Assembly: GCA_905182555.1 (NCBI GenBank)
Contig: CAJJBX010000002.1
Coordinates: 62,001-126,000, forward strand
DNA length: 64,000 bases
DNA from: an uncultured Ilumatobacter sp.
GTDB lineage: Bacteria; Actinomycetota; Acidimicrobiia; Acidimicrobiales; Ilumatobacteraceae
Reading direction: 5' to 3'
Made by a program: the position numbers and the translations under genes
The notes under the pieces: generated by a model
Databases searched by the model: none
Seen by the model: only the letters and a program-made list of their open reading frames with translations
Told to the model about the DNA's origin: nothing
Shown here: in pieces, positions 1 to 64,000 of the stretch
Layout: the number at the start of each line of letters is the position of its first letter
Numbering within the stretch: position 1 is the stretch's first letter

Positions 1-2
1 GT

Positions 3-422
3 CGGGTCCCTGGCTGTGACGCCACGCTCGGCCTCGAAGTGCACCACCTGATCCATTGGGAGCACGGCGGCGGCACCGACACCGACAACTTGCTGCTCGT
101 CTGCAGCAAACATCATCGAATGCACCACCGAGGCCGACTCGACATCACCGGCAACGCCGACCAACCTGAAGGCCTCGAATTCCGCAACCAACACGGCCAC
201 CTGATCACCGCATCAGGTGCAGCACCGACCATGCCGTCAGGGCCGCCACCGCAACCGGCAGCGGTGTATTCCCATCCCGACGGCGGGCGGATAGATACCG
301 GGCAGATCTACTTCAACCCGCCCCGCACCTACTACGACGACCTCCGCCAACGCATGCGGACCGACACCGGATACTCCAACAGCAAATACCTGGCCAAAAT
401 CCAGCCACCCGGCCTGCGCTAA
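3..422 (+). CDS. HNH endonuclease, C-terminal part (5' end outside window)
   Basis: The frame is open from the first bases of the window, so the gene begins upstream. The visible part starts with a Cys, then VHHLIHWEHGG, a run of Asp/Asn, LLVCSKHHRMHH. This is the core of the HNH nuclease fold as it appears at the C-terminus of actinobacterial DUF222/13E12-type proteins: metal-binding Cys and His residues around residues 5-35. The tail is Pro/Gly rich and has no recognisable domain. The stop codon overlaps that of the converging PaaX-like gene by two bases. Such genes occur in many copies in actinobacteria and their role is unknown; some sit in mobile or repetitive regions. The missing N-terminus prevents a firmer family call. 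Confidence 0.8.
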   Translation, partial: RVPGCDATLGLEVHHLIHWEHGGGTDTDNLLLVCSKHHRMHHRGRLDITGNADQPEGLEFRNQHGHLITASGAAPTMPSGPPPQPAAVYSHPDGGRIDTGQIYFNPPRTYYDDLRQRMRTDTGYSNSKYLAKIQPPGLR

Positions 423-1342
423 CCGGCCTGCGATCTCGGCTCGCCGTACGAATTGTTTGCCGCCGCCCACCATCGAGCTGCTGCCGGGCCCCAGTGAGCG
501 CGAAGGCTCCGGAAACGCTGAGCGGCGGCATCGCCGGGCCAATCGGCGTCGTGGAGCGCTGCTGGCAGGCTCGGGTCTTGCAGCGGGAAGCGGCGCCAGG
601 CGTCGACGAGGTCGAGTAGCCGTGACGCCGACTGGGCGTCGGGCTGGGCGTCGGGCTGGGCGTCGGGCTGGGCGTCGGGCTGGTTGGTGGCGCTCGGTTC
701 GTCGAAGGCTTCCAGAAAGACGCGATAGCCGACCGCAAGAGCGTCGAGCTCCCACGCTCGTTCGGCGAGAGCGCGAGGGTTGCCGACATCGGTCATCGTG
801 GATTGGAACAACGTCGCGTCGCCGATGTCGAGATCACTCAGGATCGCAGTGGCTTCACGTTGTCGGTCCGCCCATGGGCAAAGCCACACGCCTTGGCCAA
901 GTGAACCGAAGCCGGCCCAGCCGAGGCTGACGTTCAACTTGGGCCGAAGCGTCCGCCGCTGTTCAGACACGCTGGCAAGCAGTACGAGCCACTGGCCGTC
1001 CCAGTCACGATCGACCTCGCCGTGCGCGTAGATGCGGTCGGCGCCACGTTGTAGGAGCGACGTCGCCCAGGGCGTCAGCGACCACTTCGATCGTCGACCA
1101 ACGCGCTCGGGCGTGATCCATCCCTTGTTCGAGAGTCGACTGATTGCCTGCCGGGCCGCCTTGGCTTCGACGTCGAACAGGCCAAGCGTCTCCACGAGTG
1201 TCTGTGTCCAGGCGCTTCGCCCACCGGGCAGCATGAGCTCACCGAAGATCGTGATGAGCAGGTCGGATGCGCTCGACGCAGAGACGCTGCCGTCTCGACG
1301 TACACCGAGGACGGGTGCGAGAGGAGCGACATCGTTCATCAT
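419..1342 (-). CDS. PaaX-family transcriptional regulator
   Basis: This 307-residue protein has a winged-helix N-terminal domain (LLITIFGELMLPGG, then a helix with ARQAISRLSNKGWI at about residues 30-80) and a C-terminal region like PaaX, the phenylacetyl-CoA-responsive repressor. It is transcribed away from the box genes, and only 74 bases separate its start from the boxC start, so both promoters and any operator must lie there. Known PaaX members sense aryl-CoA thioesters. Control of the benzoyl-CoA genes is therefore likely, with benzoyl-CoA as a reasonable inferred inducer. An unusual insert of four Pro-Asp-Ala-Gln repeats lies at about residues 222-238, encoded by a 12-bp tandem repeat at about 631-681. 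Two ATG codons stand in tandem at the start. Confidence 0.8.
   Translation of the reverse strand: MMNDVAPLAPVLGVRRDGSVSASSASDLLITIFGELMLPGGRSAWTQTLVETLGLFDVEAKAARQAISRLSNKGWITPERVGRRSKWSLTPWATSLLQRGADRIYAHGEVDRDWDGQWLVLLASVSEQRRTLRPKLNVSLGWAGFGSLGQGVWLCPWADRQREATAILSDLDIGDATLFQSTMTDVGNPRALAERAWELDALAVGYRVFLEAFDEPSATNQPDAQPDAQPDAQPDAQSASRLLDLVDAWRRFPLQDPSLPAALHDADWPGDAAAQRFRSLRAHWGPAAARWWAAANNSYGEPRSQAG
631..681. repeat. 12-bp tandem repeat inside the PaaX-like gene
   Basis: The plus strand shows about four copies of GGGCGTCGGGCT in direct succession. On the coding (minus) strand they read as repeated Pro-Asp-Ala-Gln, so length changes would be in frame and would only alter a linker. The repeat sits in the C-terminal half of the regulator, outside the DNA-binding domain. 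Confidence 0.85.
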
Positions 1343-1416
1343 GATGTTCTACATTCTTCTTGCGTTGGGCTTGGAAAGCAAGGTATGTTTGGAATCAGCG
1401 AGCAAGGGGCATGCAC

Positions 1417-3120
1417 ATGACTGACACCACAACTGAGCACACAACCGAGCACACAACCGACACTGCGACGCATCCGCAGACTGCAGCACAGAGCAGCGAG
1501 ACCGACGCGCCCATCACGTTCGAGCGGCATCCGGACTCGTACGTGCACTGGAATCTCAAGGTCGAGTCTGAAGTTGCTCGGCTCTCGATGAATGTCGATC
1601 CGGCTGGTGGCCTGCTCGGCGACTACGAGCTCAAGTTGAACAGCTACGACATCGGCGTCGACATCGAACTCGCCGACGCGATTCGCCGCTTGCGGTTCGA
1701 GCATCCCGACGTCAAGGTCGTCGTCGTCGACAGTGCCGTGGAGGGTGTCTTCTGTGCAGGTGCGAACATCCGGATGCTTGCCGCTGCCACCCACAGCCAC
1801 AAGGTCAACTTCTGCAAGTTCACGAACGAGACTCGCCTGGAAATCGAAGAAGCTTCCGCCGAATCTGGATTGCGCTTCCTTGCGGCTATTAATGGTGCCT
1901 GTTCTGGCGGCGGCTACGAGGTGGCAATGGCTTGTGACCACCTGCTGCTCGTTGACGATCGATCGAGCGCGGTGTCGCTCCCGGAAGTTCCGTTGCTCGG
2001 CGTGCTGCCCGGTACTGGCGGCCTCACGCGCCTGACCGACAAGCGACACGTGCGTCGTGACCGCGCTGACGTTTTCGCGACGAAGTCCGAAGGAATCCAG
2101 GGCAACGAAGCGGTTGAGTGGAACCTGGTCGACGAAGTGGCGCCACCATCGAAGTTTGACGAAGCAGTTGCTGCACGAGTTGTGACCCTCGGCGCAACGT
2201 CGAGTCGGTCCGATGACGGATCCGCAGTGCAGTTCGAAACGCTCGGGCGAACGATCACCGACGACTCGATTACCTACCGGTTCGTCGCTGCGAAGCTCGA
2301 CCGAATTGGTCGCTCTGTCGAACTCACGATCACTGCAACCGACGACGCTGACTGGGCGTTGACAGCAGCTCGCGAGTTCGACGACGTGCTCTGCCACCTT
2401 CGATTCAACGAACCGACGCTCGGCACGCTGGTGTTGAAGACCCGCGGTGACGCATCTGCAGCAGTCCGCCAGACCGACCGGCTCCTCTCGGGCGCCGACC
2501 ATCTCGCTCGCGAGACGGCGCTGCTCTGGAAGCGAGTCCTGTCGCGGCTCGACTTGATGGCCCGCAGCTTGATTGGGGTCGTGGAGCCGGGCTCCTGCTT
2601 TGTTGGCGTCCTTGCCGAAGTGCTCCTCGCAGCCGATCGGAGCTTCATGCTCGACGGCGTGTTTGAAGACGACGACGATCCGTTGCCTCCGGCCGTGATT
2701 GTTTTGACCGATGCGAGCGTCGGGCCAATGCCTATGGCCAACGGCATCACTCGGATCAGCTCGCGCTTCTGGGGTGTGCCGGCAGATGCTGCGGCGGCCG
2801 AAGCGGCCGTCGGCGAGTCGATTGATGCGGCACGTGCAAACGAACTTGGCCTCGTCACGTCGACGCCCGATGATCTCGACTGGGACGACGAAGTTCGCCT
2901 CGCCATCGAAGAGCGCGCCAGCTTCTCGCCAGACGCGCTCACCGCAATGGAAGCCAACCACCGCTTCGCCGGCCCAGAGACGATGGCAACGAAGATCTTC
3001 TCCCGCCTCTCGGCGTGGCAGAACTGGGTGTTCATCCGCCCGAACGCCAGCGGCCCCGAGGGTGCGCTGCGCAAGTACGGCACCGGCACCCGCCCCACCT
3101 ACGACATCAATCGAACCTGA
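1417..3120 (+). CDS. boxC: Benzoyl-CoA-dihydrodiol lyase BoxC
   Basis: BoxC opens the ring of 2,3-epoxybenzoyl-CoA hydrolytically in the aerobic box pathway, giving 3,4-dehydroadipyl-CoA semialdehyde and formate. The 567-residue product matches the family length (about 550-560) and contains two crotonase-like halves. The first has the CAGANIRML oxyanion-hole segment at about residue 113 and a CSGGGYE segment near residue 163. A longer frame reaches upstream, but the ATG at 1417 is preferred because AAGGGG lies seven bases before it; the ATG at 1411 is too close to that site. The N-terminus is rich in Thr, Glu and His. The gene heads a co-directional run with boxB, a hydrolase and benzoate-CoA ligase. 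Confidence 0.92.
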   Translation: MTDTTTEHTTEHTTDTATHPQTAAQSSETDAPITFERHPDSYVHWNLKVESEVARLSMNVDPAGGLLGDYELKLNSYDIGVDIELADAIRRLRFEHPDVKVVVVDSAVEGVFCAGANIRMLAAATHSHKVNFCKFTNETRLEIEEASAESGLRFLAAINGACSGGGYEVAMACDHLLLVDDRSSAVSLPEVPLLGVLPGTGGLTRLTDKRHVRRDRADVFATKSEGIQGNEAVEWNLVDEVAPPSKFDEAVAARVVTLGATSSRSDDGSAVQFETLGRTITDDSITYRFVAAKLDRIGRSVELTITATDDADWALTAAREFDDVLCHLRFNEPTLGTLVLKTRGDASAAVRQTDRLLSGADHLARETALLWKRVLSRLDLMARSLIGVVEPGSCFVGVLAEVLLAADRSFMLDGVFEDDDDPLPPAVIVLTDASVGPMPMANGITRISSRFWGVPADAAAAEAAVGESIDAARANELGLVTSTPDDLDWDDEVRLAIEERASFSPDALTAMEANHRFAGPETMATKIFSRLSAWQNWVFIRPNASGPEGALRKYGTGTRPTYDINRT

Positions 3121-3122
3121 CC

Positions 3123-3153
3123 CGGTCACACTGTGCCAGGCACAGTGTGACCG
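3123..3153. repeat. 31-bp near-perfect palindrome, copy 1 of 3
   Basis: The arms are CGGTCACACTGTGCC and its exact complement, separated by a single A. The element fills most of the 53-base gap between boxC and boxB. Identical or one-mismatch copies lie at 23134-23164 and 38628-38658, all between genes. There is no T-rich tail, so a standard intrinsic terminator is not supported. A REP-like element or an mRNA-processing or stability hairpin is possible. Confidence 0.9.
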
Positions 3154-3173
3154 CCCGACCCCCGGAGACACTC

Positions 3174-4589
3174 ATGACAAACATCGACTATTCCGAGCGG
3201 ATTCCAAACAACGTCGACCTTGCCGACGACCGCCGCCTCAAGCGAGCGCTTGAGAACTGGCAGCCCCGCTTCCAAGACTGGTGGGGCGAGATGGGCCCGG
3301 AAGGGTTCCAAGAGAAAGACGTCTACCTCCGCACAGCCGTCGACGTTGGCCGCGAAGGCTGGGCCCACTTCGGCCACGTCAAGATGCCTGAGTACCGCTG
3401 GGGCATCTTCTTGAGCGAAGCTCAACCGAATCGGACCATCGGCTTCGGCGACAACAAGGGCCAGCCTGTCTGGCAGGAAGTACCGGGCGAGTTCCGCACC
3501 GACCTTCGTCGGTTGATTGTGGTGCAGGGCGACACAGAGCCGGCATCGGTCGAACAGCAACGGCTGCTCGGCGCGACCGCTCCGTCGCTCTACGATCTCC
3601 GCAACTTGTTCCAGGTCAACGTCGAAGAAGGCCGGCACCTGTGGGCCATGGTGTACCTACTGCACCGCTACTTCGGCAAGGACGGTCGCGACGAAGCTGA
3701 CGCCATGCTCGAACGCAACTCGGGCGACGCCGACCAGCCGCGCATCCTCGGGGCCTTCAACGAAGAGACACCCGACTGGCTCTCCTTCTTCATGTTCACC
3801 TACTTCACCGACCGAGACGGCAAGTATCAGCTCGGTGCACTCCGCGAGTCGGCTTTCGATCCCCTCAGCAGGACCTGCGAGTTCATGCTGAAAGAGGAGG
3901 CGTACCACATGTTCGTCGGTGCGACCGGCGTCGGGCGTGTCGTCCAGCGCACCGCTCAGTTGATGAATGAGTTCGACACCACGGACGTCATGAGCCACGG
4001 TGGCATCAACCTCGACACACTCCAGAAGTACATCAACTTCCACTACTCGGTGTCGTTGGACCTCTTCGGCAGCGAGAAGTCGACCAATGCAGCGAACTAC
4101 TACGCCGCCGGCCTCAAGGGGCGCTTCGGCGAAGACAAGTACGAGGACGACCACGTCTTGCTCGACCTCGAAGATCAGTACCTGACGGTGGCCGATGGTG
4201 CGATTACGACCGAGACCCTGTCGGCCCGTGCGCTCGTCAATCACGAATTGCGTAGCGAGTACACCCTCGATTGCGCGAAGGGCCTGCGCCGCTGGAACCG
4301 GACGCTCGCCGAGCACGGCATCACGACCGAACTGACGCTGCCGCATGTCGGCTTCAATCGCGAAGTCGGCGTTTTCCGTGACCATGACGTGAGCCCTGAC
4401 GGTCGCGTCTTGAGTGACGCCGAGTGGGCCGAGCGGCGCGACGACTGGCTCCCGACGGATGCCGAAAAAGTGCATGTTGGCTCGTTGATGAAGGCGGCGT
4501 TTGGGCCCGGCGAGATGGCAGGTTGGATCGCTCCGCCGTCGACAGGCATCAATACGCTGGCAGTCGACTACGACTACGTGCGGATCTAG
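3174..4589 (+). CDS. boxB: Benzoyl-CoA 2,3-epoxidase subunit BoxB
   Basis: BoxB is the di-iron oxygenase component that converts benzoyl-CoA to 2,3-epoxybenzoyl-CoA, using electrons from the BoxA reductase. The product is 471 residues, the usual BoxB length, and shows ferritin-like metal motifs: EEGRHLWAM near residue 151 and KEEAYHMF near residue 239. The reading frame is open further upstream into boxC, but the ATG at 3174 is chosen because a GGAG Shine-Dalgarno sequence precedes it and it begins just after the palindrome. No boxA is visible in this window, so the electron donor must be encoded elsewhere or replaced. Confidence 0.93.
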   Translation: MTNIDYSERIPNNVDLADDRRLKRALENWQPRFQDWWGEMGPEGFQEKDVYLRTAVDVGREGWAHFGHVKMPEYRWGIFLSEAQPNRTIGFGDNKGQPVWQEVPGEFRTDLRRLIVVQGDTEPASVEQQRLLGATAPSLYDLRNLFQVNVEEGRHLWAMVYLLHRYFGKDGRDEADAMLERNSGDADQPRILGAFNEETPDWLSFFMFTYFTDRDGKYQLGALRESAFDPLSRTCEFMLKEEAYHMFVGATGVGRVVQRTAQLMNEFDTTDVMSHGGINLDTLQKYINFHYSVSLDLFGSEKSTNAANYYAAGLKGRFGEDKYEDDHVLLDLEDQYLTVADGAITTETLSARALVNHELRSEYTLDCAKGLRRWNRTLAEHGITTELTLPHVGFNREVGVFRDHDVSPDGRVLSDAEWAERRDDWLPTDAEKVHVGSLMKAAFGPGEMAGWIAPPSTGINTLAVDYDYVRI

Positions 4590-4598
4590 CCACCGCTG

Positions 4599-5399
4599 AT
4601 GATTTCCGATCCGCTCGTCGCTGTTGTTTCTACTGTCGCAATCAGCGGCTGTCGACTTCGCACAGCGACGTGGGGAAGCGGCCCCGTCGAGATCGTGCTC
4701 TTGCATGACGGCCTCGGGTCGATATCGCAGTGGCGAGAGACTCCTGGCGACATCGCAGCGGCAACCGGCGTTGCCGTGATGGCCTATGAGCGCGCAGGAC
4801 ATGGCGCCTCGACACCGGTGCCTGACGGGCCTTGGCCAACCAATTGGTTGCATCGTGAGGCGGATGTCTTCGGTGATCTTTTGCTGCAAATGGAAATTGA
4901 CCAGCCGATTCTCGTCGGTCATTCCGATGGAGGAACGACAGCGTTGCTCCACGCTGCCGGCGGTGGAACGTGCCGCGGAGTCGTTGCGCTCGCAGCCCAC
5001 TCGTGGGTTGAGCCGTGCTGCAGCGAGGCGATTATCGCGATGCGTGGGTCTTCTGATCGGATCGTCGCCGGCCTTGCAACGAACCACGACGCCCCTGCCG
5101 AGCTGTTTGAAGCGTGGAGCAACGCATGGGTCAGCGATGCTTTCGCGACCTGGGACGTTCGGCCGCTCCTCGCTTCAATCACTGCGCCGACGTTGGTTGT
5201 GCAGGGTGATCAGGATCAGTACGCCACCGGTGCGCAGCTGACCGAAACCGCTGCCGCCATTGGCGCCAACGCCACCATGATGCGCCTTGCTGGTGTCGGG
5301 GTCATCATCCACCACGAGCAGCCGGCGATTGTCGTCGCGCTGGTTGCCGAGTTCTACAATCGCTTGGGCGTCACCTTGGCGCCGACGCAGGGAGACTGA
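4599..5399 (+). CDS. Alpha/beta-fold hydrolase in the box cluster
   Basis: This 266-residue protein has the alpha/beta hydrolase layout: a HDGLGS segment after the first strand, the nucleophile elbow GHSDGG at about residues 104-109 (Ser nucleophile), VVQGDQDQY for the acid region near residue 204, and a late His-His pair near residue 230. It begins 9 bases after boxB and ends one base before the ligase start, so it belongs to the box operon. Hydrolases of this type near box genes may cleave lactone or CoA-ester by-products, but that role here is inferred from position alone. The substrate cannot be told from the sequence. Confidence 0.8.
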   Translation: MISDPLVAVVSTVAISGCRLRTATWGSGPVEIVLLHDGLGSISQWRETPGDIAAATGVAVMAYERAGHGASTPVPDGPWPTNWLHREADVFGDLLLQMEIDQPILVGHSDGGTTALLHAAGGGTCRGVVALAAHSWVEPCCSEAIIAMRGSSDRIVAGLATNHDAPAELFEAWSNAWVSDAFATWDVRPLLASITAPTLVVQGDQDQYATGAQLTETAAAIGANATMMRLAGVGVIIHHEQPAIVVALVAEFYNRLGVTLAPTQGD

Positions 5400-5400
5400 C

Positions 5401-6920
5401 ATGCACGAGCATTTCAACGTCAGCGAATGGCTCGTCGACCGTCACGTCGACGCGGGCAACGGCGACCGCATTGCCATTCGCAGCGGTGGTGAGTCGTTTA
5501 CCTACGCCGACGTGCTACATCGCGTCGAGGCCGCTGCAGCAGGGCTACGCGTACTCGGTGTGCGTTGCGAGGAACGGGTGGCGATGGTGATGCTCGACTC
5601 GGTCGAATTCGTCGCGATGTTCCTCGGTGCAATGCGGATCGGAGCGGTGCCGGTGCCGATGAATCCGTTGCTTCCTGGACGCGACCTGGGTGTGATCGTT
5701 GCTGATTCGCGTGCGCGCGTCGTTGCAATATCGGCCGCACGCGAACAGTCGCTCACCGAGCTTCGCGACGGTGCCTCCCAAGTCGAGACGGTCATCACAT
5801 CCGGTGCAAGTGGCGATGGCCAATTGGGGTGGGCTGACTTCGTTGGTGCAGGTTCGGACGGATCAGTCGCTGACACCTGGGCCGAGTCGCCAGGCTTTTG
5901 GCTCTGCACATCCGGGTCGACCGGGCAGCCGAAGTTGGCGATGCACCGCCACGCCGATATCCCGGCAACGTGTGAGACGTACGCCGACCAGGTCCTCGGG
6001 ATCACCGCCGACGACATCTGCTTCTCGGTCGGGCCGATGTTCCATGCCTACGGCCTGGGCAACTCGCTCACCTTCCCGTTCTCGGTCGGCGCTACCGCCG
6101 TCCTCGGCCACCTCGGCCACCGACGCCGCAGCTCGTTGCCGACATCGTGACGCGCGAGCGCCCCACACTGTTCTTCTGCATCCCCACGTTCTACGCAGCG
6201 CTCCTCGCAGCGGATCTGGCCGACGATTCGTTCGGGTCGGTGCGTTTCGGCGTGTCGGCCGCCGAGGCACTTCCAGCCGAGACGTTCGAGCGGTTCCGAC
6301 AGCGTTTCGGCGTCACGATTCTCGACGGCATTGGCTCTACCGAGCAGCTGCATATTTATCTCTCCAACGCCCCGGCAGGGTTCCGTCCAGGAACAAGCGG
6401 GCGTGCCGTACCTGGCTACGAGGTCCGCGTTGTTGACGAGTCGGACAACGACCAGGTCGTCGACGTTCCGGGCCAACTCCTGGTGCGTGGCCCGTCGGTT
6501 GCCACCGGATATTGGTGCCGCAGCGACACGACCCGAGCAACGTTCGAGGGGGAGTGGATGCGCACAGGCGATCTCTATGCGGTCGATGTCGACGGGTTCC
6601 ACACATACCTTGGCCGAGTCGACGACATGTTGCGGGTGGGTGGGGAGTGGGTATCACCTGCCGAGGTCGAGGGTGTTCTGATCGCTCATCGCGATGTGCT
6701 TGAGGCCGCGATCGTCGGCCTTGCCGATGATCAGAACGTCACCCGGCCGGTGGCGTTCGTCGTCACCGTCGATGGGGCAACGCCGTCGGCTGACGACCTG
6801 ACCGAGCACTGCCGGTCGCGGCTGGCGGGCTACAAGCGGCCGATGCCGTACCGCATGGTCGACGAGCTGCTCACGACTGCTACCGGCAAGATTCAACGTT
6901 TCAAGCTGCGCGCGCTCTGA
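5401..6920 (+). CDS. Benzoate-CoA ligase (frameshifted)
   Basis: This is an ANL-superfamily acyl-CoA synthetase in two frames. Frame 1 (5401 to about 6115) carries the N-terminus and the P-loop CTSGSTGQPKLAMH at about residue 168. Frame 3 (about 6115 to 6920) carries FFCIPTFYAALL, EWMRTGDLY, the GRVDDMLRVGG hinge and the C-terminal KIQRFKLRAL. The switch falls near 6115-6125, where the next frame continues as PTPQLVADIVTRERP; loss of one base (or four) explains it. Total length, about 506 residues, fits benzoate-CoA ligases (about 510-530). It activates benzoate for BoxAB. The break is probably a sequence error, because both halves are well conserved. Confidence 0.85.
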
Positions 6921-6932
6921 CGCCCCGCTGCC

Positions 6933-6992
6933 GAAGTCGCTGGTGAAGTCGCTGGTGAAGTCGCTGGTGAAGTCGCTGGTGAAGTCGCTGGC
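6933..6992. repeat. Five 12-bp tandem repeats between genes
   Basis: The unit GAAGTCGCTGGT occurs five times without interruption, the last copy ending in GGC. The array begins 12 bases after the ligase stop and ends 47 bases before the next SDR start. It falls outside both recognised reading frames. I see no terminator hairpin in this gap. Confidence 0.9.
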
Positions 6993-7039
6993 GACGCCAC
7001 GGCAGGATGCTGGGTGAGGCTGCGTCGTAGGGTCGCCAG

Positions 7040-7882
7040 ATGGAACTGAACGATCGAGTTGTCATCATCACAGGAGGGGGCTCTGGCATCGGCGAGGCCC
7101 TGGCGCTCGCAGCGCATGCTGCAGGTGCCCGGCACGTTGTCGTTGCTGATCTCGTCGAGGAGGCAGCCCAACGCGTCGCGGCCGAAGTCGGCGGCACCGG
7201 GGTCGGCATCGACGTCCGTGACGAGCAGGCAATCATTGCCATGGTCGAACAGACCGAAGCAGCGCACGGCCCGATCGACGTCTTTGTCTCGAACGCCGGA
7301 TACGTCACGGCTGCTGGGCTCGAAGACTCCAACGAACGGATCAACCACATGTGGGACGTTCATGTGATGAGCCACATCTACGCGGCTCGCGCCGTGGTGC
7401 CCTCGATGATCGCGCGAGGTGAGGGCTACCTCTTGAGCACGGCATCGGCTGCTGGCCTCCTCACCCAGATTGGCTCCTTGGCGTACTCGGTGACTAAGGG
7501 CGCAGCGGTCTCGCTCGCCGAGTTCCTCAGCGTTACTCACCACCACCAGGGCATCCGTGTTTCGGTACTCTGCCCGCAAGCCGTTGCCACCAACATCGTG
7601 GCCAACAGCCCCGACCTCGGTGGCTCCGGCGATACCCCCGACGACTTCGAGGGCGGGGTCGCCTCGGGTGATGGCGTGCTCAGCTCGGCCGAGGTCGCAC
7701 AAGCGTGCCTCGATGCGATGCGCGACGAACGATTCCATGTGCTCCCGCACCCGGAGGTGGCCACCTACGTCGAGCGCAAGGCGACCGATGTCGATCGCTG
7801 GCTCACCGGGATGCGCCGTTTCCAGTCGGCTCTTGCTGCCGGCGGCGCACTACCGGGCGACGCCATGGCTCCGAAGCTCTGA
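7040..7882 (+). CDS. SDR-family NAD(P)-dependent oxidoreductase
   Basis: The 280-residue product is a classical short-chain dehydrogenase/reductase. It has the cofactor motif TGGGSGIG at residues 11-18, an Asp after the second strand (VVADL) that favours NAD, a SNAGY element, and the catalytic Ser and YSVTK motif near residues 134-152. The C-terminal extension after residue 240 is longer than in minimal SDRs. The substrate is unknown. It follows the box cluster after a 119-base gap holding a tandem repeat, so it may have its own transcript. Confidence 0.85.
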   Translation: MELNDRVVIITGGGSGIGEALALAAHAAGARHVVVADLVEEAAQRVAAEVGGTGVGIDVRDEQAIIAMVEQTEAAHGPIDVFVSNAGYVTAAGLEDSNERINHMWDVHVMSHIYAARAVVPSMIARGEGYLLSTASAAGLLTQIGSLAYSVTKGAAVSLAEFLSVTHHHQGIRVSVLCPQAVATNIVANSPDLGGSGDTPDDFEGGVASGDGVLSSAEVAQACLDAMRDERFHVLPHPEVATYVERKATDVDRWLTGMRRFQSALAAGGALPGDAMAPKL

Positions 7883-7924
7883 GCAGACTCGTTCTCAGAC
7901 GCCCGGATCGGCAACACTGCACAC

Positions 7925-8968
7925 GTGGAGCACTCTGAGATTCCTGTCGGTTTTGACGTCGCACTTATCGAAGCTTGGTTGGCCGATAATACCCGAGTGG
8001 TTCCGCCGTGTCGGTGGACGCGCCTCACCGGCGGCCACTCGAACCTGACATACCTGCTGGCCGATAGCAACGACGAGGAATTCGTCATCCGTCGGCCGCC
8101 GCAGGGGGAGCTCTTACCCAAGGCGCACGACATGTTTCGCGAGTTCCGGATCATCGAAGCGCTGCACCCCGTTGGCATTCCGGTTGCCGAGCCGATCGGC
8201 TACTGCGACGACCGAGCGGTGTGCGACCGCCATTTCTATGTCATGGGCAAGGTCGGCGGCCAAGCGCTCTACACCGGAACCGACGCAGCCGAATGGCTTG
8301 ACGTATCTGCGCGCGGGCGTGTCGGCGAATCGTTCATGGAGACGCTCGCTGGGGTTCACTCGATCGATCCGGCTGACGTCGGTCTTGGCGACCTCGGTCG
8401 TCACGACGGATACGTTGCCCGACAGATCCGTACCTGGTACGGCTCATGGACAGCATCAGCCGAGGCTGCCGACTACGACGATCCACGGATTCACGAACTG
8501 CACACCTGGCTCAACGAGCGTTTGCCTGAGCAAGGCCCAGCACGAGTCGTGCACGGCGACTACGGAATGCACAACTCGATGGTCGGCCAAGACGGCTCGA
8601 TGGTTGCTGTGCTCGACTGGGAAATCGCAACACTCGGCGACCCGATGGCGGACTTCGCCTACGCCCTCAATGCCTGGGCCGAATCGACCGACCCTGTGGC
8701 GGTCGAAGCCGATGCCGCCACTGCGCTGCCAGGCTTTTGCAGCCGCGATGACCTGGTGCGGTACTACGCCGATCGCACCGGCGCCGACATGTCGAACCTT
8801 TCGTACTACCGGGCATTCAACGCGTTTAAGACCGCCTGCATCCTGCACGGCGTGTACGCCAGGTATCGGATGGGCCAGAAGAGCAGCGAGGGCGTCGATC
8901 TCGAAACCCTGTTCAATCGCATCAGCGCGTCGATCGAGCTGGCTGCAGCCCACGCCGCCGACGTCTGA
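7925..8968 (+). CDS. APH-like phosphotransferase family protein
   Basis: This 347-residue protein belongs to the aminoglycoside-phosphotransferase/choline-kinase fold. Visible motifs are the N-terminal TGGHSNLTY, FVIRRPP with the conserved Arg in place of the usual Lys, the catalytic HGDYGMHN near residue 210 and DWEIATLGDP near residue 229. Close relatives resemble the N-terminal kinase domain of human ACAD10/11 and usually sit among fatty-acid or acyl-CoA dehydrogenase genes; phosphorylation of a hydroxyacyl group is one proposed role. A GTG start at 7925 is used. The Ppx/GppA gene follows five bases after the stop. Confidence 0.82.
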   Translation: MEHSEIPVGFDVALIEAWLADNTRVVPPCRWTRLTGGHSNLTYLLADSNDEEFVIRRPPQGELLPKAHDMFREFRIIEALHPVGIPVAEPIGYCDDRAVCDRHFYVMGKVGGQALYTGTDAAEWLDVSARGRVGESFMETLAGVHSIDPADVGLGDLGRHDGYVARQIRTWYGSWTASAEAADYDDPRIHELHTWLNERLPEQGPARVVHGDYGMHNSMVGQDGSMVAVLDWEIATLGDPMADFAYALNAWAESTDPVAVEADAATALPGFCSRDDLVRYYADRTGADMSNLSYYRAFNAFKTACILHGVYARYRMGQKSSEGVDLETLFNRISASIELAAAHAADV

Positions 8969-8973
8969 ACCCT

Positions 8974-10581
8974 GTGCAGAATCCGTTGGCCACACCGATC
9001 AAAGCAGCCATCGATATCGGTACCAACTCGATGCACCTCGTCGTGGCTCGGCTTGCCGACCACGGTGGGTTCGAGATGCTGACGAGTGAGAAAGAGACCG
9101 TCCGACTCGGCCAGGGCGGGGGAGAAATGAAGCTCCTCGCGCCAGACGCCATCGAGCGCGGCATCGCAGCCCTCGGGAGGATGAAGCAGGTGGCGGCCAG
9201 CTTTGGCAATGTCGATCTTGCGGCCGTCGCGACCAGCGCCGTACGCGAAGCTTCGAATCGAAACGAGTTCCTCGACCGGGCGCGCGACGAGGTTGGTATC
9301 GACGTCGAAGTGATTAGTGGCTTCGAGGAGGCACGATTAATCCATCTCGGTGTGCTGCAGGCCCTCCCGGTGTTTGAACAGCGCATTCTCTTGGTCGACA
9401 TCGGCGGTGGAAGCACTGAATTCCTCGTGGGCGAGGGTGCCGACCCGATCGAGGCGCGGAGCATGAAGCTTGGAGCGATCCGCCTTACCGAACGGTTCTT
9501 CGCCGATGCTCTGGCCGAGGACCGAGTGCCGACCGAGAGCGAAGTAGGCGAGTGTCGACACTACGTCCGGGCAGCGCTCGCCCCGGTGGGTCGTGAACTC
9601 GGCGGACACCAGCCACAAGTCGCCGTGGGGAGTTCGGGAACAGCCGCCACGATCGCCGCGATGGCAGTCGCGGAGCGCGGCGACGATGTGCGTCAGATGA
9701 ATGGTGTTGTTTTTTCGTCAACCGAGCTTGTCGACGTCGGCAAACGGGTCCTCACGGCGTCAGACCGTCGAAAGGTCGATGGGCTTGACGACAAGCGGTC
9801 CGACATCATCTTGGGCGGGGTCATCCTGCTCCAGGAGGTGTTCGCAGCCTTTGACCTTCAGGCGATGACGATCTCGGAATACGCACTTCGGGAAGGCGTG
9901 CTGTTCGACCGGTTCGCGTCAGGTTCGGGCCAGGACCTGCAGGATCTTCGACGTCACAACCTCGTTCGCCTCGCTCAGCAACTCGACCCCGATCCCGGAC
10001 ACGCCGAACATACAGCGCGCCTCGCAACGCAGTTGTTCGACCGGACGAAGTTGCTGCACGGCCTTGGCGATTCGGAACGGGAGCTGCTTGACGCTGCAGC
10101 GATCGTGCACAATGTCGGCCTGTTCATCAGCCATTCGAGCCACCATAAGCATTCGTATTACGTGATCAGGAACAGCGAACAGCTGACGGGGTTTACCGAG
10201 CACGAGGTTGAATTGATCGCCGTGCTCGCCCGGTACCACCGCAAGAGTCACCCGACCGAAAAGCACGACGAGTTCGCTGCGCTGCGCAAGGGCGACCAGC
10301 GGTTGGTCAGACAGCTTGCTGGAATGCTGCGCCTGGCCATCGGACTTGATCGTCGTCATGCGGGCCTGGTCGAGTCGATGCGCGTCATCATCAAGGATGG
10401 AACAGTGCGAATCGAGCCACTGGCTCCCGGCGCCCCAGACATCGACGGCGGCATCGACCTCGAGATGTATGCGGCACGGGAACGGTCGCGCCTGTTTGCT
10501 CAAACTTTCGACGTGACCGTTGAGATCGATGTGTCAGCGCATGACGCTGACGAGGACGCGGCCGGCCTCGAATCGAGCTGA
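8974..10581 (+). CDS. Ppx/GppA phosphatase with HD-like C-terminal domain
   Basis: The protein belongs to the ASKHA exopolyphosphatase/pppGpp phosphohydrolase family: IDIGTNSMHLVVA near residue 13, an ATSAVREASNR segment, VDIGGGSTEF near residue 140 and SSGTAATI near residue 215. The last 200 residues look like the HD-type helical domain of Ppx, with HNVGLF followed by several His and ARYHRKSHP. At 535 residues it matches two-domain bacterial Ppx. It would hydrolyse polyphosphate or pppGpp in the cytoplasm. The start is GTG at 8974. The sequence does not separate Ppx from GppA activity. Confidence 0.88.
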   Translation: MQNPLATPIKAAIDIGTNSMHLVVARLADHGGFEMLTSEKETVRLGQGGGEMKLLAPDAIERGIAALGRMKQVAASFGNVDLAAVATSAVREASNRNEFLDRARDEVGIDVEVISGFEEARLIHLGVLQALPVFEQRILLVDIGGGSTEFLVGEGADPIEARSMKLGAIRLTERFFADALAEDRVPTESEVGECRHYVRAALAPVGRELGGHQPQVAVGSSGTAATIAAMAVAERGDDVRQMNGVVFSSTELVDVGKRVLTASDRRKVDGLDDKRSDIILGGVILLQEVFAAFDLQAMTISEYALREGVLFDRFASGSGQDLQDLRRHNLVRLAQQLDPDPGHAEHTARLATQLFDRTKLLHGLGDSERELLDAAAIVHNVGLFISHSSHHKHSYYVIRNSEQLTGFTEHEVELIAVLARYHRKSHPTEKHDEFAALRKGDQRLVRQLAGMLRLAIGLDRRHAGLVESMRVIIKDGTVRIEPLAPGAPDIDGGIDLEMYAARERSRLFAQTFDVTVEIDVSAHDADEDAAGLESS

Positions 10582-10622
10582 CGCTGTTCCTTTACTGCGG
10601 TCGGCGATCGAGGTCGGCGATT

Positions 10623-11432
10623 TCAATCGGCAACGTCGAGCCGTTCGTCGGCACGGGGGATGGGCGGGTCGCCGGCTCCGCTGATCGACTGATCGATGTC
10701 GATGCTGTTGCCCGTGGTCATGCCCGACTCCGCCGACAGGAGGAAGACGATCATGTTGGCGACCTCCCATGGCTTGACGAGGCGACCCATTGGTCGGCCG
10801 GCTTCGGCGGCCTGGAGCCAGTTGTCAGGAGCGTTCTCTTCCGTGAGCTGTACACGGTGTTCTGACTCGGTATCCATCCAACCAGGATTCACCTGGTTGA
10901 CCCGAATACCTTCTTGCATCAGCGAGTACGCGAGGTTGCGGGTCATGACCGACAGCGCTCCCTTTGAGATGCTGTAGGCGGCGAGCCGGGGCTGGCCGCC
11001 GTGGCCCGACGTGGAGCCGACATTGACGATCGAGCCGGTCGCCTCGGTCCGCTGCATCAGTCTCGTCGCCGACTGGATCATGAAGTAAGGGGCCTTCACG
11101 TTGATCGCCATCATGCGATCGAAGTGGTCGTGCGTGTCGGACCAAATGGTTGAGCGGGTGGTCAGCGCAGCGACATTGACAAGGCCGTTGACGGTGCCGA
11201 ATCGTTCGGCGCAGGCATCGACGATTCGATCGGGCGCAGAAGCGTCTCCCATGTCTGCTTCGACAAAGATGGTGGGCGTGCCGTCAGCGGTGAGCTCGTC
11301 GGCGAGCGAGGCGCCGCGCTCAGCTGACCTTCCAGCCAGCACAAGGCCGGAGGAGCCGCCGCGCTCGGCCAGCGTGCGAGCTACCCGCTCACCGAGGCCT
11401 TGAGTTCCGCCATTGATAATCGTCACACTCAT
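10623..11432 (-). CDS. SDR-family oxidoreductase
   Basis: A 269-residue short-chain dehydrogenase/reductase. The N-terminal cofactor motif is NGGTQGLG, with the first Gly position altered from the usual TGxxxGxG. AGRS after the second strand suggests NADPH preference. A Ser (VGSTSG) and the catalytic YSISK occur near residues 140-160, followed by the family PGWMDTE segment. It converges with the Ppx gene, is divergent to glnS, and has no visible operon partner. The substrate is unknown. Confidence 0.85.
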   Translation of the reverse strand: MSVTIINGGTQGLGERVARTLAERGGSSGLVLAGRSAERGASLADELTADGTPTIFVEADMGDASAPDRIVDACAERFGTVNGLVNVAALTTRSTIWSDTHDHFDRMMAINVKAPYFMIQSATRLMQRTEATGSIVNVGSTSGHGGQPRLAAYSISKGALSVMTRNLAYSLMQEGIRVNQVNPGWMDTESEHRVQLTEENAPDNWLQAAEAGRPMGRLVKPWEVANMIVFLLSAESGMTTGNSIDIDQSISGAGDPPIPRADERLDVAD

Positions 11433-11499
11433 GCTGTTGTTCTAGTGCGTCTGGCATCTCTCCGCGAGAGTCCGGCGATCGTTCGCCATACTTGTCACA

Positions 11500-13235
11500 A
11501 TGGCCGACCCGAAGATTTCGAACGATCCCGCAGCCGGAACGACGAGCGACGCACGCCCGGTGGCTGCCAACTTCGTCCACGACCTCGCGGCCGAACACGC
11601 CGCGCAAGGCACCTTCGGCGGCCGGGTCGTGACCCGTTTCCCGCCCGAGCCGAACGGCTACTTGCACATTGGCCACGCCAAGGCGATCACTACCGACTTT
11701 GAGCTGGCCCGTGAGTTCGCCGGCGTCTGCAACCTGCGCTTCGACGACACCAACCCCGAGACCGAAGACACGAGCTTCGTTGACGGCATCATCGAAGATC
11801 TGGCGTGGCTCGGTTACCCGCTCGATCGTGAACCGCTTTTCGCCAGCGACTACTTCGGACAGCTTGCTCGCTGGGCCGAAATGCTCATCGAGCACGGCCT
11901 CGCCTACGTCGACGACCAAGACGGCGAGACCATCTCCGAGCAGCGTGGCGGCTACGGCAACCCTGGTGTCGAGAGCCCCCACCGAGATCGGGCGATCGCG
12001 GAGAATCTTGATCTCTTTGCTCGTATGCAGGCCGGCGACTTCGGTGAAGGTGAGCGGGTACTGCGCGCCAAGATCGACATGCAGCACGACAACATGCAGC
12101 TGCGCGATCCAATCATGTACCGCATCCGTGACGAGGCGCACCACCGCACCGGCACCGCGTGGAAGATTTACCCCACCTACGACTGGGCACACGGCCAGAG
12201 TGACGCCATCGAAGGCATTACGCATTCGCTGTGTTCCCTTGAATTCGATGCACACCGAGCGCTGTACGACTGGTACCTCGAACAACTGCGGCTGCTCAGT
12301 GAGCTGCCGTTCGAGGCGCCACAGCAGTTCGAGTTCGCCCGACTCGAACTCACCCACACCGTTACATCAAAGCGCAAGCTCGCCAAGCTCGTCGAGGACG
12401 CCAAGGTTCTGGAACACGCGCAAAAGGCTAAGCGCGAGGTCTCCGTCGCCAAGTTCAAGGAGGAGCAAGCCGCGACTTCTGCGCATTTATAGGAGTTGGC
12501 AAGACCAACAGTCGCCACGAGATCGAGCTGCTTGAATCGTTCATCCGAACCCGGCTCAACAAGACGGCGCTACGCCGCATGGCAGTGCTCGATCCGCTGA
12601 AGGTTGTCATCACGAACTGGCCGACCGGCGCTGACGGTGAGCCCGTTGTCGAGGAGGTCGAGCTGATCAACAACCCGGAGAACGCCGATGACGGCGTTCG
12701 GACCGCACCGTTCTCAGGGACGCTGTACATCGAGCGAGACGACTTCAAGGCCGACCCGCCGCCGAAGTACTACCGCCTGACACCGGGCCGGGAGGTCCGT
12801 CTGCGCGGCGGCTACTTCGTCACGGCCACGGGCTTCGAGAGCGATGCTGACGGCAACGTCACCGAAGTGCACGTCACCTATGACGCCGACACCAAGGGCG
12901 GCAATGCTCCTGACGGTCGCAAGGTCAAGTCGACCATGCACTGGGTGAGCGCAGCACACGCGGTTGATGCTGACGTTGCCACGTATGAGCGGTTGTTCAG
13001 TGCCGAGATTCCTGGCGCGGAAACCGGAGATGTTTTCGACGATCTCGATCCGAACTCGATGACCGTTCTGCGTGGCTGCAAGCTCGAGCCCGAGCTGGCA
13101 AATACGGCACCCGGCGATGTCGTCCAGTTCGAACGCCTGGGCTATTTCGCAGCTGATCCCAGCGCTCCGCTGCTGTTCCATCGCACCGTTGGCCTTCGCG
13201 ACGAATGGGCGAACATCCAAAAACGCAAGAAGTGA
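11500..13235 (+). CDS. glnS: Glutaminyl-tRNA synthetase (interrupted)
   Basis: GlnRS charges tRNA-Gln with glutamine. The first part (11500 to about 12400) has RFPPEPNGYLHIGHAK with the class I HIGH signature, FDDTNPETED and the KMSKS-equivalent TSKRKLAKL. The second part (about 12490 to 13235) resumes with GVGKTNSRHEIELLES and continues through the anticodon-binding beta-barrels to the end. Between them, about 90 bases are scrambled: one frame still reads GLRRQVQGGASRDFC, recognisable as the GLRRRGY-to-EFC stretch of GlnRS, while the WDDPRMPT stretch cannot be read. Several clustered indels and substitutions are needed to explain this. GlnRS is uncommon in actinobacteria, which usually use GatCAB. 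Confidence 0.85.
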
Positions 13236-13285
13236 AACTGTCACACTCAGGGCAGACAGCGATGTGGCCGCGGTGTGTGAAGTAG

Positions 13286-14200
13286 CTAGCCCTGTTCGAG
13301 GTGAAGCAGTGCGTCGGCGGCTTCTGCAATGTGGCTGGTCCACTGGTCGGCGCTGCGTGGCTCGTCGATGGGGAGCACGACGAACTTGCTTGTGCCGACA
13401 TCGATGAACTGTTGAATCAACGCGGCGAGTGATTCCCAAGAATTGGGGACCAGCTGAGTGACGTCATCGAGGTCGGGTCGACGTTTTGCGAGGAGCTCGA
13501 GCAGCACCTCTGGCACTTCTCCGAACGAGTAGGGAATCAAAACGCCGTAGTGATCGTCTTCGATCTCACGGTCGTGCTCGGCAGCAACCCCTTCAATGAC
13601 CGTGCGTCCAGCAGCGGCGTCTGCTGGCGTGACGAACGACGGCAGCCAGCCATCGGCGACGCGACCGATTCGCTTGAGTTCAGACGGAGCAAATCCGCCG
13701 AGCCAGACGTCCATTCGCTTCGGGGCAGGCAAGACACGGATGTGTTCGTAGTTGAAGTAGGTGCCTTCGTGGCTGAAGAACTCGCCGGTCCAACACTTCT
13801 TCATCACGTCGAGCGACTCGTTGAAGATCTTGGCCCGCTCGGTTCGCTCGACGCCGAAGGCCTGCTGCTCGATCGGGTCGACAGCACCGAGACCGAATGC
13901 GGGCAGCAGGCGCCCACCGGACATTCGGCCAAGAGTCGCCAGCGCCTTGGCCAGCACCACCGGGTTGCGGCCGGGGAGCACCATCACGGACATGCCGAAC
14001 TTGAGGTTCGTCGTTCGACCGGCACCGTAGGCAATAGCGACCAACGGGTCGGGTGCCTCGCCGCTGATCTTTTCCGACAGCCAGAGCGAATCGAAGGCGT
14101 GCGCCTCGAGTGCGTCGACGACGACGCCGTACGACTCATCATGCAGGTTCGTGCGAGTTCCGAGGCCGTAGCCGATGCGAACTTTCAGCTGTTCGCTCAT
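13286..14200 (-). CDS. LLM-class F420-type oxidoreductase
   Basis: A 304-residue luciferase-like TIM-barrel protein. It has the N-terminal RIGYGLGTRTN strand, a LSEKISGEAPDPLVA segment, GMSVMVLPGRNPVVLAKALATL and GRLLPAFGLG, the typical layout of actinobacterial F420- or flavin-dependent LLM enzymes. Cofactor choice cannot be proven from the sequence. Its start overlaps the upstream alpha/beta hydrolase stop by four bases (ATGA), so the two are translationally coupled and may act in one pathway. Confidence 0.85.
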   Translation of the reverse strand: MSEQLKVRIGYGLGTRTNLHDESYGVVVDALEAHAFDSLWLSEKISGEAPDPLVAIAYGAGRTTNLKFGMSVMVLPGRNPVVLAKALATLGRMSGGRLLPAFGLGAVDPIEQQAFGVERTERAKIFNESLDVMKKCWTGEFFSHEGTYFNYEHIRVLPAPKRMDVWLGGFAPSELKRIGRVADGWLPSFVTPADAAAGRTVIEGVAAEHDREIEDDHYGVLIPYSFGEVPEVLLELLAKRRPDLDDVTQLVPNSWESLAALIQQFIDVGTSKFVVLPIDEPRSADQWTSHIAEAADALLHLEQG

Positions 14201-14916
14201 GCCGGGCGGGCGATCGGGTCGACAATGTCAGCCAGCGCAACTGGCATGCTGACGAAGGGCGAGTGGTCGGTGTCGAGGTCGAACTGTGCCGTGCACCTGG
14301 CTGCGAACACGGCCTGGTGTTCTGGGTGGATTGCACGGTCCTGCAGACATCGGACATAGGTCGAAGAGATGGCGTTGCGAGGCGTGCCCGTGACGTCTTG
14401 GGTCATGGTGGCTCCGGGTTGTGGCGACAGGCGAGGGAGTGCTGCGGCAATCGCCTCGGGTGAGCACGATCCGTACAGCGCTGCCACGGCAAGCCGGGGG
14501 TCGAGCGTCGATGTGCCGTCGCTATGGAATTGCATTGCTGCGCCGAGGTCGACATCATGCGGGTCGAGCGAGCGCAGGGCGCCCATCACTGACTCGCCGG
14601 CATTGAGTGCGAATGCTGTCACGTAGACGAGATGAGCGAGGTCGGAACGACCCGCGGCTGCCTGTGTAATGACTGCGCCCCCATAACTGTGGCCAACGAG
14701 CACGGCATCGGTTAGATCGAGATGATCGAGGATTGTTGCGAGATGTGCAGCGTCCTGGTCCAAACCACCGAGCGGTTCGAGCGATGTGCCGTGACCGGGA
14801 AGGTCGATTGCGTACGAGGTGATGCCCCGCCGATCGAGTTCGGCCTGGAAGGTCGCCCAGCACCAAGCGCCGTGCCAGGCTCCGTGGACAAGGACGACCG
14901 GCCGAGAAAATTCCAT
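14197..14916 (-). CDS. Alpha/beta hydrolase (esterase-like)
   Basis: This 239-residue protein shows VHGAWHGAWCW (oxyanion-hole region, residues 10-20), GHSYGGAVI with the nucleophile Ser near residue 76, and a late DTDHSPFVS with the probable catalytic His. It resembles the plant methyl-esterase/hydroxynitrile-lyase-like branch of the fold, which is common in actinobacteria. It is the first gene of a two-gene unit with the LLM oxidoreductase. The substrate is unknown. Confidence 0.85.
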   Translation of the reverse strand: MEFSRPVVLVHGAWHGAWCWATFQAELDRRGITSYAIDLPGHGTSLEPLGGLDQDAAHLATILDHLDLTDAVLVGHSYGGAVITQAAAGRSDLAHLVYVTAFALNAGESVMGALRSLDPHDVDLGAAMQFHSDGTSTLDPRLAVAALYGSCSPEAIAAALPRLSPQPGATMTQDVTGTPRNAISSTYVRCLQDRAIHPEHQAVFAARCTAQFDLDTDHSPFVSMPVALADIVDPIARPA

Positions 14917-14990
14917 AGCCCGATGCTTGCACAGCGAGCCAACGCCAAGAGAGTTGCGAGGGCCAGCCCGGGCAAGTCAGCCCGGGCAAG

Positions 14991-15212
14991 TCAGCCGGGC
15001 GAGAGCATGTTGGCCGGCGCTGCTGCGCTGCGCTGCAGGCGACCTGTCTGAACCCAGCTTGTGGCGAAGGCCACGACGGCAACGGTTGCAACGATCGTCG
15101 TGTCAGACACGCTGCCGACCGATGCGATGGTGATGGCGGCGAGTGCGGCGATCGCAGACATCACGATGGCCAGTCTGATGGCGGCGATCCAGGTGCGTCG
15201 ACTGATTTCCAT
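14991..15212 (-). CDS. Small predicted membrane protein
   Basis: From an ATG at 15212 the frame encodes 73 residues: a short basic start (MEISRRTW) and two hydrophobic stretches, about residues 10-30 and 34-52, then a polar tail. The frame stays open upstream, but that part is Arg-rich and unlike protein. No family is recognised. A 14-bp direct repeat (CAGCCCGGGCAAGT, about 2.5 copies at 14964-14999) covers its 3' end and the gap before the hydrolase gene. Coding status is likely but unproven. Confidence 0.45.
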   Translation of the reverse strand: MEISRRTWIAAIRLAIVMSAIAALAAITIASVGSVSDTTIVATVAVVAFATSWVQTGRLQRSAAAPANMLSPG

Positions 15213-15415
15213 GACACTTGCATAGTGGCCTCGATGGCGAGGACACCTTGATCGAGCACTTAGTCGCGGATTTGTTATCGGTTCGCCTAAATCGTCACGC
15301 AATCGCGCGAAGAGCGGCGACAATTTCTCGGGACTCATGACGGAATGATGACGACGATGTCGCCGTTGTGCGACCCAACCGCAACGGTGTCGTTTGTTCT
15401 CGCTATCTTGCGGAC

Positions 15416-16219
15416 ATGGCTGACCAGCGTGACACGTCGACCCCGCTAGATCTCTTTCGCCTCGACGGGTTGACTGCGATCGTGACGGGGGCGTCTTCCG
15501 GGCTGGGCAATCGATTCGCCCGGGTCTTGCATGCGGTCGGGGCGAACGTGGTCGTCACGGCTCGCCGGGCAGAGCGGCTCGAGCAGCTCGCAGGGGAGTT
15601 GAACGAACAACGGCCCGGGGCAGCGAGCGCACTGGTCGTTGCCGCCGACGTGGGAATTGAAGCTGATCGAGAGCGTATTGTGAGCTCGTCGGTCGAACAG
15701 TTCGGTCGCATCGACGTGCTTGTCAATAATGCCGGTGTCGGCGCCAAGGTGGCAGTCGAAGACGAAGACATCGACGTGTTCCGGCGCGCAATGGAGATCA
15801 ATGTCACGGCGCTGTGGCACCTCGCAAAGTTGAGTGCACCGTCGATGATCGAGTCGGGGGCTGGCGCAATCGTCAACGTAGCGTCGATGCTCGGCCATGT
15901 GGCGTCGTCGCCCGTGAAGCAGTCGCACTACAGCGCAAGTAAGGGCGCAGTGGTGAACCTGACTCGCGAGCTCGCAGTGCAATGGGCCCGCAAGGGCATC
16001 CGTGTGAATGCCCTCTGCCCCGGGTGGTTCCCGTCTGAGATGACCGAGGGCATGGACACCGACGAAGCAAGCCAGCGGTTCGTGAAGTCGAATACGCCGA
16101 TTTCGCGAATGGGCGAGGCCCATGAACTCGATGGAGCCCTCCTGCTTCTCGCCAGCTCGGCAGGCAGTTTCTTGACCGGACAGAGCCTCATCGTCGACGG
16201 TGGGTGGACTGCCCGCTGA
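15416..16219 (+). CDS. SDR-family oxidoreductase
   Basis: A 267-residue short-chain dehydrogenase/reductase. Motifs: TGASSGLG near residue 22, TARRAERL after the second strand (NADP-type Arg), NNAGVG, and YSASKGAV with the catalytic Tyr and Lys near residue 173. It ends in LIVDGGWTAR, a typical SDR C-terminus. The frame is open further upstream, but the ATG at 15416 is chosen because the family begins about 20 residues before the Gly motif. Members of this branch act as 3-oxoacyl reductases or as sugar or gluconate dehydrogenases; the substrate is not determined. Confidence 0.87.
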   Translation: MADQRDTSTPLDLFRLDGLTAIVTGASSGLGNRFARVLHAVGANVVVTARRAERLEQLAGELNEQRPGAASALVVAADVGIEADRERIVSSSVEQFGRIDVLVNNAGVGAKVAVEDEDIDVFRRAMEINVTALWHLAKLSAPSMIESGAGAIVNVASMLGHVASSPVKQSHYSASKGAVVNLTRELAVQWARKGIRVNALCPGWFPSEMTEGMDTDEASQRFVKSNTPISRMGEAHELDGALLLLASSAGSFLTGQSLIVDGGWTAR

Positions 16220-16337
16220 ATTCGAGCGGTTGGGCAAAAGCACTTGGGACGGCGGTCGTTTTCGCTCAAGCGAGGTCATTACGTGCTCTACTTATTTCAC
16301 GGGGGGACAACAACTACTCACTGAGGAGCTCAAAAAC

Positions 16338-16715
16338 ATGAGCAACCTGATCTCAGAATTTAAGAATTTCATCAATCGCGGCAACCTCGTTGATCTCGCG
16401 ATAGCAGTCGTGTTGGCGACGTTCTTCGCTCCGATCATCACTGCCATCGTCGATGGCGTCATCTTGAACCTGGTTGCTGCGATCTTTGGTCAGCCGAATT
16501 TCGACTCGATTGGTATTGACGTCGGTGAGTCTCGTTTGTTGATCGGCTCGGTCATCAACGCCATTGTGCGGTGGATTATCGTTGCGTTCGTCTGCTTCTT
16601 GATTGTGAAGCAGATCAACAAGATGAAGGTCGAAAAGGAAGAAGTCGCATCAGGCCCAAGCGAAACCGACCTGCTGGCTGAGATCCGCGACGCCATCAAG
16701 GCCAACAACGACTGA
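16338..16715 (+). CDS. mscL: Large-conductance mechanosensitive channel MscL
   Basis: The protein releases solutes during osmotic downshock. From the ATG at 16338, preceded by GAGGAG, it is 125 residues long, close to the normal 120-150. The N-terminal amphipathic helix (EFKNFINRGN), TM1 (LVDLAIAVVLATFFAPIITAIV), a short periplasmic loop with SIGIDVGES, TM2 (INAIVRWIIVAFVCFLIVKQ) and a charged cytoplasmic helix are all visible. TM1 has the pattern of small and hydrophobic residues expected for the pore constriction. It stands alone between an SDR gene and a lipoprotein gene. Confidence 0.93.
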   Translation: MSNLISEFKNFINRGNLVDLAIAVVLATFFAPIITAIVDGVILNLVAAIFGQPNFDSIGIDVGESRLLIGSVINAIVRWIIVAFVCFLIVKQINKMKVEKEEVASGPSETDLLAEIRDAIKANND

Positions 16716-16826
16716 ACTTGCTTGGTGAAGGGCGGGGTGCTTGCTTGGCGAAGGGCATGGAGCCGTCCTCGGTTTCTGGCCCGTTTTTGGTCTGCTGACG
16801 TGAATGCCGGCGCGTCCCGCGATTCA

Positions 16827-17927
16827 ATGGTGTCGATGCGCTTCCTGTGGATTCTCATTGTCGCTGCAACAGCGGCATGTGGCGCGACCGGTACGGCGAC
16901 CGGTCCAGCCCCAGGATCACTTCCAGCGGCTGCATCGACCGTGCCGGGCGTTGGCTCACTGCCGAACACCATCCCCGCCGGTGCTCTGCAGAGTAACAGC
17001 AATAATGGGGGCCAAGAATCGCTTGTGGTCATCACTCGGCCGGTTACTGCCGATGGCGTCATTGCCCAGCACATTGGCGAATTGGTTGGTGGCAACCGTC
17101 TGTTGATGATTGGCGATTCGATTTTCGCTGGTACAGAGATCCGCTACGGCGGCAAAATGTGCGAGGGGCTCAATTCGCTCGGGTGGACTGTCGAAGTCGC
17201 CGCTGAGCCAGGTCGTTTCGTCGAGTTTGGCGTCAAGGTTGCCGAGCGACTGATTCCCAAACCACCCGAGCCCGGCGCTGAACAGTCCAACGACGACTGG
17301 GATGCAGTTGCGGTCTTTCTCGGGAGCAACTACGACGGTAATCAGGAGAACTACGACGCAGTAATGCGTAAAATTCTTGACCGCGCGGCGCCCCGTCCGG
17401 TTGTGCTGTACACCGTGAGCGAGTTTCGACCGAGCTACCGAGAAGTAGCCGATGTCATCAGTCGACTCGTTGAGGACTACGACAACGTCACCCTGATCGA
17501 CTGGGCCCGGGCGGCAAAGACGCCCGGAGTGCTCGGCTTCGACGGCCTGCACCCGACCAACGAGGGCGAGCGAGTGCTCGTCGACCTCACTGGTGCTGCA
17601 CTGGGCCGAGCCCCTGATGGGGAGGTGACCTGCATCCGATCGCAGTTCAGCGACGACACGGCGATCGGTCAGGGCAACGGGACACCCAACACCGGTGGGT
17701 CCTCGAGTGGCGACTCGAGCTCCGGCGGCGGGTCATCGACGACGGGCGGGTCATCGACGACGGACGGATCGTCGTCGACAGGCGGAGGATCGACGACGAC
17801 CCAACCTGGCAGTTCGACGGACGGTGGAACGGACTGGTCGGCGACCGATGGTGGAACGGACTGGTCGGCTACCGATGGTGGCGGACTGGTCGGCTACCGA
17901 TGGTGGAACGGACTGGTCGGCTACTGA
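16827..17927 (+). CDS. SGNH/GDSL-hydrolase-like lipoprotein with repeat tail
   Basis: An N-terminal signal (MRFLWILIVAATAAC) ends in a lipobox-like AAC, so the protein is probably anchored outside the cell membrane. The core is SGNH-like: block I GDSIF near residue 96, GSNYDG in the middle and the catalytic DGLHP near residue 238. The C-terminal part is Gly/Ser/Thr rich and runs into an 18/27-bp repeat array. The frame stops at 17927 because one 27-bp unit near 17880 lacks two bases; with these restored the next frame reads (GGSATD)n to about 18235. Actual tail length is therefore uncertain. Start is ATG 16827 or the in-frame ATG at 16836. The role may be cell-wall or polysaccharide de-esterification. 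Confidence 0.75.
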   Translation: MVSMRFLWILIVAATAACGATGTATGPAPGSLPAAASTVPGVGSLPNTIPAGALQSNSNNGGQESLVVITRPVTADGVIAQHIGELVGGNRLLMIGDSIFAGTEIRYGGKMCEGLNSLGWTVEVAAEPGRFVEFGVKVAERLIPKPPEPGAEQSNDDWDAVAVFLGSNYDGNQENYDAVMRKILDRAAPRPVVLYTVSEFRPSYREVADVISRLVEDYDNVTLIDWARAAKTPGVLGFDGLHPTNEGERVLVDLTGAALGRAPDGEVTCIRSQFSDDTAIGQGNGTPNTGGSSSGDSSSGGGSSTTGGSSTTDGSSSTGGGSTTTQPGSSTDGGTDWSATDGGTDWSATDGGGLVGYRWWNGLVGY

Positions 17928-18371
17928 TGGTGGGTCGGCTACTGATGGTGGGTCGGCGACTGATGGTGGGTCGGCGACTGATGGTGGGTCGGCTACTGAT
18001 GGTGGGTCGGCTACTGATGGTGGGTCGGCTACTGATGGTGGGTCGGCGACTGATGGTGGGTCGGCGACTGATGGTGGGTCGGCTACTGATGGTGGAACGG
18101 ACTGGTCGGCGACCGATGGTGGGTCGGCGACCGATGGTGGGTCGGCGACTGACGGTGGGTCGGCGACTGACGGTGGGTCGGCGACTGATGGTGGGTCGGC
18201 GACTGATGGTGGGTCGGCGACTGATGGTGGGTCCGGGCACGACTGTTCCGGCGACGACGACTGTTCCGGCGACGACGACTGTTCCGGCGACGACGACTGT
18301 TCCGGCGACGACGACTGTTCCGGCGACGACGACTGTTCCGGCGACGACGACTGTTCCGGCGACGACGACTA
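17827..18371. repeat. Compound tandem repeat array at converging gene ends
   Basis: Three blocks follow each other. About 17827-17936: 27-bp units containing GGAACGGACTGGTCGGC. About 17930-18232: 18-bp units GGGTCGGCTACTGATGGT and close variants, interrupted once by a 27-bp-type unit near 18094. About 18240-18371: seven or so 18-bp units of GACGACGACTGTTCCGGC. All unit lengths are multiples of three and lack stops in several frames. On the plus strand they encode GGSATD, CSGDDD or TVPATT repeats; on the minus strand PTISRR and VVVAGT repeats. There are no spacers, so this is not a CRISPR array. Confidence 0.9.
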
Positions 18372-18834
18372 CGGCGCCGCTGAGGTTTCTCATCACGGTG
18401 AACCCGGCCAGGATGAGCGCAGCGCTTACATAGGCCGCTGGGCTGATGCGACGGATGAACGTCGGGACTCCTCGGCCGGTGACGACCGTCAGCCAGGTGA
18501 CCCACAGCAAGCTCAGCGCGGCGAGGATGGCCGGCACCAGGGCGTTGAACGACAGCGCCTGGGCGATGTTTCCACGGAACAGGTGATGTGTTGCACGCGT
18601 GATCCCGCACCCTGGGCACCAGCGGCCGGTCAATGCGCGAATCGGACACGACGCAAGGCCACCGTTGCCGTCGCCTGGATTGTTGATGACGACGTAGGCA
18701 GCTGTTGAGGCGAGGCAGCCCGCAACCACCCACGGCAACGCGGCCACCGAACCGATGAGCGACTGCTGCTCGCTCGCAGGACGAGCGATGTGGAAGCTCG
18801 AACGGGGGCGTTTGGTCGAAAGCGTGAGTGACAT
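17869..18834 (-). CDS. DUF2752 family membrane protein with repeat C-terminus
   Basis: The first 155 residues are a typical DUF2752 protein: a hydrophobic helix (about 28-50), then CPIRALTGRWCPGCGITRATHHL at about residues 63-85, two more hydrophobic helices and a short end. The Cys-rich motif is the family hallmark; function is unknown, with metal or redox roles only suggested. After residue 155 the frame does not stop but passes through the repeat array, giving VVVAGT and then PTISRR repeats for about 165 residues. This tail is probably either a frame that lost its stop or a true low-complexity extension; the repeats make sequence errors likely. It converges with the SGNH lipoprotein gene. 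Confidence 0.7.
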   Translation of the reverse strand: MSLTLSTKRPRSSFHIARPASEQQSLIGSVAALPWVVAGCLASTAAYVVINNPGDGNGGLASCPIRALTGRWCPGCGITRATHHLFRGNIAQALSFNALVPAILAALSLLWVTWLTVVTGRGVPTFIRRISPAAYVSAALILAGFTVMRNLSGAVVVVAGTVVVAGTVVVAGTVVVAGTVVVAGTVVVAGTVVVAGTVVPGPTISRRPTISRRPTISRRPTVSRRPTVSRRPTIGRRPTIGRRPVRSTISSRPTISRRPTISRRPTISSRPTISSRPTISSRPTISRRPTISRRPTISSRPTISSRPVRSTIGSRPVRHHR

Positions 18835-18897
18835 AGTTGCTCAGACCGTTCGCGCAGAGAGCAGGGTCGCCACGAACATCGACCGTAGCCTGGTCTG

Positions 18898-20514
18898 ATG
18901 CTCCAAGCGCAAGCAATCTCGGTGGAAGTAGGTGGTCGACTCCTTGTTGAGAACGCCAGCTTCACCGTCATGGCGCGGGACAAGGTCGGCATTGTGGGCC
19001 GCAACGGCGCCGGCAAGACATCGATGTTTAAGGTGCTCGGCGGTGCCAACGAACCAAAGTCGGGTCGGGTCATCACCAAAGGCGGCTTCGGATACCTGCC
19101 GCAGGACCCAAAGATCGACTCGGCGCTCGACGGGCGTTCATGTGTCACGCACATTCTTTCTGGCCGCGGAATCGACGACCAAGTCATGCGCATCGAGAAG
19201 CTGCGCATTGCCATGGAAGAGAACCCCGATGAGCGCAACGTCAGTCGCTACGTCAACGCCGAAGAGGCGTTCCGCACCAACGGCGGCTACGCGTCCGAGA
19301 GCGAAGCGCGGCAAATGGCAGCTGGGCTCGGCATCGAAGACGAGCGGCTCGATCAGCCGATCAGCACTTTGTCCGGTGGCCAGCGGCGTCGTATCGAACT
19401 GGCCCGCATTCTCTTCGCTGGGTCCGAAGTCCTGTGCCTCGACGAACCGACCAACCACCTCGACATCGACGCGAAGATTTGGCTGCTCGGTTTCCTCCGC
19501 GACTACAAGGGCGCGCTGCTCGTCATCAGCCACGACCTCGAACTCCTTGACGAGGCGATCACCCGCGTGATTCACCTCGATCGAGCATCCGAGCACGCTG
19601 TCGGTGAGATCTTTGAATACAAGGGCACGTACACCCAGTACAAGCGCGCTCGGGCCGACGACGAGACGCGCCTCGCCAAGAAAGCGCTTCTACAGGGTAA
19701 GGAAATCGACCGACTGCAAACCGTCGTCGACCGCTTCGGTGCGAAGGCAACGAAGGCAGCTATGGCGCACAGCGTCGAGAAGCGGATTGCTCGCCTCGAA
19801 GGCGAACGAGTGCATGGGCCGCGAGCGGGCAAGACCATGTCGGTCAGGTTCCCGCCGCCGCCGAAGTGCGGCAATACCGTCATCACCGCAGAGGGGCTGT
19901 GTAAGGGCTACGGCGGCCCTGCGATCTTTGAAGACATCAACTTTGACCTCGGCAAAGGCGAGCGACTCCTCGTCCTAGGTCTGAACGGCGCCGGTAAGAC
20001 CAGCCTGCTGCGCATCCTTGCCGGCGAAACCGAGGCCAACCTCGGTCAGTTCAAGTGGGGCTATCAGGTTCACGCCGGCTACTACGCCCAGGAACACGAC
20101 AACCTCAAGGTCCACGAGTCGCTCCTCGACAACATTCGCGATGCTGTACCGCCCGAAGTCCAGCTTGGCGAAACCGAGCTTCGCGGGCTGCTCGGCATGT
20201 TCGGGTTATCCGGCGAGAAGGTGTTCCAAGAATCGGGGACACTCTCGGGCGGTGAGAAGACCAAGCTGGCGCTGTCGATGCTGATGGTCGGTCGGAACAA
20301 TGTGCTCCTGCTCGACGAACCAACCAACAACCTCGACCCGCCGTCGCGCGAGGCCGTGGCCACTGCTCTGGTCGACTGGCCCGGCGCAATCATCCTGGTC
20401 AGCCACGACGAGGAGTTCGTGCGCGAGCTGCAACCCACGAAGGTGTTGCTCATGCCCGACGGGGACGTCGACTACTACTCCGAGGAATGGCTCGATCTCG
20501 TCTCGATGGCATGA
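18898..20514 (+). CDS. ABC-F family ATP-binding protein
   Basis: This soluble protein has two ABC ATPase domains and no membrane segments, the mark of ABC-F translation factors or ribosome-protection proteins. Domain 1 has Walker A GRNGAGKTS (about residues 38-46), signature LSGGQRRR and Walker B LCLDEPTNHLD. Domain 2 has GLNGAGKTS near residue 361, LSGGEKTK and LLLDEPTNNLD. The linker between them is charged, as expected for the interdomain arm that reaches the ribosomal P/E site. Length, 538 residues, is typical. Sequence alone does not separate a housekeeping EttA/Uup-like factor from an antibiotic-resistance type. Confidence 0.93.
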   Translation: MLQAQAISVEVGGRLLVENASFTVMARDKVGIVGRNGAGKTSMFKVLGGANEPKSGRVITKGGFGYLPQDPKIDSALDGRSCVTHILSGRGIDDQVMRIEKLRIAMEENPDERNVSRYVNAEEAFRTNGGYASESEARQMAAGLGIEDERLDQPISTLSGGQRRRIELARILFAGSEVLCLDEPTNHLDIDAKIWLLGFLRDYKGALLVISHDLELLDEAITRVIHLDRASEHAVGEIFEYKGTYTQYKRARADDETRLAKKALLQGKEIDRLQTVVDRFGAKATKAAMAHSVEKRIARLEGERVHGPRAGKTMSVRFPPPPKCGNTVITAEGLCKGYGGPAIFEDINFDLGKGERLLVLGLNGAGKTSLLRILAGETEANLGQFKWGYQVHAGYYAQEHDNLKVHESLLDNIRDAVPPEVQLGETELRGLLGMFGLSGEKVFQESGTLSGGEKTKLALSMLMVGRNNVLLLDEPTNNLDPPSREAVATALVDWPGAIILVSHDEEFVRELQPTKVLLMPDGDVDYYSEEWLDLVSMA

Positions 20515-20612
20515 CCGAGACGTCAGGGGTACAGGCATCACGGTGTTCACTGCACCGCTTGTCTTGATCTGAGCGTTCGGTCCGCGCACCAGCGGTTGTC
20601 TACCGTTGGGTC

Positions 20613-21425
20613 ATGTCAGCCATCACGCTCAACGTCGACGACCGCGGCGTGGCCACGGTCCTCGTCGATCACCCGCCGATCAACCTGATGACTGCGGCGG
20701 TGTTTGTCGAGCTCGCCAAGTTGACGAGCCGCCTCGCCACTGACGATGAGGTTCGGGTTGTCATATTGCGGTCGGCCAATCCTGAATGGTTCATTGCTCA
20801 CTTTGACGTCGAGGCAATCCTCGGTTTCCCAACCGATACGGCCCCGCCAGCCGAGCTGCCCGGGTTTCATTTGATGTGCGAGACGTTCCGGACGATGCCC
20901 AAGCCGACGATTGCGGTGATCGAGGGTCGGGTGGGCGGAGGCGGTAACGAAATCGCGATGAGCTGCGATATGCGGTTCGCAACACAGCAGGCTGTGTTCA
21001 ATCAGCCGGAGGTCGCGCTCGGCATCATCCCCGGTGGCACCGGAACGGTGCGGCTACCGCGCTTGGTCGGTCGCGGACGGGCCCTGGAGATCATTCTCGG
21101 TTGCGACGACATCGACGCGACGACTGCCGAACAGTGGGGCATGATCAACCGGGTCCTGCGGGCGACGGAGATCAACCCGTTCGTCGATCGCCTCGCCGGG
21201 CGTATCGCCAGCTTTCCCCGTGATGCGGTGGCCGCGGCCAAGGCGAGTGTCGTGCGCGCCGACCAGGAACTTGGCGACGATCTCCTCGCCGAAGCAACGG
21301 CATTTAGCAGCTTGCTTGATAACGCTGACTCGCGTGGTGCCATGACGGCGTTTCTCGCCCATGGTGGGCAGACGCCCGAGGGGGAGCGACGACTCGGTGA
21401 CCTGGCGGGCGAGATCTCGGGCTGA
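20613..21425 (+). CDS. Enoyl-CoA hydratase/isomerase family protein
   Basis: A 270-residue crotonase-fold protein. The first oxyanion-hole region is altered (FIAHFDVE in place of the usual FSAGADL) and the second is EGRVGGGGNEIAM near residue 108. The Glu pair used by typical hydratases is not fully evident: NQPEVALGIIPGGTGTVRL follows, with one Glu. It may therefore be an isomerase or another crotonase type. It stands alone between the ABC-F gene and the converging fumarase gene. Confidence 0.83.
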   Translation: MSAITLNVDDRGVATVLVDHPPINLMTAAVFVELAKLTSRLATDDEVRVVILRSANPEWFIAHFDVEAILGFPTDTAPPAELPGFHLMCETFRTMPKPTIAVIEGRVGGGGNEIAMSCDMRFATQQAVFNQPEVALGIIPGGTGTVRLPRLVGRGRALEIILGCDDIDATTAEQWGMINRVLRATEINPFVDRLAGRIASFPRDAVAAAKASVVRADQELGDDLLAEATAFSSLLDNADSRGAMTAFLAHGGQTPEGERRLGDLAGEISG

Positions 21426-21457
21426 CTCGAACGCTCGCTGCTGGGCCCGCGGGCTCG

Positions 21458-23117
21458 CTACCGCTTGGAGAGCGAGATGGGCATTGATGCTTCTGAGCGC
21501 ACCTTGGCGTAAAAGTCGTTGCCTTTGTCGTCGACGATGATGAACGCAGGGAAGTTCTCGACTTCAATCTTCCAGATCGCTTCCATCCCGAACTCGGGGT
21601 ACTCAAGGACCTCGACTTTCTTGATGTTGTCGAGGGCGAGGCGCGCTGCAGGTCCGCCTATCGAACCGAGATAGAACCCGCCGTTGTCTTTGCACGAATC
21701 GGTGACCTGCTTCGAGCGGTTGCCTTTGGCCAGCATCACCATCGACCCGCCAGCCGCCTGGAACTCGGGCACGTAGGAGTCCATGCGGCCTGCCGTCGTG
21801 GGGCCGAACGACCCGCTCGCCATTCCATCCGGCGTCTTAGCCGGGCCGGCGTAGTACACGGCGTGGTCCTTCCAGTACTGCGGCATCTCTTCGCCGGCGT
21901 CGAGACGCTCCTTGATCTTGGCGTGCGCGATGTCGCGAGCAACGATCATCGGCCCGCTCAGCATCACCTGGGTCGTGACCGGGAGCTCTCCAAGGGTCGC
22001 GCGAATCTCGTCCATCGGCCGGTTGAGGTCGATGTGGACTGCGGCTTCGTCAGCGAGGTCCGCGGCGCCAACGGCGGGCAGGAAGCGTGCCGGGTCGGTC
22101 TCGAGCTGTTCGAGGAAGAGGCCGTCGACCGTGATTTTGCCGAGTATCTGGCGGTCGGCTGAACAAGACACGGCCATCCCGACTGGACACGATGCGCCGT
22201 GACGCGGGAGGCGGACAATGCGGACGTCATGGCAGAAGTACTTACCGCCGAACTGAGCGCCAACGCCGGTGTTCTGCGCGAGCTCGAGGACCTTGGCTTC
22301 AAGGTCGAGATCACGGAACGCGTGCCCAGATGCCGAGCCGGTCGTTGGCAGCGTGTCGAGGTAGTGGGCGCTCGCAAGCTTCGCAGTCTCAACGGCAATC
22401 TCGCCGGATGTGCCGCCGATGACGATTGCGAGGTGGTACGGCGGACACGCTGATGTACCGATCGCCTGAATCTTGTCGAAGATCCACGGCAGCAGCGTCG
22501 CCTTCGTTCAACAGTGCCTTTGTTTCCTGGAAGAGGAAGCTCTTGTTGGCAGACCCGCCGCCCTTCGCCATGAACAAGAACTTGTAGGCGTTGCCGTCGA
22601 CGGCGTTGATCTTGATTTCGGCCGGCAGGTTTGTGCCGGTGTTCTTTTCGGTGTACATGTCAAGCGGTGCCATTTGGCTGTATCGCAGGTTCGAGGTCAG
22701 GTAGGTGTCGGCGATGCCGTTGGCGATTTGTTCCTCGTCGCCGCCGCCGGTGAACACGAATTGACCCTTCTTGCCCTTGACGATCGCCGTGCCGGTGTCT
22801 TGGCACATCGGCAGCACTCCACCGGCAGCGATCGAAGCGTTCTTCAGCAGGTCGAGAGCCACGAAGCGGTCGTTGTCGGACGCTTCGGGATCATCGAGGA
22901 TCTTGGCGAGCTGTTCGAGATGGCTCGTGCGCAGGTAGTGCGCAATGTCGCGCATTGCTGCTGCTGTGAGGCTGCGGATTGCATCGGGTTCGACCTTGAG
23001 GAACGTTCCTTCAGGCGTACCGAACGTGGAAACACCCTCCGTGGAGACGAGTCGGTATTCGGTTTGGTCGGGCCCCAAAGGGAACATCTCGGTGTAATCG
23101 ATCTGCGCGTCAGCCAT
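21458..23117 (-). CDS. Fumarate hydratase class I (one-base frameshift)
   Basis: This is the Fe-S-dependent class I fumarase of the TCA cycle. The N-terminal frame (23117 to about 22500) carries [15 protein letters not shown] with a cluster Cys and [21 protein letters not shown]. The second frame continues exactly in register as [29 protein letters not shown] and then [12 protein letters not shown], to the stop at 21458. One extra base near 22499 (GGCGACG in place of GGCACG on the coding strand) accounts for the break. Restored length is about 552 residues, normal for the family. All conserved segments are present, so a sequencing error is more likely than a dead gene. Confidence 0.9.
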
Positions 23118-23133
23118 GGCGTTCTACGAAGTG

Positions 23134-23164
23134 CGGTCACACTGTGCCTGGCACAGTGTGACCG
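23134..23164. repeat. 31-bp near-perfect palindrome, copy 2 of 3
   Basis: The arms are identical to the copy at 3123-3153 and the centre is T, so on the opposite strand the two are the same sequence. It lies 16 bases upstream of the fumarase start and downstream of nothing on that strand except the hydrolase gene 42 bases away. Here it sits at a 5' end, which argues against a terminator role. Confidence 0.9.
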
Positions 23165-23206
23165 GTCGGCGTCTTCGATTTGGTCTCGGTGATTCGGTCT
23201 ACTTGA

Positions 23207-24513
23207 TCAGATAGGTGAAGTCGGTTTGCTCGTCGACTTGGTCGAGGCGATTGCGGTGCCGCCCTTGAAGATCGAGTTGAGGAACGAAACGGCGAAGGTG
23301 TTGGTGATCGCGTGTGCCCGTTCGATCGGCATGTCGTCGGCGTCGCAACCTGCTTCGGTGCGTGCTTCGAGTGCGTCGACAACGATCTGTGCCGGAGATT
23401 CGAGTGTCGGCAAGAATGCCAGGTATGTGCAGATATCGGTGAATGTCTCGTGCTCGGCCGCCGTCAGGTCGAGTCGGTACGACAGTTCGCTTGACGTGAG
23501 CTCCCACGGCCGAGTGACGTTCGGGTCGATCGGTGTGGTGTCGTCATCGGTTGCGCCGATGACGAGCGTCGGGATCTCGATCGAGGCGAGTCGCTCGTTG
23601 CTCAGCAGGCCCTCGCTGGCGGCTGGGGCGAGGGTGACGATCGCACCGACGCGCTCGTCGGCCACAAACTCGCCGTTCTCATTGTCGAAGCCGGACGCCA
23701 TCGCATACGAGGTGAAGCCGCCGAAAGAATGGCCGGTCACCGCGATCTGGCTGGGGTTGAGATTCGCAACGAAGCCAACCATTTCGATGTTCTCGGGGTC
23801 GAGGAACGCATTGATCACACGAGTGACGTCATTCGGCCGGTTGAACGCAGTGACCAGGCCGGGGGCTTCACTGCCGGCGAGTCGATCGACGGCGGTGTTG
23901 CCGATGTGGTCCGGCGCAGCGACGATGTAGCCGTTGCTGGCTAAGGCCTCGGTGTAGTTCGAGTGGATGTAGCGGAGTCCGCCCGAACCGTGGGAGTAGA
24001 TCACCAGCGGAAACGGACCATTGGCTGCGATGCTCTCAGCCGTGGCAGCAACCGCCGATGGCGATTCGTAGTACGTGCCGGGAAGCAGGGTGTACTGCTG
24101 CGGCGCAAGATCAGCAGCGGCGTCCGTCAGGAGTGGGAACCACACGTCGACGGTCAGGTCACGGCCGCCGCCGAGTCGAATCGGTGACCATGATTGTCTG
24201 GACGCCGACCTCGTAAGGACCAAAACCATCGCCGAGTTCGATGTCCGGGGTGTTCTCGGGCTCGGTGACCGGCGGATCGGTCAGCTGGCGAGGTGGCTGT
24301 CCGTTGCTGGCGGATTGGTGTCGACTGGAGCCTCCGTTGCTGGACCGCTGTCGGGACAGGAGATTCTGTGGCCACGGGCAGTTCGGTCTGGGCCGGGGCT
24401 TCGGTAGCTGGAGCGCTGTTGGTGTCGGAACCGGCACACGCTGCTGCGAACAGGGCAACAGCAGCGAGGGCGGTTGCCCTATTGGAATAGGTGAGGGTCC
24501 GTGAGGAACGCAT
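23207..24513 (-). CDS. Secreted alpha/beta-hydrolase lipoprotein (frameshifted)
   Basis: Three frames make one protein. The N-terminus (from 24513) has a signal with LAAVALFAAAC, a clear lipobox, then a Thr/Ala/Pro-rich linker. A second frame gives PPVTEPENTPDIELGDGFGPYEVGVQTI. The third gives RDLTVDVWFP, the oxyanion region VIYSHGSGG, the nucleophile elbow TGHSFGG and a catalytic Asp region GATDDDTTP. The layout is that of PAF-acetylhydrolase/dienelactone-hydrolase-like esterases. The breaks lie near 24340-24400 and near 24180 (one extra base in a GGCGGCGG run). Restored length is about 435 residues. Substrate unknown; export and lipid anchoring are inferred from the signal. Confidence 0.75.
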
Positions 24514-24634
24514 CGGTGCATCGTGCCACGAATGGGCGTCACTCGGGCGGTCACGGCCCACTTGATCTCAACGGTCGACCGAACCTGCAACAAAGTTCCA
24601 ACTCGGCAACGTGCCTGTCGAGCTCGTGACCGGT

Positions 24635-25370
24635 TCAAGCCAACGTCTCGATCAGCAGGCTGATGGCGCTGAGTGTGCAAATCACCAGTACTGCCGGCCG
24701 CACGACTGCCGGGTTGAGGCGGTCTCGGTAGCGCGAGGCGACGAGCATGCCGAGCGCAGTGCTGGGTAGGACCAGCAGGGAGAGCGCCAGTTGGCGGCCG
24801 CTCACTTGGCCTGCAACGGTCAAGGCTGCGAGCGACATCAGCGCGCCAACAGCGAAGAACGTGGAGATGGTCGCCCGCATGGTGGGCGGGTCGGCATGTT
24901 GGTAGGTGAGTGCGATCGGGGGGCCTCCGACGCCGGTGGCTGTGGCCATAGAAGCCCGAAGCGAACCCGGCGCCGCCGAGGACCCCATTGCCGACGTTGA
25001 GCTTTTTACCGCTCGCCGAGACGGCTACGGCAACCAGCACGGAAATCGCAACAGCGATGCCAAGCGCATCGGTTGAAACGCGGGAGATGATCAACGCGCC
25101 AAGGACCACGCCGGGGACTCGCCCGCCGAGCGTTAAAGCCACGCCTCGTCGATCGATATGTCGCCGCTCGGTCCACGCCACCATGCCCGAGAGCGGAATA
25201 ACCGCCACGATGATTGCAACGGGGACGAAGTCGGGATCCGCGATTGCCAAAATCGGCGCGGCGATCATGCCCAGGCCGATCCCAAGCGATGCCTGCACCG
25301 TGGCGCCGACGAACACAACGATGACGGTTAATGCCAAGAGCCAATTCGAGAGGCCAGCAACAGCGAACAC
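24635..25370 (-). CDS. TauE/SafE-type permease (one-base frameshift)
   Basis: A multi-helix membrane protein of the sulfite-exporter TauE/SafE family. The first frame has LGIGLGMIAAPILAI and repeated hydrophobic helices. The second frame continues as MATATGVGGPPIALTY, the second family repeat, and more helices to the stop. An extra base near 24950 (TTCTATGG in place of TTCATGG) causes the break. Restored length is about 245 residues, normal for the family. The GTG start directly follows the hrpB stop with no gap, so it is probably cotranscribed with hrpB. Members export sulfite, sulfonates or other organic anions; the substrate here is unknown. Confidence 0.82.
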
Positions 25371-27908
25371 TTAGCGATCCTTCATGCGTTTGGGCACGGC
25401 TTTCGCCGGATCATCGGGCCACTGATGTTTGGGATAGCGACCAGCCATCTCCTTACGAACTTCGTTCCACGACCCCGCCCAGAATCCTGGAAGGTCGGCG
25501 GTGACTTGAATCGGGCGGTCAGCAGGTGAGAGCAGCTGGAACCGGATCGGTCGGCCGCCAGCCGTTGGGTGGACGGTGGTGCCAAACAGGTCTTGGACGC
25601 GTGCCGACGTTGTTGGCTGCTCGCCGCTGTAGTCGATGTGAGCTGTTCGCCCGGTCGGCAGTTCGAGCGAACGTGGTGCGAGTTCTTCGAGGTCGGCACC
25701 TTGGGGCCAGGGCAGCTGTGAGCGCAACACTGTGTTGAGGTCGAGTTGTTCGAGGTCGGCGCGACCGCGTGCGCCGGGGAGGTATGGGCCGAGCCATTCC
25801 TGGAGTGTCGCCATCAGCGTCGCTTTTGACCAGTCGGGCCACGGTTCTCCGACATGGAGATGCAGGAACTCGACGCGCTCGCGGAGGCTCTGAGCAGCGT
25901 CGTCCAACTCGAGGACGTTCAACTCGGTGACCTTGACGCGGGCGAGGAGCGCGGCAGTGGTCGCTTCCCGGCTGCGGGGCGATCGGTATGGGCGCCCAGC
26001 TGAATCGCTCCGAGCCGACGCTCGATCTTCTCGCTCAGGTCGTTGCGGTCGGTGTTCCATGTGATGGTTCGCTGTTCGAGGATGTCGGGCCCGAAGTTCG
26101 CAATCACATCACTGGCATCGACGGCAGCAGCGAGCCGGATTCGGGCCTTGTCGCGCTTGCCGTCGAGGTCGGCCGCCACGACGAACGGTTCGTCGGCGAG
26201 CGAGTCGTTGCTGGGCAGAAAGGCGGCGCTCCCGGCACGGAGTTGGTACTGCAGGCCGCGCCGGAGCGCCGCAAGGCGATCTGGGTATGCGAGCAGGAGC
26301 ACGGCGCCAGCCCGGTCGGCGATTAAGGGCGCCACGATCGAACGGCAGGCCCGCCCGGCGGGCCAGGTCGGCGGCACGGTCGCGGAGCCGGTGCACGGCA
26401 CCGCGGTCAGCGAGGTCGTGTCCGCGCGCCCCCGAGATCACGCCAACGCGCAGCGCAAGGTCGGTCGGCACGTCATCGGGTCGTCCCCGAAAGATGTCGC
26501 GTTCGTCGACCAGCGCGGCAATGGCACAGGCGAGTGGACTCTGATCGACGGCGATCATCCTGGCCAGTCGCGGGTGGACGGGGAGACCAAGCATCTTGCG
26601 CCCAAGCGGAGTGATGGTCTGATCGTCTTGGTCGAGAGCGTACAGGTTGGTCAGCAGGTCACGCGCCTGCGCAAGGGCCCCAGCGGGAGGGGGATCGATG
26701 AATTGCAGATCGTCAGGGGCGCCCCAGGCGGCCAGTTCAAGGGCGAAGCCAGCCAAGTCGGCTTGCAGTATCTCGGGTGACCGGTGGCGGGTTCGCGTGC
26801 CGTGTTCGAGCTTGCCCCAGAGCCGATAGGCCGTACCGGGTTCGGTGCGCCCCGCCCGTCCAGCTCGTTGCTCGGCCGAGGCACGGCTCGTCGCCACGGT
26901 CGTGAGCCGCGTCATTCCTGATCGAGGGTCGAATCGTGGCTCGCGGGCAAGGCCGCTGTCGATCACGATGCGTACGCCGTCCACGGTGAGCGAAGTCTCG
27001 GCAATGTCGGTCGACAGCACCACGCGTCGTCGGCCAGGCGGTGACGGCGCCAGTGCCTGATCTTGCTCAGCGAGCGTGAGAGCGCCGGCGAGTGGGTAGA
27101 CGTCGATGTTGGGCCCGAGCGTGTCCTGCAGCATCCGTTCAGTCCGTCGGATCTCCCCGATACCGGGCAGGAAGACCAAGACATCGCCCTCATCGTCGCT
27201 CAGCGCCTGGAGCACGGCGGCCACGACGTCTGGCTCGATGCGGTCGGGGCCGCGCTGCTGCTTGGGTCGTGGTCGGCCCTTCTTCGGCGCGCCGCTGCTT
27301 CGACCTGGCGAGCGGGGTAGCCAACGCACGTCGATCGGGTAGGTGCGACCTTCGCTGCTGATGACCGGGCCGTCGAGGAGGCGGGCGAGGCCTTCGGTGT
27401 CTGGGGTTGCCGACATTGCGATGATGCGGAGGTCGGGGCGGAGCTCGTGCAGCGCTGTCGAGCGTGAGCGCAAGCCCGATGTCGGTGGTGAGATTTCTTT
27501 CGTGGACCTCGTCGAAGATCACGGCTCCGACGCCTGGGAGTTCCGGGTCATTCTGCAGACGGCGCGTGAGCACTCCCTCGGTCACAACCTCGATGCGGGT
27601 GGTCGATGTGATCTCGCGTTCGTCGCGGGTCTGATAGCCGACCAGTGCACCGATTGGGGTGCGTGTCGTCGTCGACATGCGGCGCGCCGCGGCGCGCGTC
27701 GCAGGCGGCGCGGCTCGAGCATGACGATCGTCTGGTCGCCGAGCCAAGGTTCGTCGAGTAGCTGCCAGCGGGACCACCGTGGTCTTGCCCGCGCCGGGCG
27801 GGGCACGAGGACGGCGCTGAGGCTCGTCGATCAGTGCGAGCGCAGTGCATCGAGTGCCTCGACGACCGGAAGGTCAGGTAGGTCGGGGACGGCCGGTCGG
27901 TCGGCCAT
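25371..27908 (-). pseudogene. hrpB: ATP-dependent helicase HrpB (multiple frameshifts)
   Basis: The whole gene can be followed across frames. It starts at ATG 27908 (MADRPAVPDLPDLPVVEALDA). Then come a P-loop (APPGAGKTT after restoring one base), LEPRRL, YQTRDER, the DEVH box in IFDEVHERNL, MSATPDTEGLARLL, VFLPGIGEIRRTE, the motif VI region SAEQRAGRAGR and the HrpB C-terminal domain ending in GRYPKHQWPDDP. At least five indels break it, near 27790, 27760, 27470, 26360 and 26000. Restored length, about 845 residues, is right for HrpB, a DEAH-box RNA/DNA helicase of uncertain role. All motifs survive, so sequence error is likely, but the density of breaks leaves true decay possible. Confidence 0.8.
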
Positions 27909-27923
27909 GTGGCACGGAGCGGA

Positions 27924-28451
27924 TCAGCCCAAAGCGGGCGAGCCGCTGAATGGCCCGGGATCGCCGGCGCCAGGAATGTCGAGCGAGGTCCACGACGTCA
28001 CGTCGGCGATGGCGTCAGCGACTGCTTCCCACTCCTTTGGCTGCCAGCCTTCGGTCTTTGCCGCGACGGCGCCGTCGACGCGAGTGAAGACGAACGCCGG
28101 AAGTTCGGTGAGGCCCATCGCCTTGACAGCGGAGCGATCGGGGTCGCAGAACACGAGGTATTCCTGGTGAGCGGCCCGAGAAACGCTCGGGCATCTTCGG
28201 CTCCGGCGGTCACGATGAAGTTGATCCTGGCATGTGAGCTGCGGAACTGCTCGAGAATTCGAGTCGCCGAGCGGAGGATCCACGAGCTTTCGTTGGTGTA
28301 CGGGTCGAGCACCACCGAGGCCAGGTGGAACGTGGTCAACCAGTCCATGATCGGCCGGGCCTGGCCGAGCCCCCATCCCCGGCCGTCGGCCACGTTAAAG
28401 GCGTCAGGTTCAATTCGGTTCGGGAGCTGCGTGCACAGTGGGGTCGGCCAC
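27924..28451 (-). CDS. Thioredoxin-like hypothetical protein (frameshifted)
   Basis: Two frames form one small protein. The upstream frame reads RIEPDAFNVADGRGWGLGQ, DWLTTFHLASVVLDPYTNESSWI and INFIVTAGAEDARAFL. The downstream frame reads YLVFCDPDRSAVKAMGLTELPAFVFTRVDGAV and ends in a Trp/Glu-rich helix. The last part resembles the cis-Pro half of a thioredoxin fold (LPAFVF), and there is no CxxC. The break is near 28175. The start is uncertain; GTG at 28451 would need a further shift near 28415. It lies just upstream of hrpB in the same direction. No function is known. Confidence 0.5.
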
Positions 28452-28525
28452 GGGCGAGAGCGTAGCGAGTCGGGGCGCCCGCCGACCGCAACCATCCGCC
28501 TGGTCGCGGGTACCGTCGGCGGCCG

Positions 28526-29355
28526 ATGCACCCCATCGAGCACCTTCGCTACGTCGCCCGGGCCCAAGGCGCCGACCCGGCCTCCCTCGTCGAGGAAACC
28601 GCCCACGCACTCGGTTCGCTTCATTTTGACCCGTCGGGCATCGTGGTCGCATGCCGGCGCATCGTTGAACGTCACCCTTTCACAGGGGCGCTCTGGTGGC
28701 TCTGTGCAAATGTCTCGACGTCATCTGAGCCGTTCAAAGCCGTCTGGGAGTTGGCTGAGGAGATTCGCGGTGATCGCACGGGAGCAGAGCTGGCAGCTGC
28801 GCTCCCGGATGACGCCACCATCGTGACGATTGGCGTCACCCGATGTCGCAGGCGATGGACTCATCCGGCGAGGTGACGTGCGGGTGCTCGTGCTCGATGC
28901 CGGGCACACGGCCACCCAGTTCTTCCGCAAGCTGGAACGCTACGACGTCGACAACGACCCGGTCGATGCTGGTGCTGCGGGAGCAGCCGTCCGCGCCGCT
29001 GACGTTGTGTTGATCGAAGCGTTGGCGTGCGACTCGCACCGCATCGTGGCCCCGATTGGTTCATCGACCATTGCCGCTGCCGCGCACGCATGGGGCACGC
29101 CGGTGTGGCTCGTGGCAGGTGTTGGACGTCGGTTGCCCTCCGGTTTCATCGATCACATGGTTCAGCGATACGAGGCCGATCACCGATCCCGATGGAGAGC
29201 ACCCCGTTGACCCCTGGGAGATGGACGTCGAGATCCTCCCCACCTCGATGGTCACTGATGTCATCGGCCCGCACGGCCGCGTGCCCATCGGCCCACCGGC
29301 CATCCAGCCAGAGTGTCTCATGGCCCACGAACTCCTTCGCCACAGCGCCATGTAG
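28526..29355 (+). CDS. eIF2B-like (initiation factor 2B-related) protein, frameshifted
   Basis: Three overlapping frames make one protein of about 275 residues. Frame A (28526 to about 28835) is helical. Frame B gives GDGLIRRGDVRVLVLDAGHT, then ADVVLIEALACDSHRIVAPIGSS and the start of AWGTPVWLVAGVGRRLP. Frame C gives DPWEMDVEILPTSMV to the stop at 29355. The Rossmann-like core with ADVVLIEA and the small-residue GSS turn is that of the eIF2B alpha/MtnA-like fold. In actinobacteria such stand-alone proteins have no settled role; sugar-phosphate isomerase-like activity is possible. Breaks lie near 28840 and 29190. Confidence 0.6.
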
Positions 29356-29426
29356 ACCCCCACCGCACGCGACCCGACCTGGCCCCAGCCAGCTTCGTTT
29401 GCGTCGGGATTATTGCGGACTGGTCC

Positions 29427-30366
29427 TCAAGAAGTCGGACACAAACGAGATGTCAGGCGGCGGCGGAGGTCCCGCACCACTTTCTGTGGTGTCTCGAACA
29501 CATCGGCGTACGTGTGCTCGTACACCAACCGCCCCATTTCAATCAGCTCACTTCGACGCTGGGCGTCCTTGCGGCGTTCCGAGGGGCTCGAATGGCCATG
29601 TTGACCACTGACTTCGACGACCACGTCGGCGCCAAACAAGAAGTCGACCCGTGCGACAAATCGACTTCCGTGACGGTGGATGACCTGAGTCGCGGGCGCG
29701 GGATGCCCGCTTCGCGGACGATCCGCAAGAATCGGCGCTCGAGTGGCGAGTGCCCACCGCTGTCGACGACCAGGTCGTTCGATCAGCCGGCATCCCCAAC
29801 GCCCCTGAGCCCCGCAAGCGTCTCCAGCCGGTGTGCCAGCACGGTGTGTGGCGCTGACAGGCCTTTTCAGACGATCGGCGCTGTCGATCGCCGCCTCGAT
29901 CCGTTGGCTGTCGGTCGTCGGGCGTGCGCGAGGTCGATGACTGTCCGCGTCGCCGAGGTGGCCTCGCAGGCCGTCGACTGCTCGACGCGATCGATCGGCT
30001 GGCAGCCGACTTGCGATCGTGTGGACGCTGAAGCGGTATGACATCGGCTGTCGCCGAGCGGCCGCTGGACCACGGTGAACTCGACGATGTCGGGCCGATC
30101 GGAGCGGTCGAGCCCGATGGAGCTGCTGCCGCGGCCTCGTAGCTCACCACGCTCTCGTTGCCGAGAGCCAGCAGACCGAGCACCAGGTGGTGTTCATGCG
30201 TTGCGGGAGCGCCGCGGACCCGATAAACGCCGGGTGCAGCCTTGAGAAGTGGACCTCCGTCGATCAGGCGGCGGCGCTCCCACCGTGTGGCGCAGCAATC
30301 ATCGATCTGTCGGTTCGTGACCAATCCATGTTGTATTTCGGCGAGACGTTCGAGCGTGCTGTCCAT
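29427..30366 (-). pseudogene. AbiEi-N-terminal/DUF559-type protein (multiple frameshifts)
   Basis: The start at ATG 30366 gives MDSTLERLAEIQHGLVTNRQ, the winged-helix segment found at the start of AbiEi-like proteins, then GVYRVRGAP and LGNESVVSYEAAAA. Other frames supply TVIDLAHARP, FVARVDFLFGADVVVEVSGQHGH and a final helix VVRDLRRRL, which resemble the DUF559/Vsr-like endonuclease fold (the RVDFLF...VVEVSG strand pair). At least three indels are needed. Many actinobacteria encode such stand-alone proteins with no toxin partner next door, and none is visible here. Restored length is about 313 residues. Confidence 0.6.
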
Positions 30367-30419
30367 GCCTGTGCAGTGGGCAATCAGCTTGCGTTTCCGG
30401 AACGAACGCCTCCAGATCG

Positions 30420-30471
30420 CGTTTGTGTTGGGATTTCTGCGACCCGGTCCGCAGAAATCCCAACACAAACG
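30420..30471. repeat. 22-bp perfect inverted repeat with 8-base loop
   Basis: The arms are CGTTTGTGTTGGGATTTCTG plus CG and the exact complement, separated by ACCCGGTC. It lies between the stop of the 100-residue minus-strand gene (30486) and the start of the AbiEi-like gene (30366). A transcript in either direction would form a long stable hairpin. There is no T-run after it, so a classical intrinsic terminator is not fully met. It could stop or stabilise the upstream gene's transcript. Confidence 0.9.
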
Positions 30472-30485
30472 GCGAGGCAGCGCCG

Positions 30486-30788
30486 TCAGAGCTTGCGGTG
30501 GCGGGGCGAGGTGCCGGTGAAGTCTTTGATGATTGCTTCGGCTTCGGCTTTGCGGTCTTCGGTGACGAAGATCCGGGCCATCGCTTCGCGGTTGTAAACG
30601 CCCATATTCAGATTGAAGTCCTCGGTCCAGACCGCCGGACGCCCTTCGGCCTTCAGCAGTGTCGGTGAGCATCTGGGCCCTGCCACACCGGGTACCCAGC
30701 CGGCCTCGGCACGGTCTTGTCCGGGATTCGGCGGCTTGGGCAGGTGCTTGCCGAACACCCAGTTCCACGCGCTGCGAAACGTCGGCAT
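30486..30788 (-). CDS. Hypothetical 100-residue protein
   Basis: The frame reads MPTFRSAWNWVFGKHLPKPP, a middle with WVPGVAGPRC, then WTEDFNLNMGVYNREAMARIFVTEDRKAEAEAIIKDFTG. The second half has normal codon use and an amphipathic helix at the end. No family is recognised. It is divergent from the DUF3516 helicase (ATG to ATG gap of 23 bases) and is followed by the 22-bp inverted repeat. The Arg-Ala-Glu-Ala-Gly stretch may hide a small frameshift, given the quality of this region. Confidence 0.55.
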   Translation of the reverse strand: MPTFRSAWNWVFGKHLPKPPNPGQDRAEAGWVPGVAGPRCSPTLLKAEGRPAVWTEDFNLNMGVYNREAMARIFVTEDRKAEAEAIIKDFTGTSPRHRKL

Positions 30789-30811
30789 GTGTGCAGACTA
30801 TGGGCACCTCC

Positions 30812-33659
30812 ATGAGCGTCCCAGCACCAGCCTCTCAACCAGTTCTTCCACCAATCCTGCAGCATCTCCCGCCGGCGCCCGACGAGTCGCGCGCTCCTCG
30901 ACGGCTTTCACCAACTTGGACGAGTCGAGCAGGGCATCGAGATGTACCCGGCGCAGGAAGAAGCGGCCTTCGAGCTCATTGCCGGGAGCAACGTCATCTT
31001 GAACACGCCGACCGGGTCGGGCAAATCACTCGTTGCTATCGCTGCCCATTTCGTTGGCCTGGGTCGCGACCAACGCAGCGTCTACACCGCACCGATCAAG
31101 GCGCTGGTGAGCGAGAAGTTTTTCGACTTGTGCAAGCAGTTTGGGTCAGAACGAGTGGGAATGATCACCGGCGACGGCTCGATTAACCCGGACGCGCCGA
31201 TCATCTGCTGCACGGCCGAGATCCTGGCAAACTGGGCGCTGCGGGACGGACATCGGACTGATGTCGACATCGTGATCGCCGACGAGTTCCATTTCTATGC
31301 TGACCCGCAGCGCGGCTGGGCATGGCAATTGCCGATCCTCGAACTCCCGCACTGCCAATTTCTGCTGATGTCGGCGACACTCGGCAACACCCGATTCTTC
31401 GAGGATGAACTCACCAAGCGGACCGGCCGTGAGACCGCCCTGGTCAAGTCGTCGCAACGACCGGTACCGCTTGACTTCGAGTATCGGACGACGCTGCTCC
31501 ACACCTCGATCGAGTCGCTCCTCGAGTCGGGTCGGGCACCGATTTACCTCGTCCACTTCACGCAGCGCGACGCGACCGAAGCAGCACAGAGCTATGTCAG
31601 CCTCGACCCGCTCACGAAGGACGAGAAGCAGCGGGTCAAAGAACTGATCGGCGGATTCCGCTTTGACTCGCCGTTTGGCAAGGGCCTCCGACGGTTCCTC
31701 GTCGCAGGTATCGGTGTGCACCACGCCGGGCTGTTGCCGAAATATCGACTCCTTGTGGAGCGGCTCGCGCAGGCCGGCCTCCTCAAGATCATCTGCGGTA
31801 CTGACACGTTGGGCGTTGGCGTCAACGTCCCGATCCGCTCGGTGCTGTTCACGAAGCTCTGCAAATACGACGGGAGCACCACGCGCATCCTGCGCAACCG
31901 TGAGTTCGCGCAGATTGCTGGGCGTGCCGGGCGTCGAGGTTTCGATGACGAAGGCACGGTCTGGGCCCAGGCGCCGGAGCACGTCGTGATGAACCAGGCG
32001 AAGCTCCAGAAGGCCGCTGAGGACGCCAAAAAGAAGAAGAAGATGGTCAAGAAAAAGGCGCCCGATCGGGGCTATGCGCACTGGGACGAGGGCACCTTCC
32101 AGAAGATGGTCAGTGGCGAACCCGAGCCGCTGACTTCGAGCTTTCAGGTCAACCATCAGATGATTATGAGCCTGCTCGACCGTCGCGGTAATGGCTGCGC
32201 TGCGGTTCGAAAGTTAATGGTCGACAACCACGAACCGCGCAAGCGTCAGCGCCAGCACATCAAGCAGTCGATCTCGATCTATCGCTCGCTCGTCGATGCC
32301 GGCCTACTCGAATTTCCTGACGAGCCCGACGAACTTGGTCGTCGGGTACGCGTGGATTTCGACCTGCAAGACGAGTTCGCGCTGCATCAGCCGCTGTCGC
32401 TGTGGGCGCTCGACGCAATCGAGCATCTCGATCGCCAATTTGAAGTCGAAGAACGGTCCCATGAGCAACGCCACGAGCGGCGCGAGCGGGAGCGAGAGCG
32501 AGAGGCGGTTGTCGAAGACGATGCGTCAGTGAGCGACAACCCATTTGCCGCGCTGTCTGGCCTCGTGCTCGACGAAGCCCCCGAAGCGGTGAGCCCCGAA
32601 GCCGGATGAGGAAGCACACGACTCATCATTTGACGGCGTCATGACGGTCGATGACCGGTCGATGACGGCGATGACTGTGCCGAGGCGCAAGAGCCGGCTG
32701 ACGACTCAACGATGCGCGTTGTCGAGGCCGAGACAAAGGGCGATATGCAGCGGGCGCTCGCCGTGATGACGATTATCGAGGCGGTGCAGGAAAGCCCCGG
32801 CGTCGTGATCAACGCACAGCTGCGCAAAGCGAAAGACGAAGTGATGGCCGAGATGAAGTCGTCTGGCGTCGAGTACGAGGAACGAATGGAACGGCTTGCC
32901 AAAGTCGAACCGCCGCGGCCAATGAAGGATTGGGTGTACGCCGACTTCAACGAGTTCCGTGCGCGTCATCCGTGGGTTGGGGGCAATACGGTCAAGCCGA
33001 AGTCGATTGCTCGCGACATGTTCGAACGGTCGATGACCTTTGGCGAATACACGGGCCACTACGGCCTCAAGCAGAGCGAGGGTGTCCTCCTGCGCTACCT
33101 GTCCGACGTCTACAAAGGCATCACGCAGAACGTCCCCGCCGACGCCATGAACGGTGAGCTCGATGAGATTGCGCACTGGCTCGGCACGCTCGTTCGACAG
33201 GTCGACTCAAGTTTGCTCGATGAGTGGGAGCGACTCCAGAATCCTGATGAGCATGTGGCCGGCGACGGCGCAGTCCGTCCGCCGACCGGCGAGAAGGCGG
33301 AGAGCGGCGAGGTCACGATCACCTCCGACCGCCGGGCGTTCAACACGATGGTTCGCAACGCAGCGTTCAGGTGGATCGAGCAACTCGCCCGCCGTCAGCG
33401 TCCGGCCGGATCAATCGAGGGGCTGAACACCCGCGAGCTCATGGAGTCCTACTGGCAGGAGTACGACGCAATCGAGATCGACGGCGACGCTCGCCATTCC
33501 AGTCGCTTCCAGCTCGACTGGGCGTCGGGCGCGGTGAGCCAGACCATTCATGACCCTGAGGGACACGACGAATGGCGCGTGCTGGGCGAGGTCGACCTCG
33601 CTGCATCTCGCGACGAAGATCGGCTGGTGATTGCACTCACCGGTATCGAGCGATGCTGA
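30812..33659 (+). CDS. DEAD/DEAH-box helicase with DUF3516 domain (interrupted)
   Basis: This is an actinobacterial superfamily II helicase. A short first frame from ATG 30812 joins near 30892 to the main frame, LLDGFHQLGRVEQGIEMYPAQEE. Visible motifs are TPTGSGKS (Walker A), ADEFHFYAD (motif II with DEFH in place of DEAD), MSATLGN (motif III) and QIAGRAGRRG (motif VI). A Lys/Arg- and then Glu/Asp-rich linker follows. TGA stops at 32607-32655 interrupt it, but the frame resumes after 32670 with AQEPADDS and the DUF3516 part (RHPWVGG, KSIARDMFERSMTF, YGLKQSEGVLLRYL, VDSSLLDEWE). Two compensating indels in the acidic linker explain this, though a true split into two genes is possible. It may act in RNA metabolism. 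Confidence 0.82.
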
Positions 33660-33727
33660 GCGACTGTTGCTTCATCCAACCCGTGTGAGCTGTTTGCCCG
33701 GTCGTCAAGATGTCGTAGTGTTCACAT

Positions 33728-34570
33728 ATGGCAAATATCGTGAAGGCAGCACTTCTGCAGACTGACTGGACAGGCGACAAAGAGTCGATGATCGTCAAGC
33801 ACGAGGAGGCGGCGCGCGAAGCAGCCACCCAGGGTGCGCAGATCATCTGCTTTCAGGAGTTGTTCTACGGCCCCTATTTCTGTCAGGTCCAAGACGCCGA
33901 GTACTACGAGTACACCGAGTACATCCCCGACGGGCCAACCACCAAACGTTTTCAGGCGCTCGCCAAAGAACTCAACATGGTGATGGTCCTGCCGATGTAC
34001 GAGATCGAACAGCCTGGCGTGTACTACAACACCGCTGCGGTCATCGATGCTGATGGCACGTACCTCGGCAAGTACCGCAAGCAGCACATCCCGCAGGTCA
34101 AGGGCTTCTGGGAGAAGTTCTATTTCAAGCCGGGCAACGGCGGCTACCCAATTTTTGACACCGCTGTTGGCAAGGTCGGCGTGTACATCTGTTACGACCG
34201 CCACTTTCCCGAAGGTTGGCGAGCACTTGGCCTGAACGGCGCCGAGATTGTCTTCAACCCGTCAGCGACCCACCGTGGCCTGAGCGAGTACCTCTGGTCG
34301 ATCGAACAGCCGGCTGCGGCCGTGGCCAACATGTACTACGTCGGTGCGATCAACCGGGTGGGCATCGAGCCGCTCGGTGACAACGACTTCTACGGGCAGA
34401 GTTATTTCATTGGACCGCGTGGCGAGTACGTCGGCGACAAGGGGAGTGCAACCGACCCCGAACTGATCGTCCGCGAATTCGACCTCGACCTCATTCGCGA
34501 GGTTCGCGACGGCTGGCAGTTCTACCGCGACCGTCGCCCCGAGGCGTACGGCGAGTTGGTGGAAGGCTGA
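33728..34570 (+). CDS. Beta-ureidopropionase/N-carbamoyl amino acid amidohydrolase
   Basis: A 280-residue nitrilase-superfamily enzyme with the catalytic triad in place: Glu44 in FQELFYGPYF, Lys118 in YRKQHIP and Cys155 in ICYDRHFPE. The FQELFYGPYF and ICYDRHFPEGWR segments match beta-ureidopropionases and N-carbamoyl-amino-acid amidases, which release beta-alanine (or an amino acid), CO2 and ammonia. It lies 13 bases before a dihydropyrimidinase gene, which makes N-carbamoyl-beta-alanine or -beta-aminoisobutyrate the likely substrate. A promoter should lie in the 68-base gap upstream; none is certain. Confidence 0.9.
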   Translation: MANIVKAALLQTDWTGDKESMIVKHEEAAREAATQGAQIICFQELFYGPYFCQVQDAEYYEYTEYIPDGPTTKRFQALAKELNMVMVLPMYEIEQPGVYYNTAAVIDADGTYLGKYRKQHIPQVKGFWEKFYFKPGNGGYPIFDTAVGKVGVYICYDRHFPEGWRALGLNGAEIVFNPSATHRGLSEYLWSIEQPAAAVANMYYVGAINRVGIEPLGDNDFYGQSYFIGPRGEYVGDKGSATDPELIVREFDLDLIREVRDGWQFYRDRRPEAYGELVEG

Positions 34571-34583
34571 GAGGGGTCTGACG

Positions 34584-35999
34584 GTGGCAACCACATTGAT
34601 TCAGGGCGGTACGGTCGTCTCGGCGATAGGACGTCGCGAAGCTGATGTGCTGATCGACGGCGAATCGATCGCCGCGATCCTCGCTCCGGGGCACGCTGCG
34701 GCCTACGGCATCACACCCGATGTTGTGATTGACGCGGCTGGGAAATATGTCGTGCCTGGTGGCGTGGATGCCCACGTCCACATGTCGCTGCCGTTTGGTG
34801 GGACTGTGTCCGCCGACGATTTCGATACGGGTTCGCGGGCTGCGGCCTGGGGCGGCGTGACCACGATTATCGACTTCGCGTCGCAAACGGTCGGGCTCGA
34901 TGTACGCGAGGCCCTCGCTGCCCGTCACGTCGAAGCCGCTGGCGAATGCCACGTCGACTACGCCTTCCACCAGATCATTGGTGACGTGAACGAGGAATCG
35001 CTCGAGGCAATGACGTACCTCGTCGAGAACGAGGGCATCACGAGCTTCAAGATGTTCATGGCATACCCGGGCGTCTTTTACTCGGACGACGGCAAGATCT
35101 TGCGAGCGATGCAGAATGCATCGGAATCGGGTGCGTTGATGATGATGCACGCCGAGAACGGCATTGCGATAGATGTGCTGGTCGCTCAGTCACTGGCCCG
35201 TGGCGACAGCGACCCGAAGTATCACTCCTACACCCGACCCGAAGAGCTCGAGTCGGAGGCGACCCACCGTGCGATCAAGCTCGCCCGTGTCGCCGGCAAC
35301 GTGCCGCTTTACATCGTGCACATGTCGGCGTCGGAAGCACTCGAAGAGGTGTCGCGCGCCCAGCACATGGGCCTCAACGTGTTTGCTGAAACCTGTCCGC
35401 AATACCTGTACCTGTCGATTGAGGACCACCTCGCTCAGCCCGGTTTCGAAGGCGCAAAGTGGGTGTGTTCGACGCCGCTGCGCTCCAAGCACGAGCACCA
35501 CCAGAAGGATCTGTGGAAGGGCCTGCGGATGAACGAATTGGCCGTGGTGTCCACCGACCACTGCCCGTTCTGCATGAAGGATCAAAAAGAGCTCGGTATC
35601 GGTGATTTTTCGAAGATCCCGAACGGCATGGGCGGCGTCGAGCACCGCATGGAAATGATCTACCAAGGCGTGGTGATGGGGGAGATGACCCTCGAACGCT
35701 GGGTCGAGACCTGCTGCACTACTCCAGCGCGCATGTTTGGCCTCGAGAAGAAGGGTGTCCTTGAGCCCGGCGCGGACGCCGACGTTCTCGTGTGGGATCC
35801 GAATACCAAGACCAAGATTGGTATCAACGACAAACACCACATGGCAATGGACCACTCGTCCTACGAGGGATTTGAAGTAGATGGCAAAGTCGACACAGTG
35901 ATCTCACGGGGTCGGGTCGTGGTGGCGAACGACACCTACCTTGGCGCCAAGGGCCACGGCCAGTTCGTCAAGCGCAGCCTCAACCAGTACATCCACTGA
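34584..35999 (+). CDS. Dihydropyrimidinase (hydantoinase)
   Basis: This cyclic amidohydrolase opens dihydrouracil, dihydrothymine or hydantoins. In its 471 residues are the metal motif GGVDAHVHMSLP near residue 60, the carboxylated-Lys segment FKMFMAYPG near residue 155, HAEN near residue 190, IVHMS near residue 247 and STDHCPF with the catalytic Asp near residue 326. These are all the metal ligands of the family. The start is GTG at 34584. It follows the ureidopropionase gene closely and is followed by an F420-type oxidoreductase, giving a pyrimidine/hydantoin catabolic set. Confidence 0.93.
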   Translation: MATTLIQGGTVVSAIGRREADVLIDGESIAAILAPGHAAAYGITPDVVIDAAGKYVVPGGVDAHVHMSLPFGGTVSADDFDTGSRAAAWGGVTTIIDFASQTVGLDVREALAARHVEAAGECHVDYAFHQIIGDVNEESLEAMTYLVENEGITSFKMFMAYPGVFYSDDGKILRAMQNASESGALMMMHAENGIAIDVLVAQSLARGDSDPKYHSYTRPEELESEATHRAIKLARVAGNVPLYIVHMSASEALEEVSRAQHMGLNVFAETCPQYLYLSIEDHLAQPGFEGAKWVCSTPLRSKHEHHQKDLWKGLRMNELAVVSTDHCPFCMKDQKELGIGDFSKIPNGMGGVEHRMEMIYQGVVMGEMTLERWVETCCTTPARMFGLEKKGVLEPGADADVLVWDPNTKTKIGINDKHHMAMDHSSYEGFEVDGKVDTVISRGRVVVANDTYLGAKGHGQFVKRSLNQYIH

Positions 36000-36023
36000 C
36001 ACCGAGCAAGACGGAGACACTTT

Positions 36024-37046
36024 ATGGACATCGGAGTCGTACTACAAACCACCCCGCCGGCGGCGCGAGTGATCGACCTGTCCCGGCGCGCTGAGGCGTA
36101 TGGGTTCAGCCACGTGTGGACGTTCGACTCACACATCCTGTGGCAAGAGCCCTACGTCATCTACTCCCAGATCCTTGCCGAGACGCGCAACATCGTCGTT
36201 GGGCCAATGGTCACCAACCCAGCAACGCGCGACTGGACCGTCACGGCCTCCACGTACGCAACACTCAACGAAATGTACGGGAACCGCACCGTCTGCGGGA
36301 TTGGTCGTGGCGACTCTGCAGTCCGCGTGACCAACGGCAAGCCGACAACGCTGGCCACGATGCGCGACTCGATCAACGTGATCCGCGAACTTGGCTGCGG
36401 TCGGAGTGTCGAATACAACGGCTCGACCATCACCTTGCCGTGGGCGGCGAAAAGCGAGCTCGAAGTCTGGGGAGCGGGCTACGGCCCGAAGGCCCTCAAG
36501 ATGATCGGTGAGACCTGCGACGGTTTCATCTTGCAGTTGGCTGACCTGTCGATCACTGAGTGGATGATCAATGCGGTTCGGACCGCAGCAAGCGATGCCG
36601 GCCGCAACCCCGACGACATCACGATGTGTATTGCAGCCCCCGCTTACGTGGGTCCAATGGATGACCTGGCGTACATGCGTGACCAGTGTCGCTGGTTCGG
36701 TGGCATGGTCGGGAACCACGTGGCTGACATCGTGACCCGATACGGCGATGCTGCACCGGTGCCGCAGGCGCTGACTGACTACATCGCTGGTCGAGAGGCA
36801 TACGACTACAACGAGCACGGCCAGGCAGGGAACACCCACGCGGCATTCGTGCCTGACGAGATCATCGATCGGTTCTGTATCCTCGGCCCGGTTGAAGCGC
36901 AACTCGAACGGCTACTCGCGCTCCAGGCGCTCGGTGTCGATCAGTTCGCGATCTATTTACAGCACGACGGCAAGGATCACACGCTGGCGCAGTATGGCGA
37001 ACACATCATTCCTGCGCTGCGCGAACAGTCACTTGCCAAGCAGTAG
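36024..37046 (+). CDS. F420-type LLM oxidoreductase of the pyrimidine cluster
   Basis: A 340-residue luciferase-like protein. It has VVLQTTPPAARVIDLSRRAE at the N-terminus, FDSHILWQEPYV, VGPMVTNPATRDWTVTAS, NRTVCGIGRGDSAVR and LEVWGAGYGPKALKM. It matches the group (TIGR03842-like) often found beside dihydropyrimidinase genes. A role as an F420-dependent redox step on the pyrimidine or hydantoin ring is plausible but not shown by the sequence. GGAG lies 8 bases before the ATG. No classical dihydropyrimidine dehydrogenase is visible in this cluster. Confidence 0.85.
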   Translation: MDIGVVLQTTPPAARVIDLSRRAEAYGFSHVWTFDSHILWQEPYVIYSQILAETRNIVVGPMVTNPATRDWTVTASTYATLNEMYGNRTVCGIGRGDSAVRVTNGKPTTLATMRDSINVIRELGCGRSVEYNGSTITLPWAAKSELEVWGAGYGPKALKMIGETCDGFILQLADLSITEWMINAVRTAASDAGRNPDDITMCIAAPAYVGPMDDLAYMRDQCRWFGGMVGNHVADIVTRYGDAAPVPQALTDYIAGREAYDYNEHGQAGNTHAAFVPDEIIDRFCILGPVEAQLERLLALQALGVDQFAIYLQHDGKDHTLAQYGEHIIPALREQSLAKQ

Positions 37047-37101
37047 AGCGTTGGGCGTATCGCGCTTTCCTGAAAACCGCGTATCGTCTAGAGTAGCTCA
37101 C

Positions 37102-37119
37102 GATTAGAGCGCTCTAATC
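37102..37119. promoter_or_regulatory. 18-bp perfect palindrome, probable operator
   Basis: GATTAGAGCGCTCTAATC reads the same on both strands and has a central CG, as in LacI/GntR/TetR-type operators. It ends 19 bases before the mmsA start codon and 8 bases before the AGGGGA ribosome binding site, so a bound protein would block initiation or early elongation. The cognate regulator is not visible in this window. Confidence 0.65.
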
Positions 37120-37138
37120 ACTTGAACAGGGGAACGAC

Positions 37139-38623
37139 ATGGACACCATCGCACACTGGATCAACGGCGCTGCCGTGCCATCGACTTCTGGCAACACCTC
37201 GCCGGTGTACAACCCGGCCACAGGCGAGCAGGCGTCGTTGGTTGGCTTGGCATCGGTTGCCGAGGTCGAGGCCGCGGTAGTAGCTGCGAAGGCGGCGTTC
37301 CCGGGCTGGCGTTCCACGTCGCTCACAAAGCGCGCCGAGATCATGTTCCGTTTCCGTGAACTGATCGACGCAAACAAGCTCAAGATCGCCACGCTCGTGA
37401 GTAACGAGCACGGCAAGGTCGTGTCCGACGCCATGGGCGAAGTGTCCCGTGGCCTCGAGAACGTCGAGTATGCCTGCGGTATCTCAGAGCTGATCAAGGG
37501 CTCGTACAGCGAGCAGGCAGCAACGGGCGTCGACGTGTATTCGATCCGTCAACCGCTGGGTGTCGTTGCCGGAGTCACGCCGTTCAACTTCCCAGCAATG
37601 GTCCCGATGTGGATGTTTTCTAACGCCATCGCGTGCGGCAACACGTTCATCCTGAAGCCCAGTGAGAAAAACCCTTCAGCGGTGATGTTCATCGCCGAGC
37701 TGTTCGCTCAGGCGGGGTTGCCCGCCGGTGTGTTCAACGTGGTGCAAGGCGACAAGCTCGCTGTCGACACGATCCTCGAACACGATGACATTGCTGCGGT
37801 GAGCTTCGTTGGTTCGACGCCGATTGCTCGCTACATCTACGAGACCGGCACCAAGAACGGCAAGCGCGTGCAGGCACTCGGCGGTGCGAAGAACCACATG
37901 CTTGTGCTACCCGACGCCGACCTCGACATGGCGGCAGACGCACTGATTGGCGCGGCCTACGGCTCTGCCGGTGAGCGGTGTATGGCGGTCAGTGTGGTGC
38001 TCGCAGCAGATGCAATCGCCGACGAACTCGTCGCCAAAATTGCCGATCGCATTCCCGGCATCAAGGTCGGCCCCGGCAACGAACCCGACAACGAAATGGG
38101 CCCGCTGATCACCGCTGAACATCGCGACAAGGTGAAGGGTTACATCGACGGAGCGCCCGCCGATGGCGCGACGATCGTGGTCGACGGCCGAGAGAACCTT
38201 CCCGCCGATGGCTACTTTGTCAACCCGACGTTGATCGACCATGTCAAGCCGGGCATGGCATGTTACGACGACGAAATCTTCGGCCCGGTGCTCAGCGTGA
38301 TGCGCGTCTCGGGATACCAAGAGGGCCTCGAGACCATCAATGCGAACCAGTTCGCCAACGGTGTCGCAATCTTCACTCGTGACGGTGGCGCTGCTCGGAA
38401 ATTCCAGTTCGACGTTCAGGTCGGCATGGTCGGCATCAACGTGCCGATTCCAGTCCCGGTGAGCTACTACAGCTTCGGTGGTTGGAAGGCGAGCCTGTTC
38501 GGTGACACCCATATGTACGGCCCAGAGGGCATCAATTTCTACACACAAGGCAAGGTCGTCACCAGCCGCTGGCCCGATCCAGCGCAAAGCACGATCGACC
38601 TCGGCTTCCCTTCCGATCGCTGA
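37139..38623 (+). CDS. mmsA: CoA-acylating methylmalonate-semialdehyde dehydrogenase
   Basis: MMSDH oxidises methylmalonate or malonate semialdehyde to propionyl- or acetyl-CoA. The product is 494 residues and shows GVTPFNFPAMVPMWM, the NAD site FVGSTPIARYIYETG and the nucleophile Cys281 in GSAGERCMAVS. GERCMA is typical of MmsA rather than of general aldehyde dehydrogenases. The IPVPVSYYSFGGWKASLFG segment near the end is also family-specific. AGGGGA precedes the ATG. It would finish thymine or valine breakdown (beta-aminoisobutyrate to methylmalonate semialdehyde), which fits the preceding genes, but an operator and 92-base gap suggest separate control. Confidence 0.93.
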   Translation: MDTIAHWINGAAVPSTSGNTSPVYNPATGEQASLVGLASVAEVEAAVVAAKAAFPGWRSTSLTKRAEIMFRFRELIDANKLKIATLVSNEHGKVVSDAMGEVSRGLENVEYACGISELIKGSYSEQAATGVDVYSIRQPLGVVAGVTPFNFPAMVPMWMFSNAIACGNTFILKPSEKNPSAVMFIAELFAQAGLPAGVFNVVQGDKLAVDTILEHDDIAAVSFVGSTPIARYIYETGTKNGKRVQALGGAKNHMLVLPDADLDMAADALIGAAYGSAGERCMAVSVVLAADAIADELVAKIADRIPGIKVGPGNEPDNEMGPLITAEHRDKVKGYIDGAPADGATIVVDGRENLPADGYFVNPTLIDHVKPGMACYDDEIFGPVLSVMRVSGYQEGLETINANQFANGVAIFTRDGGAARKFQFDVQVGMVGINVPIPVPVSYYSFGGWKASLFGDTHMYGPEGINFYTQGKVVTSRWPDPAQSTIDLGFPSDR

Positions 38624-38627
38624 CATT

Positions 38628-38658
38628 CGGTCGCACTGTGCCTGGCACAGTGTGACCG
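38628..38658. repeat. 31-bp palindrome, copy 3 of 3 (one mismatch)
   Basis: Same element as at 3123 and 23134, with one change in the left arm (CGGTCGCACTGTGCC) and T at the centre. It starts five bases after the mmsA stop and ends 15 bases before the next gene. The near-identity of three copies 15-20 kb apart points to a dispersed repeat family. Confidence 0.9.
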
Positions 38659-38673
38659 CGGTACCTTCGGGGG

Positions 38674-39369
38674 ATGAGCACTGAGATGGTCGAGTTCCCC
38701 AGCAACGGCAACAACGCACGTGGGTATCTCGCTGTGCCCGAAAGCGGCTCCGGGCCTGGCGTCATTGTTGTCCAAGAGTGGTGGGGCCTCGACTCCGGCA
38801 TTAAGGAGATGGCCGATCGCCTCGCCACAGCGGGCTTCGTCGCTTTGGCTCCGGACCTCTACCACGGCGAACTTGCCGCTCACGACGAGATGGACAAGGC
38901 CGGCGAGTTGATGAACTCGCTGCCCGCTGATCGTGCAGGCCGTGACATGAGCGGTGCTGTCGACTACCTCGTCGAGCACGACAGCGGCATCGGCGAAGGC
39001 ATCGGCGTCGTGGGTTTCTGTATGGGCGGCCTCTTGACCTTTGTGCTCGCATCGCTGCGCCCCGACCGGGTGAAGGTCGCCGTTCCGTTTTACGGATTTC
39101 CGCAGGGCGACGATCAGCCTGATTACTCGGCGATCACTGCGCCCATCCAGGGGCACATGGCCGAGCATGATGACTTCTTTCCGCCGGAAGCGGCCAGAGA
39201 GCTCGAGGCCCGCCTGCAGGCAATGGGTAAAGACGTCACGCTGACTGTGCACGCTGGAACCGGCCACGCGTTCATGGCGCCACATAACGCCCTTGGCACG
39301 CAAAATATTGAGCGGATTGCTGCTATCTGGCCCCAAGCAACAGCGTTCCTGCACCAGCACCTCGCCTGA
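38674..39369 (+). CDS. Dienelactone hydrolase family protein
   Basis: A 231-residue alpha/beta hydrolase with the dienelactone-hydrolase signature: QEWWGLD with the Glu that tunes the nucleophile near residue 35, GFCMGG with Cys116 as nucleophile, GHMAEHDDFF with the acid residue near 165 and GTGHAF with His near 200. Classical members cleave dienelactone in chloroaromatic degradation, but many bacterial copies have no known substrate. It begins 15 bases after the palindrome. Confidence 0.9.
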   Translation: MSTEMVEFPSNGNNARGYLAVPESGSGPGVIVVQEWWGLDSGIKEMADRLATAGFVALAPDLYHGELAAHDEMDKAGELMNSLPADRAGRDMSGAVDYLVEHDSGIGEGIGVVGFCMGGLLTFVLASLRPDRVKVAVPFYGFPQGDDQPDYSAITAPIQGHMAEHDDFFPPEAARELEARLQAMGKDVTLTVHAGTGHAFMAPHNALGTQNIERIAAIWPQATAFLHQHLA

Positions 39370-39416
39370 TTCGAATTGCCGGTTTCTGCCGGCGCCGGGC
39401 TACTAGCGTCATTGCA

Positions 39417-40148
39417 ATGATCACCTCCATGTCTCGGCAGCACAAACTCATGGCAGCGTTGGCTGTTGTGCCGCTGGTGTTTGCCGCATGTGGCGGCTCG
39501 TCGTCCGACGGATCGACTGCTGACTCGTGGTGCGATTTCGCCGATGAGGCCGATGTCGTCGATGAAATTTTGTCGTCGCTCGGTGCCGACTCGAGCGACG
39601 TAGAAGCGGGCATCACCCAGATGGAGCTCTTCGTGCAGCGTCTGCCAGATGAGGCGCCTGACGAAATCAAGGAACCAGCCAAGAAATTCTCCGAGGGGAC
39701 GCAGATGCTCATCGATGCCATCAGGGCTGCCGACTACAACGTCTTCGACGCAGATCTTGGTTTTATGCAGGATTCGACGCTCGAGGCTGACCTCGACGTG
39801 GCGTCGGAAAAACTTGACGCTTACACAGAGACCAACTGTGGCCGCAGCTTCAGTCGTGGCGACGACACAGACACAGACGCGGGCGTTGCGGGCGATGGCA
39901 GCGTCGGTACCAGTGGGGACGCTGTCGATGACTTCGTTGATTTCAACCTCGGCGATGGCACGATTCGCGAACAGTTGGTGGCTCAGTTCGTGTCGATTGG
40001 CATGGCCAACGAGGAGGCGGAATGCATTGCAGACAATCTCAACTTCGGTGACCCGGCTGTCCAGAGCGGTGACATCGGAGCGATGCTCGGTGTCTTCGAG
40101 GAATGCGGCATTGGACTCGACCGCCTCGCCGAACTCGGTGGCGGCTGA
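39417..40148 (+). CDS. Hypothetical acidic lipoprotein
   Basis: A signal segment (HKLMAALAVVPLVFAACGG) ends in a lipobox (FAAC), so the mature protein would begin at a lipid-modified Cys near residue 25. The remaining 218 residues are strongly acidic, with SWCDFADEADVV, a Cys in TNCGRS, a Gly/Asp/Thr linker (about 145-165) and a C-terminal helical part with AECIADNLNFGDP. No domain is recognised. Paired Cys in the two halves may form disulfides outside the cell. The second ATG (39429) may be the true start. Confidence 0.7.
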   Translation: MITSMSRQHKLMAALAVVPLVFAACGGSSSDGSTADSWCDFADEADVVDEILSSLGADSSDVEAGITQMELFVQRLPDEAPDEIKEPAKKFSEGTQMLIDAIRAADYNVFDADLGFMQDSTLEADLDVASEKLDAYTETNCGRSFSRGDDTDTDAGVAGDGSVGTSGDAVDDFVDFNLGDGTIREQLVAQFVSIGMANEEAECIADNLNFGDPAVQSGDIGAMLGVFEECGIGLDRLAELGGG

Positions 40149-40158
40149 CGGCTCAAGC

Positions 40159-40854
40159 ATGGCAACTCGTTTCGACGCAGTCTTGTTCGACGCAGGCGGC
40201 GTTCTCGTTCTACCCGACCCAACGGTGCTCGCCCCGCTGCTCGCCTTCTACGGGGGTGAGATCACAATCGACGCACATCGTCGGGCGCACTACGCTGGTA
40301 TGGCGGCCAAGTCGAGGGCAGGCTCCTCTGAAGGAGAATGGCTCATCTACGACGAGGCCTACGTCGCTGCAGTCGGGGTGCGTGATGGCGACATGGGTGA
40401 GGCTGCAGATGTTCTTAATCGGACTCGTACACCTGATTTGTGGCGATGGCCGATTCCTGAGACGGTCGCCGCGCTTGGGCGGCTCGCAGCAGCAGGCATA
40501 CCAATGGGTGTTGTCTCGAATGCCAGCGGGCAGGTTGAAGGCTCGCTCAATCGCTCGGTATGTCAAGTCGGGCGTGGTGCCTTCATTCCCATGCGATGCA
40601 TCGTTGACAGCCAGGTTGTCGGTGTCGAGAAGCCAGATCCACGGATCTTCGATTTTGCGCTGCCGTACTTTGCCGAGTTCGATCCCAAGCGGATTGCGTA
40701 TGTCGGCGATTCTGTCGCGATGGACATTGTGTCATCACGCGCCGCAGGGTTGCATTCGATCCTGATCGACCCTTACGCCGATCACGACGGTGCTGATTTC
40801 GAGCGGATCAGCTCGGTTCAGGTGTTGGCTGACGAACTCGTGCGAACCGTCTGA
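40159..40854 (+). CDS. HAD-family hydrolase
   Basis: From ATG 40159 the product is 231 residues. Motif I FDAGGVLV has the nucleophile Asp near residue 10. Motif II is VVSNAS near residue 120, motif III is the Lys in GVEKPDP near residue 157, and motif IV is YVGDSVAMD near residue 185. The cap is helical (C1 type), as in haloacid-dehalogenase and phosphoglycolate-phosphatase-like enzymes. It starts 10 bases after the lipoprotein stop. The substrate is unknown. Confidence 0.85.
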   Translation: MATRFDAVLFDAGGVLVLPDPTVLAPLLAFYGGEITIDAHRRAHYAGMAAKSRAGSSEGEWLIYDEAYVAAVGVRDGDMGEAADVLNRTRTPDLWRWPIPETVAALGRLAAAGIPMGVVSNASGQVEGSLNRSVCQVGRGAFIPMRCIVDSQVVGVEKPDPRIFDFALPYFAEFDPKRIAYVGDSVAMDIVSSRAAGLHSILIDPYADHDGADFERISSVQVLADELVRTV

Positions 40855-41204
40855 TCAGGTGTCGACCAGCGCTTGCCATTGACGAGGTCGGTGTTGCCCG
40901 AGCGGCAGCACGATGTGGGGCCGGCCATCAGCTCATTCGCAGCAAGAAACATCGGACACCTCCGCGCATTGAACTTCGAGATGGCACTCGAGCCCGCCGA
41001 TCTGGGCCGGACCTATCGGGCGGGTTGAGAAATTTAACGCCCGCATCAACGAGGCTGGCGACCAGTCGATCCATCTGTTGACTCGAGTGCGCTGCCAACC
41101 CCAACCACTGGTTCTCGGTGAGATAGGCAATCAGCTGGGCCGATTGGAATCGCCTCTTCGACGTGACGTGACTGGAGTGCTTGGCTGTGTGAGCAAGTGC
41201 CCGG
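40855..41204. other. 350-base stretch without a resolvable gene
   Basis: The minus strand has protein-like pieces in different frames: SAQLIAYLTENQWLGLAAHS and DRLVASLVDAGVKFLNPP at about 41030-41140, then GGLECHLEVQCAEVSDVSCC and, after a TGA, GRPHIVLPLGQHRPRQWQAL down to a stop at 40857-40859. This could be a small minus-strand gene broken by indels and converging with the HAD gene. I cannot assemble a confident product or start. Confidence 0.4.
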
Positions 41205-42043
41205 TTACTGGGTTGAGCAGGCGTCGATCCAGTCGATTTCGAGATTGAACGAGCCGTCGATGCCGTCGGAGATGATGATGCCGATTTCGACTGCCTGGTC
41301 GGGGTCAAAGCCAGGAGCGTCGAGCGGTTGGCCGAACACTGATGGGAGCAATTCGTTGTGCGACGTGATTGCTGTTTGCCATCTGTCGGCATCGGCTGGT
41401 CCGTTGATGGTGAGGTCAGCTCCGTGTGAGATGGACCTTCGGCCGGTTTGTGCAGTGTCTTGGAGGGTCAGTCCGTAAGTGCGTTCGTCGGAGCGGACAC
41501 GCAACACGAGAGAATCAGAGCCGGTGAGCTCATCGCCGGTCAGTTGCAACCGGACCGATGTGAAGCCGCCGCCTGCTGTCACGACGTCACCCCTAAAGCG
41601 CATTGCGGAGGCTACTCGATAGCACCGCGGGAGCGTCCGCCCATGACGCCGTCGTTGACGACGGCCCAGCCCCCGTTCAAGTCGCTGTCATCAAAGTCGG
41701 TCAGCCGCCGGCATGCGGCCGACGTTGTTGCAGGTGGACCAGCGACCGTGGCCGGTGGGGGATTGTCAGCCCTCGTTGATGGTGGCACTGCAATGGTGCT
41801 GGGTACTGCGATAGTGCTGGGTGCTGCGATGGTGCTGGCTACTGCGATAGTGCTGGCTACTGCGATAGTGCTGGGTGCTGCGATGGTGCGGGGTGCTGCA
41901 TTGGTGCCGGCTGGTGCATTACTCCCGCAGCTGGCGATAGCCAACGCAATACCGGCGGTGCCGAGTACCTGTTGCAACGAACGACGGTGGCGGCCGCTTG
42001 CTAGCGATTGGCGGAGCGACGTGACGAAGTCAAATGGCTTCAT
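41205..42043 (-). CDS. CIA30-domain lipoprotein (frameshifted)
   Basis: From ATG 42043 the N-terminus carries a hydrophobic stretch ending in IASC (lipobox), then a repetitive linker of Pro/Ala-Ser-Thr-Ile-Ala units encoded by 18-bp repeats at about 41786-41900. Next comes LTDFDDSDLNGGWAVVNDGVMGGRS, the start of a CIA30 (NDUFAF1-like) beta domain. The frame ends at 41612, and the next frame continues as MRFRGDVVTAGGGFTSVRL to the stop at 41205, with the CIA30 DWIDA near the end. One indel near 41610 explains the split. CIA30 folds bind sugars or assist complex I assembly in eukaryotes; the bacterial lipoprotein role is unknown. Confidence 0.72.
41786..41900. repeat. 18-bp imperfect tandem repeat in the CIA30 gene
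   Basis: Units of the form GTGCTGGGTACTGCGATA recur about six times on the plus strand with one- or two-base variation. On the coding strand they give repeated Ser-Thr-Ile-Ala-Val-Pro/Ala, a flexible linker between the lipid anchor and the CIA30 domain. The size class matches the array near 18 kb. Confidence 0.8.
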
Positions 42044-42145
42044 AGGAAGTCTTCGGTGCGGAGCAGTGAAGGGATGCTGGATTCCATGTTGGCGCTGGAG
42101 TTGTTCGAGGCTGTTCGTTATCGTCCTCGCTGTGATACTAGTTTC

Positions 42146-42829
42146 ATGACGAAGCCAGCAACGAACGCCGAGGTCTATGCCGGGCTCCGCGCCGAGATGA
42201 TTGCATTGGCGGACAGCTTGTCTTGTGCGGAGGCCGATCTGAAGGTTCCACAGTCGCCCGACTGGTCGATCAGCGATGTGGTCGCTCACGTCGTCGGCAT
42301 TGTCGACGATATTTTGTCCGACAACCTTGCCGCCATCGGAACCAACGAATGGACAGCTGTGCATGTCAGCACTCGCGCTGACAAGACGCTGAACGAAATC
42401 TGTGACGAATGGAGTCTGGCGGCCCCTCGGTTCGATGCGCTGGGCGATGCGAACCCGGTGTGGCCAATGCGAGCAGGGGCCGATCTGATCACGCATTATC
42501 ACGACGTCAATCAGGCGTTGGGGCGACAAGGCAACCGCGACACGGCCGCCGTGCGCATGGGGCTCGAACGTTATGGACCGTTTTTCTGCGAACGTGCCAG
42601 AAATGCTGGCCTGCCCGTGGTGCGGGTCGATGCCGGTGAGCAGGTCTGGAAGTCTGGCGATGGTGAACCGGTAGCAGTTGTGACTGGATCGCCGTTCGAT
42701 TTACTCCGGGCGTTCAGCGGAAGACGGAGCGTTGCGCAGATTCTGGCGATGAACTGGATCGGCGACGCCGAGCCTTACGTGAGCGTCGTGTCCCCGTACG
42801 GACTCCCCGACGAGGATGTCGTGGAGTAA
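42146..42829 (+). CDS. MDMPI/DinB-type maleylpyruvate isomerase family protein
   Basis: From ATG 42146 the product is 227 residues. It has the helical-bundle metal site of the mycothiol-dependent maleylpyruvate isomerase (DinB-like) fold: SISDVVAHVVGIV with the first His near residue 51 and ADLITHYHDVNQALG with His residues near 118-120. The second domain ends with the SVAQILAMNWIGDAEPY segment. Many actinobacterial copies have no assigned reaction. The family is tied to mycothiol-producing actinobacteria, which supports the taxonomic reading. Confidence 0.8.
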   Translation: MTKPATNAEVYAGLRAEMIALADSLSCAEADLKVPQSPDWSISDVVAHVVGIVDDILSDNLAAIGTNEWTAVHVSTRADKTLNEICDEWSLAAPRFDALGDANPVWPMRAGADLITHYHDVNQALGRQGNRDTAAVRMGLERYGPFFCERARNAGLPVVRVDAGEQVWKSGDGEPVAVVTGSPFDLLRAFSGRRSVAQILAMNWIGDAEPYVSVVSPYGLPDEDVVE

Positions 42830-42879
42830 GAGCATGTCGTCGAGTAAACGGGCGCCAGGCCCATGGCCGTCGCTGTATT

Positions 42880-44480
42880 TCAGTCTTGCTGACTGTCGGC
42901 GATCAACTGGCGGGCGATGACCTTCAGGCAGAGGGTCTCGTCGGCGCCCTCAAAGATACTGAGCACGCGGGCATCGACGAACAGACGACTGATCTCGTAT
43001 TCCTCGGCGTAGCCCATGCCGCCGTGGATCTGCATTGACTCGCGAGTGACCCACTCGGCTGCCCGGCAGACGTAGGCCTTGACCATCGATGCCTCCATCT
43101 GGCCCTGGCCCTTGGCCATCAGGGTTGCCACGGCGTAACTGAACTGGCGGCCAGCCTGGGTGAGCACCGCGATGCGGCCAAGCTTGGCTCGGATCAGTTG
43201 GTAGTCGATGATCGACTCGCCGAACACCTTGCGGTTCTCGGCGGTGGACGCAATCCTAGGTTTGAAACAGCGCGGGCAGCGGTCTGTGGTTCTGATGCTT
43301 CTGAACTGCCGCGATGAAAGCGGCGATTGGTTGTTTCCATCCCGACCTGGTTCTCGGCAGGCACCCACCAGTTTTCGAGCGCGATCTCGTAGGAGTGCAT
43401 GCCGCGGTAGCCGATCGTGTCGATCGGGCTTCCGGTCATCGTGCCGCCGGTCGGCTTGCCGTCGATATCCTGCGCAAAATCAAAGCCGTGAGCGTCGCCT
43501 CGGGGCTTGGGGACAATGAAGAGGGACAAGCCCTTATGGGTCTTGGACCGGTCGGGATCGGTGCGGGCAAGCAGTGTAAGTACGTCGGCGCGGGCGCCGA
43601 ATGTGCACCACGTCTTGACGCCGTTGATGACCCAGCCCGGTTCGCCGTTCGGACCCTCGGAGCGGGTCGCCATGACCTTGATGCCCGCAACGTCGGAGCC
43701 GTAGTCGGGCTCGGTGACTGCAACTGCAGGCATCACTTCAGCGGTTGCGAGGAGCGGCAACCACTTCTGCTTCTGCTCTTCTGTGCCGCCCTTGACGAGC
43801 GCACGAGTGAGGATCTCAGGACGAGTAATCAGCGAGCCGCCGATACCCAAGCTGGCTATTGACAGTGCCTCGGTGGCCGCGACCATGGCGATGTATTCCT
43901 CGTCACCGCCTTCGGAATAGCCGCCGTACTCCGACGGAACGCTGAGGCCGAAGGCGCCGAGCTCGGCCATCCCGCTGATGATCTCTTCGGGCACGTCGGC
44001 GTTGGTGCGATGCACATGCTCGGCGTGCGGTGCAATAACGTTTTGGGCAAAGGCACCAAACGTGTCGGCGACCATTTCCATGTCACTCGACAGATGGAGC
44101 GGTGCTGGCTGGTCGGCCAGCGACGCAAGGAACTCGGCGGCCCGGAACTGCGTCATGAAGGCATGCGCGTTGGCCAGGGGGTCTCGTTCAACACCCCAGT
44201 CGTCTTCGCGGCCAAGCACTCTGCTGGCCACGTCATGCAACATGTCGGCGGTGTAGGCGCAGCAGATTTTTGCTTCAACCTCACCCTTATTGCCGTAGTC
44301 GATCAGCGACTTCGCCGTTGCCACCGCTGAAGCAGCGTGGGCAATCTCGTAGGCCAGCACCTGATGAACGTCTGGGCCACCTTCAAGTGAGGCGAGTCGT
44401 CGGACGGCTTTGCCGATCACGCGATCGGCGAGATCAATGGCATCAGCGCATGCAGGCAGGTCAGGAGTAGCAATTCCCAT
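42880..44480 (-). CDS. Acyl-CoA dehydrogenase with N-terminal extension (interrupted)
   Basis: From ATG 44480 the N-terminal 130 residues form a helical extension (ADAIDLADRVIGKAVRRLAS, then EIAHAASAVATAKSL). It resembles the C-terminal helical part of ACADs and is seen in long acyl-CoA dehydrogenases. The dehydrogenase core follows: VIAPHAEHVH, LGAFGLSVPSEYGG, AVTEPDYGSD and GVKTWCTFGARAD. Between about 43360 and 43240 the sequence is scrambled (QTAARAV survives), then the final domain resumes as TAENRKVFGESIIDYQLIRAKLGR through IHGGMGYAEEYEISR to the stop. Restored length is about 535 residues. The FAD-dependent substrate is unknown. Confidence 0.82.
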
Positions 44481-44547
44481 AAAGATCGAGAATACCTGGG
44501 GGCAACAGAGTCGTTCACAATCGTACGGCCATGCCAACCTGTGACTC

Positions 44548-45135
44548 GTGTCAAACATTTGTGTGTACTGCGGGTCGAGTAGCGGAACTGACGGGGCGTT
44601 CGCCCTGATGGCTGAAGCGCTCGGAAGCGCCATTGCCGAGGCGGGGCACCATCTGGTTTACGGCGGCGGCAACGTCGGCCTCATGGGCATTGTTGCCAAT
44701 GCCGTCCTTGCTGGCGGAGGTGACGTGATCGGCGTGATCACTGAGCAACTGCTGGCGCTCGAAGTCGGGCACGACGGGCTCACGGAGTTAGAAGTATTGC
44801 CGGACATGCACGCACGTAAGGCCCGAATGGCCGAGCTCGCGGACGGCATCGTGGTTCTTCCGGGCGGATTTGGAACGTATGAGGAAGCGTTCGAAGTGCT
44901 CACTTGGAATCAGCTCGGCATCATTAGTACGCCGGTCGTCTTCCTTGACGTCACGTTGGGTCACGCTGCAGCGAGCTTTTACGACCCGTTATTCGAGTTC
45001 ATTGCGGGGGCAACCGCTGCTGGCTTCATGAAGCCGCAGCACGGCGGACTCGCTCAGCGCGCTGCGACACCCGCCGAGGCGGTATCGATCGCAGCCGGCC
45101 CCGCCCCCGACTTCACCCGGAAATGGGTTGGCTGA
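44548..45135 (+). CDS. LOG family protein (TIGR00730-type Rossmann fold)
   Basis: A 195-residue protein with ICVYCGSSSG at the N-terminus, YGGGNVGLMG near residue 37 and the PGGFGTYEE nucleotide/catalytic motif near residue 110. This is the LOG (cytokinin riboside 5'-monophosphate phosphoribohydrolase) family. Members hydrolyse nucleoside monophosphates to free base and ribose 5-phosphate. Start is GTG at 44548. It is divergent from the acyl-CoA dehydrogenase with a 67-base gap. Confidence 0.92.
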   Translation: MSNICVYCGSSSGTDGAFALMAEALGSAIAEAGHHLVYGGGNVGLMGIVANAVLAGGGDVIGVITEQLLALEVGHDGLTELEVLPDMHARKARMAELADGIVVLPGGFGTYEEAFEVLTWNQLGIISTPVVFLDVTLGHAAASFYDPLFEFIAGATAAGFMKPQHGGLAQRAATPAEAVSIAAGPAPDFTRKWVG

Positions 45136-45821
45136 ACAGCGCACCACCTGAACGCCGAGCCAGCAAGCGCGTCATTATCGTTTCCGTACGGCTCGAACAG
45201 CAGCGCATGCCCACCCGCTCCCATCACGTTGATCGCTGCTGCATGCACGTCTGCAGACGGTGAGGTTTCGAACGACAATTCGAATGTCTTGAACGGCTTT
45301 ACCAACTGCACAGACGATCCAGCCCGTCCGGCTGCCGACGAACAACGTGCTGCTGCCGACGATGTGGCTGATCAGTCTTGGTGCTTTACTGATTTTCTGA
45401 TTGCGCCAACGCGATGCATTGGGATCACGCCAGCGGTTGATCCACTCGTCATTGGCCCCGCAGCAGGTGCTGCGCCGATTGTGGTGATTGTGGTGATCGT
45501 GGTGATCGTGGTGATCGTGGTGATCGGTAATTTTGGTGACCCGGCCAGACAATGCGAACGCCGACTTCTTGGTGCCGGAATCGGAGTCCGAACTTGGCCA
45601 GATTCTGGTTTTCCCAAGCCTTCAAGGAGTGTCCCTGGCCTGGTCAGCGCTACTGCTGGAGCTGTAGGCGCCGAGATTTCGCGGGCAGTTCGCGGGCAGT
45701 TCGCGGCGGTCGTCCACAGCTGAGTGGGGTCGTCCACAGGCTGTCCACATGGTCAGCCACATCAAACCCACACGGTTTCCCGTCTTGTTACTCACAGGCA
45801 ATCTGGCGCACAGTGGAAGTC
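45136..45821. other. 686-base stretch, no confident gene
   Basis: Both strands have open frames here, but none looks like a known protein. A 9-bp repeat (GTGGTGATC, about five units, 45481-45528) gives Val-Ile runs on one strand and Thr-Ile or Asp-His runs on the other. A minus-strand piece, ADVHAAAINVMGAGGHALLFEP (about 45180-45250), has protein-like composition and may be the end of a broken gene. At 45710-45749 there are three TGTCCACA/CGTCCACA sites resembling DnaA boxes. A 12-bp direct repeat (TTCGCGGGCAG) lies near 45678-45702. Confidence 0.5.
45710..45749 (+). promoter_or_regulatory. Cluster of three DnaA-box-like sites
   Basis: TCGTCCACA (45710), TCGTCCACA (45730) and CTGTCCACA (45741) each match the actinobacterial DnaA box TTGTCCACA at eight of nine positions. 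They are in the same orientation, 20 and 11 bases apart. No dnaA, dnaN or AT-rich unwinding element is nearby, so an origin is not supported; a regulatory or DnaA-titration site is possible. Confidence 0.35.
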
Positions 45822-46103
45822 ATGGCCAGCCCACTGCTCTCCAGCGCCCGAATTGAGCGTGCTTCGCACAATCGTCGGCATCGCTCGACGTTGCGACAAC
45901 TTGATCGTCGGCGGCTCGAACGTGTCGGCTGGCGCACCACGCTGGAGTTCAGGGAGAATCACAGCCGGTCGCTCGAGGGCCGATTGCTCGCAACAGAGTC
46001 GATGTGGGTGGCTGAAGCCGAGTTCGAGGGACGAGTAATCGCCGCCATCGAACATTCTGAATCACGTGCGTGGGCGCGGTTGGCAAGTATCGCGAGCGCC
46101 TGA
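45822..46103 (+). CDS. Hypothetical 93-residue basic protein
   Basis: From ATG 45822 (GGAAG lies 5 bases upstream) the frame gives MASPLLSSARIERASHNRRH, RQLDRRRLERVGWRTTLEFRENH and a C-terminal helix AEFEGRVIAAIEHSESRAWARLASI. The protein is rich in Arg and Glu and mostly helical by composition. No family is recognised. It ends 274 bases before nrdA in the same direction. Codon use and the ribosome binding site support coding, but nothing more can be said. Confidence 0.5.
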   Translation: MASPLLSSARIERASHNRRHRSTLRQLDRRRLERVGWRTTLEFRENHSRSLEGRLLATESMWVAEAEFEGRVIAAIEHSESRAWARLASIASA

Positions 46104-46156
46104 GCAGGGGATTCGCGACATGGCAACGGAATCACAGATGTTTTGTGCCGCTACCG

Positions 46157-46186
46157 TTGACATCTGCGTAGTTTCACTGCTGTAAT
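46157..46186 (+). promoter_or_regulatory. Predicted promoter of the nrd genes
   Basis: TTGACA at 46157-46162 is a perfect -35 element. With an 18-base spacer it is followed by TGTAAT at 46181-46186, five of six bases of the -10 consensus. Transcription would begin near 46193, about 185 bases before the nrdA start, and would run through both NrdR-box-like sites. Confidence 0.6.
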
Positions 46187-46199
46187 TACCTACTCGTCA

Positions 46200-46215
46200 C
46201 CACGACATGTGGTGT
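46200..46215. promoter_or_regulatory. NrdR-box-like site 1
   Basis: CCACGACATGTGGTGT fits the NrdR box (pattern acaCwAtATaTwGtgt) at all strongly conserved positions: C4, A6, A8, T9, T11 and G13. It lies just after the predicted transcription start, where repressor binding would block transcription. Confidence 0.6.
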
Positions 46216-46241
46216 CGGTGTGGCCCTTTCGAAACCTTGAG

Positions 46242-46257
46242 CCACGACATCTGGTGC
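46242..46257. promoter_or_regulatory. NrdR-box-like site 2
   Basis: CCACGACATCTGGTGC keeps the same conserved positions as site 1. The two sites start exactly 42 bases apart, four turns of B-DNA, so both would face the same side of the helix. This matches the paired, helix-phased arrangement known for NrdR boxes upstream of ribonucleotide reductase genes. Confidence 0.6.
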
Positions 46258-46376
46258 CTTTGGCACCTGGGCGACAAATTAACGAACCGGTCAATGAATG
46301 CAAAATTGGCCTCGAAATACGTAAGAGATAACGACGGAATACGACAAACGCAGATGATGACGAGACGGAGCGACCG

Positions 46377-48965
46377 GTGACACTGATTGACGGCAATGTT
46401 GGGAACCAGGCAACGGCAGATGACACCGGAGAGTTACGCGCTCCGACGTTGACCGACGCTGCGAGGTCGGCTCCGGTGGGCCAGGCCGAAGCAAGTGGCG
46501 GCGCTCCGGGTGGCGGCATGCGCGTGATGAAGCGCAACGGCCAGCTTGAAGCGGTCGACCTGAACAAGATTGTCCACGCCATTGCGCGGGCGTCGGAAGG
46601 GCTGCTCGGTGTCGATCCAATGCGTGTTGCTACACGGACGATCTCGGCACTTGCTGACGGCGCAACAACGTAATCTACCAAAACCTTCTGGCGCAAAAAG
46701 GCCTCATCGTCGAAGAGCCCGCTCTCCAAGTTGGCGGCACGCCTCCTGGCCACGGTGGTTGACAAAGAAGTCCGCAACCAAAACATCCCGTGGTTCTCTG
46801 AGTCGATCAAGGTCGCTCACGAGCAAGGCATTGTTTCCGACGAGGTACTCGCATTCGTCGATGCCAACGCTCCCGAACTCAACGCTGCCATCAACTCTGA
46901 CCGTGACCGCTTGTTCGAGTTCTTCGGCCTCCGTACGGTCTATGACCGGTACCTACTCCGTCACCCCGAGCGCCGTGACGTCATCGAGACGCCGCAGTAC
47001 TTCATGCTCCGTGTGGCGTGTGGGCTCGTTGCTGGTGACGCCAAGAGCGGCGAGCTGCCCGGCGGCGTCGACGCTGCGGTCAAGTTCTATGACCTGATGT
47101 CGTCGCTGGCCTACCTGCCGTCAAGCCCGACGCTGTTCAACTCTGGCACCACGCACAGCCAAATGTCGAGCTGCTACCTGCTTGACTCACCCGAAGACAG
47201 CCTTGAGGGCATCTACAAGCGCTACACCGATATCGCCAAGCTTTCGAAGTTTGCCGGCGGCATCGGCGTCGCCTGGCACCGGGTGCGTGCAAAGAACAGC
47301 TTGATCCAGGGCACCAATGGCCTGTCCAACGGCATCGTCCCGTGGCTCCGCACCCTCGATTCGTCTGTCGCTGCGGTCAATCAGGGTGGCCGCCGTAAGG
47401 GCGCCGCCTGCGTGTATCTCGAATCGTGGCATGCCGACGTCGAGGATTTCCTCGAGCTGCGTGACAACACCGGCGACCACGCTCGCCGTACCCACAACTT
47501 GAACATCGCCAACTGGGTTCCCGACCTCTTCATGGAGCGCGTCGAGAAAGACTGGCAGTGGAGCCTCTTCGATCCGAAGAAGGTCCCCAACCTGACCGAT
47601 AAGTTCGGCGAAGATTTTGAGCGGGCCTACACCGCTGCCGAAGAAGCCGGTCTTTTCGAAAAGCAGGTCTCGGCGCGCTCGCTGTATACGAAGATGATGC
47701 GAACCCTCGCCCAGACCGGCAACGGCTGGATGACGTTCAAAGATGCTTCCAACGAGAAGTGCAACCAAACCGGTGCCCTCAACGACGACGGTTCACCACG
47801 TGTTGTGCACCTGTCCAACCTATGCACCGAAATCCTCGAGGTCACCGACCAAGACAACACGGCTGTCTGCAACCTCGGTTCGCTCAACTTGGGCAGCTTC
47901 GTCGGTACTGGAGCCAACGGTGGCGACGAGTTCGACTTCGAGCGCCTCGGTCAGGTTGTGCGCCAGGTCGTTCCGTTCCTCGACCGTGTCATTGACATCA
48001 ACTACTACCCGACGCCCGAAGCCGAATACTCGAACAACAAGTGGCGCCCCGTGGGCCTCGGCATGATGGGCTTGCAAGACGTCTTCTTCAAGAAGGGTCT
48101 GCCGTTTGATTCGTCTGAGGCAAGGGAACTCAGCAAGCGGATCAGCGCGCATATCTACTTCCATGCTCTGTGGGCGTCCACCGAACTCGCCGTCGAAAAC
48201 GGCCCGCACGAGTCGTTCTCTGGCACTCGTGCAGCGCAGGGCGACCTGCAGTTCGACCTGTGGGACCTCGGCGGTCGTAAGAGTGGCGTTCCCGTCGTTC
48301 CGCCAGCCGAGCTCGACTGGGACACATTGCGGGGCCGTGTCAAAGAGCACGGCCTGCGCAACAGCCTGCTCATCGCTATTGCGCCGACGGCAACGATTGC
48401 TTCGATCGCCGGCTGCTACGAGTGCATCGAGCCGCAGCTGTCCAACCTGTTCAAGCGTGAAACCCTGTCGGGCGAGTTCATGCAGATCAACCGCTATCTC
48501 GTCACCGAACTGCAGCGCCGTGGACTGTGGGACGAGGAGATGATCAACGAGATCAAGCAGGCCGAGGGCTCGGTACAAAACGTCGATCGCATCCCCGTCG
48601 AGTTGCGTGAGGTTTACCGCACGTCCTGGGAGATCCCGATGCGCCAGCTGATCGACATGGGTGCCGAACGAGGCGCCTTCATCGATCAGAGCCAGTCGCT
48701 CAACCTCTTCATGGAAACGCCGACTATCGGCAAGCTTTCTTCGATGTACCTCCACGCATGGAAATCCGGTCTCAAGACGACCTACTACCTGCGCAGTCGT
48801 CCGGCCACCAAGATCAACAAGTCGACCTCGGCCGCAGCCAAGGCCACCACACCGCCGAATGGTGGCGGTGGTGCTCCCGAGCCAACCCAATCAAAATCTT
48901 TCACCGATGAGGAAGCGCTTTCATGCAGCCTCGAGAACCCCGAATCCTGCGAGGCATGCACCTGA
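46377..48965 (+). CDS. nrdA: Class Ia ribonucleotide reductase alpha subunit (interrupted)
   Basis: This is the large subunit that reduces ribonucleoside diphosphates. From GTG 46377 (GGAG 6 bases upstream) the first frame has a Gly/Ala-rich start and an ATP-cone regulatory domain, MRVMKRNGQLEAVDLNKIV. It stops at 46673; the main frame resumes near 46731 with KLAARLLATVV. About 60 bases between hold several deletions but still read as IVEEPA and SKLAARL. The core has PSSPTLFNSGT, MSSCYLL with an active-site Cys, LSNLCTEI with the radical Cys and APTATIASIAGCYECIEP, and ends in Cys-rich NPESCEACT. Restored length is about 865 residues. nrdB follows with overlapping stop and start. Confidence 0.9.
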
Positions 48966-50054
48966 TGGCACTCATTGACCCGATCACATCCAACGACTAC
49001 GACGACCTTCGCTGCGCCGAGCACACCGACCGCAGCGCCGGTCGCTCGACAGCGGAACATTCTTGATCCGGGCTTCGACCTGACGCTCCGGCCGATGCGA
49101 TACCCGCAGTTCTTTGACATGTACAAAGACGCAATCAAGAACACGTGGACGGTCGACGAGATTGACTTCTCCGACGACTTGGTCGACCTCGACCGCAAGT
49201 TGTTGCCAGCCGAGAAACACATGGTCAGCCGTTTGGTCGCGTTCTTCGCCACCGGCGACTCCATCGTGTCGAACAACCTGGTGCTCAACCTGTACAGCCA
49301 CATCAACAGCCCCGAAGCGCGGATGTTCCTGTCGCGCCAGCTGTACGAAGAGGCCTTGCATGTCCAGTTCTACTTGACCCTTCTCGATAACTACATCCCA
49401 GACATGAAGGAACGCGAAGCTGCGTTTGCTGCAGTCGAGAACATTCCGTCGATCAAGGCCAAGGCCGACTTCTGCTTCAAGTGGATGGATCAGATCCAAG
49501 AGATCGACAGGATCGAAACACCGGAGCATCGCAAGCAGTTCTTGTTGAACCTGATCTGCTTCGCCACCTGCATCGAAGGCCTGTTCTTCTTCGCAGCGTT
49601 CGCCTACGTTTACTTCTTGCGCTCGAAGGGCTTACTCAACGGCCTGGCCGACGGCACCAACTGGGTGTTCCGTGACGAATCGTGTCACATGAACTTCGCT
49701 CTTGAAGTCGTCAACACGGTCCGGGTCGAAGAGCCCGAACTGTTCGACGCTCAACTTGAGTCCGATATCCGCGAGATGATCAGCGAAGCCGTCGAGTGCG
49801 AGTACTTGTTTGCTGCCGACGTCCTTGTCGAAGGCGTACCGGGTATGAGCCTTGGCGACACCCGCGAGTACCTCCAGTACGTGGCAGACACCCGCCTCGC
49901 CCTGCTCGGCTACAGCGCCGAGTTCGGGTCGAAGAACCCGTTCAGCTTCATGGAACTGCAAGATGTGCAGGGCCTGTCGAACTTCTTCGAGCGCACCGTA
50001 TCGAGCTACCAAACCGGCATCGAAGGCGAAGTCGGCTTCGACGAAGAGTTCTAA
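48965..50054 (+). CDS. nrdB: Class Ia ribonucleotide reductase beta subunit
   Basis: NrdB holds the di-iron tyrosyl radical. Iron-ligand segments are FATGDSIV, EEALHVQFY, CIEGLFFF and RDESCHMNF. The Tyr four residues after the His of EALH is in the position of the radical Tyr, so this is class Ia rather than the Phe-substituted class Ic. ATG 48965 overlaps the nrdA stop by one base (TGATG) and gives MALIDPITSNDYDDL, but that frame stops at 49066. The main frame is open from a TTG at 48975. A one-base indel near 49010-49045 would join them; otherwise TTG 48975 is the start. Length is about 360 residues. Confidence 0.92.
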
Positions 50055-50139
50055 GTATCAGCAGTACAGAGGGGCTCTGCTCTGTACTGCGATGCCTTGA
50101 ACGTTCGTTTGCGAGGCTGTGCTTGGCTACGTTGCTGAC

Positions 50140-51042
50140 ATGAGTCAAACTTTGCCAGCCTCGGTGATCTTGCGCGATGTGTCGATGCGCGACGGGTTGC
50201 AAGATGAGGCGCCCGTTCCGACCGAGACGAAGTTGGCGCTTTTCGAAGCGCTTGTTTCGGCCGGGGTGCGCGAACTGGAGCTCACCAGCTTTGTCCGGCC
50301 CGACCGGGTACCGGCAATGGCTGACGCCGACGAACTTTGTGCAGCGACGACAGGTGCTGACGTGGTCCGGTGGGGTCTGGTTCTGAACCGGCGTGGGGCC
50401 GAACGAGCATTGGCTGCGGGCTTGACCCATCTGCAGTACGTCGTATCGGTGAGCGACACGCACAGCCGGCACAATGCCGGAGCGTCGACCGACGACGCGA
50501 TTGCTGCTTTCGAAGCGATAGCCGGGCCGATGATCGATCAAGGCGCTGTGATGGAGATGACCCTGTCGACGGCTTTTGGCTGCCCGTACGAGCAGCGCAT
50601 CGACCCGAACCGTGTTGTCGAAGTTGCGCGGCGCGTCGTCGACGCAGGTGCATCGTCGATTGGTCTGGCTGACACCATCGGAGTTGCCATCCCGAGCGAG
50701 GTCGAAGCGCTGGTCGCGGCTGTCGCCAATGCGCTCGACGTGTCGATTGGAGCGCACCTCCACGACACGCGCGGCTTGGCGCTCGCCAACGGGCTCGCCG
50801 CACTTGGTGCCGGAGCGAATCGCATCGACGCGGCAGTCGGTGGCCTCGGCGGTTGCCCGTTCGCTCCCGGTGCGAGCGGCAATGTCGCCATCGAAGACGT
50901 GGCGCATGCCCTCGCAGAAATGGGGGTCGACACCGGTTGCTCGGTCACTGGATTGATCGATGCTGCGGTCCTTGCCTGCGAAGCAGTCGGTCGGCCCGTC
51001 GCCAGCCACGTCGGCGTTGCTGGCCCGCGCTTTGCCAGCTGA
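50140..51042 (+). CDS. Hydroxymethylglutaryl-CoA lyase family protein
   Basis: A 300-residue DRE-TIM metallolyase: ILRDVSMRDGLQDE at the N-terminus (residues 11-24), ELTSFVRPDRVPAM, FGCPYEQRID, GLADTIG and HLHDTRGLALAN with the metal-binding His pair near residue 208. GGLGGCPFAPGASGNVAIED near residue 236 carries the Cys of the HMG-CoA-lyase active-site loop. It would split HMG-CoA to acetyl-CoA and acetoacetate (leucine breakdown) or a related hydroxyacyl-CoA. The ATG at 50140 is preferred over an upstream TTG. Confidence 0.88.
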   Translation: MSQTLPASVILRDVSMRDGLQDEAPVPTETKLALFEALVSAGVRELELTSFVRPDRVPAMADADELCAATTGADVVRWGLVLNRRGAERALAAGLTHLQYVVSVSDTHSRHNAGASTDDAIAAFEAIAGPMIDQGAVMEMTLSTAFGCPYEQRIDPNRVVEVARRVVDAGASSIGLADTIGVAIPSEVEALVAAVANALDVSIGAHLHDTRGLALANGLAALGAGANRIDAAVGGLGGCPFAPGASGNVAIEDVAHALAEMGVDTGCSVTGLIDAAVLACEAVGRPVASHVGVAGPRFAS

Positions 51043-51103
51043 CATCGCTCGATCGAACTGAAGTCACTTCTCGAATCGTTGTCCTGTCAGTACCGTTGTG
51101 ATT

Positions 51104-52054
51104 ATGAGTGCGGACTGGCTCACCAGGAGCAATGTTGTCATCGTCGCTGGCAAAGGTGGCGTTGGTTCCTCGACGGTCGCTGCAGCGCATGCGCTCGCAG
51201 CCGCTCGGCAAGGGGCCGACGTGCTGTTCATCGCCGTCGACGGCCGCCCGGGTATGGGATCCCTGCTCGGCGGACGTGAGATCACCGACCGCACCCAAAT
51301 GCTTCAGCGCAATGTCGCGTCGAGGGGATCTGGCACTATCGCGGCCCGCACGATTCCCGCTGACCAAGCCTTTGGTGACTATCTCGAACTCAAAGGCGTC
51401 GGTGGCATTGTCCGTCGAGCGGCGTCGGCTGCATCGCTGCCGATGATCGCTGCAGCGACGCCTGGGCTCGAACACCTTCTTGTCCTTGGAAAGATCAAAG
51501 AACTCGAACTCGACCGGGCCGCCGACCTGATTATTGTCGATGCGCCACCTGCTGGGCATGCGGCGCCGTTCCTTCGGTCGGCATCGGGCCTTTCTGACGT
51601 GGTGAAATCAGGGCCGGTACTCGATCAGGCCCGAGAGGTCTCTGAAATGCTTGCTGACTCGGCGCGTTGCATGGCACTGCTTGTAGCGCTTCCGGAAGAG
51701 ACGCCGATCACCGAGGCCATCGAACTCGCTGGCGAACTGGGTGACGAGATCGGGCTTGCGCTGCTGCCGCTTGTGGTCAACGCGTGCTGGCCCGATCGGG
51801 TGGGGCTAGCGAAAACTCCCGCGATGGCTGCAAGGTCGCACAAGATGAAGTTGTCGGCCGAAGCGAAGTCGGCGCTCGAATCAGCGGCTGCGTTCGGTCG
51901 CAGCCGGCTCGATCAGCAGCGCTATCAGATCGAGCGGTTGCGCAACGAGCGGCCGGAGCCAGTGGTCATACTTCCCCGATTGACCACACCCAAGATTGGC
52001 CCTGCCGAACTCTCGGTTCTGGCTGACGCACTCGTCGAAGCGGATCCGTCATGA
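51104..52054 (+). CDS. ArsA-like ATPase, first of a pair
   Basis: This 316-residue soluble P-loop ATPase has the deviant Walker A GKGGVGSST at residues 16-24, VDGRPGMGSLLGG in switch I position and IIVDAPPAGHAAPFL in the Walker B/switch II region. It lacks arsenite-binding Cys and has one ATPase domain. The second member overlaps it by four bases (ATGA), so the two probably form a heterodimer. The arrangement matches the Rv3679-Rv3680-type anion-transporter ATPase pair of mycobacteria, whose role is not arsenite export. The frame opens at a GTG six bases upstream; ATG 51104 is preferred. Confidence 0.85.
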   Translation: MSADWLTRSNVVIVAGKGGVGSSTVAAAHALAAARQGADVLFIAVDGRPGMGSLLGGREITDRTQMLQRNVASRGSGTIAARTIPADQAFGDYLELKGVGGIVRRAASAASLPMIAAATPGLEHLLVLGKIKELELDRAADLIIVDAPPAGHAAPFLRSASGLSDVVKSGPVLDQAREVSEMLADSARCMALLVALPEETPITEAIELAGELGDEIGLALLPLVVNACWPDRVGLAKTPAMAARSHKMKLSAEAKSALESAAAFGRSRLDQQRYQIERLRNERPEPVVILPRLTTPKIGPAELSVLADALVEADPS

Positions 52055-53154
52055 CATCGCTGTCAGATGCAGTGACCGACGCCAAGCTCCTGGTTACCTG
52101 TGGGCCAGGAGGCGTCGGCAAAACCACCACAGCCGCAGCGCTGGGTGTTGCAGCAGCTCGCGCTGGGCGCAAAACCGTCGTTGTCACCGTCGACCCTGCC
52201 CGACGGCTTGCAGACGCGCTCGGCCTCGGCAAAGAAGCAACCACCGACGAACCACACCGGGTCGACGGCGTCACAAATGAGTCGGAGCGCGGCGAACTCT
52301 GGGCGTTGATGCTCGACGCTGAGCAGACTTTCGATCGTCTTGTTCGTGATCAGTCTCCGTCAAAGAAGCAAGCTGACGCGGTCCTCAACAACCCTGTCTA
52401 CCAGGCAATATCTGGCTCGCTGTCGGGTGCGCAGGAGTACATGGCCATAGAGCGGCTCCACCAACTACACACCAGCGGTGAGTGGGACCTGATCATTGTT
52501 GACACGCCGCCGTCGCGTCATGCCATCGACCTGCTCGAAGCCCCGGACCGCCTCGTTGGCTTCCTTGGACACCCCGTCTACCGTGCCCTCACCGTTGGTC
52601 AGCGTGCGTTTGCCAGGGTGACCGATGCAGCTGCATCGATGTTCCTCTGGGCAGTCAAGCGCCTCGCGGGCCCGCAGATTGTTGAAGACACGGTCAACTT
52701 CTTCCGGTCACTCGCAAACATCGAGGGTGGGCTCCGCACGCGGGCCAAAGAGGTGTCGGCACTCCTGCGCGACGAGGACACGTGTTTCGTGGTCGTGTCG
52801 AGCCCCCGTGCCGAAGCGGTGGGCGAAGCCAAGCATCTGCTCGATGCGTTGCAGGCCAAAAACTTTCCGTTTGGCGGCCTCGTGGTCAACTTGATCCACC
52901 CGCTTCCCGAAGCGCTCACTGCTGAAGACGCTGCGTTGCTCGCTGACCTCGATGACGGCCCACTCGCCGAGCAAGTTGCCTGGCACAATGAACTCACCAC
53001 TTTGGCCACTGCCGAGCGAGCCGAACTCGTCAGCCTCGAAGCGCTTGCAGGTGACGCACCGATTGTCGAACTGCCACTGCTCGACCACGACATTCACGAC
53101 GTTCCTGGCCTGATCGACCTGTCGGCCCGTCTGACTTCGTCTGACTTCGTCTGA
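52051..53154 (+). CDS. ArsA-like ATPase, second of a pair
   Basis: A 367-residue P-loop ATPase: GPGGVGKTT at residues 18-26, VTVDPARRLADALG in switch I position and IIVDTPPSRHAIDLL near residue 151 (Walker B and switch II). It is closer to the canonical ArsA/Get3 sequence than its partner. Overlap with the preceding gene implies coupled translation and a shared complex. The 3' end has two tandem copies of CTGACTTCGT (about 53132-53151), which repeat Thr-Ser-Ser-Asp-like residues before the stop. Confidence 0.87.
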   Translation: MTSLSDAVTDAKLLVTCGPGGVGKTTTAAALGVAAARAGRKTVVVTVDPARRLADALGLGKEATTDEPHRVDGVTNESERGELWALMLDAEQTFDRLVRDQSPSKKQADAVLNNPVYQAISGSLSGAQEYMAIERLHQLHTSGEWDLIIVDTPPSRHAIDLLEAPDRLVGFLGHPVYRALTVGQRAFARVTDAAASMFLWAVKRLAGPQIVEDTVNFFRSLANIEGGLRTRAKEVSALLRDEDTCFVVVSSPRAEAVGEAKHLLDALQAKNFPFGGLVVNLIHPLPEALTAEDAALLADLDDGPLAEQVAWHNELTTLATAERAELVSLEALAGDAPIVELPLLDHDIHDVPGLIDLSARLTSSDFV

Positions 53155-53208
53155 ATTCGCGGAGCCCTCCGATGGCTTCAGCTTGCGGATCGCAGTAACG
53201 TCCGCGCC

Positions 53209-54207
53209 ATGTCGGAACTCGAAAAGCTGGTCGACGAACTGTTCAGCCGCTCTGATACTGAAGGGCAGTCATTGGCGCTGGTCATTCAACAGGGCGGATC
53301 GATCGTTACTGAGCGCTACGGCACCCAACCGGCAAATGACTTCCAGCCCGCCGTCGAGCTCGACGCTGAATCGACGCTCATTTCATGGAGCATGGCGAAG
53401 TCGATCACTCATGCTGCGATCGGCATCTTGGTCGCCGATGGAAGCATCGATATCGACGCTCCAGCATCGGTTCTGGAATGGAAGGGGACCCCGAAGGAAG
53501 CAATCACAACGCTCCAACTCCTCGAGATGCGATCTGGCTTGCACTTCGTGGAGGACTACGTCGACGGCACAGCATCGAACTGCATTCAGATGCTCTTTGG
53601 CGACGGAGGGCCGAGCCACGCCGCATACGCAGCCAGCCAACCGCTCGACCACGAGCCCGGCAGCGTCTGGAATTACTCGTCAGGAACCACCAACATCATC
53701 TCTCGAATCATCGGCGACATCGTCAGCGGCGGCCCCGGCGGAGACCCTGGTGACCGAGAGACAGCAATGCGTTCGTTCTTGTCGGAACGGCTCTTCACGC
53801 CGACCGGAATGGCCACAGCAGAGCCGAAGTTTGACGGTGCCGGTGACTTTGTTGGATCGTCGTACCTGTACGCGTCCGCACGGGACTTCGCCCAGTTCGG
53901 TGAGTTGTACCGTCATGACGGGGTGACCGACCTCGGCAACGGCGCGCAGATCCTGCCCGTTGGTTGGGCGGCGCACGCGTCGTTGCAGGTTGCCACCGAT
54001 GATGAGTCAGGCTTCGGGTATGGCCGGCACTGGTGGTCCTGGCCAGAGATCCCTCGGAGCTATTCCTGCCACGGGTATGAAGGACAGTTCATCGTCGTCG
54101 CACCAGAGACCGAGGTGGTGCTTGTACATCTGGGCAAGACCGACGTCGCGGTTGCGTCAGCGTTGCGTGCCCGGCTCGGCGGATTGCTCCAACAGTTCGC
54201 TCAGTAA
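53209..54207 (+). CDS. Serine hydrolase of the class C beta-lactamase/esterase family
   Basis: The 332-residue product has the SxxK motif S61-M-A-K64 in ISWSMAKSITHAAIG, the YxN-type motif WNYSSGTTN near residue 155 and a C-terminal HGYEGQFIVVAPE in the position of the KTG motif (here HGY). There is no signal peptide. This is the pattern of cytosolic esterases and 6-aminohexanoate-dimer hydrolase-like proteins rather than of true beta-lactamases. It stands alone between the ArsA pair and the flippase-like gene. Confidence 0.85.
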   Translation: MSELEKLVDELFSRSDTEGQSLALVIQQGGSIVTERYGTQPANDFQPAVELDAESTLISWSMAKSITHAAIGILVADGSIDIDAPASVLEWKGTPKEAITTLQLLEMRSGLHFVEDYVDGTASNCIQMLFGDGGPSHAAYAASQPLDHEPGSVWNYSSGTTNIISRIIGDIVSGGPGGDPGDRETAMRSFLSERLFTPTGMATAEPKFDGAGDFVGSSYLYASARDFAQFGELYRHDGVTDLGNGAQILPVGWAAHASLQVATDDESGFGYGRHWWSWPEIPRSYSCHGYEGQFIVVAPETEVVLVHLGKTDVAVASALRARLGGLLQQFAQ

Positions 54208-54302
54208 AGATCGCACGTATCTGACCCTGGATGAAGCCGGCAGTGTGTCGATTGATTCGAGGATGTTCTCCAGGACCCTGACGCATCAGATAGGAAGTAC
54301 AC

Positions 54303-55646
54303 GTGACCGAGGACGAGGGTTCGGGGGCGGCTGGCGCCTACGACAAAACGAATGAGATGCAGCGCGGACTGATGGGTGATGGCGAATTGCCGCTGGTGCC
54401 CCTGAAAATCGTTCAGAAGCCGCGGATCCGTCCAATTCGCTTCGGAATCAAGATGGCACTTTTCGCCCTGGTGCTGTGGTTCGTTGTTGGACTGCTGCCA
54501 CAGTTCATCGAAGCCGCCACCGAGCTCCGTAACCTCAATCCGTTTCTCCTCGTGTTGGGCTTTGCGCTTGAGATCATCGCGTTGTATTTCTATTCGCTGC
54601 TCACGCGAGCGGCCCTCGGCGAAGCTGCTGCACCATTGTCGGGCATGCGCATGTTCCGCATCCAGTTGTCGACTCGCGCGCTGACCAACGTTGTGCCGGG
54701 CGGTAACGCCGCCGGGAGCGCACTCGGTTACCGGCTGTTGACTCTCTCTGGCATCAAAGGGCCAGACGCTGGTTTCGCACTGGCCACTGCAGGCATTGGT
54801 TCAGCTGTCGTACTCAACCTGGTGTTCTGGGTCGGCCTGATCGTGTCGGTGCCGCGGCGCGGCGTCAACCCGATTTACGGAAGTGCTGCCCTCATGGGCA
54901 TCATCGTGATCGGAATTGCCGCGTTCCTGGTGATTGGCATCATGGAAGGCCAGGGGCGGTCAGAGCGTGTGATTCGCTGGATGGCCCGTCGCCTTCGTAT
55001 GGACGAAGACCGATTGGCCACGGCGCTCCATCGTGTCGCTGAACGGCTTGAGGAACTCATCAGCGACCGCGCTCTGCTCAAGCGAGTCGTCATCTTCGCC
55101 CTACTCAACTGGCTCATCGATGCTGCAGCCCTCTGGGTGTTTCTACGAGCATTCGGCGGCAGCCTGGATATCGACGCGCTGATTGTTGCATTCGGACTTG
55201 CGAATTTGCTCGCCGCTGTGCCGATCACGCCGGGTGGCCTCGGCTACGTCGACCTGACCTATGTCGCCGTCCTGGTCGGCTTCGGCCTGACGCAGAACAC
55301 CGCGACACTGGGTGTCGCGGCATACCGCTTCGCCCAGTTTTTCTTCCCGATTTTCCTCGGTGCGGTCGCCTACGCTTCGCTCCGGTTCGGGCCGTGGAAG
55401 ATTGAGAAACGTGACCGTTTGGCACGTCTGCGCGACCTGGCGTCGAGTGGGTCGACATCGCAGGAATCGACGATCGACTTCGCAATGCGATTCGGCCGCA
55501 GGCTCACCGGGCTGCAGCTTGGCGAGCCGCTCGACGACGATCAGGGTGCTCTGTTTGCCGCCGGAGACTTGCTTGACGACGACTTGTCTGTCACAGACTC
55601 GCCGGATGACGGCACTAATGATGGCGGTCACATTTGGAAGCTCTGA
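54303..55646 (+). CDS. Lysylphosphatidylglycerol synthase TM-region family protein
   Basis: A 447-residue protein with about eight hydrophobic helices: FGIKMALFALVLWFVVGLLP, NPFLLVLGFALEIIALYF, a LSTRALTNVVPGGNAAGSALGYRLL loop, then FALATAGIGSAVVLNLVFWVG and further helices including AAVPITPGGLGYVDLTYVAVL. The PGGNAAGSA and PGGLGYVD loops are hallmarks of the LPG_synthase_TM/UPF0104 flippase-like family. No synthase domain is attached. It may move a lipid across the membrane. The start is GTG 54303 and the C-terminal 60 residues are acidic and soluble. Confidence 0.85.
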   Translation: MTEDEGSGAAGAYDKTNEMQRGLMGDGELPLVPLKIVQKPRIRPIRFGIKMALFALVLWFVVGLLPQFIEAATELRNLNPFLLVLGFALEIIALYFYSLLTRAALGEAAAPLSGMRMFRIQLSTRALTNVVPGGNAAGSALGYRLLTLSGIKGPDAGFALATAGIGSAVVLNLVFWVGLIVSVPRRGVNPIYGSAALMGIIVIGIAAFLVIGIMEGQGRSERVIRWMARRLRMDEDRLATALHRVAERLEELISDRALLKRVVIFALLNWLIDAAALWVFLRAFGGSLDIDALIVAFGLANLLAAVPITPGGLGYVDLTYVAVLVGFGLTQNTATLGVAAYRFAQFFFPIFLGAVAYASLRFGPWKIEKRDRLARLRDLASSGSTSQESTIDFAMRFGRRLTGLQLGEPLDDDQGALFAAGDLLDDDLSVTDSPDDGTNDGGHIWKL

Positions 55647-55666
55647 GATTATGAAGGTCGCGTTTC

Positions 55667-56182
55667 ATGACGACTTATGAACGCCCGTTCGGCAAGTACC
55701 TCGAAGACTTCACGCCCGGCGACATCTTGAAGCACTGGCCCGGCAAGACGATCACCGAATACGACGATCATCTCTTCTGCATGATCACGATGAACCATCA
55801 CCCGTTGCACACCAACGATTGGTTCGCTGCCGAATCGGTGCAAGGCCGCAACGTTGTGGTCGGCAACCTGGTGTACAGCCTGGTGCTTGGCATGAGCGTG
55901 CCGGACGTGAGTGGTGCAGCGATCGCGAACCTCGAGGTCGAAACGCTGCAGCACAAATTCCCCACGTTTCATGGCGACACAATCCATGCTGAGACCCGGG
56001 TCCTCGAGGTGAAGGAATCAAAGTCGAAGCCCGATCGCGGCATTGTCACGGTCGAGACCAAGGGCTTCAACCAGGACGGCAAGGAAGTCTGCTACTTCAA
56101 GCGCAAGGTCCTGATCTGGAAGAAGGCTGCTGCGCCCGAACGCAAGCGCCCATACGACAGCACCGATGTCTGGGCCGACTGA
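55667..56182 (+). CDS. MaoC-like dehydratase
   Basis: A 171-residue single hot-dog-fold protein with YLEDFTPGDILKHWPGKTITEYD at the start and the MaoC hydratase-type motif in the DHLFCMITMNHHPLHTND segment (Asp and His near residues 34 and 47). VVGNLVYSLVLGMSV follows, and the later DTIHAETRVLEV strand is typical. Members hydrate enoyl-CoA thioesters. Closeness to malyl-CoA-lyase-like genes (57899-59895) raises mesaconyl-CoA-type hydration, but members of that group are often double hot-dogs. It is 20 bases after the flippase-like gene and overlaps the next gene by 17 bases. Confidence 0.85.
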   Translation: MTTYERPFGKYLEDFTPGDILKHWPGKTITEYDDHLFCMITMNHHPLHTNDWFAAESVQGRNVVVGNLVYSLVLGMSVPDVSGAAIANLEVETLQHKFPTFHGDTIHAETRVLEVKESKSKPDRGIVTVETKGFNQDGKEVCYFKRKVLIWKKAAAPERKRPYDSTDVWAD

Positions 56183-56948
56183 GCGCGAGCCGACCCGGAC
56201 CGAGTTGGCTGGTTCGTTCGACGCAATAGCTGCGGCCTACGAACTCGGTCGCCCGGAGTATCCCGACGCGGTCCTCGACTGGTGGGATGAGCGCGGCGCG
56301 TTCGAACCCGGCCATTCGGTCCTCGACCTCGGCGCGGGCACCGGCAAGTTAACTCGGCTGCTGCCAATCGTCTGTGAGCTGCACGCTGTCGAGCCACTTG
56401 CCAACATGCGGAGCGAGTTCGCGGCGGCAGTCCCCGATGTCGACGTCCTCGGTGGTACGGCCGAACAGATTCCGTACCCGGACGACACGTTCGACACGGT
56501 CCTGGTTGCTCAGGCGTTTCACTGGTTTGACCAGGGCGTTGCGCTGGATGAGATTGCACGCGTTCTCAAGCCTGGAGGCGGGCTGGGTCTCGTATGGAAC
56601 GAAGATGACAGCGATGCTGCACCGTGGCTCGCGAAGGTGGTCGACGACAAACGCCTCATGGCGGCATCAACGACGAGTACTGAACGTCCTGTGGTCGAAG
56701 TGCTGGCGCTCCATGACGCGTTCGGCTTGGCCGAAGAGATGGAGCACCGCTGGGAGCTCGACACGACGATCGAACGGGTACTGGCTGATGTGCTGTCGCG
56801 CAGCTACGTCAGCTCGTTGCCTCCGGAGCAGTGCCTTGCGGTGTTGACTCGGACTCGTGAGTCGATCGAAGCCGAACTCGGCACGGGTGTCGAATCGATC
56901 GCGTACCCGTACCGGACCGTCGCGTTTTGGGTACCGACAGCAGAGTGA
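56166..56948 (+). CDS. Class I SAM-dependent methyltransferase
   Basis: A 260-residue methyltransferase. AAAYELGRPEYPDAVLDWW leads to motif I VLDLGAGTGKLTRLL near residue 52. An acidic loop VEPLANMRSEF, motif II VLGGTAEQIPYPDDTFDTVLVAQAFHWF near residue 95 and VLKPGGGLGLVWNE near residue 138 follow. The AFHWF segment is shared with Tam-/COQ5-like enzymes. The substrate is unknown. It overlaps both neighbours (MaoC and mutY), so the three are likely cotranscribed. Confidence 0.88.
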   Translation: MSGPTEREPTRTELAGSFDAIAAAYELGRPEYPDAVLDWWDERGAFEPGHSVLDLGAGTGKLTRLLPIVCELHAVEPLANMRSEFAAAVPDVDVLGGTAEQIPYPDDTFDTVLVAQAFHWFDQGVALDEIARVLKPGGGLGLVWNEDDSDAAPWLAKVVDDKRLMAASTTSTERPVVEVLALHDAFGLAEEMEHRWELDTTIERVLADVLSRSYVSSLPPEQCLAVLTRTRESIEAELGTGVESIAYPYRTVAFWVPTAE

Positions 56949-57778
56949 GTCGCCCAGACATCGATGCCGGTGCTGTGCTGGCGTGGGGGCTCCCTCGCAT
57001 GCGCGACTTGCCGTGGCGCAACGAGCGCGATCCGTGGCGCATCCTGGTCGCCGAGGTGATGCTGCAACAGACTCAGGTCGAACGAGTCATTCCTAAGTGG
57101 GTTGCCTTTCTCGATGCCTTTCCGACACCTCGAGAGTGCGCCGCAGCGCCGCTGGGCGACGTTTTGCGGCTCTGGCAGGGGCTCGGCTACCCACGGCGTG
57201 CCCGCAATCTGCAGGCCACCGCAGCGGTCGTTGTCGAACACCACGATGGATTGCTTCCTGACGGACTCGAGGATTTGCTCGTCCTTCCTGGAATCGGCCC
57301 GTACACGGCGCGCGCGGTCTTGGCCTTCGCGTTCGAGCGGGATGTCGCGGTAGTGGACACGAACATTGCGCGAATTTTGGCGCGCACGGCAGGGGAGCGA
57401 CTGACGCCCAAAGCCGCACAGGAGCGTGCCGATGCTGCTGTGCCGCTCGGCGATGGATGGGCGTGGAACCAAGTCATCATGGACCTTGGTGCCGGACTCT
57501 GCCGACCAACTCCGATATGTGCCGAATGTCCACTCGTAGCGAGCTGTGCGTGGAGCGCCGCCGGGCGCCCCGACCCGGATCCGGCCATTGGTTCCGCTGG
57601 TGTGAGCGGTAAGCAAGCTCGCTTCGAAGGAAGCCGCCGCCAAGCCCGTGGCAAGGTACTGAAGGCACTCAACAACGGTGCTCGACCCGCAGCCGACTTC
57701 GATCTACAGATCCTCAGCAGCCTGCTGGCCGACGGCCTCATCGAACAATTCGGCACCACCGTCACCCTTCCAACCTGA
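56945..57778 (+). CDS. mutY: A/G-specific adenine glycosylase MutY
   Basis: MutY removes adenine opposite 8-oxoguanine. From GTG 56945, which overlaps the methyltransferase stop (GTGA), the product is 277 residues. It has the catalytic Glu37 in AEVMLQQTQVERV, the helix-hairpin-helix LPGIGPYTARA near residue 116, the catalytic Asp in VVDTNIAR near residue 138 and a 4Fe-4S cluster Cys set spaced C-6-C-2-C-5-C (CRPTPICAECPLVASC). The C-terminal NUDIX-like domain of longer MutY proteins is absent or reduced, as in other actinobacteria. An upstream in-frame start at 56927 exists. Confidence 0.93.
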   Translation: MSRPDIDAGAVLAWGLPRMRDLPWRNERDPWRILVAEVMLQQTQVERVIPKWVAFLDAFPTPRECAAAPLGDVLRLWQGLGYPRRARNLQATAAVVVEHHDGLLPDGLEDLLVLPGIGPYTARAVLAFAFERDVAVVDTNIARILARTAGERLTPKAAQERADAAVPLGDGWAWNQVIMDLGAGLCRPTPICAECPLVASCAWSAAGRPDPDPAIGSAGVSGKQARFEGSRRQARGKVLKALNNGARPAADFDLQILSSLLADGLIEQFGTTVTLPT

Positions 57779-57898
57779 CCCGCAACCTGGCCCGCGCCAA
57801 CCAGACTCGCGTCAACCTGGTCTTTCGGAAGGGCTTGGGCAGACAGATGTGCGGGCCAATTACCGGTGGGTAGCTTGCGGGTTCTATCGTCAGGGGCG

Positions 57899-58985
57899 AT
57901 GCGCCCATCAAAAGACTTCTTCCGTCCGCTCGCCGTCGGGGCCCCTCAGCCAGTCCGCGAGATTCCGTTCCCGCCGAGCCGGATGATCCACTTCTTCCCG
58001 GCAGCAAACGCAAAGATGCGATCGAAGGTGCCCCAGATCGCGCCAACGGTCGACATCCTTCTGGCGAACCTCGAAGACGGCGTTCCTGCCGACCAGAAAG
58101 AAGCCGCCCGCGCCGGCCTGGTGGAGATCGCGCAAAGTCCCACATTCGCCACGGACTTCGGCGCAACCCAGTTCTGGACGAGGGTCAACAGCCTCGACTC
58201 GCCGTGGGGCCTCGACGACATCACCGCAGCCGTGCTCGAAGCTGGTGAGGCGCTCGACGTGATCATGATCCCGAAGGTCGAAGGGCCTGAGGACATCCAC
58301 TACGCCGACCGGTTGCTTGCACAACTGGAAGCAAAAGCCGGCTTAAAAAAGCCGTTGCTGATCCACGCGATCCTCGAAACTGCGCGAGGCATGGCCAATG
58401 TCGAAGAGATCTGCGCAGCCTCGCCTCGCATGCAGGGACTCTCCCTTGGCCCGGCCGACCTTGCTTGAAGACGGCGACGCATCCACCCGCGTCGGCGGCG
58501 GCCACCCTGGCTACCTCGTCCGAACCGACCCTCCCATGGTGACACGAGACGACGGCACAGCCGAGACCGATATCAACGCCGACCGCACCACGTACCAGCA
58601 GGACCTGTGGCACTACACGATTGCTCGCATGGTCGATGCCTGTGTGATGAACGGGATCCTCCCGTTCTACGGACCGTTTGGTGACATTAAGGACACCGTT
58701 GCCTGCGAAGACCAGTTCCGCAATGCCTACCTGCTCGGGTGCGTCGGCGCTTGGAGCCTGCACCCCGTCCAGATCGACGTCGCCAAGAAGGTGTTCAGCC
58801 CGGCCCCGGCCGATGTTGCGCACGCGCAGCGTGTGATCGAAGCCATGGGCGACGGGACGGGCGCACTGATGCTCGATGGCAAGATGGAAGACGACGCATC
58901 GGTGAAGCAGTGCCACGTCGTGGTCGAACTTGCCAAGGCACTTTCCGCCAGCGATGCCGACCTCGCCGCCAGCTACGGCTTCTGA
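57899..58985 (+). CDS. Malyl-CoA lyase-type HpcH/HpaI family protein (frameshifted)
   Basis: From ATG 57899 the first frame carries [26 protein letters not shown] with the metal-site Glu-Asp, [11 protein letters not shown] and LSLGPADLA. After an extra T near 58465 the second frame continues as [35 protein letters not shown] and [20 protein letters not shown]. The RVGGGHPGY and PFYGPFGD segments match L-malyl-CoA/beta-methylmalyl-CoA lyases. Restored length is about 361 residues. It would cleave or form malyl-CoA-type esters, as in the ethylmalonyl-CoA or 3-hydroxypropionate routes. The related CoA-ester lyase follows 13 bases later. Confidence 0.86.
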
Positions 58986-58998
58986 GAGAGACGGACCA

Positions 58999-59895
58999 AT
59001 GACCAGCAATCCAGTGACCAACGGCGCATCAGCTCAGCTCCGCCCCCGCCGGTCGGTGCTCTACATGCCGGCAGCGAACGAGCGGGCACTCGAGAAAGCC
59101 AAGACAATTTCGGCCGACGCAATTATCTTCGACCTCGAAGACGCCGTCGCTCCTGACGCGAAGCCCGATGCCCGCGCTAGGGCCGTTGCGGCTGTGCAGT
59201 CGGGTGAATACGGCAACCGTGAACTCACCATCCGATGCAACGGCCTCGACACCGAGTGGGGTGCCGACGACATCGCCGCAGCGGGTGCAGCCTCGCCCTC
59301 AGCCGTGGTGATCCCGAAAGTCGACACCGTCGAGCAGGTCGACGCCGTGTCGGCGCAACTCGACGCCGCTGGAGCATCTGTAGACACGATGATCTGGCCG
59401 ATGATCGAGACACCGACCGCCATGTTTAACGTCCGCTCAATCGCTGCGCATCCGCGTGTGGCCGTGCTGGTGATGGGGACCAACGACCTCGCCAAGGAAC
59501 TGCGCTCGCCAATCGTGACCGGCCGCCATCCGCTCGTCGCGCACCTCGCCACAGCGCTGCTCGCCGCCCGCGAGGCCGGCAAGGTCATCCTTGATGGCGT
59601 CTACAACGATGTGAAGAACCCTGACGGCTTCGCGGCTGAATGTCAGCAGGGCATGGAAATGGGTTTCGACGGCAAGACGTTGATCCATCCGAGCCAGGTC
59701 GATCCGACGAACGATGTATGGGCCCCGGGTGCCGACGAGATCGAGTACGCCGAGCGCGTCATCGCGGCGTTCGACGAGGCAGTCGCCGCCGGAAAGGGCG
59801 TGGTCACGGTCGATGGTCGCATGATCGAAAATCTGCACGTCGACAACGCCCGGCGAGTACTCGCTACGGCTGTGGCAATTACAGAACTGCAGTAG
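58999..59895 (+). CDS. CitE-like CoA-ester lyase
   Basis: A 298-residue HpcH/HpaI-superfamily TIM barrel: RRSVLYMPAANERALEKA, IIFDLEDAVAPDAK with the metal-binding Glu-Asp, IRCNGLDTEWG with the CoA-binding Arg, VIPKVDTVEQV, MIWPMIETPTAMFN, VMGTNDLAKEL and GFDGKTLIHPSQVDP. It resembles citrate-lyase beta-like proteins, which act as malyl-CoA thioesterases or citramalyl-CoA lyases. The ATG at 58999 has GAGAGAGACGGA before it; the frame opens further upstream but without family similarity. Pairing with the malyl-CoA-lyase-type gene suggests a two-step route, as in malyl-CoA lyase plus thioesterase pairs. Confidence 0.88.
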   Translation: MTSNPVTNGASAQLRPRRSVLYMPAANERALEKAKTISADAIIFDLEDAVAPDAKPDARARAVAAVQSGEYGNRELTIRCNGLDTEWGADDIAAAGAASPSAVVIPKVDTVEQVDAVSAQLDAAGASVDTMIWPMIETPTAMFNVRSIAAHPRVAVLVMGTNDLAKELRSPIVTGRHPLVAHLATALLAAREAGKVILDGVYNDVKNPDGFAAECQQGMEMGFDGKTLIHPSQVDPTNDVWAPGADEIEYAERVIAAFDEAVAAGKGVVTVDGRMIENLHVDNARRVLATAVAITELQ

Positions 59896-59983
59896 GCCAA
59901 GGCCTCAGAAATGGTCGGTTGCCCATCTGGTCGCACTCGCTGTGGGATGCGCCAGCCCCTGTGGGGTGCGGTCGCCCGCTGCG

Positions 59984-60510
59984 TCAGAGTGTCAGGGCAT
60001 CAAGAATCTGGTCGAACGCCACGTCGGCGTAGGTGAGCATCTCGTCGTCGGTGCGATCTTGGATGGGATGTGGGGTGAACACACGCGACACAGCGGGAAA
60101 GCCGAGCGCCGTCGATTGGGCCACGGCAGCATCGACAAACTGGTCGGAGGCGATGAACATCGACGGGATGCCACGCAGTTCGAGATCGTTGATGTCGTGC
60201 ACACTGCACGACGTGCAACTGCCTCAATCCGCCAAGGCTTCGATGACCACCTGGCATTCGGTGGCGATCTTGTGGCGAAGGTCGACAGGTGCTGGCTTGG
60301 CGAAGGTCGGTTTCATGTAGCGGTTGACGTTGGCGCCGATGCCGATCAGCCGTTCCTCGATCCGGTCGAGAAAATGTCGCCGCGCGGCTTGGAGATGTCG
60401 AGCAGTCCAACAGTCAAGCCTTCGAGTGACGCCGGGCGTGCCAGGCGTTCGCGCTCGACGAGCGTTCGCTCGCTGGTGGGATCCAAGATTGCCGAGTTGG
60501 CCATGCTCAT
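59984..60510 (-). CDS. UGSC-family selenoprotein with in-frame TGA (and one-base deletion)
   Basis: The restored product is 175 residues. It starts at ATG 60510 (MSMANSAILDPTSERTLVE), continues LLDISKPRGDIF, then after one missing base near 60370 LDRIEERLIGIGANVNRYMKP, TFAKPAPVDLRHKIATECQ, VVIEALAD, TGA, GSCTSCSVHDINDLELRG, IPSMFIASDQFVDAA and FTPHPIQDRTDDEMLTYAD to a TAA-type end at 59984. The TGA (60224-60226, residue 96) sits exactly at the U of the family-naming UGSC motif; Cys homologues have CGSC there. Sequence on both sides is in one frame and conserved. A hairpin follows the TGA. It is the last gene of an operon with a thioredoxin-domain fusion protein. Its function is unknown, probably thiol/selenol redox. 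Confidence 0.85.
60194..60212 (-). promoter_or_regulatory. SECIS-like hairpin after the UGA codon
   Basis: On the coding strand GTCGTGC, loop AGTGT and GCACGAC form a seven-pair stem with a five-base loop. The stem begins 12 bases and the loop 19 bases after the TGA, within the range of bacterial SECIS elements, and the loop contains GU as in SelB-binding loops. This is a hand-folded prediction. Confidence 0.5.
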
Positions 60511-60519
60511 CAGTCTTGT

Positions 60520-61983
60520 CTAGTACACAACGGGCCGGGTGACCGGCTTGGAGCCCTTGTCGCCGTTGACCCATCCGCCGATGATCTGGCTGAACAGGCC
60601 GGCACCGCCGCCTGCATAGGTGAGCATCAGGCCGCCAGGTCGGAATTTCGGCAGCGACTCGGCGGATGCAAACGCTTCGGGAACGCCCTCGGCGATTCCG
60701 TCGGCGCCACGAACCAGCTCGGCACCCGATCGGTTGAGATGGCTACTGATCTCGGCCACGATGCGTTCACGGTCCCAACCAGCGTCGGCGAACACGCGGG
60801 CGTGCTCGGGCCCCATGACGACGATTGCGTCGAACATCATGATCAGCTTGGGATGGTTGACACCCTGGAGCTTGAGTGCGAACGATTTGACGAGCGACTC
60901 GGGTTCACGGGATAGCTGGTCGACCATGCAATGTGGCCCTTCGCCGGCAAAAACTGTGAGGGCGTCGACACCATCGTCGAGGCCGTGTTCGCCTGCGAGC
61001 CGGCCGTACGGCGAAGTGTCGTCGGCTTCGGCGAAGCAGAACGAAATTTTTGCTGGGCTGCCGTGGGCGGCCCGGTCGACTTCACCGGGGCGACCGCCAC
61101 CGAAGTTGCGAATCACCAGCTGCAGCGCACGACCAATGGTGAGGTTGGCGCGGTTGCCCTGACCGAGCGCATTGCCGCCTGAGTTCATCCCAATTGCACG
61201 TGTGCCCGGGCCACTGCACACGATGACCGGCCCGACCGGCATTGTGGTGGCGAGCAGGCCGTGCATGTTGAACTCGTCGGTGCATGCCGCTCCGACGGCG
61301 GTCAAGACCCACGGCAGATACTCCGGCTTGCAGCCTGCCATCACCGCAGCGATCGCCACCTTTTCGACGGTGATTTCGACGAGGTCGGGCGGCACGGTTG
61401 CCACGATGTCTGATGGGGCTCGGGTGGTGCCGGCGAGCATTGCCATCACTCGTTCTTCGGTCGGCGGGACCACGGGCAGGCCATCGGTCCAACCGCGGTT
61501 GAACATCATCTCCACAGGGTCTTCAGCCGCAGCAACCTCAACTCGTCGAGCAGTGAGGACTGAACCTCCGAAACGCACTCGCAGTTCGTCGACGACGTCG
61601 GGGTCGACGCTCATCGACCCGCATCCGGGACGCATCGGGGGCAGATCGGGAGCGAGCGAGCTGACTCCGGTGAACGATTCCCACGCGGCGCGCGACCAGC
61701 CGATGGTCCGGTTGACTTCGACGCCGTTCTCGACCTTGATCAACGTCGGAACCGTCTCGATCTCATGGTGCCAGCTGACGAATAAGGACGTGTCGTCGAT
61801 CGCAGCTGGCGACTCGGGGAAACCCGGTTCGTCCTGGCAGTACACGGTGAGGCGCACGTTGTCGGCGAGTTGTTCAAGCACCGGAACGACTGTCTGACAG
61901 GTCTCACATTCTTGCTTGACCACGACAACGAAGCCGTCAGGAAGTACCGGGGCGGCGCCTGTGTTGTTGACAGGAAGGGTCAT
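60520..61983 (-). CDS. Thioredoxin-domain fusion protein, partner of the UGSC gene
   Basis: The 487-residue product has an N-terminal thioredoxin-like domain with a CxxC site (Cys26-Glu-Thr-Cys29 in KQECETCQTVVPVLEQL), the cis-Pro segment VPTLIKVENG near residue 90 and a short linker with RPGCGSM. The rest (about 150-487) is a conserved domain without a familiar name: NRGWTDGLPVVPPTEERV, VAIAAVMAGCKPEYLPWVL, GPVIVCSGPG, MNSGGNALGQGNRANLTIGR and AYAGGGAGLFSQIIGGW-like ends. The gene overlaps the upstream hydrolase by four bases and is nine bases before the UGSC gene. The fusion suggests that the thioredoxin site exchanges electrons with the selenoprotein. Confidence 0.75.
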   Translation of the reverse strand: MTLPVNNTGAAPVLPDGFVVVVKQECETCQTVVPVLEQLADNVRLTVYCQDEPGFPESPAAIDDTSLFVSWHHEIETVPTLIKVENGVEVNRTIGWSRAAWESFTGVSSLAPDLPPMRPGCGSMSVDPDVVDELRVRFGGSVLTARRVEVAAAEDPVEMMFNRGWTDGLPVVPPTEERVMAMLAGTTRAPSDIVATVPPDLVEITVEKVAIAAVMAGCKPEYLPWVLTAVGAACTDEFNMHGLLATTMPVGPVIVCSGPGTRAIGMNSGGNALGQGNRANLTIGRALQLVIRNFGGGRPGEVDRAAHGSPAKISFCFAEADDTSPYGRLAGEHGLDDGVDALTVFAGEGPHCMVDQLSREPESLVKSFALKLQGVNHPKLIMMFDAIVVMGPEHARVFADAGWDRERIVAEISSHLNRSGAELVRGADGIAEGVPEAFASAESLPKFRPGGLMLTYAGGGAGLFSQIIGGWVNGDKGSKPVTRPVVY

Positions 61984-62864
61984 GAGAGAAACTCCAAGAT
62001 CCGTTGGTTGATGGCGTCGGGTGTTTCGAGGTGCAAGAAGTGGCCAGCATTCCGAATGATCTCAATCTTGACGTGATTGCCGACCATGGAACGAGCCGAC
62101 TCAGCAACTTCGGCACCAATGCATCCGTCGTTCGCGCCGTGCAAGTACAACGTTGGCTGCGTCGGCACCGCTTGCGTGGCGGCTTGGATGCCATCGAGCG
62201 CCGGATCTCGATATCCGTCACCGAGTGCCGCGCGGTAGTAGCCGAGTGCCGCGGCGAGGTGCTCGGGCTCGCGCATCGCGTCCTTGATGGCGGGCAGATC
62301 GGCAGCAGCGTCGTACCCCGGGGACCAATCGCGCCAGATCATGTCGATGAAGGCGAAGTCGTCAGCCGGAACGACCATGTCGGCCAGACCGTGTTGAAAG
62401 AAGAACATGTACCAACTCTTTTTTAACTGTTCCGTGTTTGTGACGAATGCCAAACCCAGCGATGCGCCCGGTGGGACCGCCATCGCAACGACCCGACTCC
62501 AGCGTTCCGGCGCCGATGATGCGGCTCCGTAGGTAATGGGCGCCCCCCAATCGTGGCCAATGATGACAGCGCGCTGGTCGCCGCTGAAGTGTTCGTGAAG
62601 CGCATTCATGTCGTCCGACGATGCCCCGGTTTGGTAGGCGCCGTTCGTAGCGATACCGCTCGGCGCGTAGCCGCGAAGGAACGGAGCGACGACGCGAAAA
62701 CCGGCGTCGTCGAGGACTGGCATGAGGTGGCGCCACGAATGCGCTGAGTCAGGGAAGCCGTGAGCGCAGACGACGAGCGGACGTGAGTGGTCGTCGATCG
62801 ACGGTGACGTCAGGCAGGCCAACTCGACAGTGCCGAGCGAGACAGAGGTGAATGATTCCGACAT
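61980..62864 (-). CDS. Epoxide-hydrolase/haloalkane-dehalogenase-like alpha/beta hydrolase
   Basis: From ATG 62864 the 294-residue protein has HGFPDSAHSW (oxyanion region, residues 35-44), the nucleophile elbow GHDWGAPI with Asp105 in place of Ser, and a C-terminal NAGHFLHLETP with the catalytic His. An Asp nucleophile with GHDWG marks epoxide hydrolases and haloalkane dehalogenases. The HGFP oxyanion motif is typical of epoxide hydrolases. It is first in the operon with the thioredoxin fusion and UGSC genes. The frame opens 22 codons earlier, without support. Confidence 0.85.
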   Translation of the reverse strand: MSESFTSVSLGTVELACLTSPSIDDHSRPLVVCAHGFPDSAHSWRHLMPVLDDAGFRVVAPFLRGYAPSGIATNGAYQTGASSDDMNALHEHFSGDQRAVIIGHDWGAPITYGAASSAPERWSRVVAMAVPPGASLGLAFVTNTEQLKKSWYMFFFQHGLADMVVPADDFAFIDMIWRDWSPGYDAAADLPAIKDAMREPEHLAAALGYYRAALGDGYRDPALDGIQAATQAVPTQPTLYLHGANDGCIGAEVAESARSMVGNHVKIEIIRNAGHFLHLETPDAINQRILEFLS

Positions 62865-63006
62865 GCCGTCGAACGTAGCGGAGGCTGCTGTTACGAACGT
62901 CACCCCACGGTATTGACAGCGCAAGCGCACGAACCTCTAGTGTTTTTGCATCGGGGATCCGCGAAAAATTCATACTGCGCCATCTGGGGACGGCGACGGG
63001 TTTAAC

Positions 63007-63852
63007 GTGACGTTTCATGGCGTCCGTGGTTCGACACCGTGCCACAGCCCGAAACTCGTTAAGTACGGCGGCAACACGTCATGTGTGTCGCTCGATATCA
63101 ACGGGGTCGATCCGGTGCTGTTCGACCTCGGAACGGGGCTCCGCTACTTCGGCCAGGAGCTCGCCACAGACAGTGCGCTCCGAGCGACGGTCTTGCTGAG
63201 CCATCTCCATTGGGACCACATCCAGGGCCTGCCGTTCTTCACGCCACTGCTGCAAGACGGCTCGCATCTGACGATTTACGGCCCGGCCCAAGAGGGCGAT
63301 CTGACATTGCAATCGGTGTTCGCCGACACGATTAAGCCGCCGATCTTCCCCGTGCATCTCGAGACGCTGCCGGGATTGATCGACTTCATTGAATGCTGGC
63401 AGAACGAGTTCGTGATTGGCACCGACGCCGTGCCCGTCGAAGTCATGGCCCGCTCGATCCCACATGCCGGCAACACTCTTGGATACAGAGTGACTGCCCG
63501 CGGCGCAACGGTTGCGTATCTCAGTGACCATCAGATGCCGGTCGACGGATCACTCGGGATCGGCGACAGTGCCTTCGAACTTTGCCGGGGTGCTGACTTG
63601 CTGATCCACGACGCGCAGTACACGCCGAGTGAGTTTGCTCGTAAGTCCAACTGGGGCCACTGCACGATCGAGTACGCGGTCTGGGTGGCTGCTCATGCCG
63701 GGGCAAAACAACTTGCGCTTTTCCACCACGACCCGACGCACGATGACGCGATGCTCGATGTTCTCACCGCTGAGGCTCAGCGGTGCGGCCGTGAGCTGGG
63801 CGTCGAAGTCTTCGCCGCACGCGAAGGACAGACCATCCGCGTTGGCGGTTGA
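63007..63852 (+). CDS. MBL-fold metallo-hydrolase
   Basis: A 281-residue metallo-beta-lactamase-fold protein: GVRGSTPCHSPKLVKYGGNTSC at the start, then the metal motif SHLHWDHIQG (His66, His68, Asp70, His71), HAGNTLGYR near residue 158, AYLSDHQMP near residue 178 and HHDPTHDDAML near residue 246. The GVRGSTP...GGNTSC start is shared with cyclic-phosphodiesterase-like and response-regulator-linked MBL proteins. The substrate is unknown. The start is GTG 63007; 142 bases separate it from the divergent hydrolase. Confidence 0.88.
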   Translation: MTFHGVRGSTPCHSPKLVKYGGNTSCVSLDINGVDPVLFDLGTGLRYFGQELATDSALRATVLLSHLHWDHIQGLPFFTPLLQDGSHLTIYGPAQEGDLTLQSVFADTIKPPIFPVHLETLPGLIDFIECWQNEFVIGTDAVPVEVMARSIPHAGNTLGYRVTARGATVAYLSDHQMPVDGSLGIGDSAFELCRGADLLIHDAQYTPSEFARKSNWGHCTIEYAVWVAAHAGAKQLALFHHDPTHDDAMLDVLTAEAQRCGRELGVEVFAAREGQTIRVGG

Positions 63853-63853
63853 C

Positions 63854-64000
63854 GTGGTCGGCGCTATCGCTTCGATTGTCCTGGGCCTCGTCTTCCTCGT
63901 TGCCGGTGGTTCGAAGATCGCTGCAGGCCCAGACTGGCCCGTCCAAGCCGTTGGCCTCGGAGCGCCCCGCGGCGTGATCCCATTTGTTCCGTGGGTCGAA
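63854..64000 (+). CDS. MauE/DoxX-like membrane protein, N-terminal part (cut by window end)
   Basis: The frame from GTG 63854 (or TTG 63842) reads VVGAIASIVLGLVFLVAGGSKI, then GPDWPVQAVGLGAPRGVIPFVPWVE at the window end. A first transmembrane helix ending in AGGSKI is the start of MauE/DoxX-type proteins. It begins directly after the MBL gene stop. The rest lies outside the window. Confidence 0.6.
   Translation, partial: MVGAIASIVLGLVFLVAGGSKIAAGPDWPVQAVGLGAPRGVIPFVPWVE

Follow-up and report, generated by a model that had tools for sequence, protein, structure and literature searches.

A predicted UGSC-family selenoprotein gene with a conserved hairpin behind its UGA codon and a constant partner gene in an Ilumatobacter genome

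On the minus strand of the window, the whole stretch of 64,000 nucleotides analysed here, there is a gene of the UGSC family. We consider it very probable, at roughly 90%, that it specifies a selenoprotein in which a hairpin directs decoding of an in-frame UGA, and that it forms an operon with a partner gene (Table 1). The putative selenoprotein, its operon and a natural fusion of the two proteins in another genome are all well supported by comparison of sequences. The window copy as sequenced lacks one base, and is unable to encode the full-length protein. The window lies on contig C2 of the host genome (G000; 2.56 Mb, 26 contigs, 72.7% complete).

Table 1. Coordinates of the UGSC locus, numbered within the window
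Feature	Position	Strand	Description or basis
UGSC-family selenoprotein gene (predicted)	59984..60510	minus	Broken by a single missing base; open frames, PF24696/NF041046 profile scores
Sec codon (predicted), in-frame TGA	60224..60226	minus	TGA in 59/59 orthologous loci
SECIS-like element, apical hairpin	60194..60212	minus	8 bp, GUG loop; fold, synonymous constraint, pair counts
One-base deletion relative to orthologues	60364..60375	minus	Frame comparison with orthologues
Partner gene, 487 aa	60520..61983	minus	Thioredoxin-like domain at the N terminus, with CETC at residues 26-29; C-terminal domain assigned to no Pfam family
Alpha/beta-hydrolase gene	61980..62930	minus	PF00561, 93.6 bits

The frame that begins with ATG covers the sequence as far as LLDISKPRGD. 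A base is missing at about position 60370, and the next frame continues to VVIEALAD, followed by the TGA and then by GSCTSCSVHD. The TGA is thus in frame between EALAD and GSCTSCSVHDINDLE, and the frame behind it is open for 79 residues to a stop codon at 59986-59984. The separate pieces of the gene cover positions 2-41, 42-92 and 103-171 of PF24696 consecutively, with the first and second scoring 23.3 and 24.6 bits alone, each slightly below the cut-off of 25. When the TGA is read as a residue, a profile search with 60376..59984 gives 142.4 bits for NF041046 (cut-off 125) and 117.2 bits for PF24696 (cut-off 25), above the threshold in both cases. Members of the UGSC family begin the xGSC motif with selenocysteine (Sec) or cysteine; here the corresponding codon is TGA, and in six relatives it is a Cys codon. 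An earlier note on this DNA had placed the gene in the UGSC family, and the profile scores confirm 60510..59984 as a member (PF24696/NF041046).

The TGA is kept in all the orthologous loci, several of which come from the same genomes; because it is present in every one, a chance origin is excluded. Among the UGSC matches listed family-wide that extend over most of the profile, all contain one TGA except G113:C327. An in-frame UGA in a family with Cys-coding relatives is what is looked for in a bacterial selenoprotein, and both are found.

A second hallmark of such genes is a SECIS hairpin directly after the UGA, and a conserved hairpin occupies this position. The predicted helix of the SECIS-like element reaches over about 60181-60226, with a geometry that we take to resemble the bSECIS model. 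Over 52 distinct sequences, normalised synonymous entropy averages 0.16 in the ten codons that follow the TGA, compared with 0.72 in the 93 others (Mann-Whitney p = 4e-6, a value that is only descriptive because the sequences are related). Pairing was counted in 67 distinct 40-mers from 149 Sec loci, duplicate genomes included. All seven outer pairs are present in 54 of these, where the loop is GTG in 52 and GTC and GTT in one each. At offsets 17/29, 54 of the 67 have G-C, five G-U and four A-U, the remainder being unpaired or other. On average 7.61 of the 8 pairs form in register, against 0.93 to 6.6 at shifts of -9 to +7. The six Cys-coding relatives form between 1 and 6 of the 8 pairs, and a pairing check of the paralogues L050, L177, L178 and L185 found no hairpin of the orthologue type. 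The window sequence alone folds unremarkably (z = -1.70, with 15 of 200 shuffles equally good). A ranking of in-frame TGAs across the window on open frames and GC3, which also gave hairpin energy, listed 25 codons, among them that at 60226-60224.

Directly 5' of the TGA, all 52 distinct sequences use GAT for the Asp codon at 60227-60229 (minus strand), despite GC-rich codons being usual. This codon is perhaps part of the read-through context.

The host genome contains genes for tRNA-Sec, SelA, SelB and SelD, all of which are looked for in an organism that makes selenoproteins. The tRNA-Sec (64.2 bits, anticodon TCA) is on contig C11, where selA and selB are neighbours; selD is on contig C1, and has its own Sec codon within the active site HGAGUGCK. 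The earlier note had taken the gene to imply a Sec system in the host and had proposed a search for these four genes; their presence bears the implication out and speaks for the selenoprotein. We infer that SelA, SelB, SelD and tRNA-Sec would decode the UGA as selenocysteine by means of the hairpin just 3' to it. A standard gene finder terminates the frame at the TGA, as expected if it were a normal stop codon or an artefact of sequencing, but the TGA is shared by every orthologous locus, the synonymous sites downstream are nearly frozen and the sel genes are present in the genome. We have rejected that explanation, which has a negligible probability, and the earlier proposal of UGA-coded Sec at the first position of the motif is upheld.

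The host has a second UGSC gene (L050, G000:C16:108389-108895), with one TGA and the motif UGSCTSG. Read by eye, the gene directly after it opens with a domain of the partner type (TDGLPVVIPAPDRV...VEKVATNAVMAGC) and has no thioredoxin part.

The missing base had also been noted earlier as a lesion separate from the TGA, and this too holds. The ATG frame of the window copy shifts past KPRGD and reaches an early stop, so that the deletion is real in the present sequence. All 59 orthologous loci lack it, and each has an uninterrupted frame of 93 residues or more leading up to the same TGA codon. Loss of the protein in this strain through the deletion, leaving a pseudogene with an ancestral TGA and hairpin, would agree with that restriction to the window copy and with the presence of the second UGSC gene in the genome. 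Against this, dN/dS between the window copy and five orthologues of the same genus is 0.034-0.097, compared with 0.062-0.126 among those five, and the low ratio holds on both sides of the deletion. An old pseudogene is disfavoured by these values, and loss of the protein in this strain is on the whole unlikely. The low dN/dS indicates that selection acted until very recently, or that the deletion is an assembly error; from the sequence comparison we attribute it to the assembly or to a mutation of very recent date. A search of ten genomes of the genus matched six, the host included, and found no near-identical strain by which to judge the deletion, the best other match having 85% identity.

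A CitE/HpcH-like gene about 1.5 kb away (57866-58985, plus strand) looks to be split by a second frameshift. Its open reading frame at 57866-58468 matches positions 1-155 of 221 of PF03328, right to the last residue, and the overlapping frame at 58398-58985 is without a profile match of its own. The split hints at assembly indel errors near the UGSC gene, without proving them, and in this respect counts against a pseudogene. Programmed frameshifting could in principle bypass the deletion, and there is a short T run at the site, but the orthologous loci are already in frame in 59 of 59 cases. Since none of them needs a shift there is no conserved frameshift signal, and we have rejected this very improbable mechanism.

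The partner gene ends 9 bases before the start of the UGSC gene, and is itself overlapped by 4 bases by the hydrolase gene. Locus L086 has a hydrolase protein of 75% identity at the equivalent place. We examined the arrangement in 80 loci of public genomes, leaving uncounted those where a contig end was too near (8 for the partner and 16 for the hydrolase). The partner adjoins the UGSC gene on the upstream side in 68 of 72 testable loci, and the hydrolase precedes the partner in 26 of 64.

The N-terminal part of the partner gives a sub-threshold match to TIGR01068 (20.2 bits, cut-off 96.8; E = 4.9e-4) and matches thioredoxins in the PDB at E = 4.6e-4. The cysteines of its CETC motif, C26 and C29, are invariant in 22 sequences. 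Beyond the thioredoxin-like part no Pfam family scores above its cut-off, and a fold search found nothing at E <= 0.001 using a model with a pLDDT of just 70.9. In another Ilumatobacter genome a single frame (L178, G012:C1:632800-636400), with its own in-frame TGA, encodes a UGSC protein followed by a domain of the partner type, which shares 30% identity with the second domain of the partner across 263 columns. The accessible text of PMC2398784 already described a UGSC/Unknown_1 fusion in 2008. Because the second domain of the partner is found beside the paralogue L050 as well, and fused to UGSC in G012, it is a constant companion of UGSC.

In the family sample of 200 genomes we find UGSC in 142, tRNA-Sec in 135 and the partner in 146. 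UGSC and tRNA-Sec occur together in 119 genomes, UGSC alone in 23, tRNA-Sec alone in 16 and neither in 42; UGSC and the partner occur together in 137, UGSC alone in 5, the partner alone in 9 and neither in 49, and shared ancestry inflates test values for these co-occurrences. Partial UGSC matches without a TGA in G016 and G035, and the first piece of the window copy, were set aside. A deeper rescan of the 23 genomes with UGSC in which no tRNA-Sec had been found gave 0 of 23, with the positive control G113 detected. Of the 23, eighteen fall outside the strict quality class, through completeness under 90% or for another reason, and five are within that class and at least 90% complete. G023 (97% complete) and G040 (95%) have a TGA-coded UGSC gene with no tRNA-Sec found even on the deeper scan, which could be due to an assembly gap or to an unusual tRNA-Sec.

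Within a sample of 296 genomes from the phylum there is a UGSC match in 24 and a tRNA-Sec match in 188. Compared by eye, all 18 genomes whose UGSC has a TGA also have tRNA-Sec; this count leaves out three with a strong match lacking a TGA (G298, G343 and G484) and three with a weak match (G330, G387 and G461). Two of the strong Cys-only genomes, G343 and G298, have no tRNA-Sec match, and the third, G484, has one. The earlier note called Sec systems uncommon in this group of actinobacteria, a view that the occurrence of tRNA-Sec in both samples does not support. The selenoprotein family to which the damaged-looking window copy belongs is a known one, and it is common in this lineage. In water samples, UGSC proteins rank among the most abundant selenoproteins, according to the accessible part of PMC2398784.

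The gene for tRNA-Sec lies 26-142 bases from a partner match in at least 29 of the 135 genomes that have it (e.g. G058:C89), a lower bound that comes from just 30 partner places picked by eye on contigs with tRNA-Sec and measured from the ends of the matches. From the directions given in the tables, it points away from the partner, the two being head to head. In the genome of the window itself tRNA-Sec is on a different contig from the partner.

The structure predicted for the orthologue L054 (mean pLDDT 91.5) has five strands alternating with five helices, and the Sec (residue 90) sits just ahead of a helix. Its matches in the PDB are mostly Rossmann-like, with low TM scores of 0.30-0.57 (by query or shorter target), and thioredoxin is not among the 50 listed. 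A sequence search for solved relatives of UGSC returned none at E up to 1. In this model the predicted fold is Rossmann-like, and not the Trx fold that the accessible text of PMC2398784 proposes for UGSC.

Around the Sec, UGSC recurrently gives sub-threshold matches to the models for selenoprotein B of the glycine, sarcosine and betaine reductases. With NCBIfam models at E up to 10, TIGR01917 matches 22 of 29 UGSC members in this region (best 2.1e-4) and the GrdF model 24 of 29 (best 1.4e-3). The best match of the GrdB/PrdB type is that of a Cys-type relative, L173, with E = 1.2e-6, and the PrdB model matches L170 at E = 0.0018. The window copy has sub-threshold matches of the Grd/Prd type at E = 0.012 and 0.0082. 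The cut-offs of the GrdB/PrdB families (TIGR01917, TIGR01918 and TIGR04483) are not reached by UGSC; for TIGR01917 the window copy scores 14.6 bits and the best relative 27.8, against 602.2 required. If the matches are ungapped, the Sec of UGSC falls at about position 346-347 of TIGR01917, and we take the Sec of GrdB to lie near position 350. No Grd/Prd match was found in 6 of 17 further relatives scanned (L041, L020, L050, L171, L185 and L175; L178 counted once, the window copy and SelD excluded), and none to Pfam GRDB among the UGSC sequences scanned against Pfam. An unrelated phosphorylase model also matches 17 of 29 UGSC members, with a best E of 5.3e-5. Taken as sequence similarity, the kinship of UGSC with GrdB and PrdB is suggestive.

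We propose a redox enzyme of two components, with UGSC as its selenol subunit. The Sec would head a helix of a Rossmann-like fold, and its U-x-x-C-x-x-C motif would be a distant relative of the one in GrdB and PrdB. UGSC could then act as a small subunit like these, working with the second domain of the partner, which would provide the substrate side; the thioredoxin-like domain, where present, may reduce the Se-S bond. The partner-type gene beside L050, which has no thioredoxin domain, counts against the two-part scheme. Grd/Prd-like reductase chemistry of UGSC with its partner is a tentative proposal, somewhat less likely than not.

A general thiol or selenol oxidoreductase, antioxidant or detoxifying in role, would have a UxxC motif and a neighbour with a thioredoxin-like domain, and UGSC is treated as a redox protein in the accessible text of PMC2398784 and PMC13188914. 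A specific substrate is suggested instead by the constant pairing with a large and highly conserved second domain, by the fusion of UGSC to that domain and by the matches to GrdB/PrdB models. We place the general oxidoreductase a little short of even odds. More speculatively, and somewhat doubtfully, UGSC and its partner might constitute an undescribed selenium-dependent substrate reductase of planktonic Acidimicrobiia, a minimal cousin of glycine and proline reductases in which the partner itself contains the electron donor. In part of this lineage, where the tRNA-Sec gene adjoins the operon, the Sec system might then look retained chiefly to serve it.

The functions of such selenoproteins are largely uncharacterised, according to the accessible part of a 2026 review (PMC13188914). 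Through the constant partner domain, the natural fusion, the linkage to tRNA-Sec and the possible kinship with GrdB/PrdB, an uncharacterised redox protein becomes the subject of a hypothesis that can be tested. The locus also illustrates how a gene caller and one indel can together hide a selenoprotein.

The window copy resembles the known UGSC family (PF24696, NF041046; PMC2398784, as far as accessible) in passing the curated cut-off and in its UxxC Sec motif, and differs from it by the one-base deletion. With the selenoprotein B subunits of glycine, betaine and sarcosine reductase (GrdB, GrdH and GrdF) and with PrdB of D-proline reductase, UGSC has in common a UxxCxxC motif, described for GrdB in the accessible text of PMC13188914, where PrdB is homologous to GrdB, and the weak HMM matches around the Sec. 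Its scores nevertheless fall far under their cut-offs, the protein is shorter, and its neighbouring partner is a different one. The accessible literature searched on UGSC with glycine reductase or GrdB contains no statement of a kinship between them. The UGSC proteins of Geodermatophilaceae are likewise actinobacterial selenoproteins, but in the accessible text of PMC5330540 their Sec is coded by UAG and carried by a tRNA-Sec with the anticodon CUA, whereas in the host of the window the codon is UGA and the anticodon TCA.
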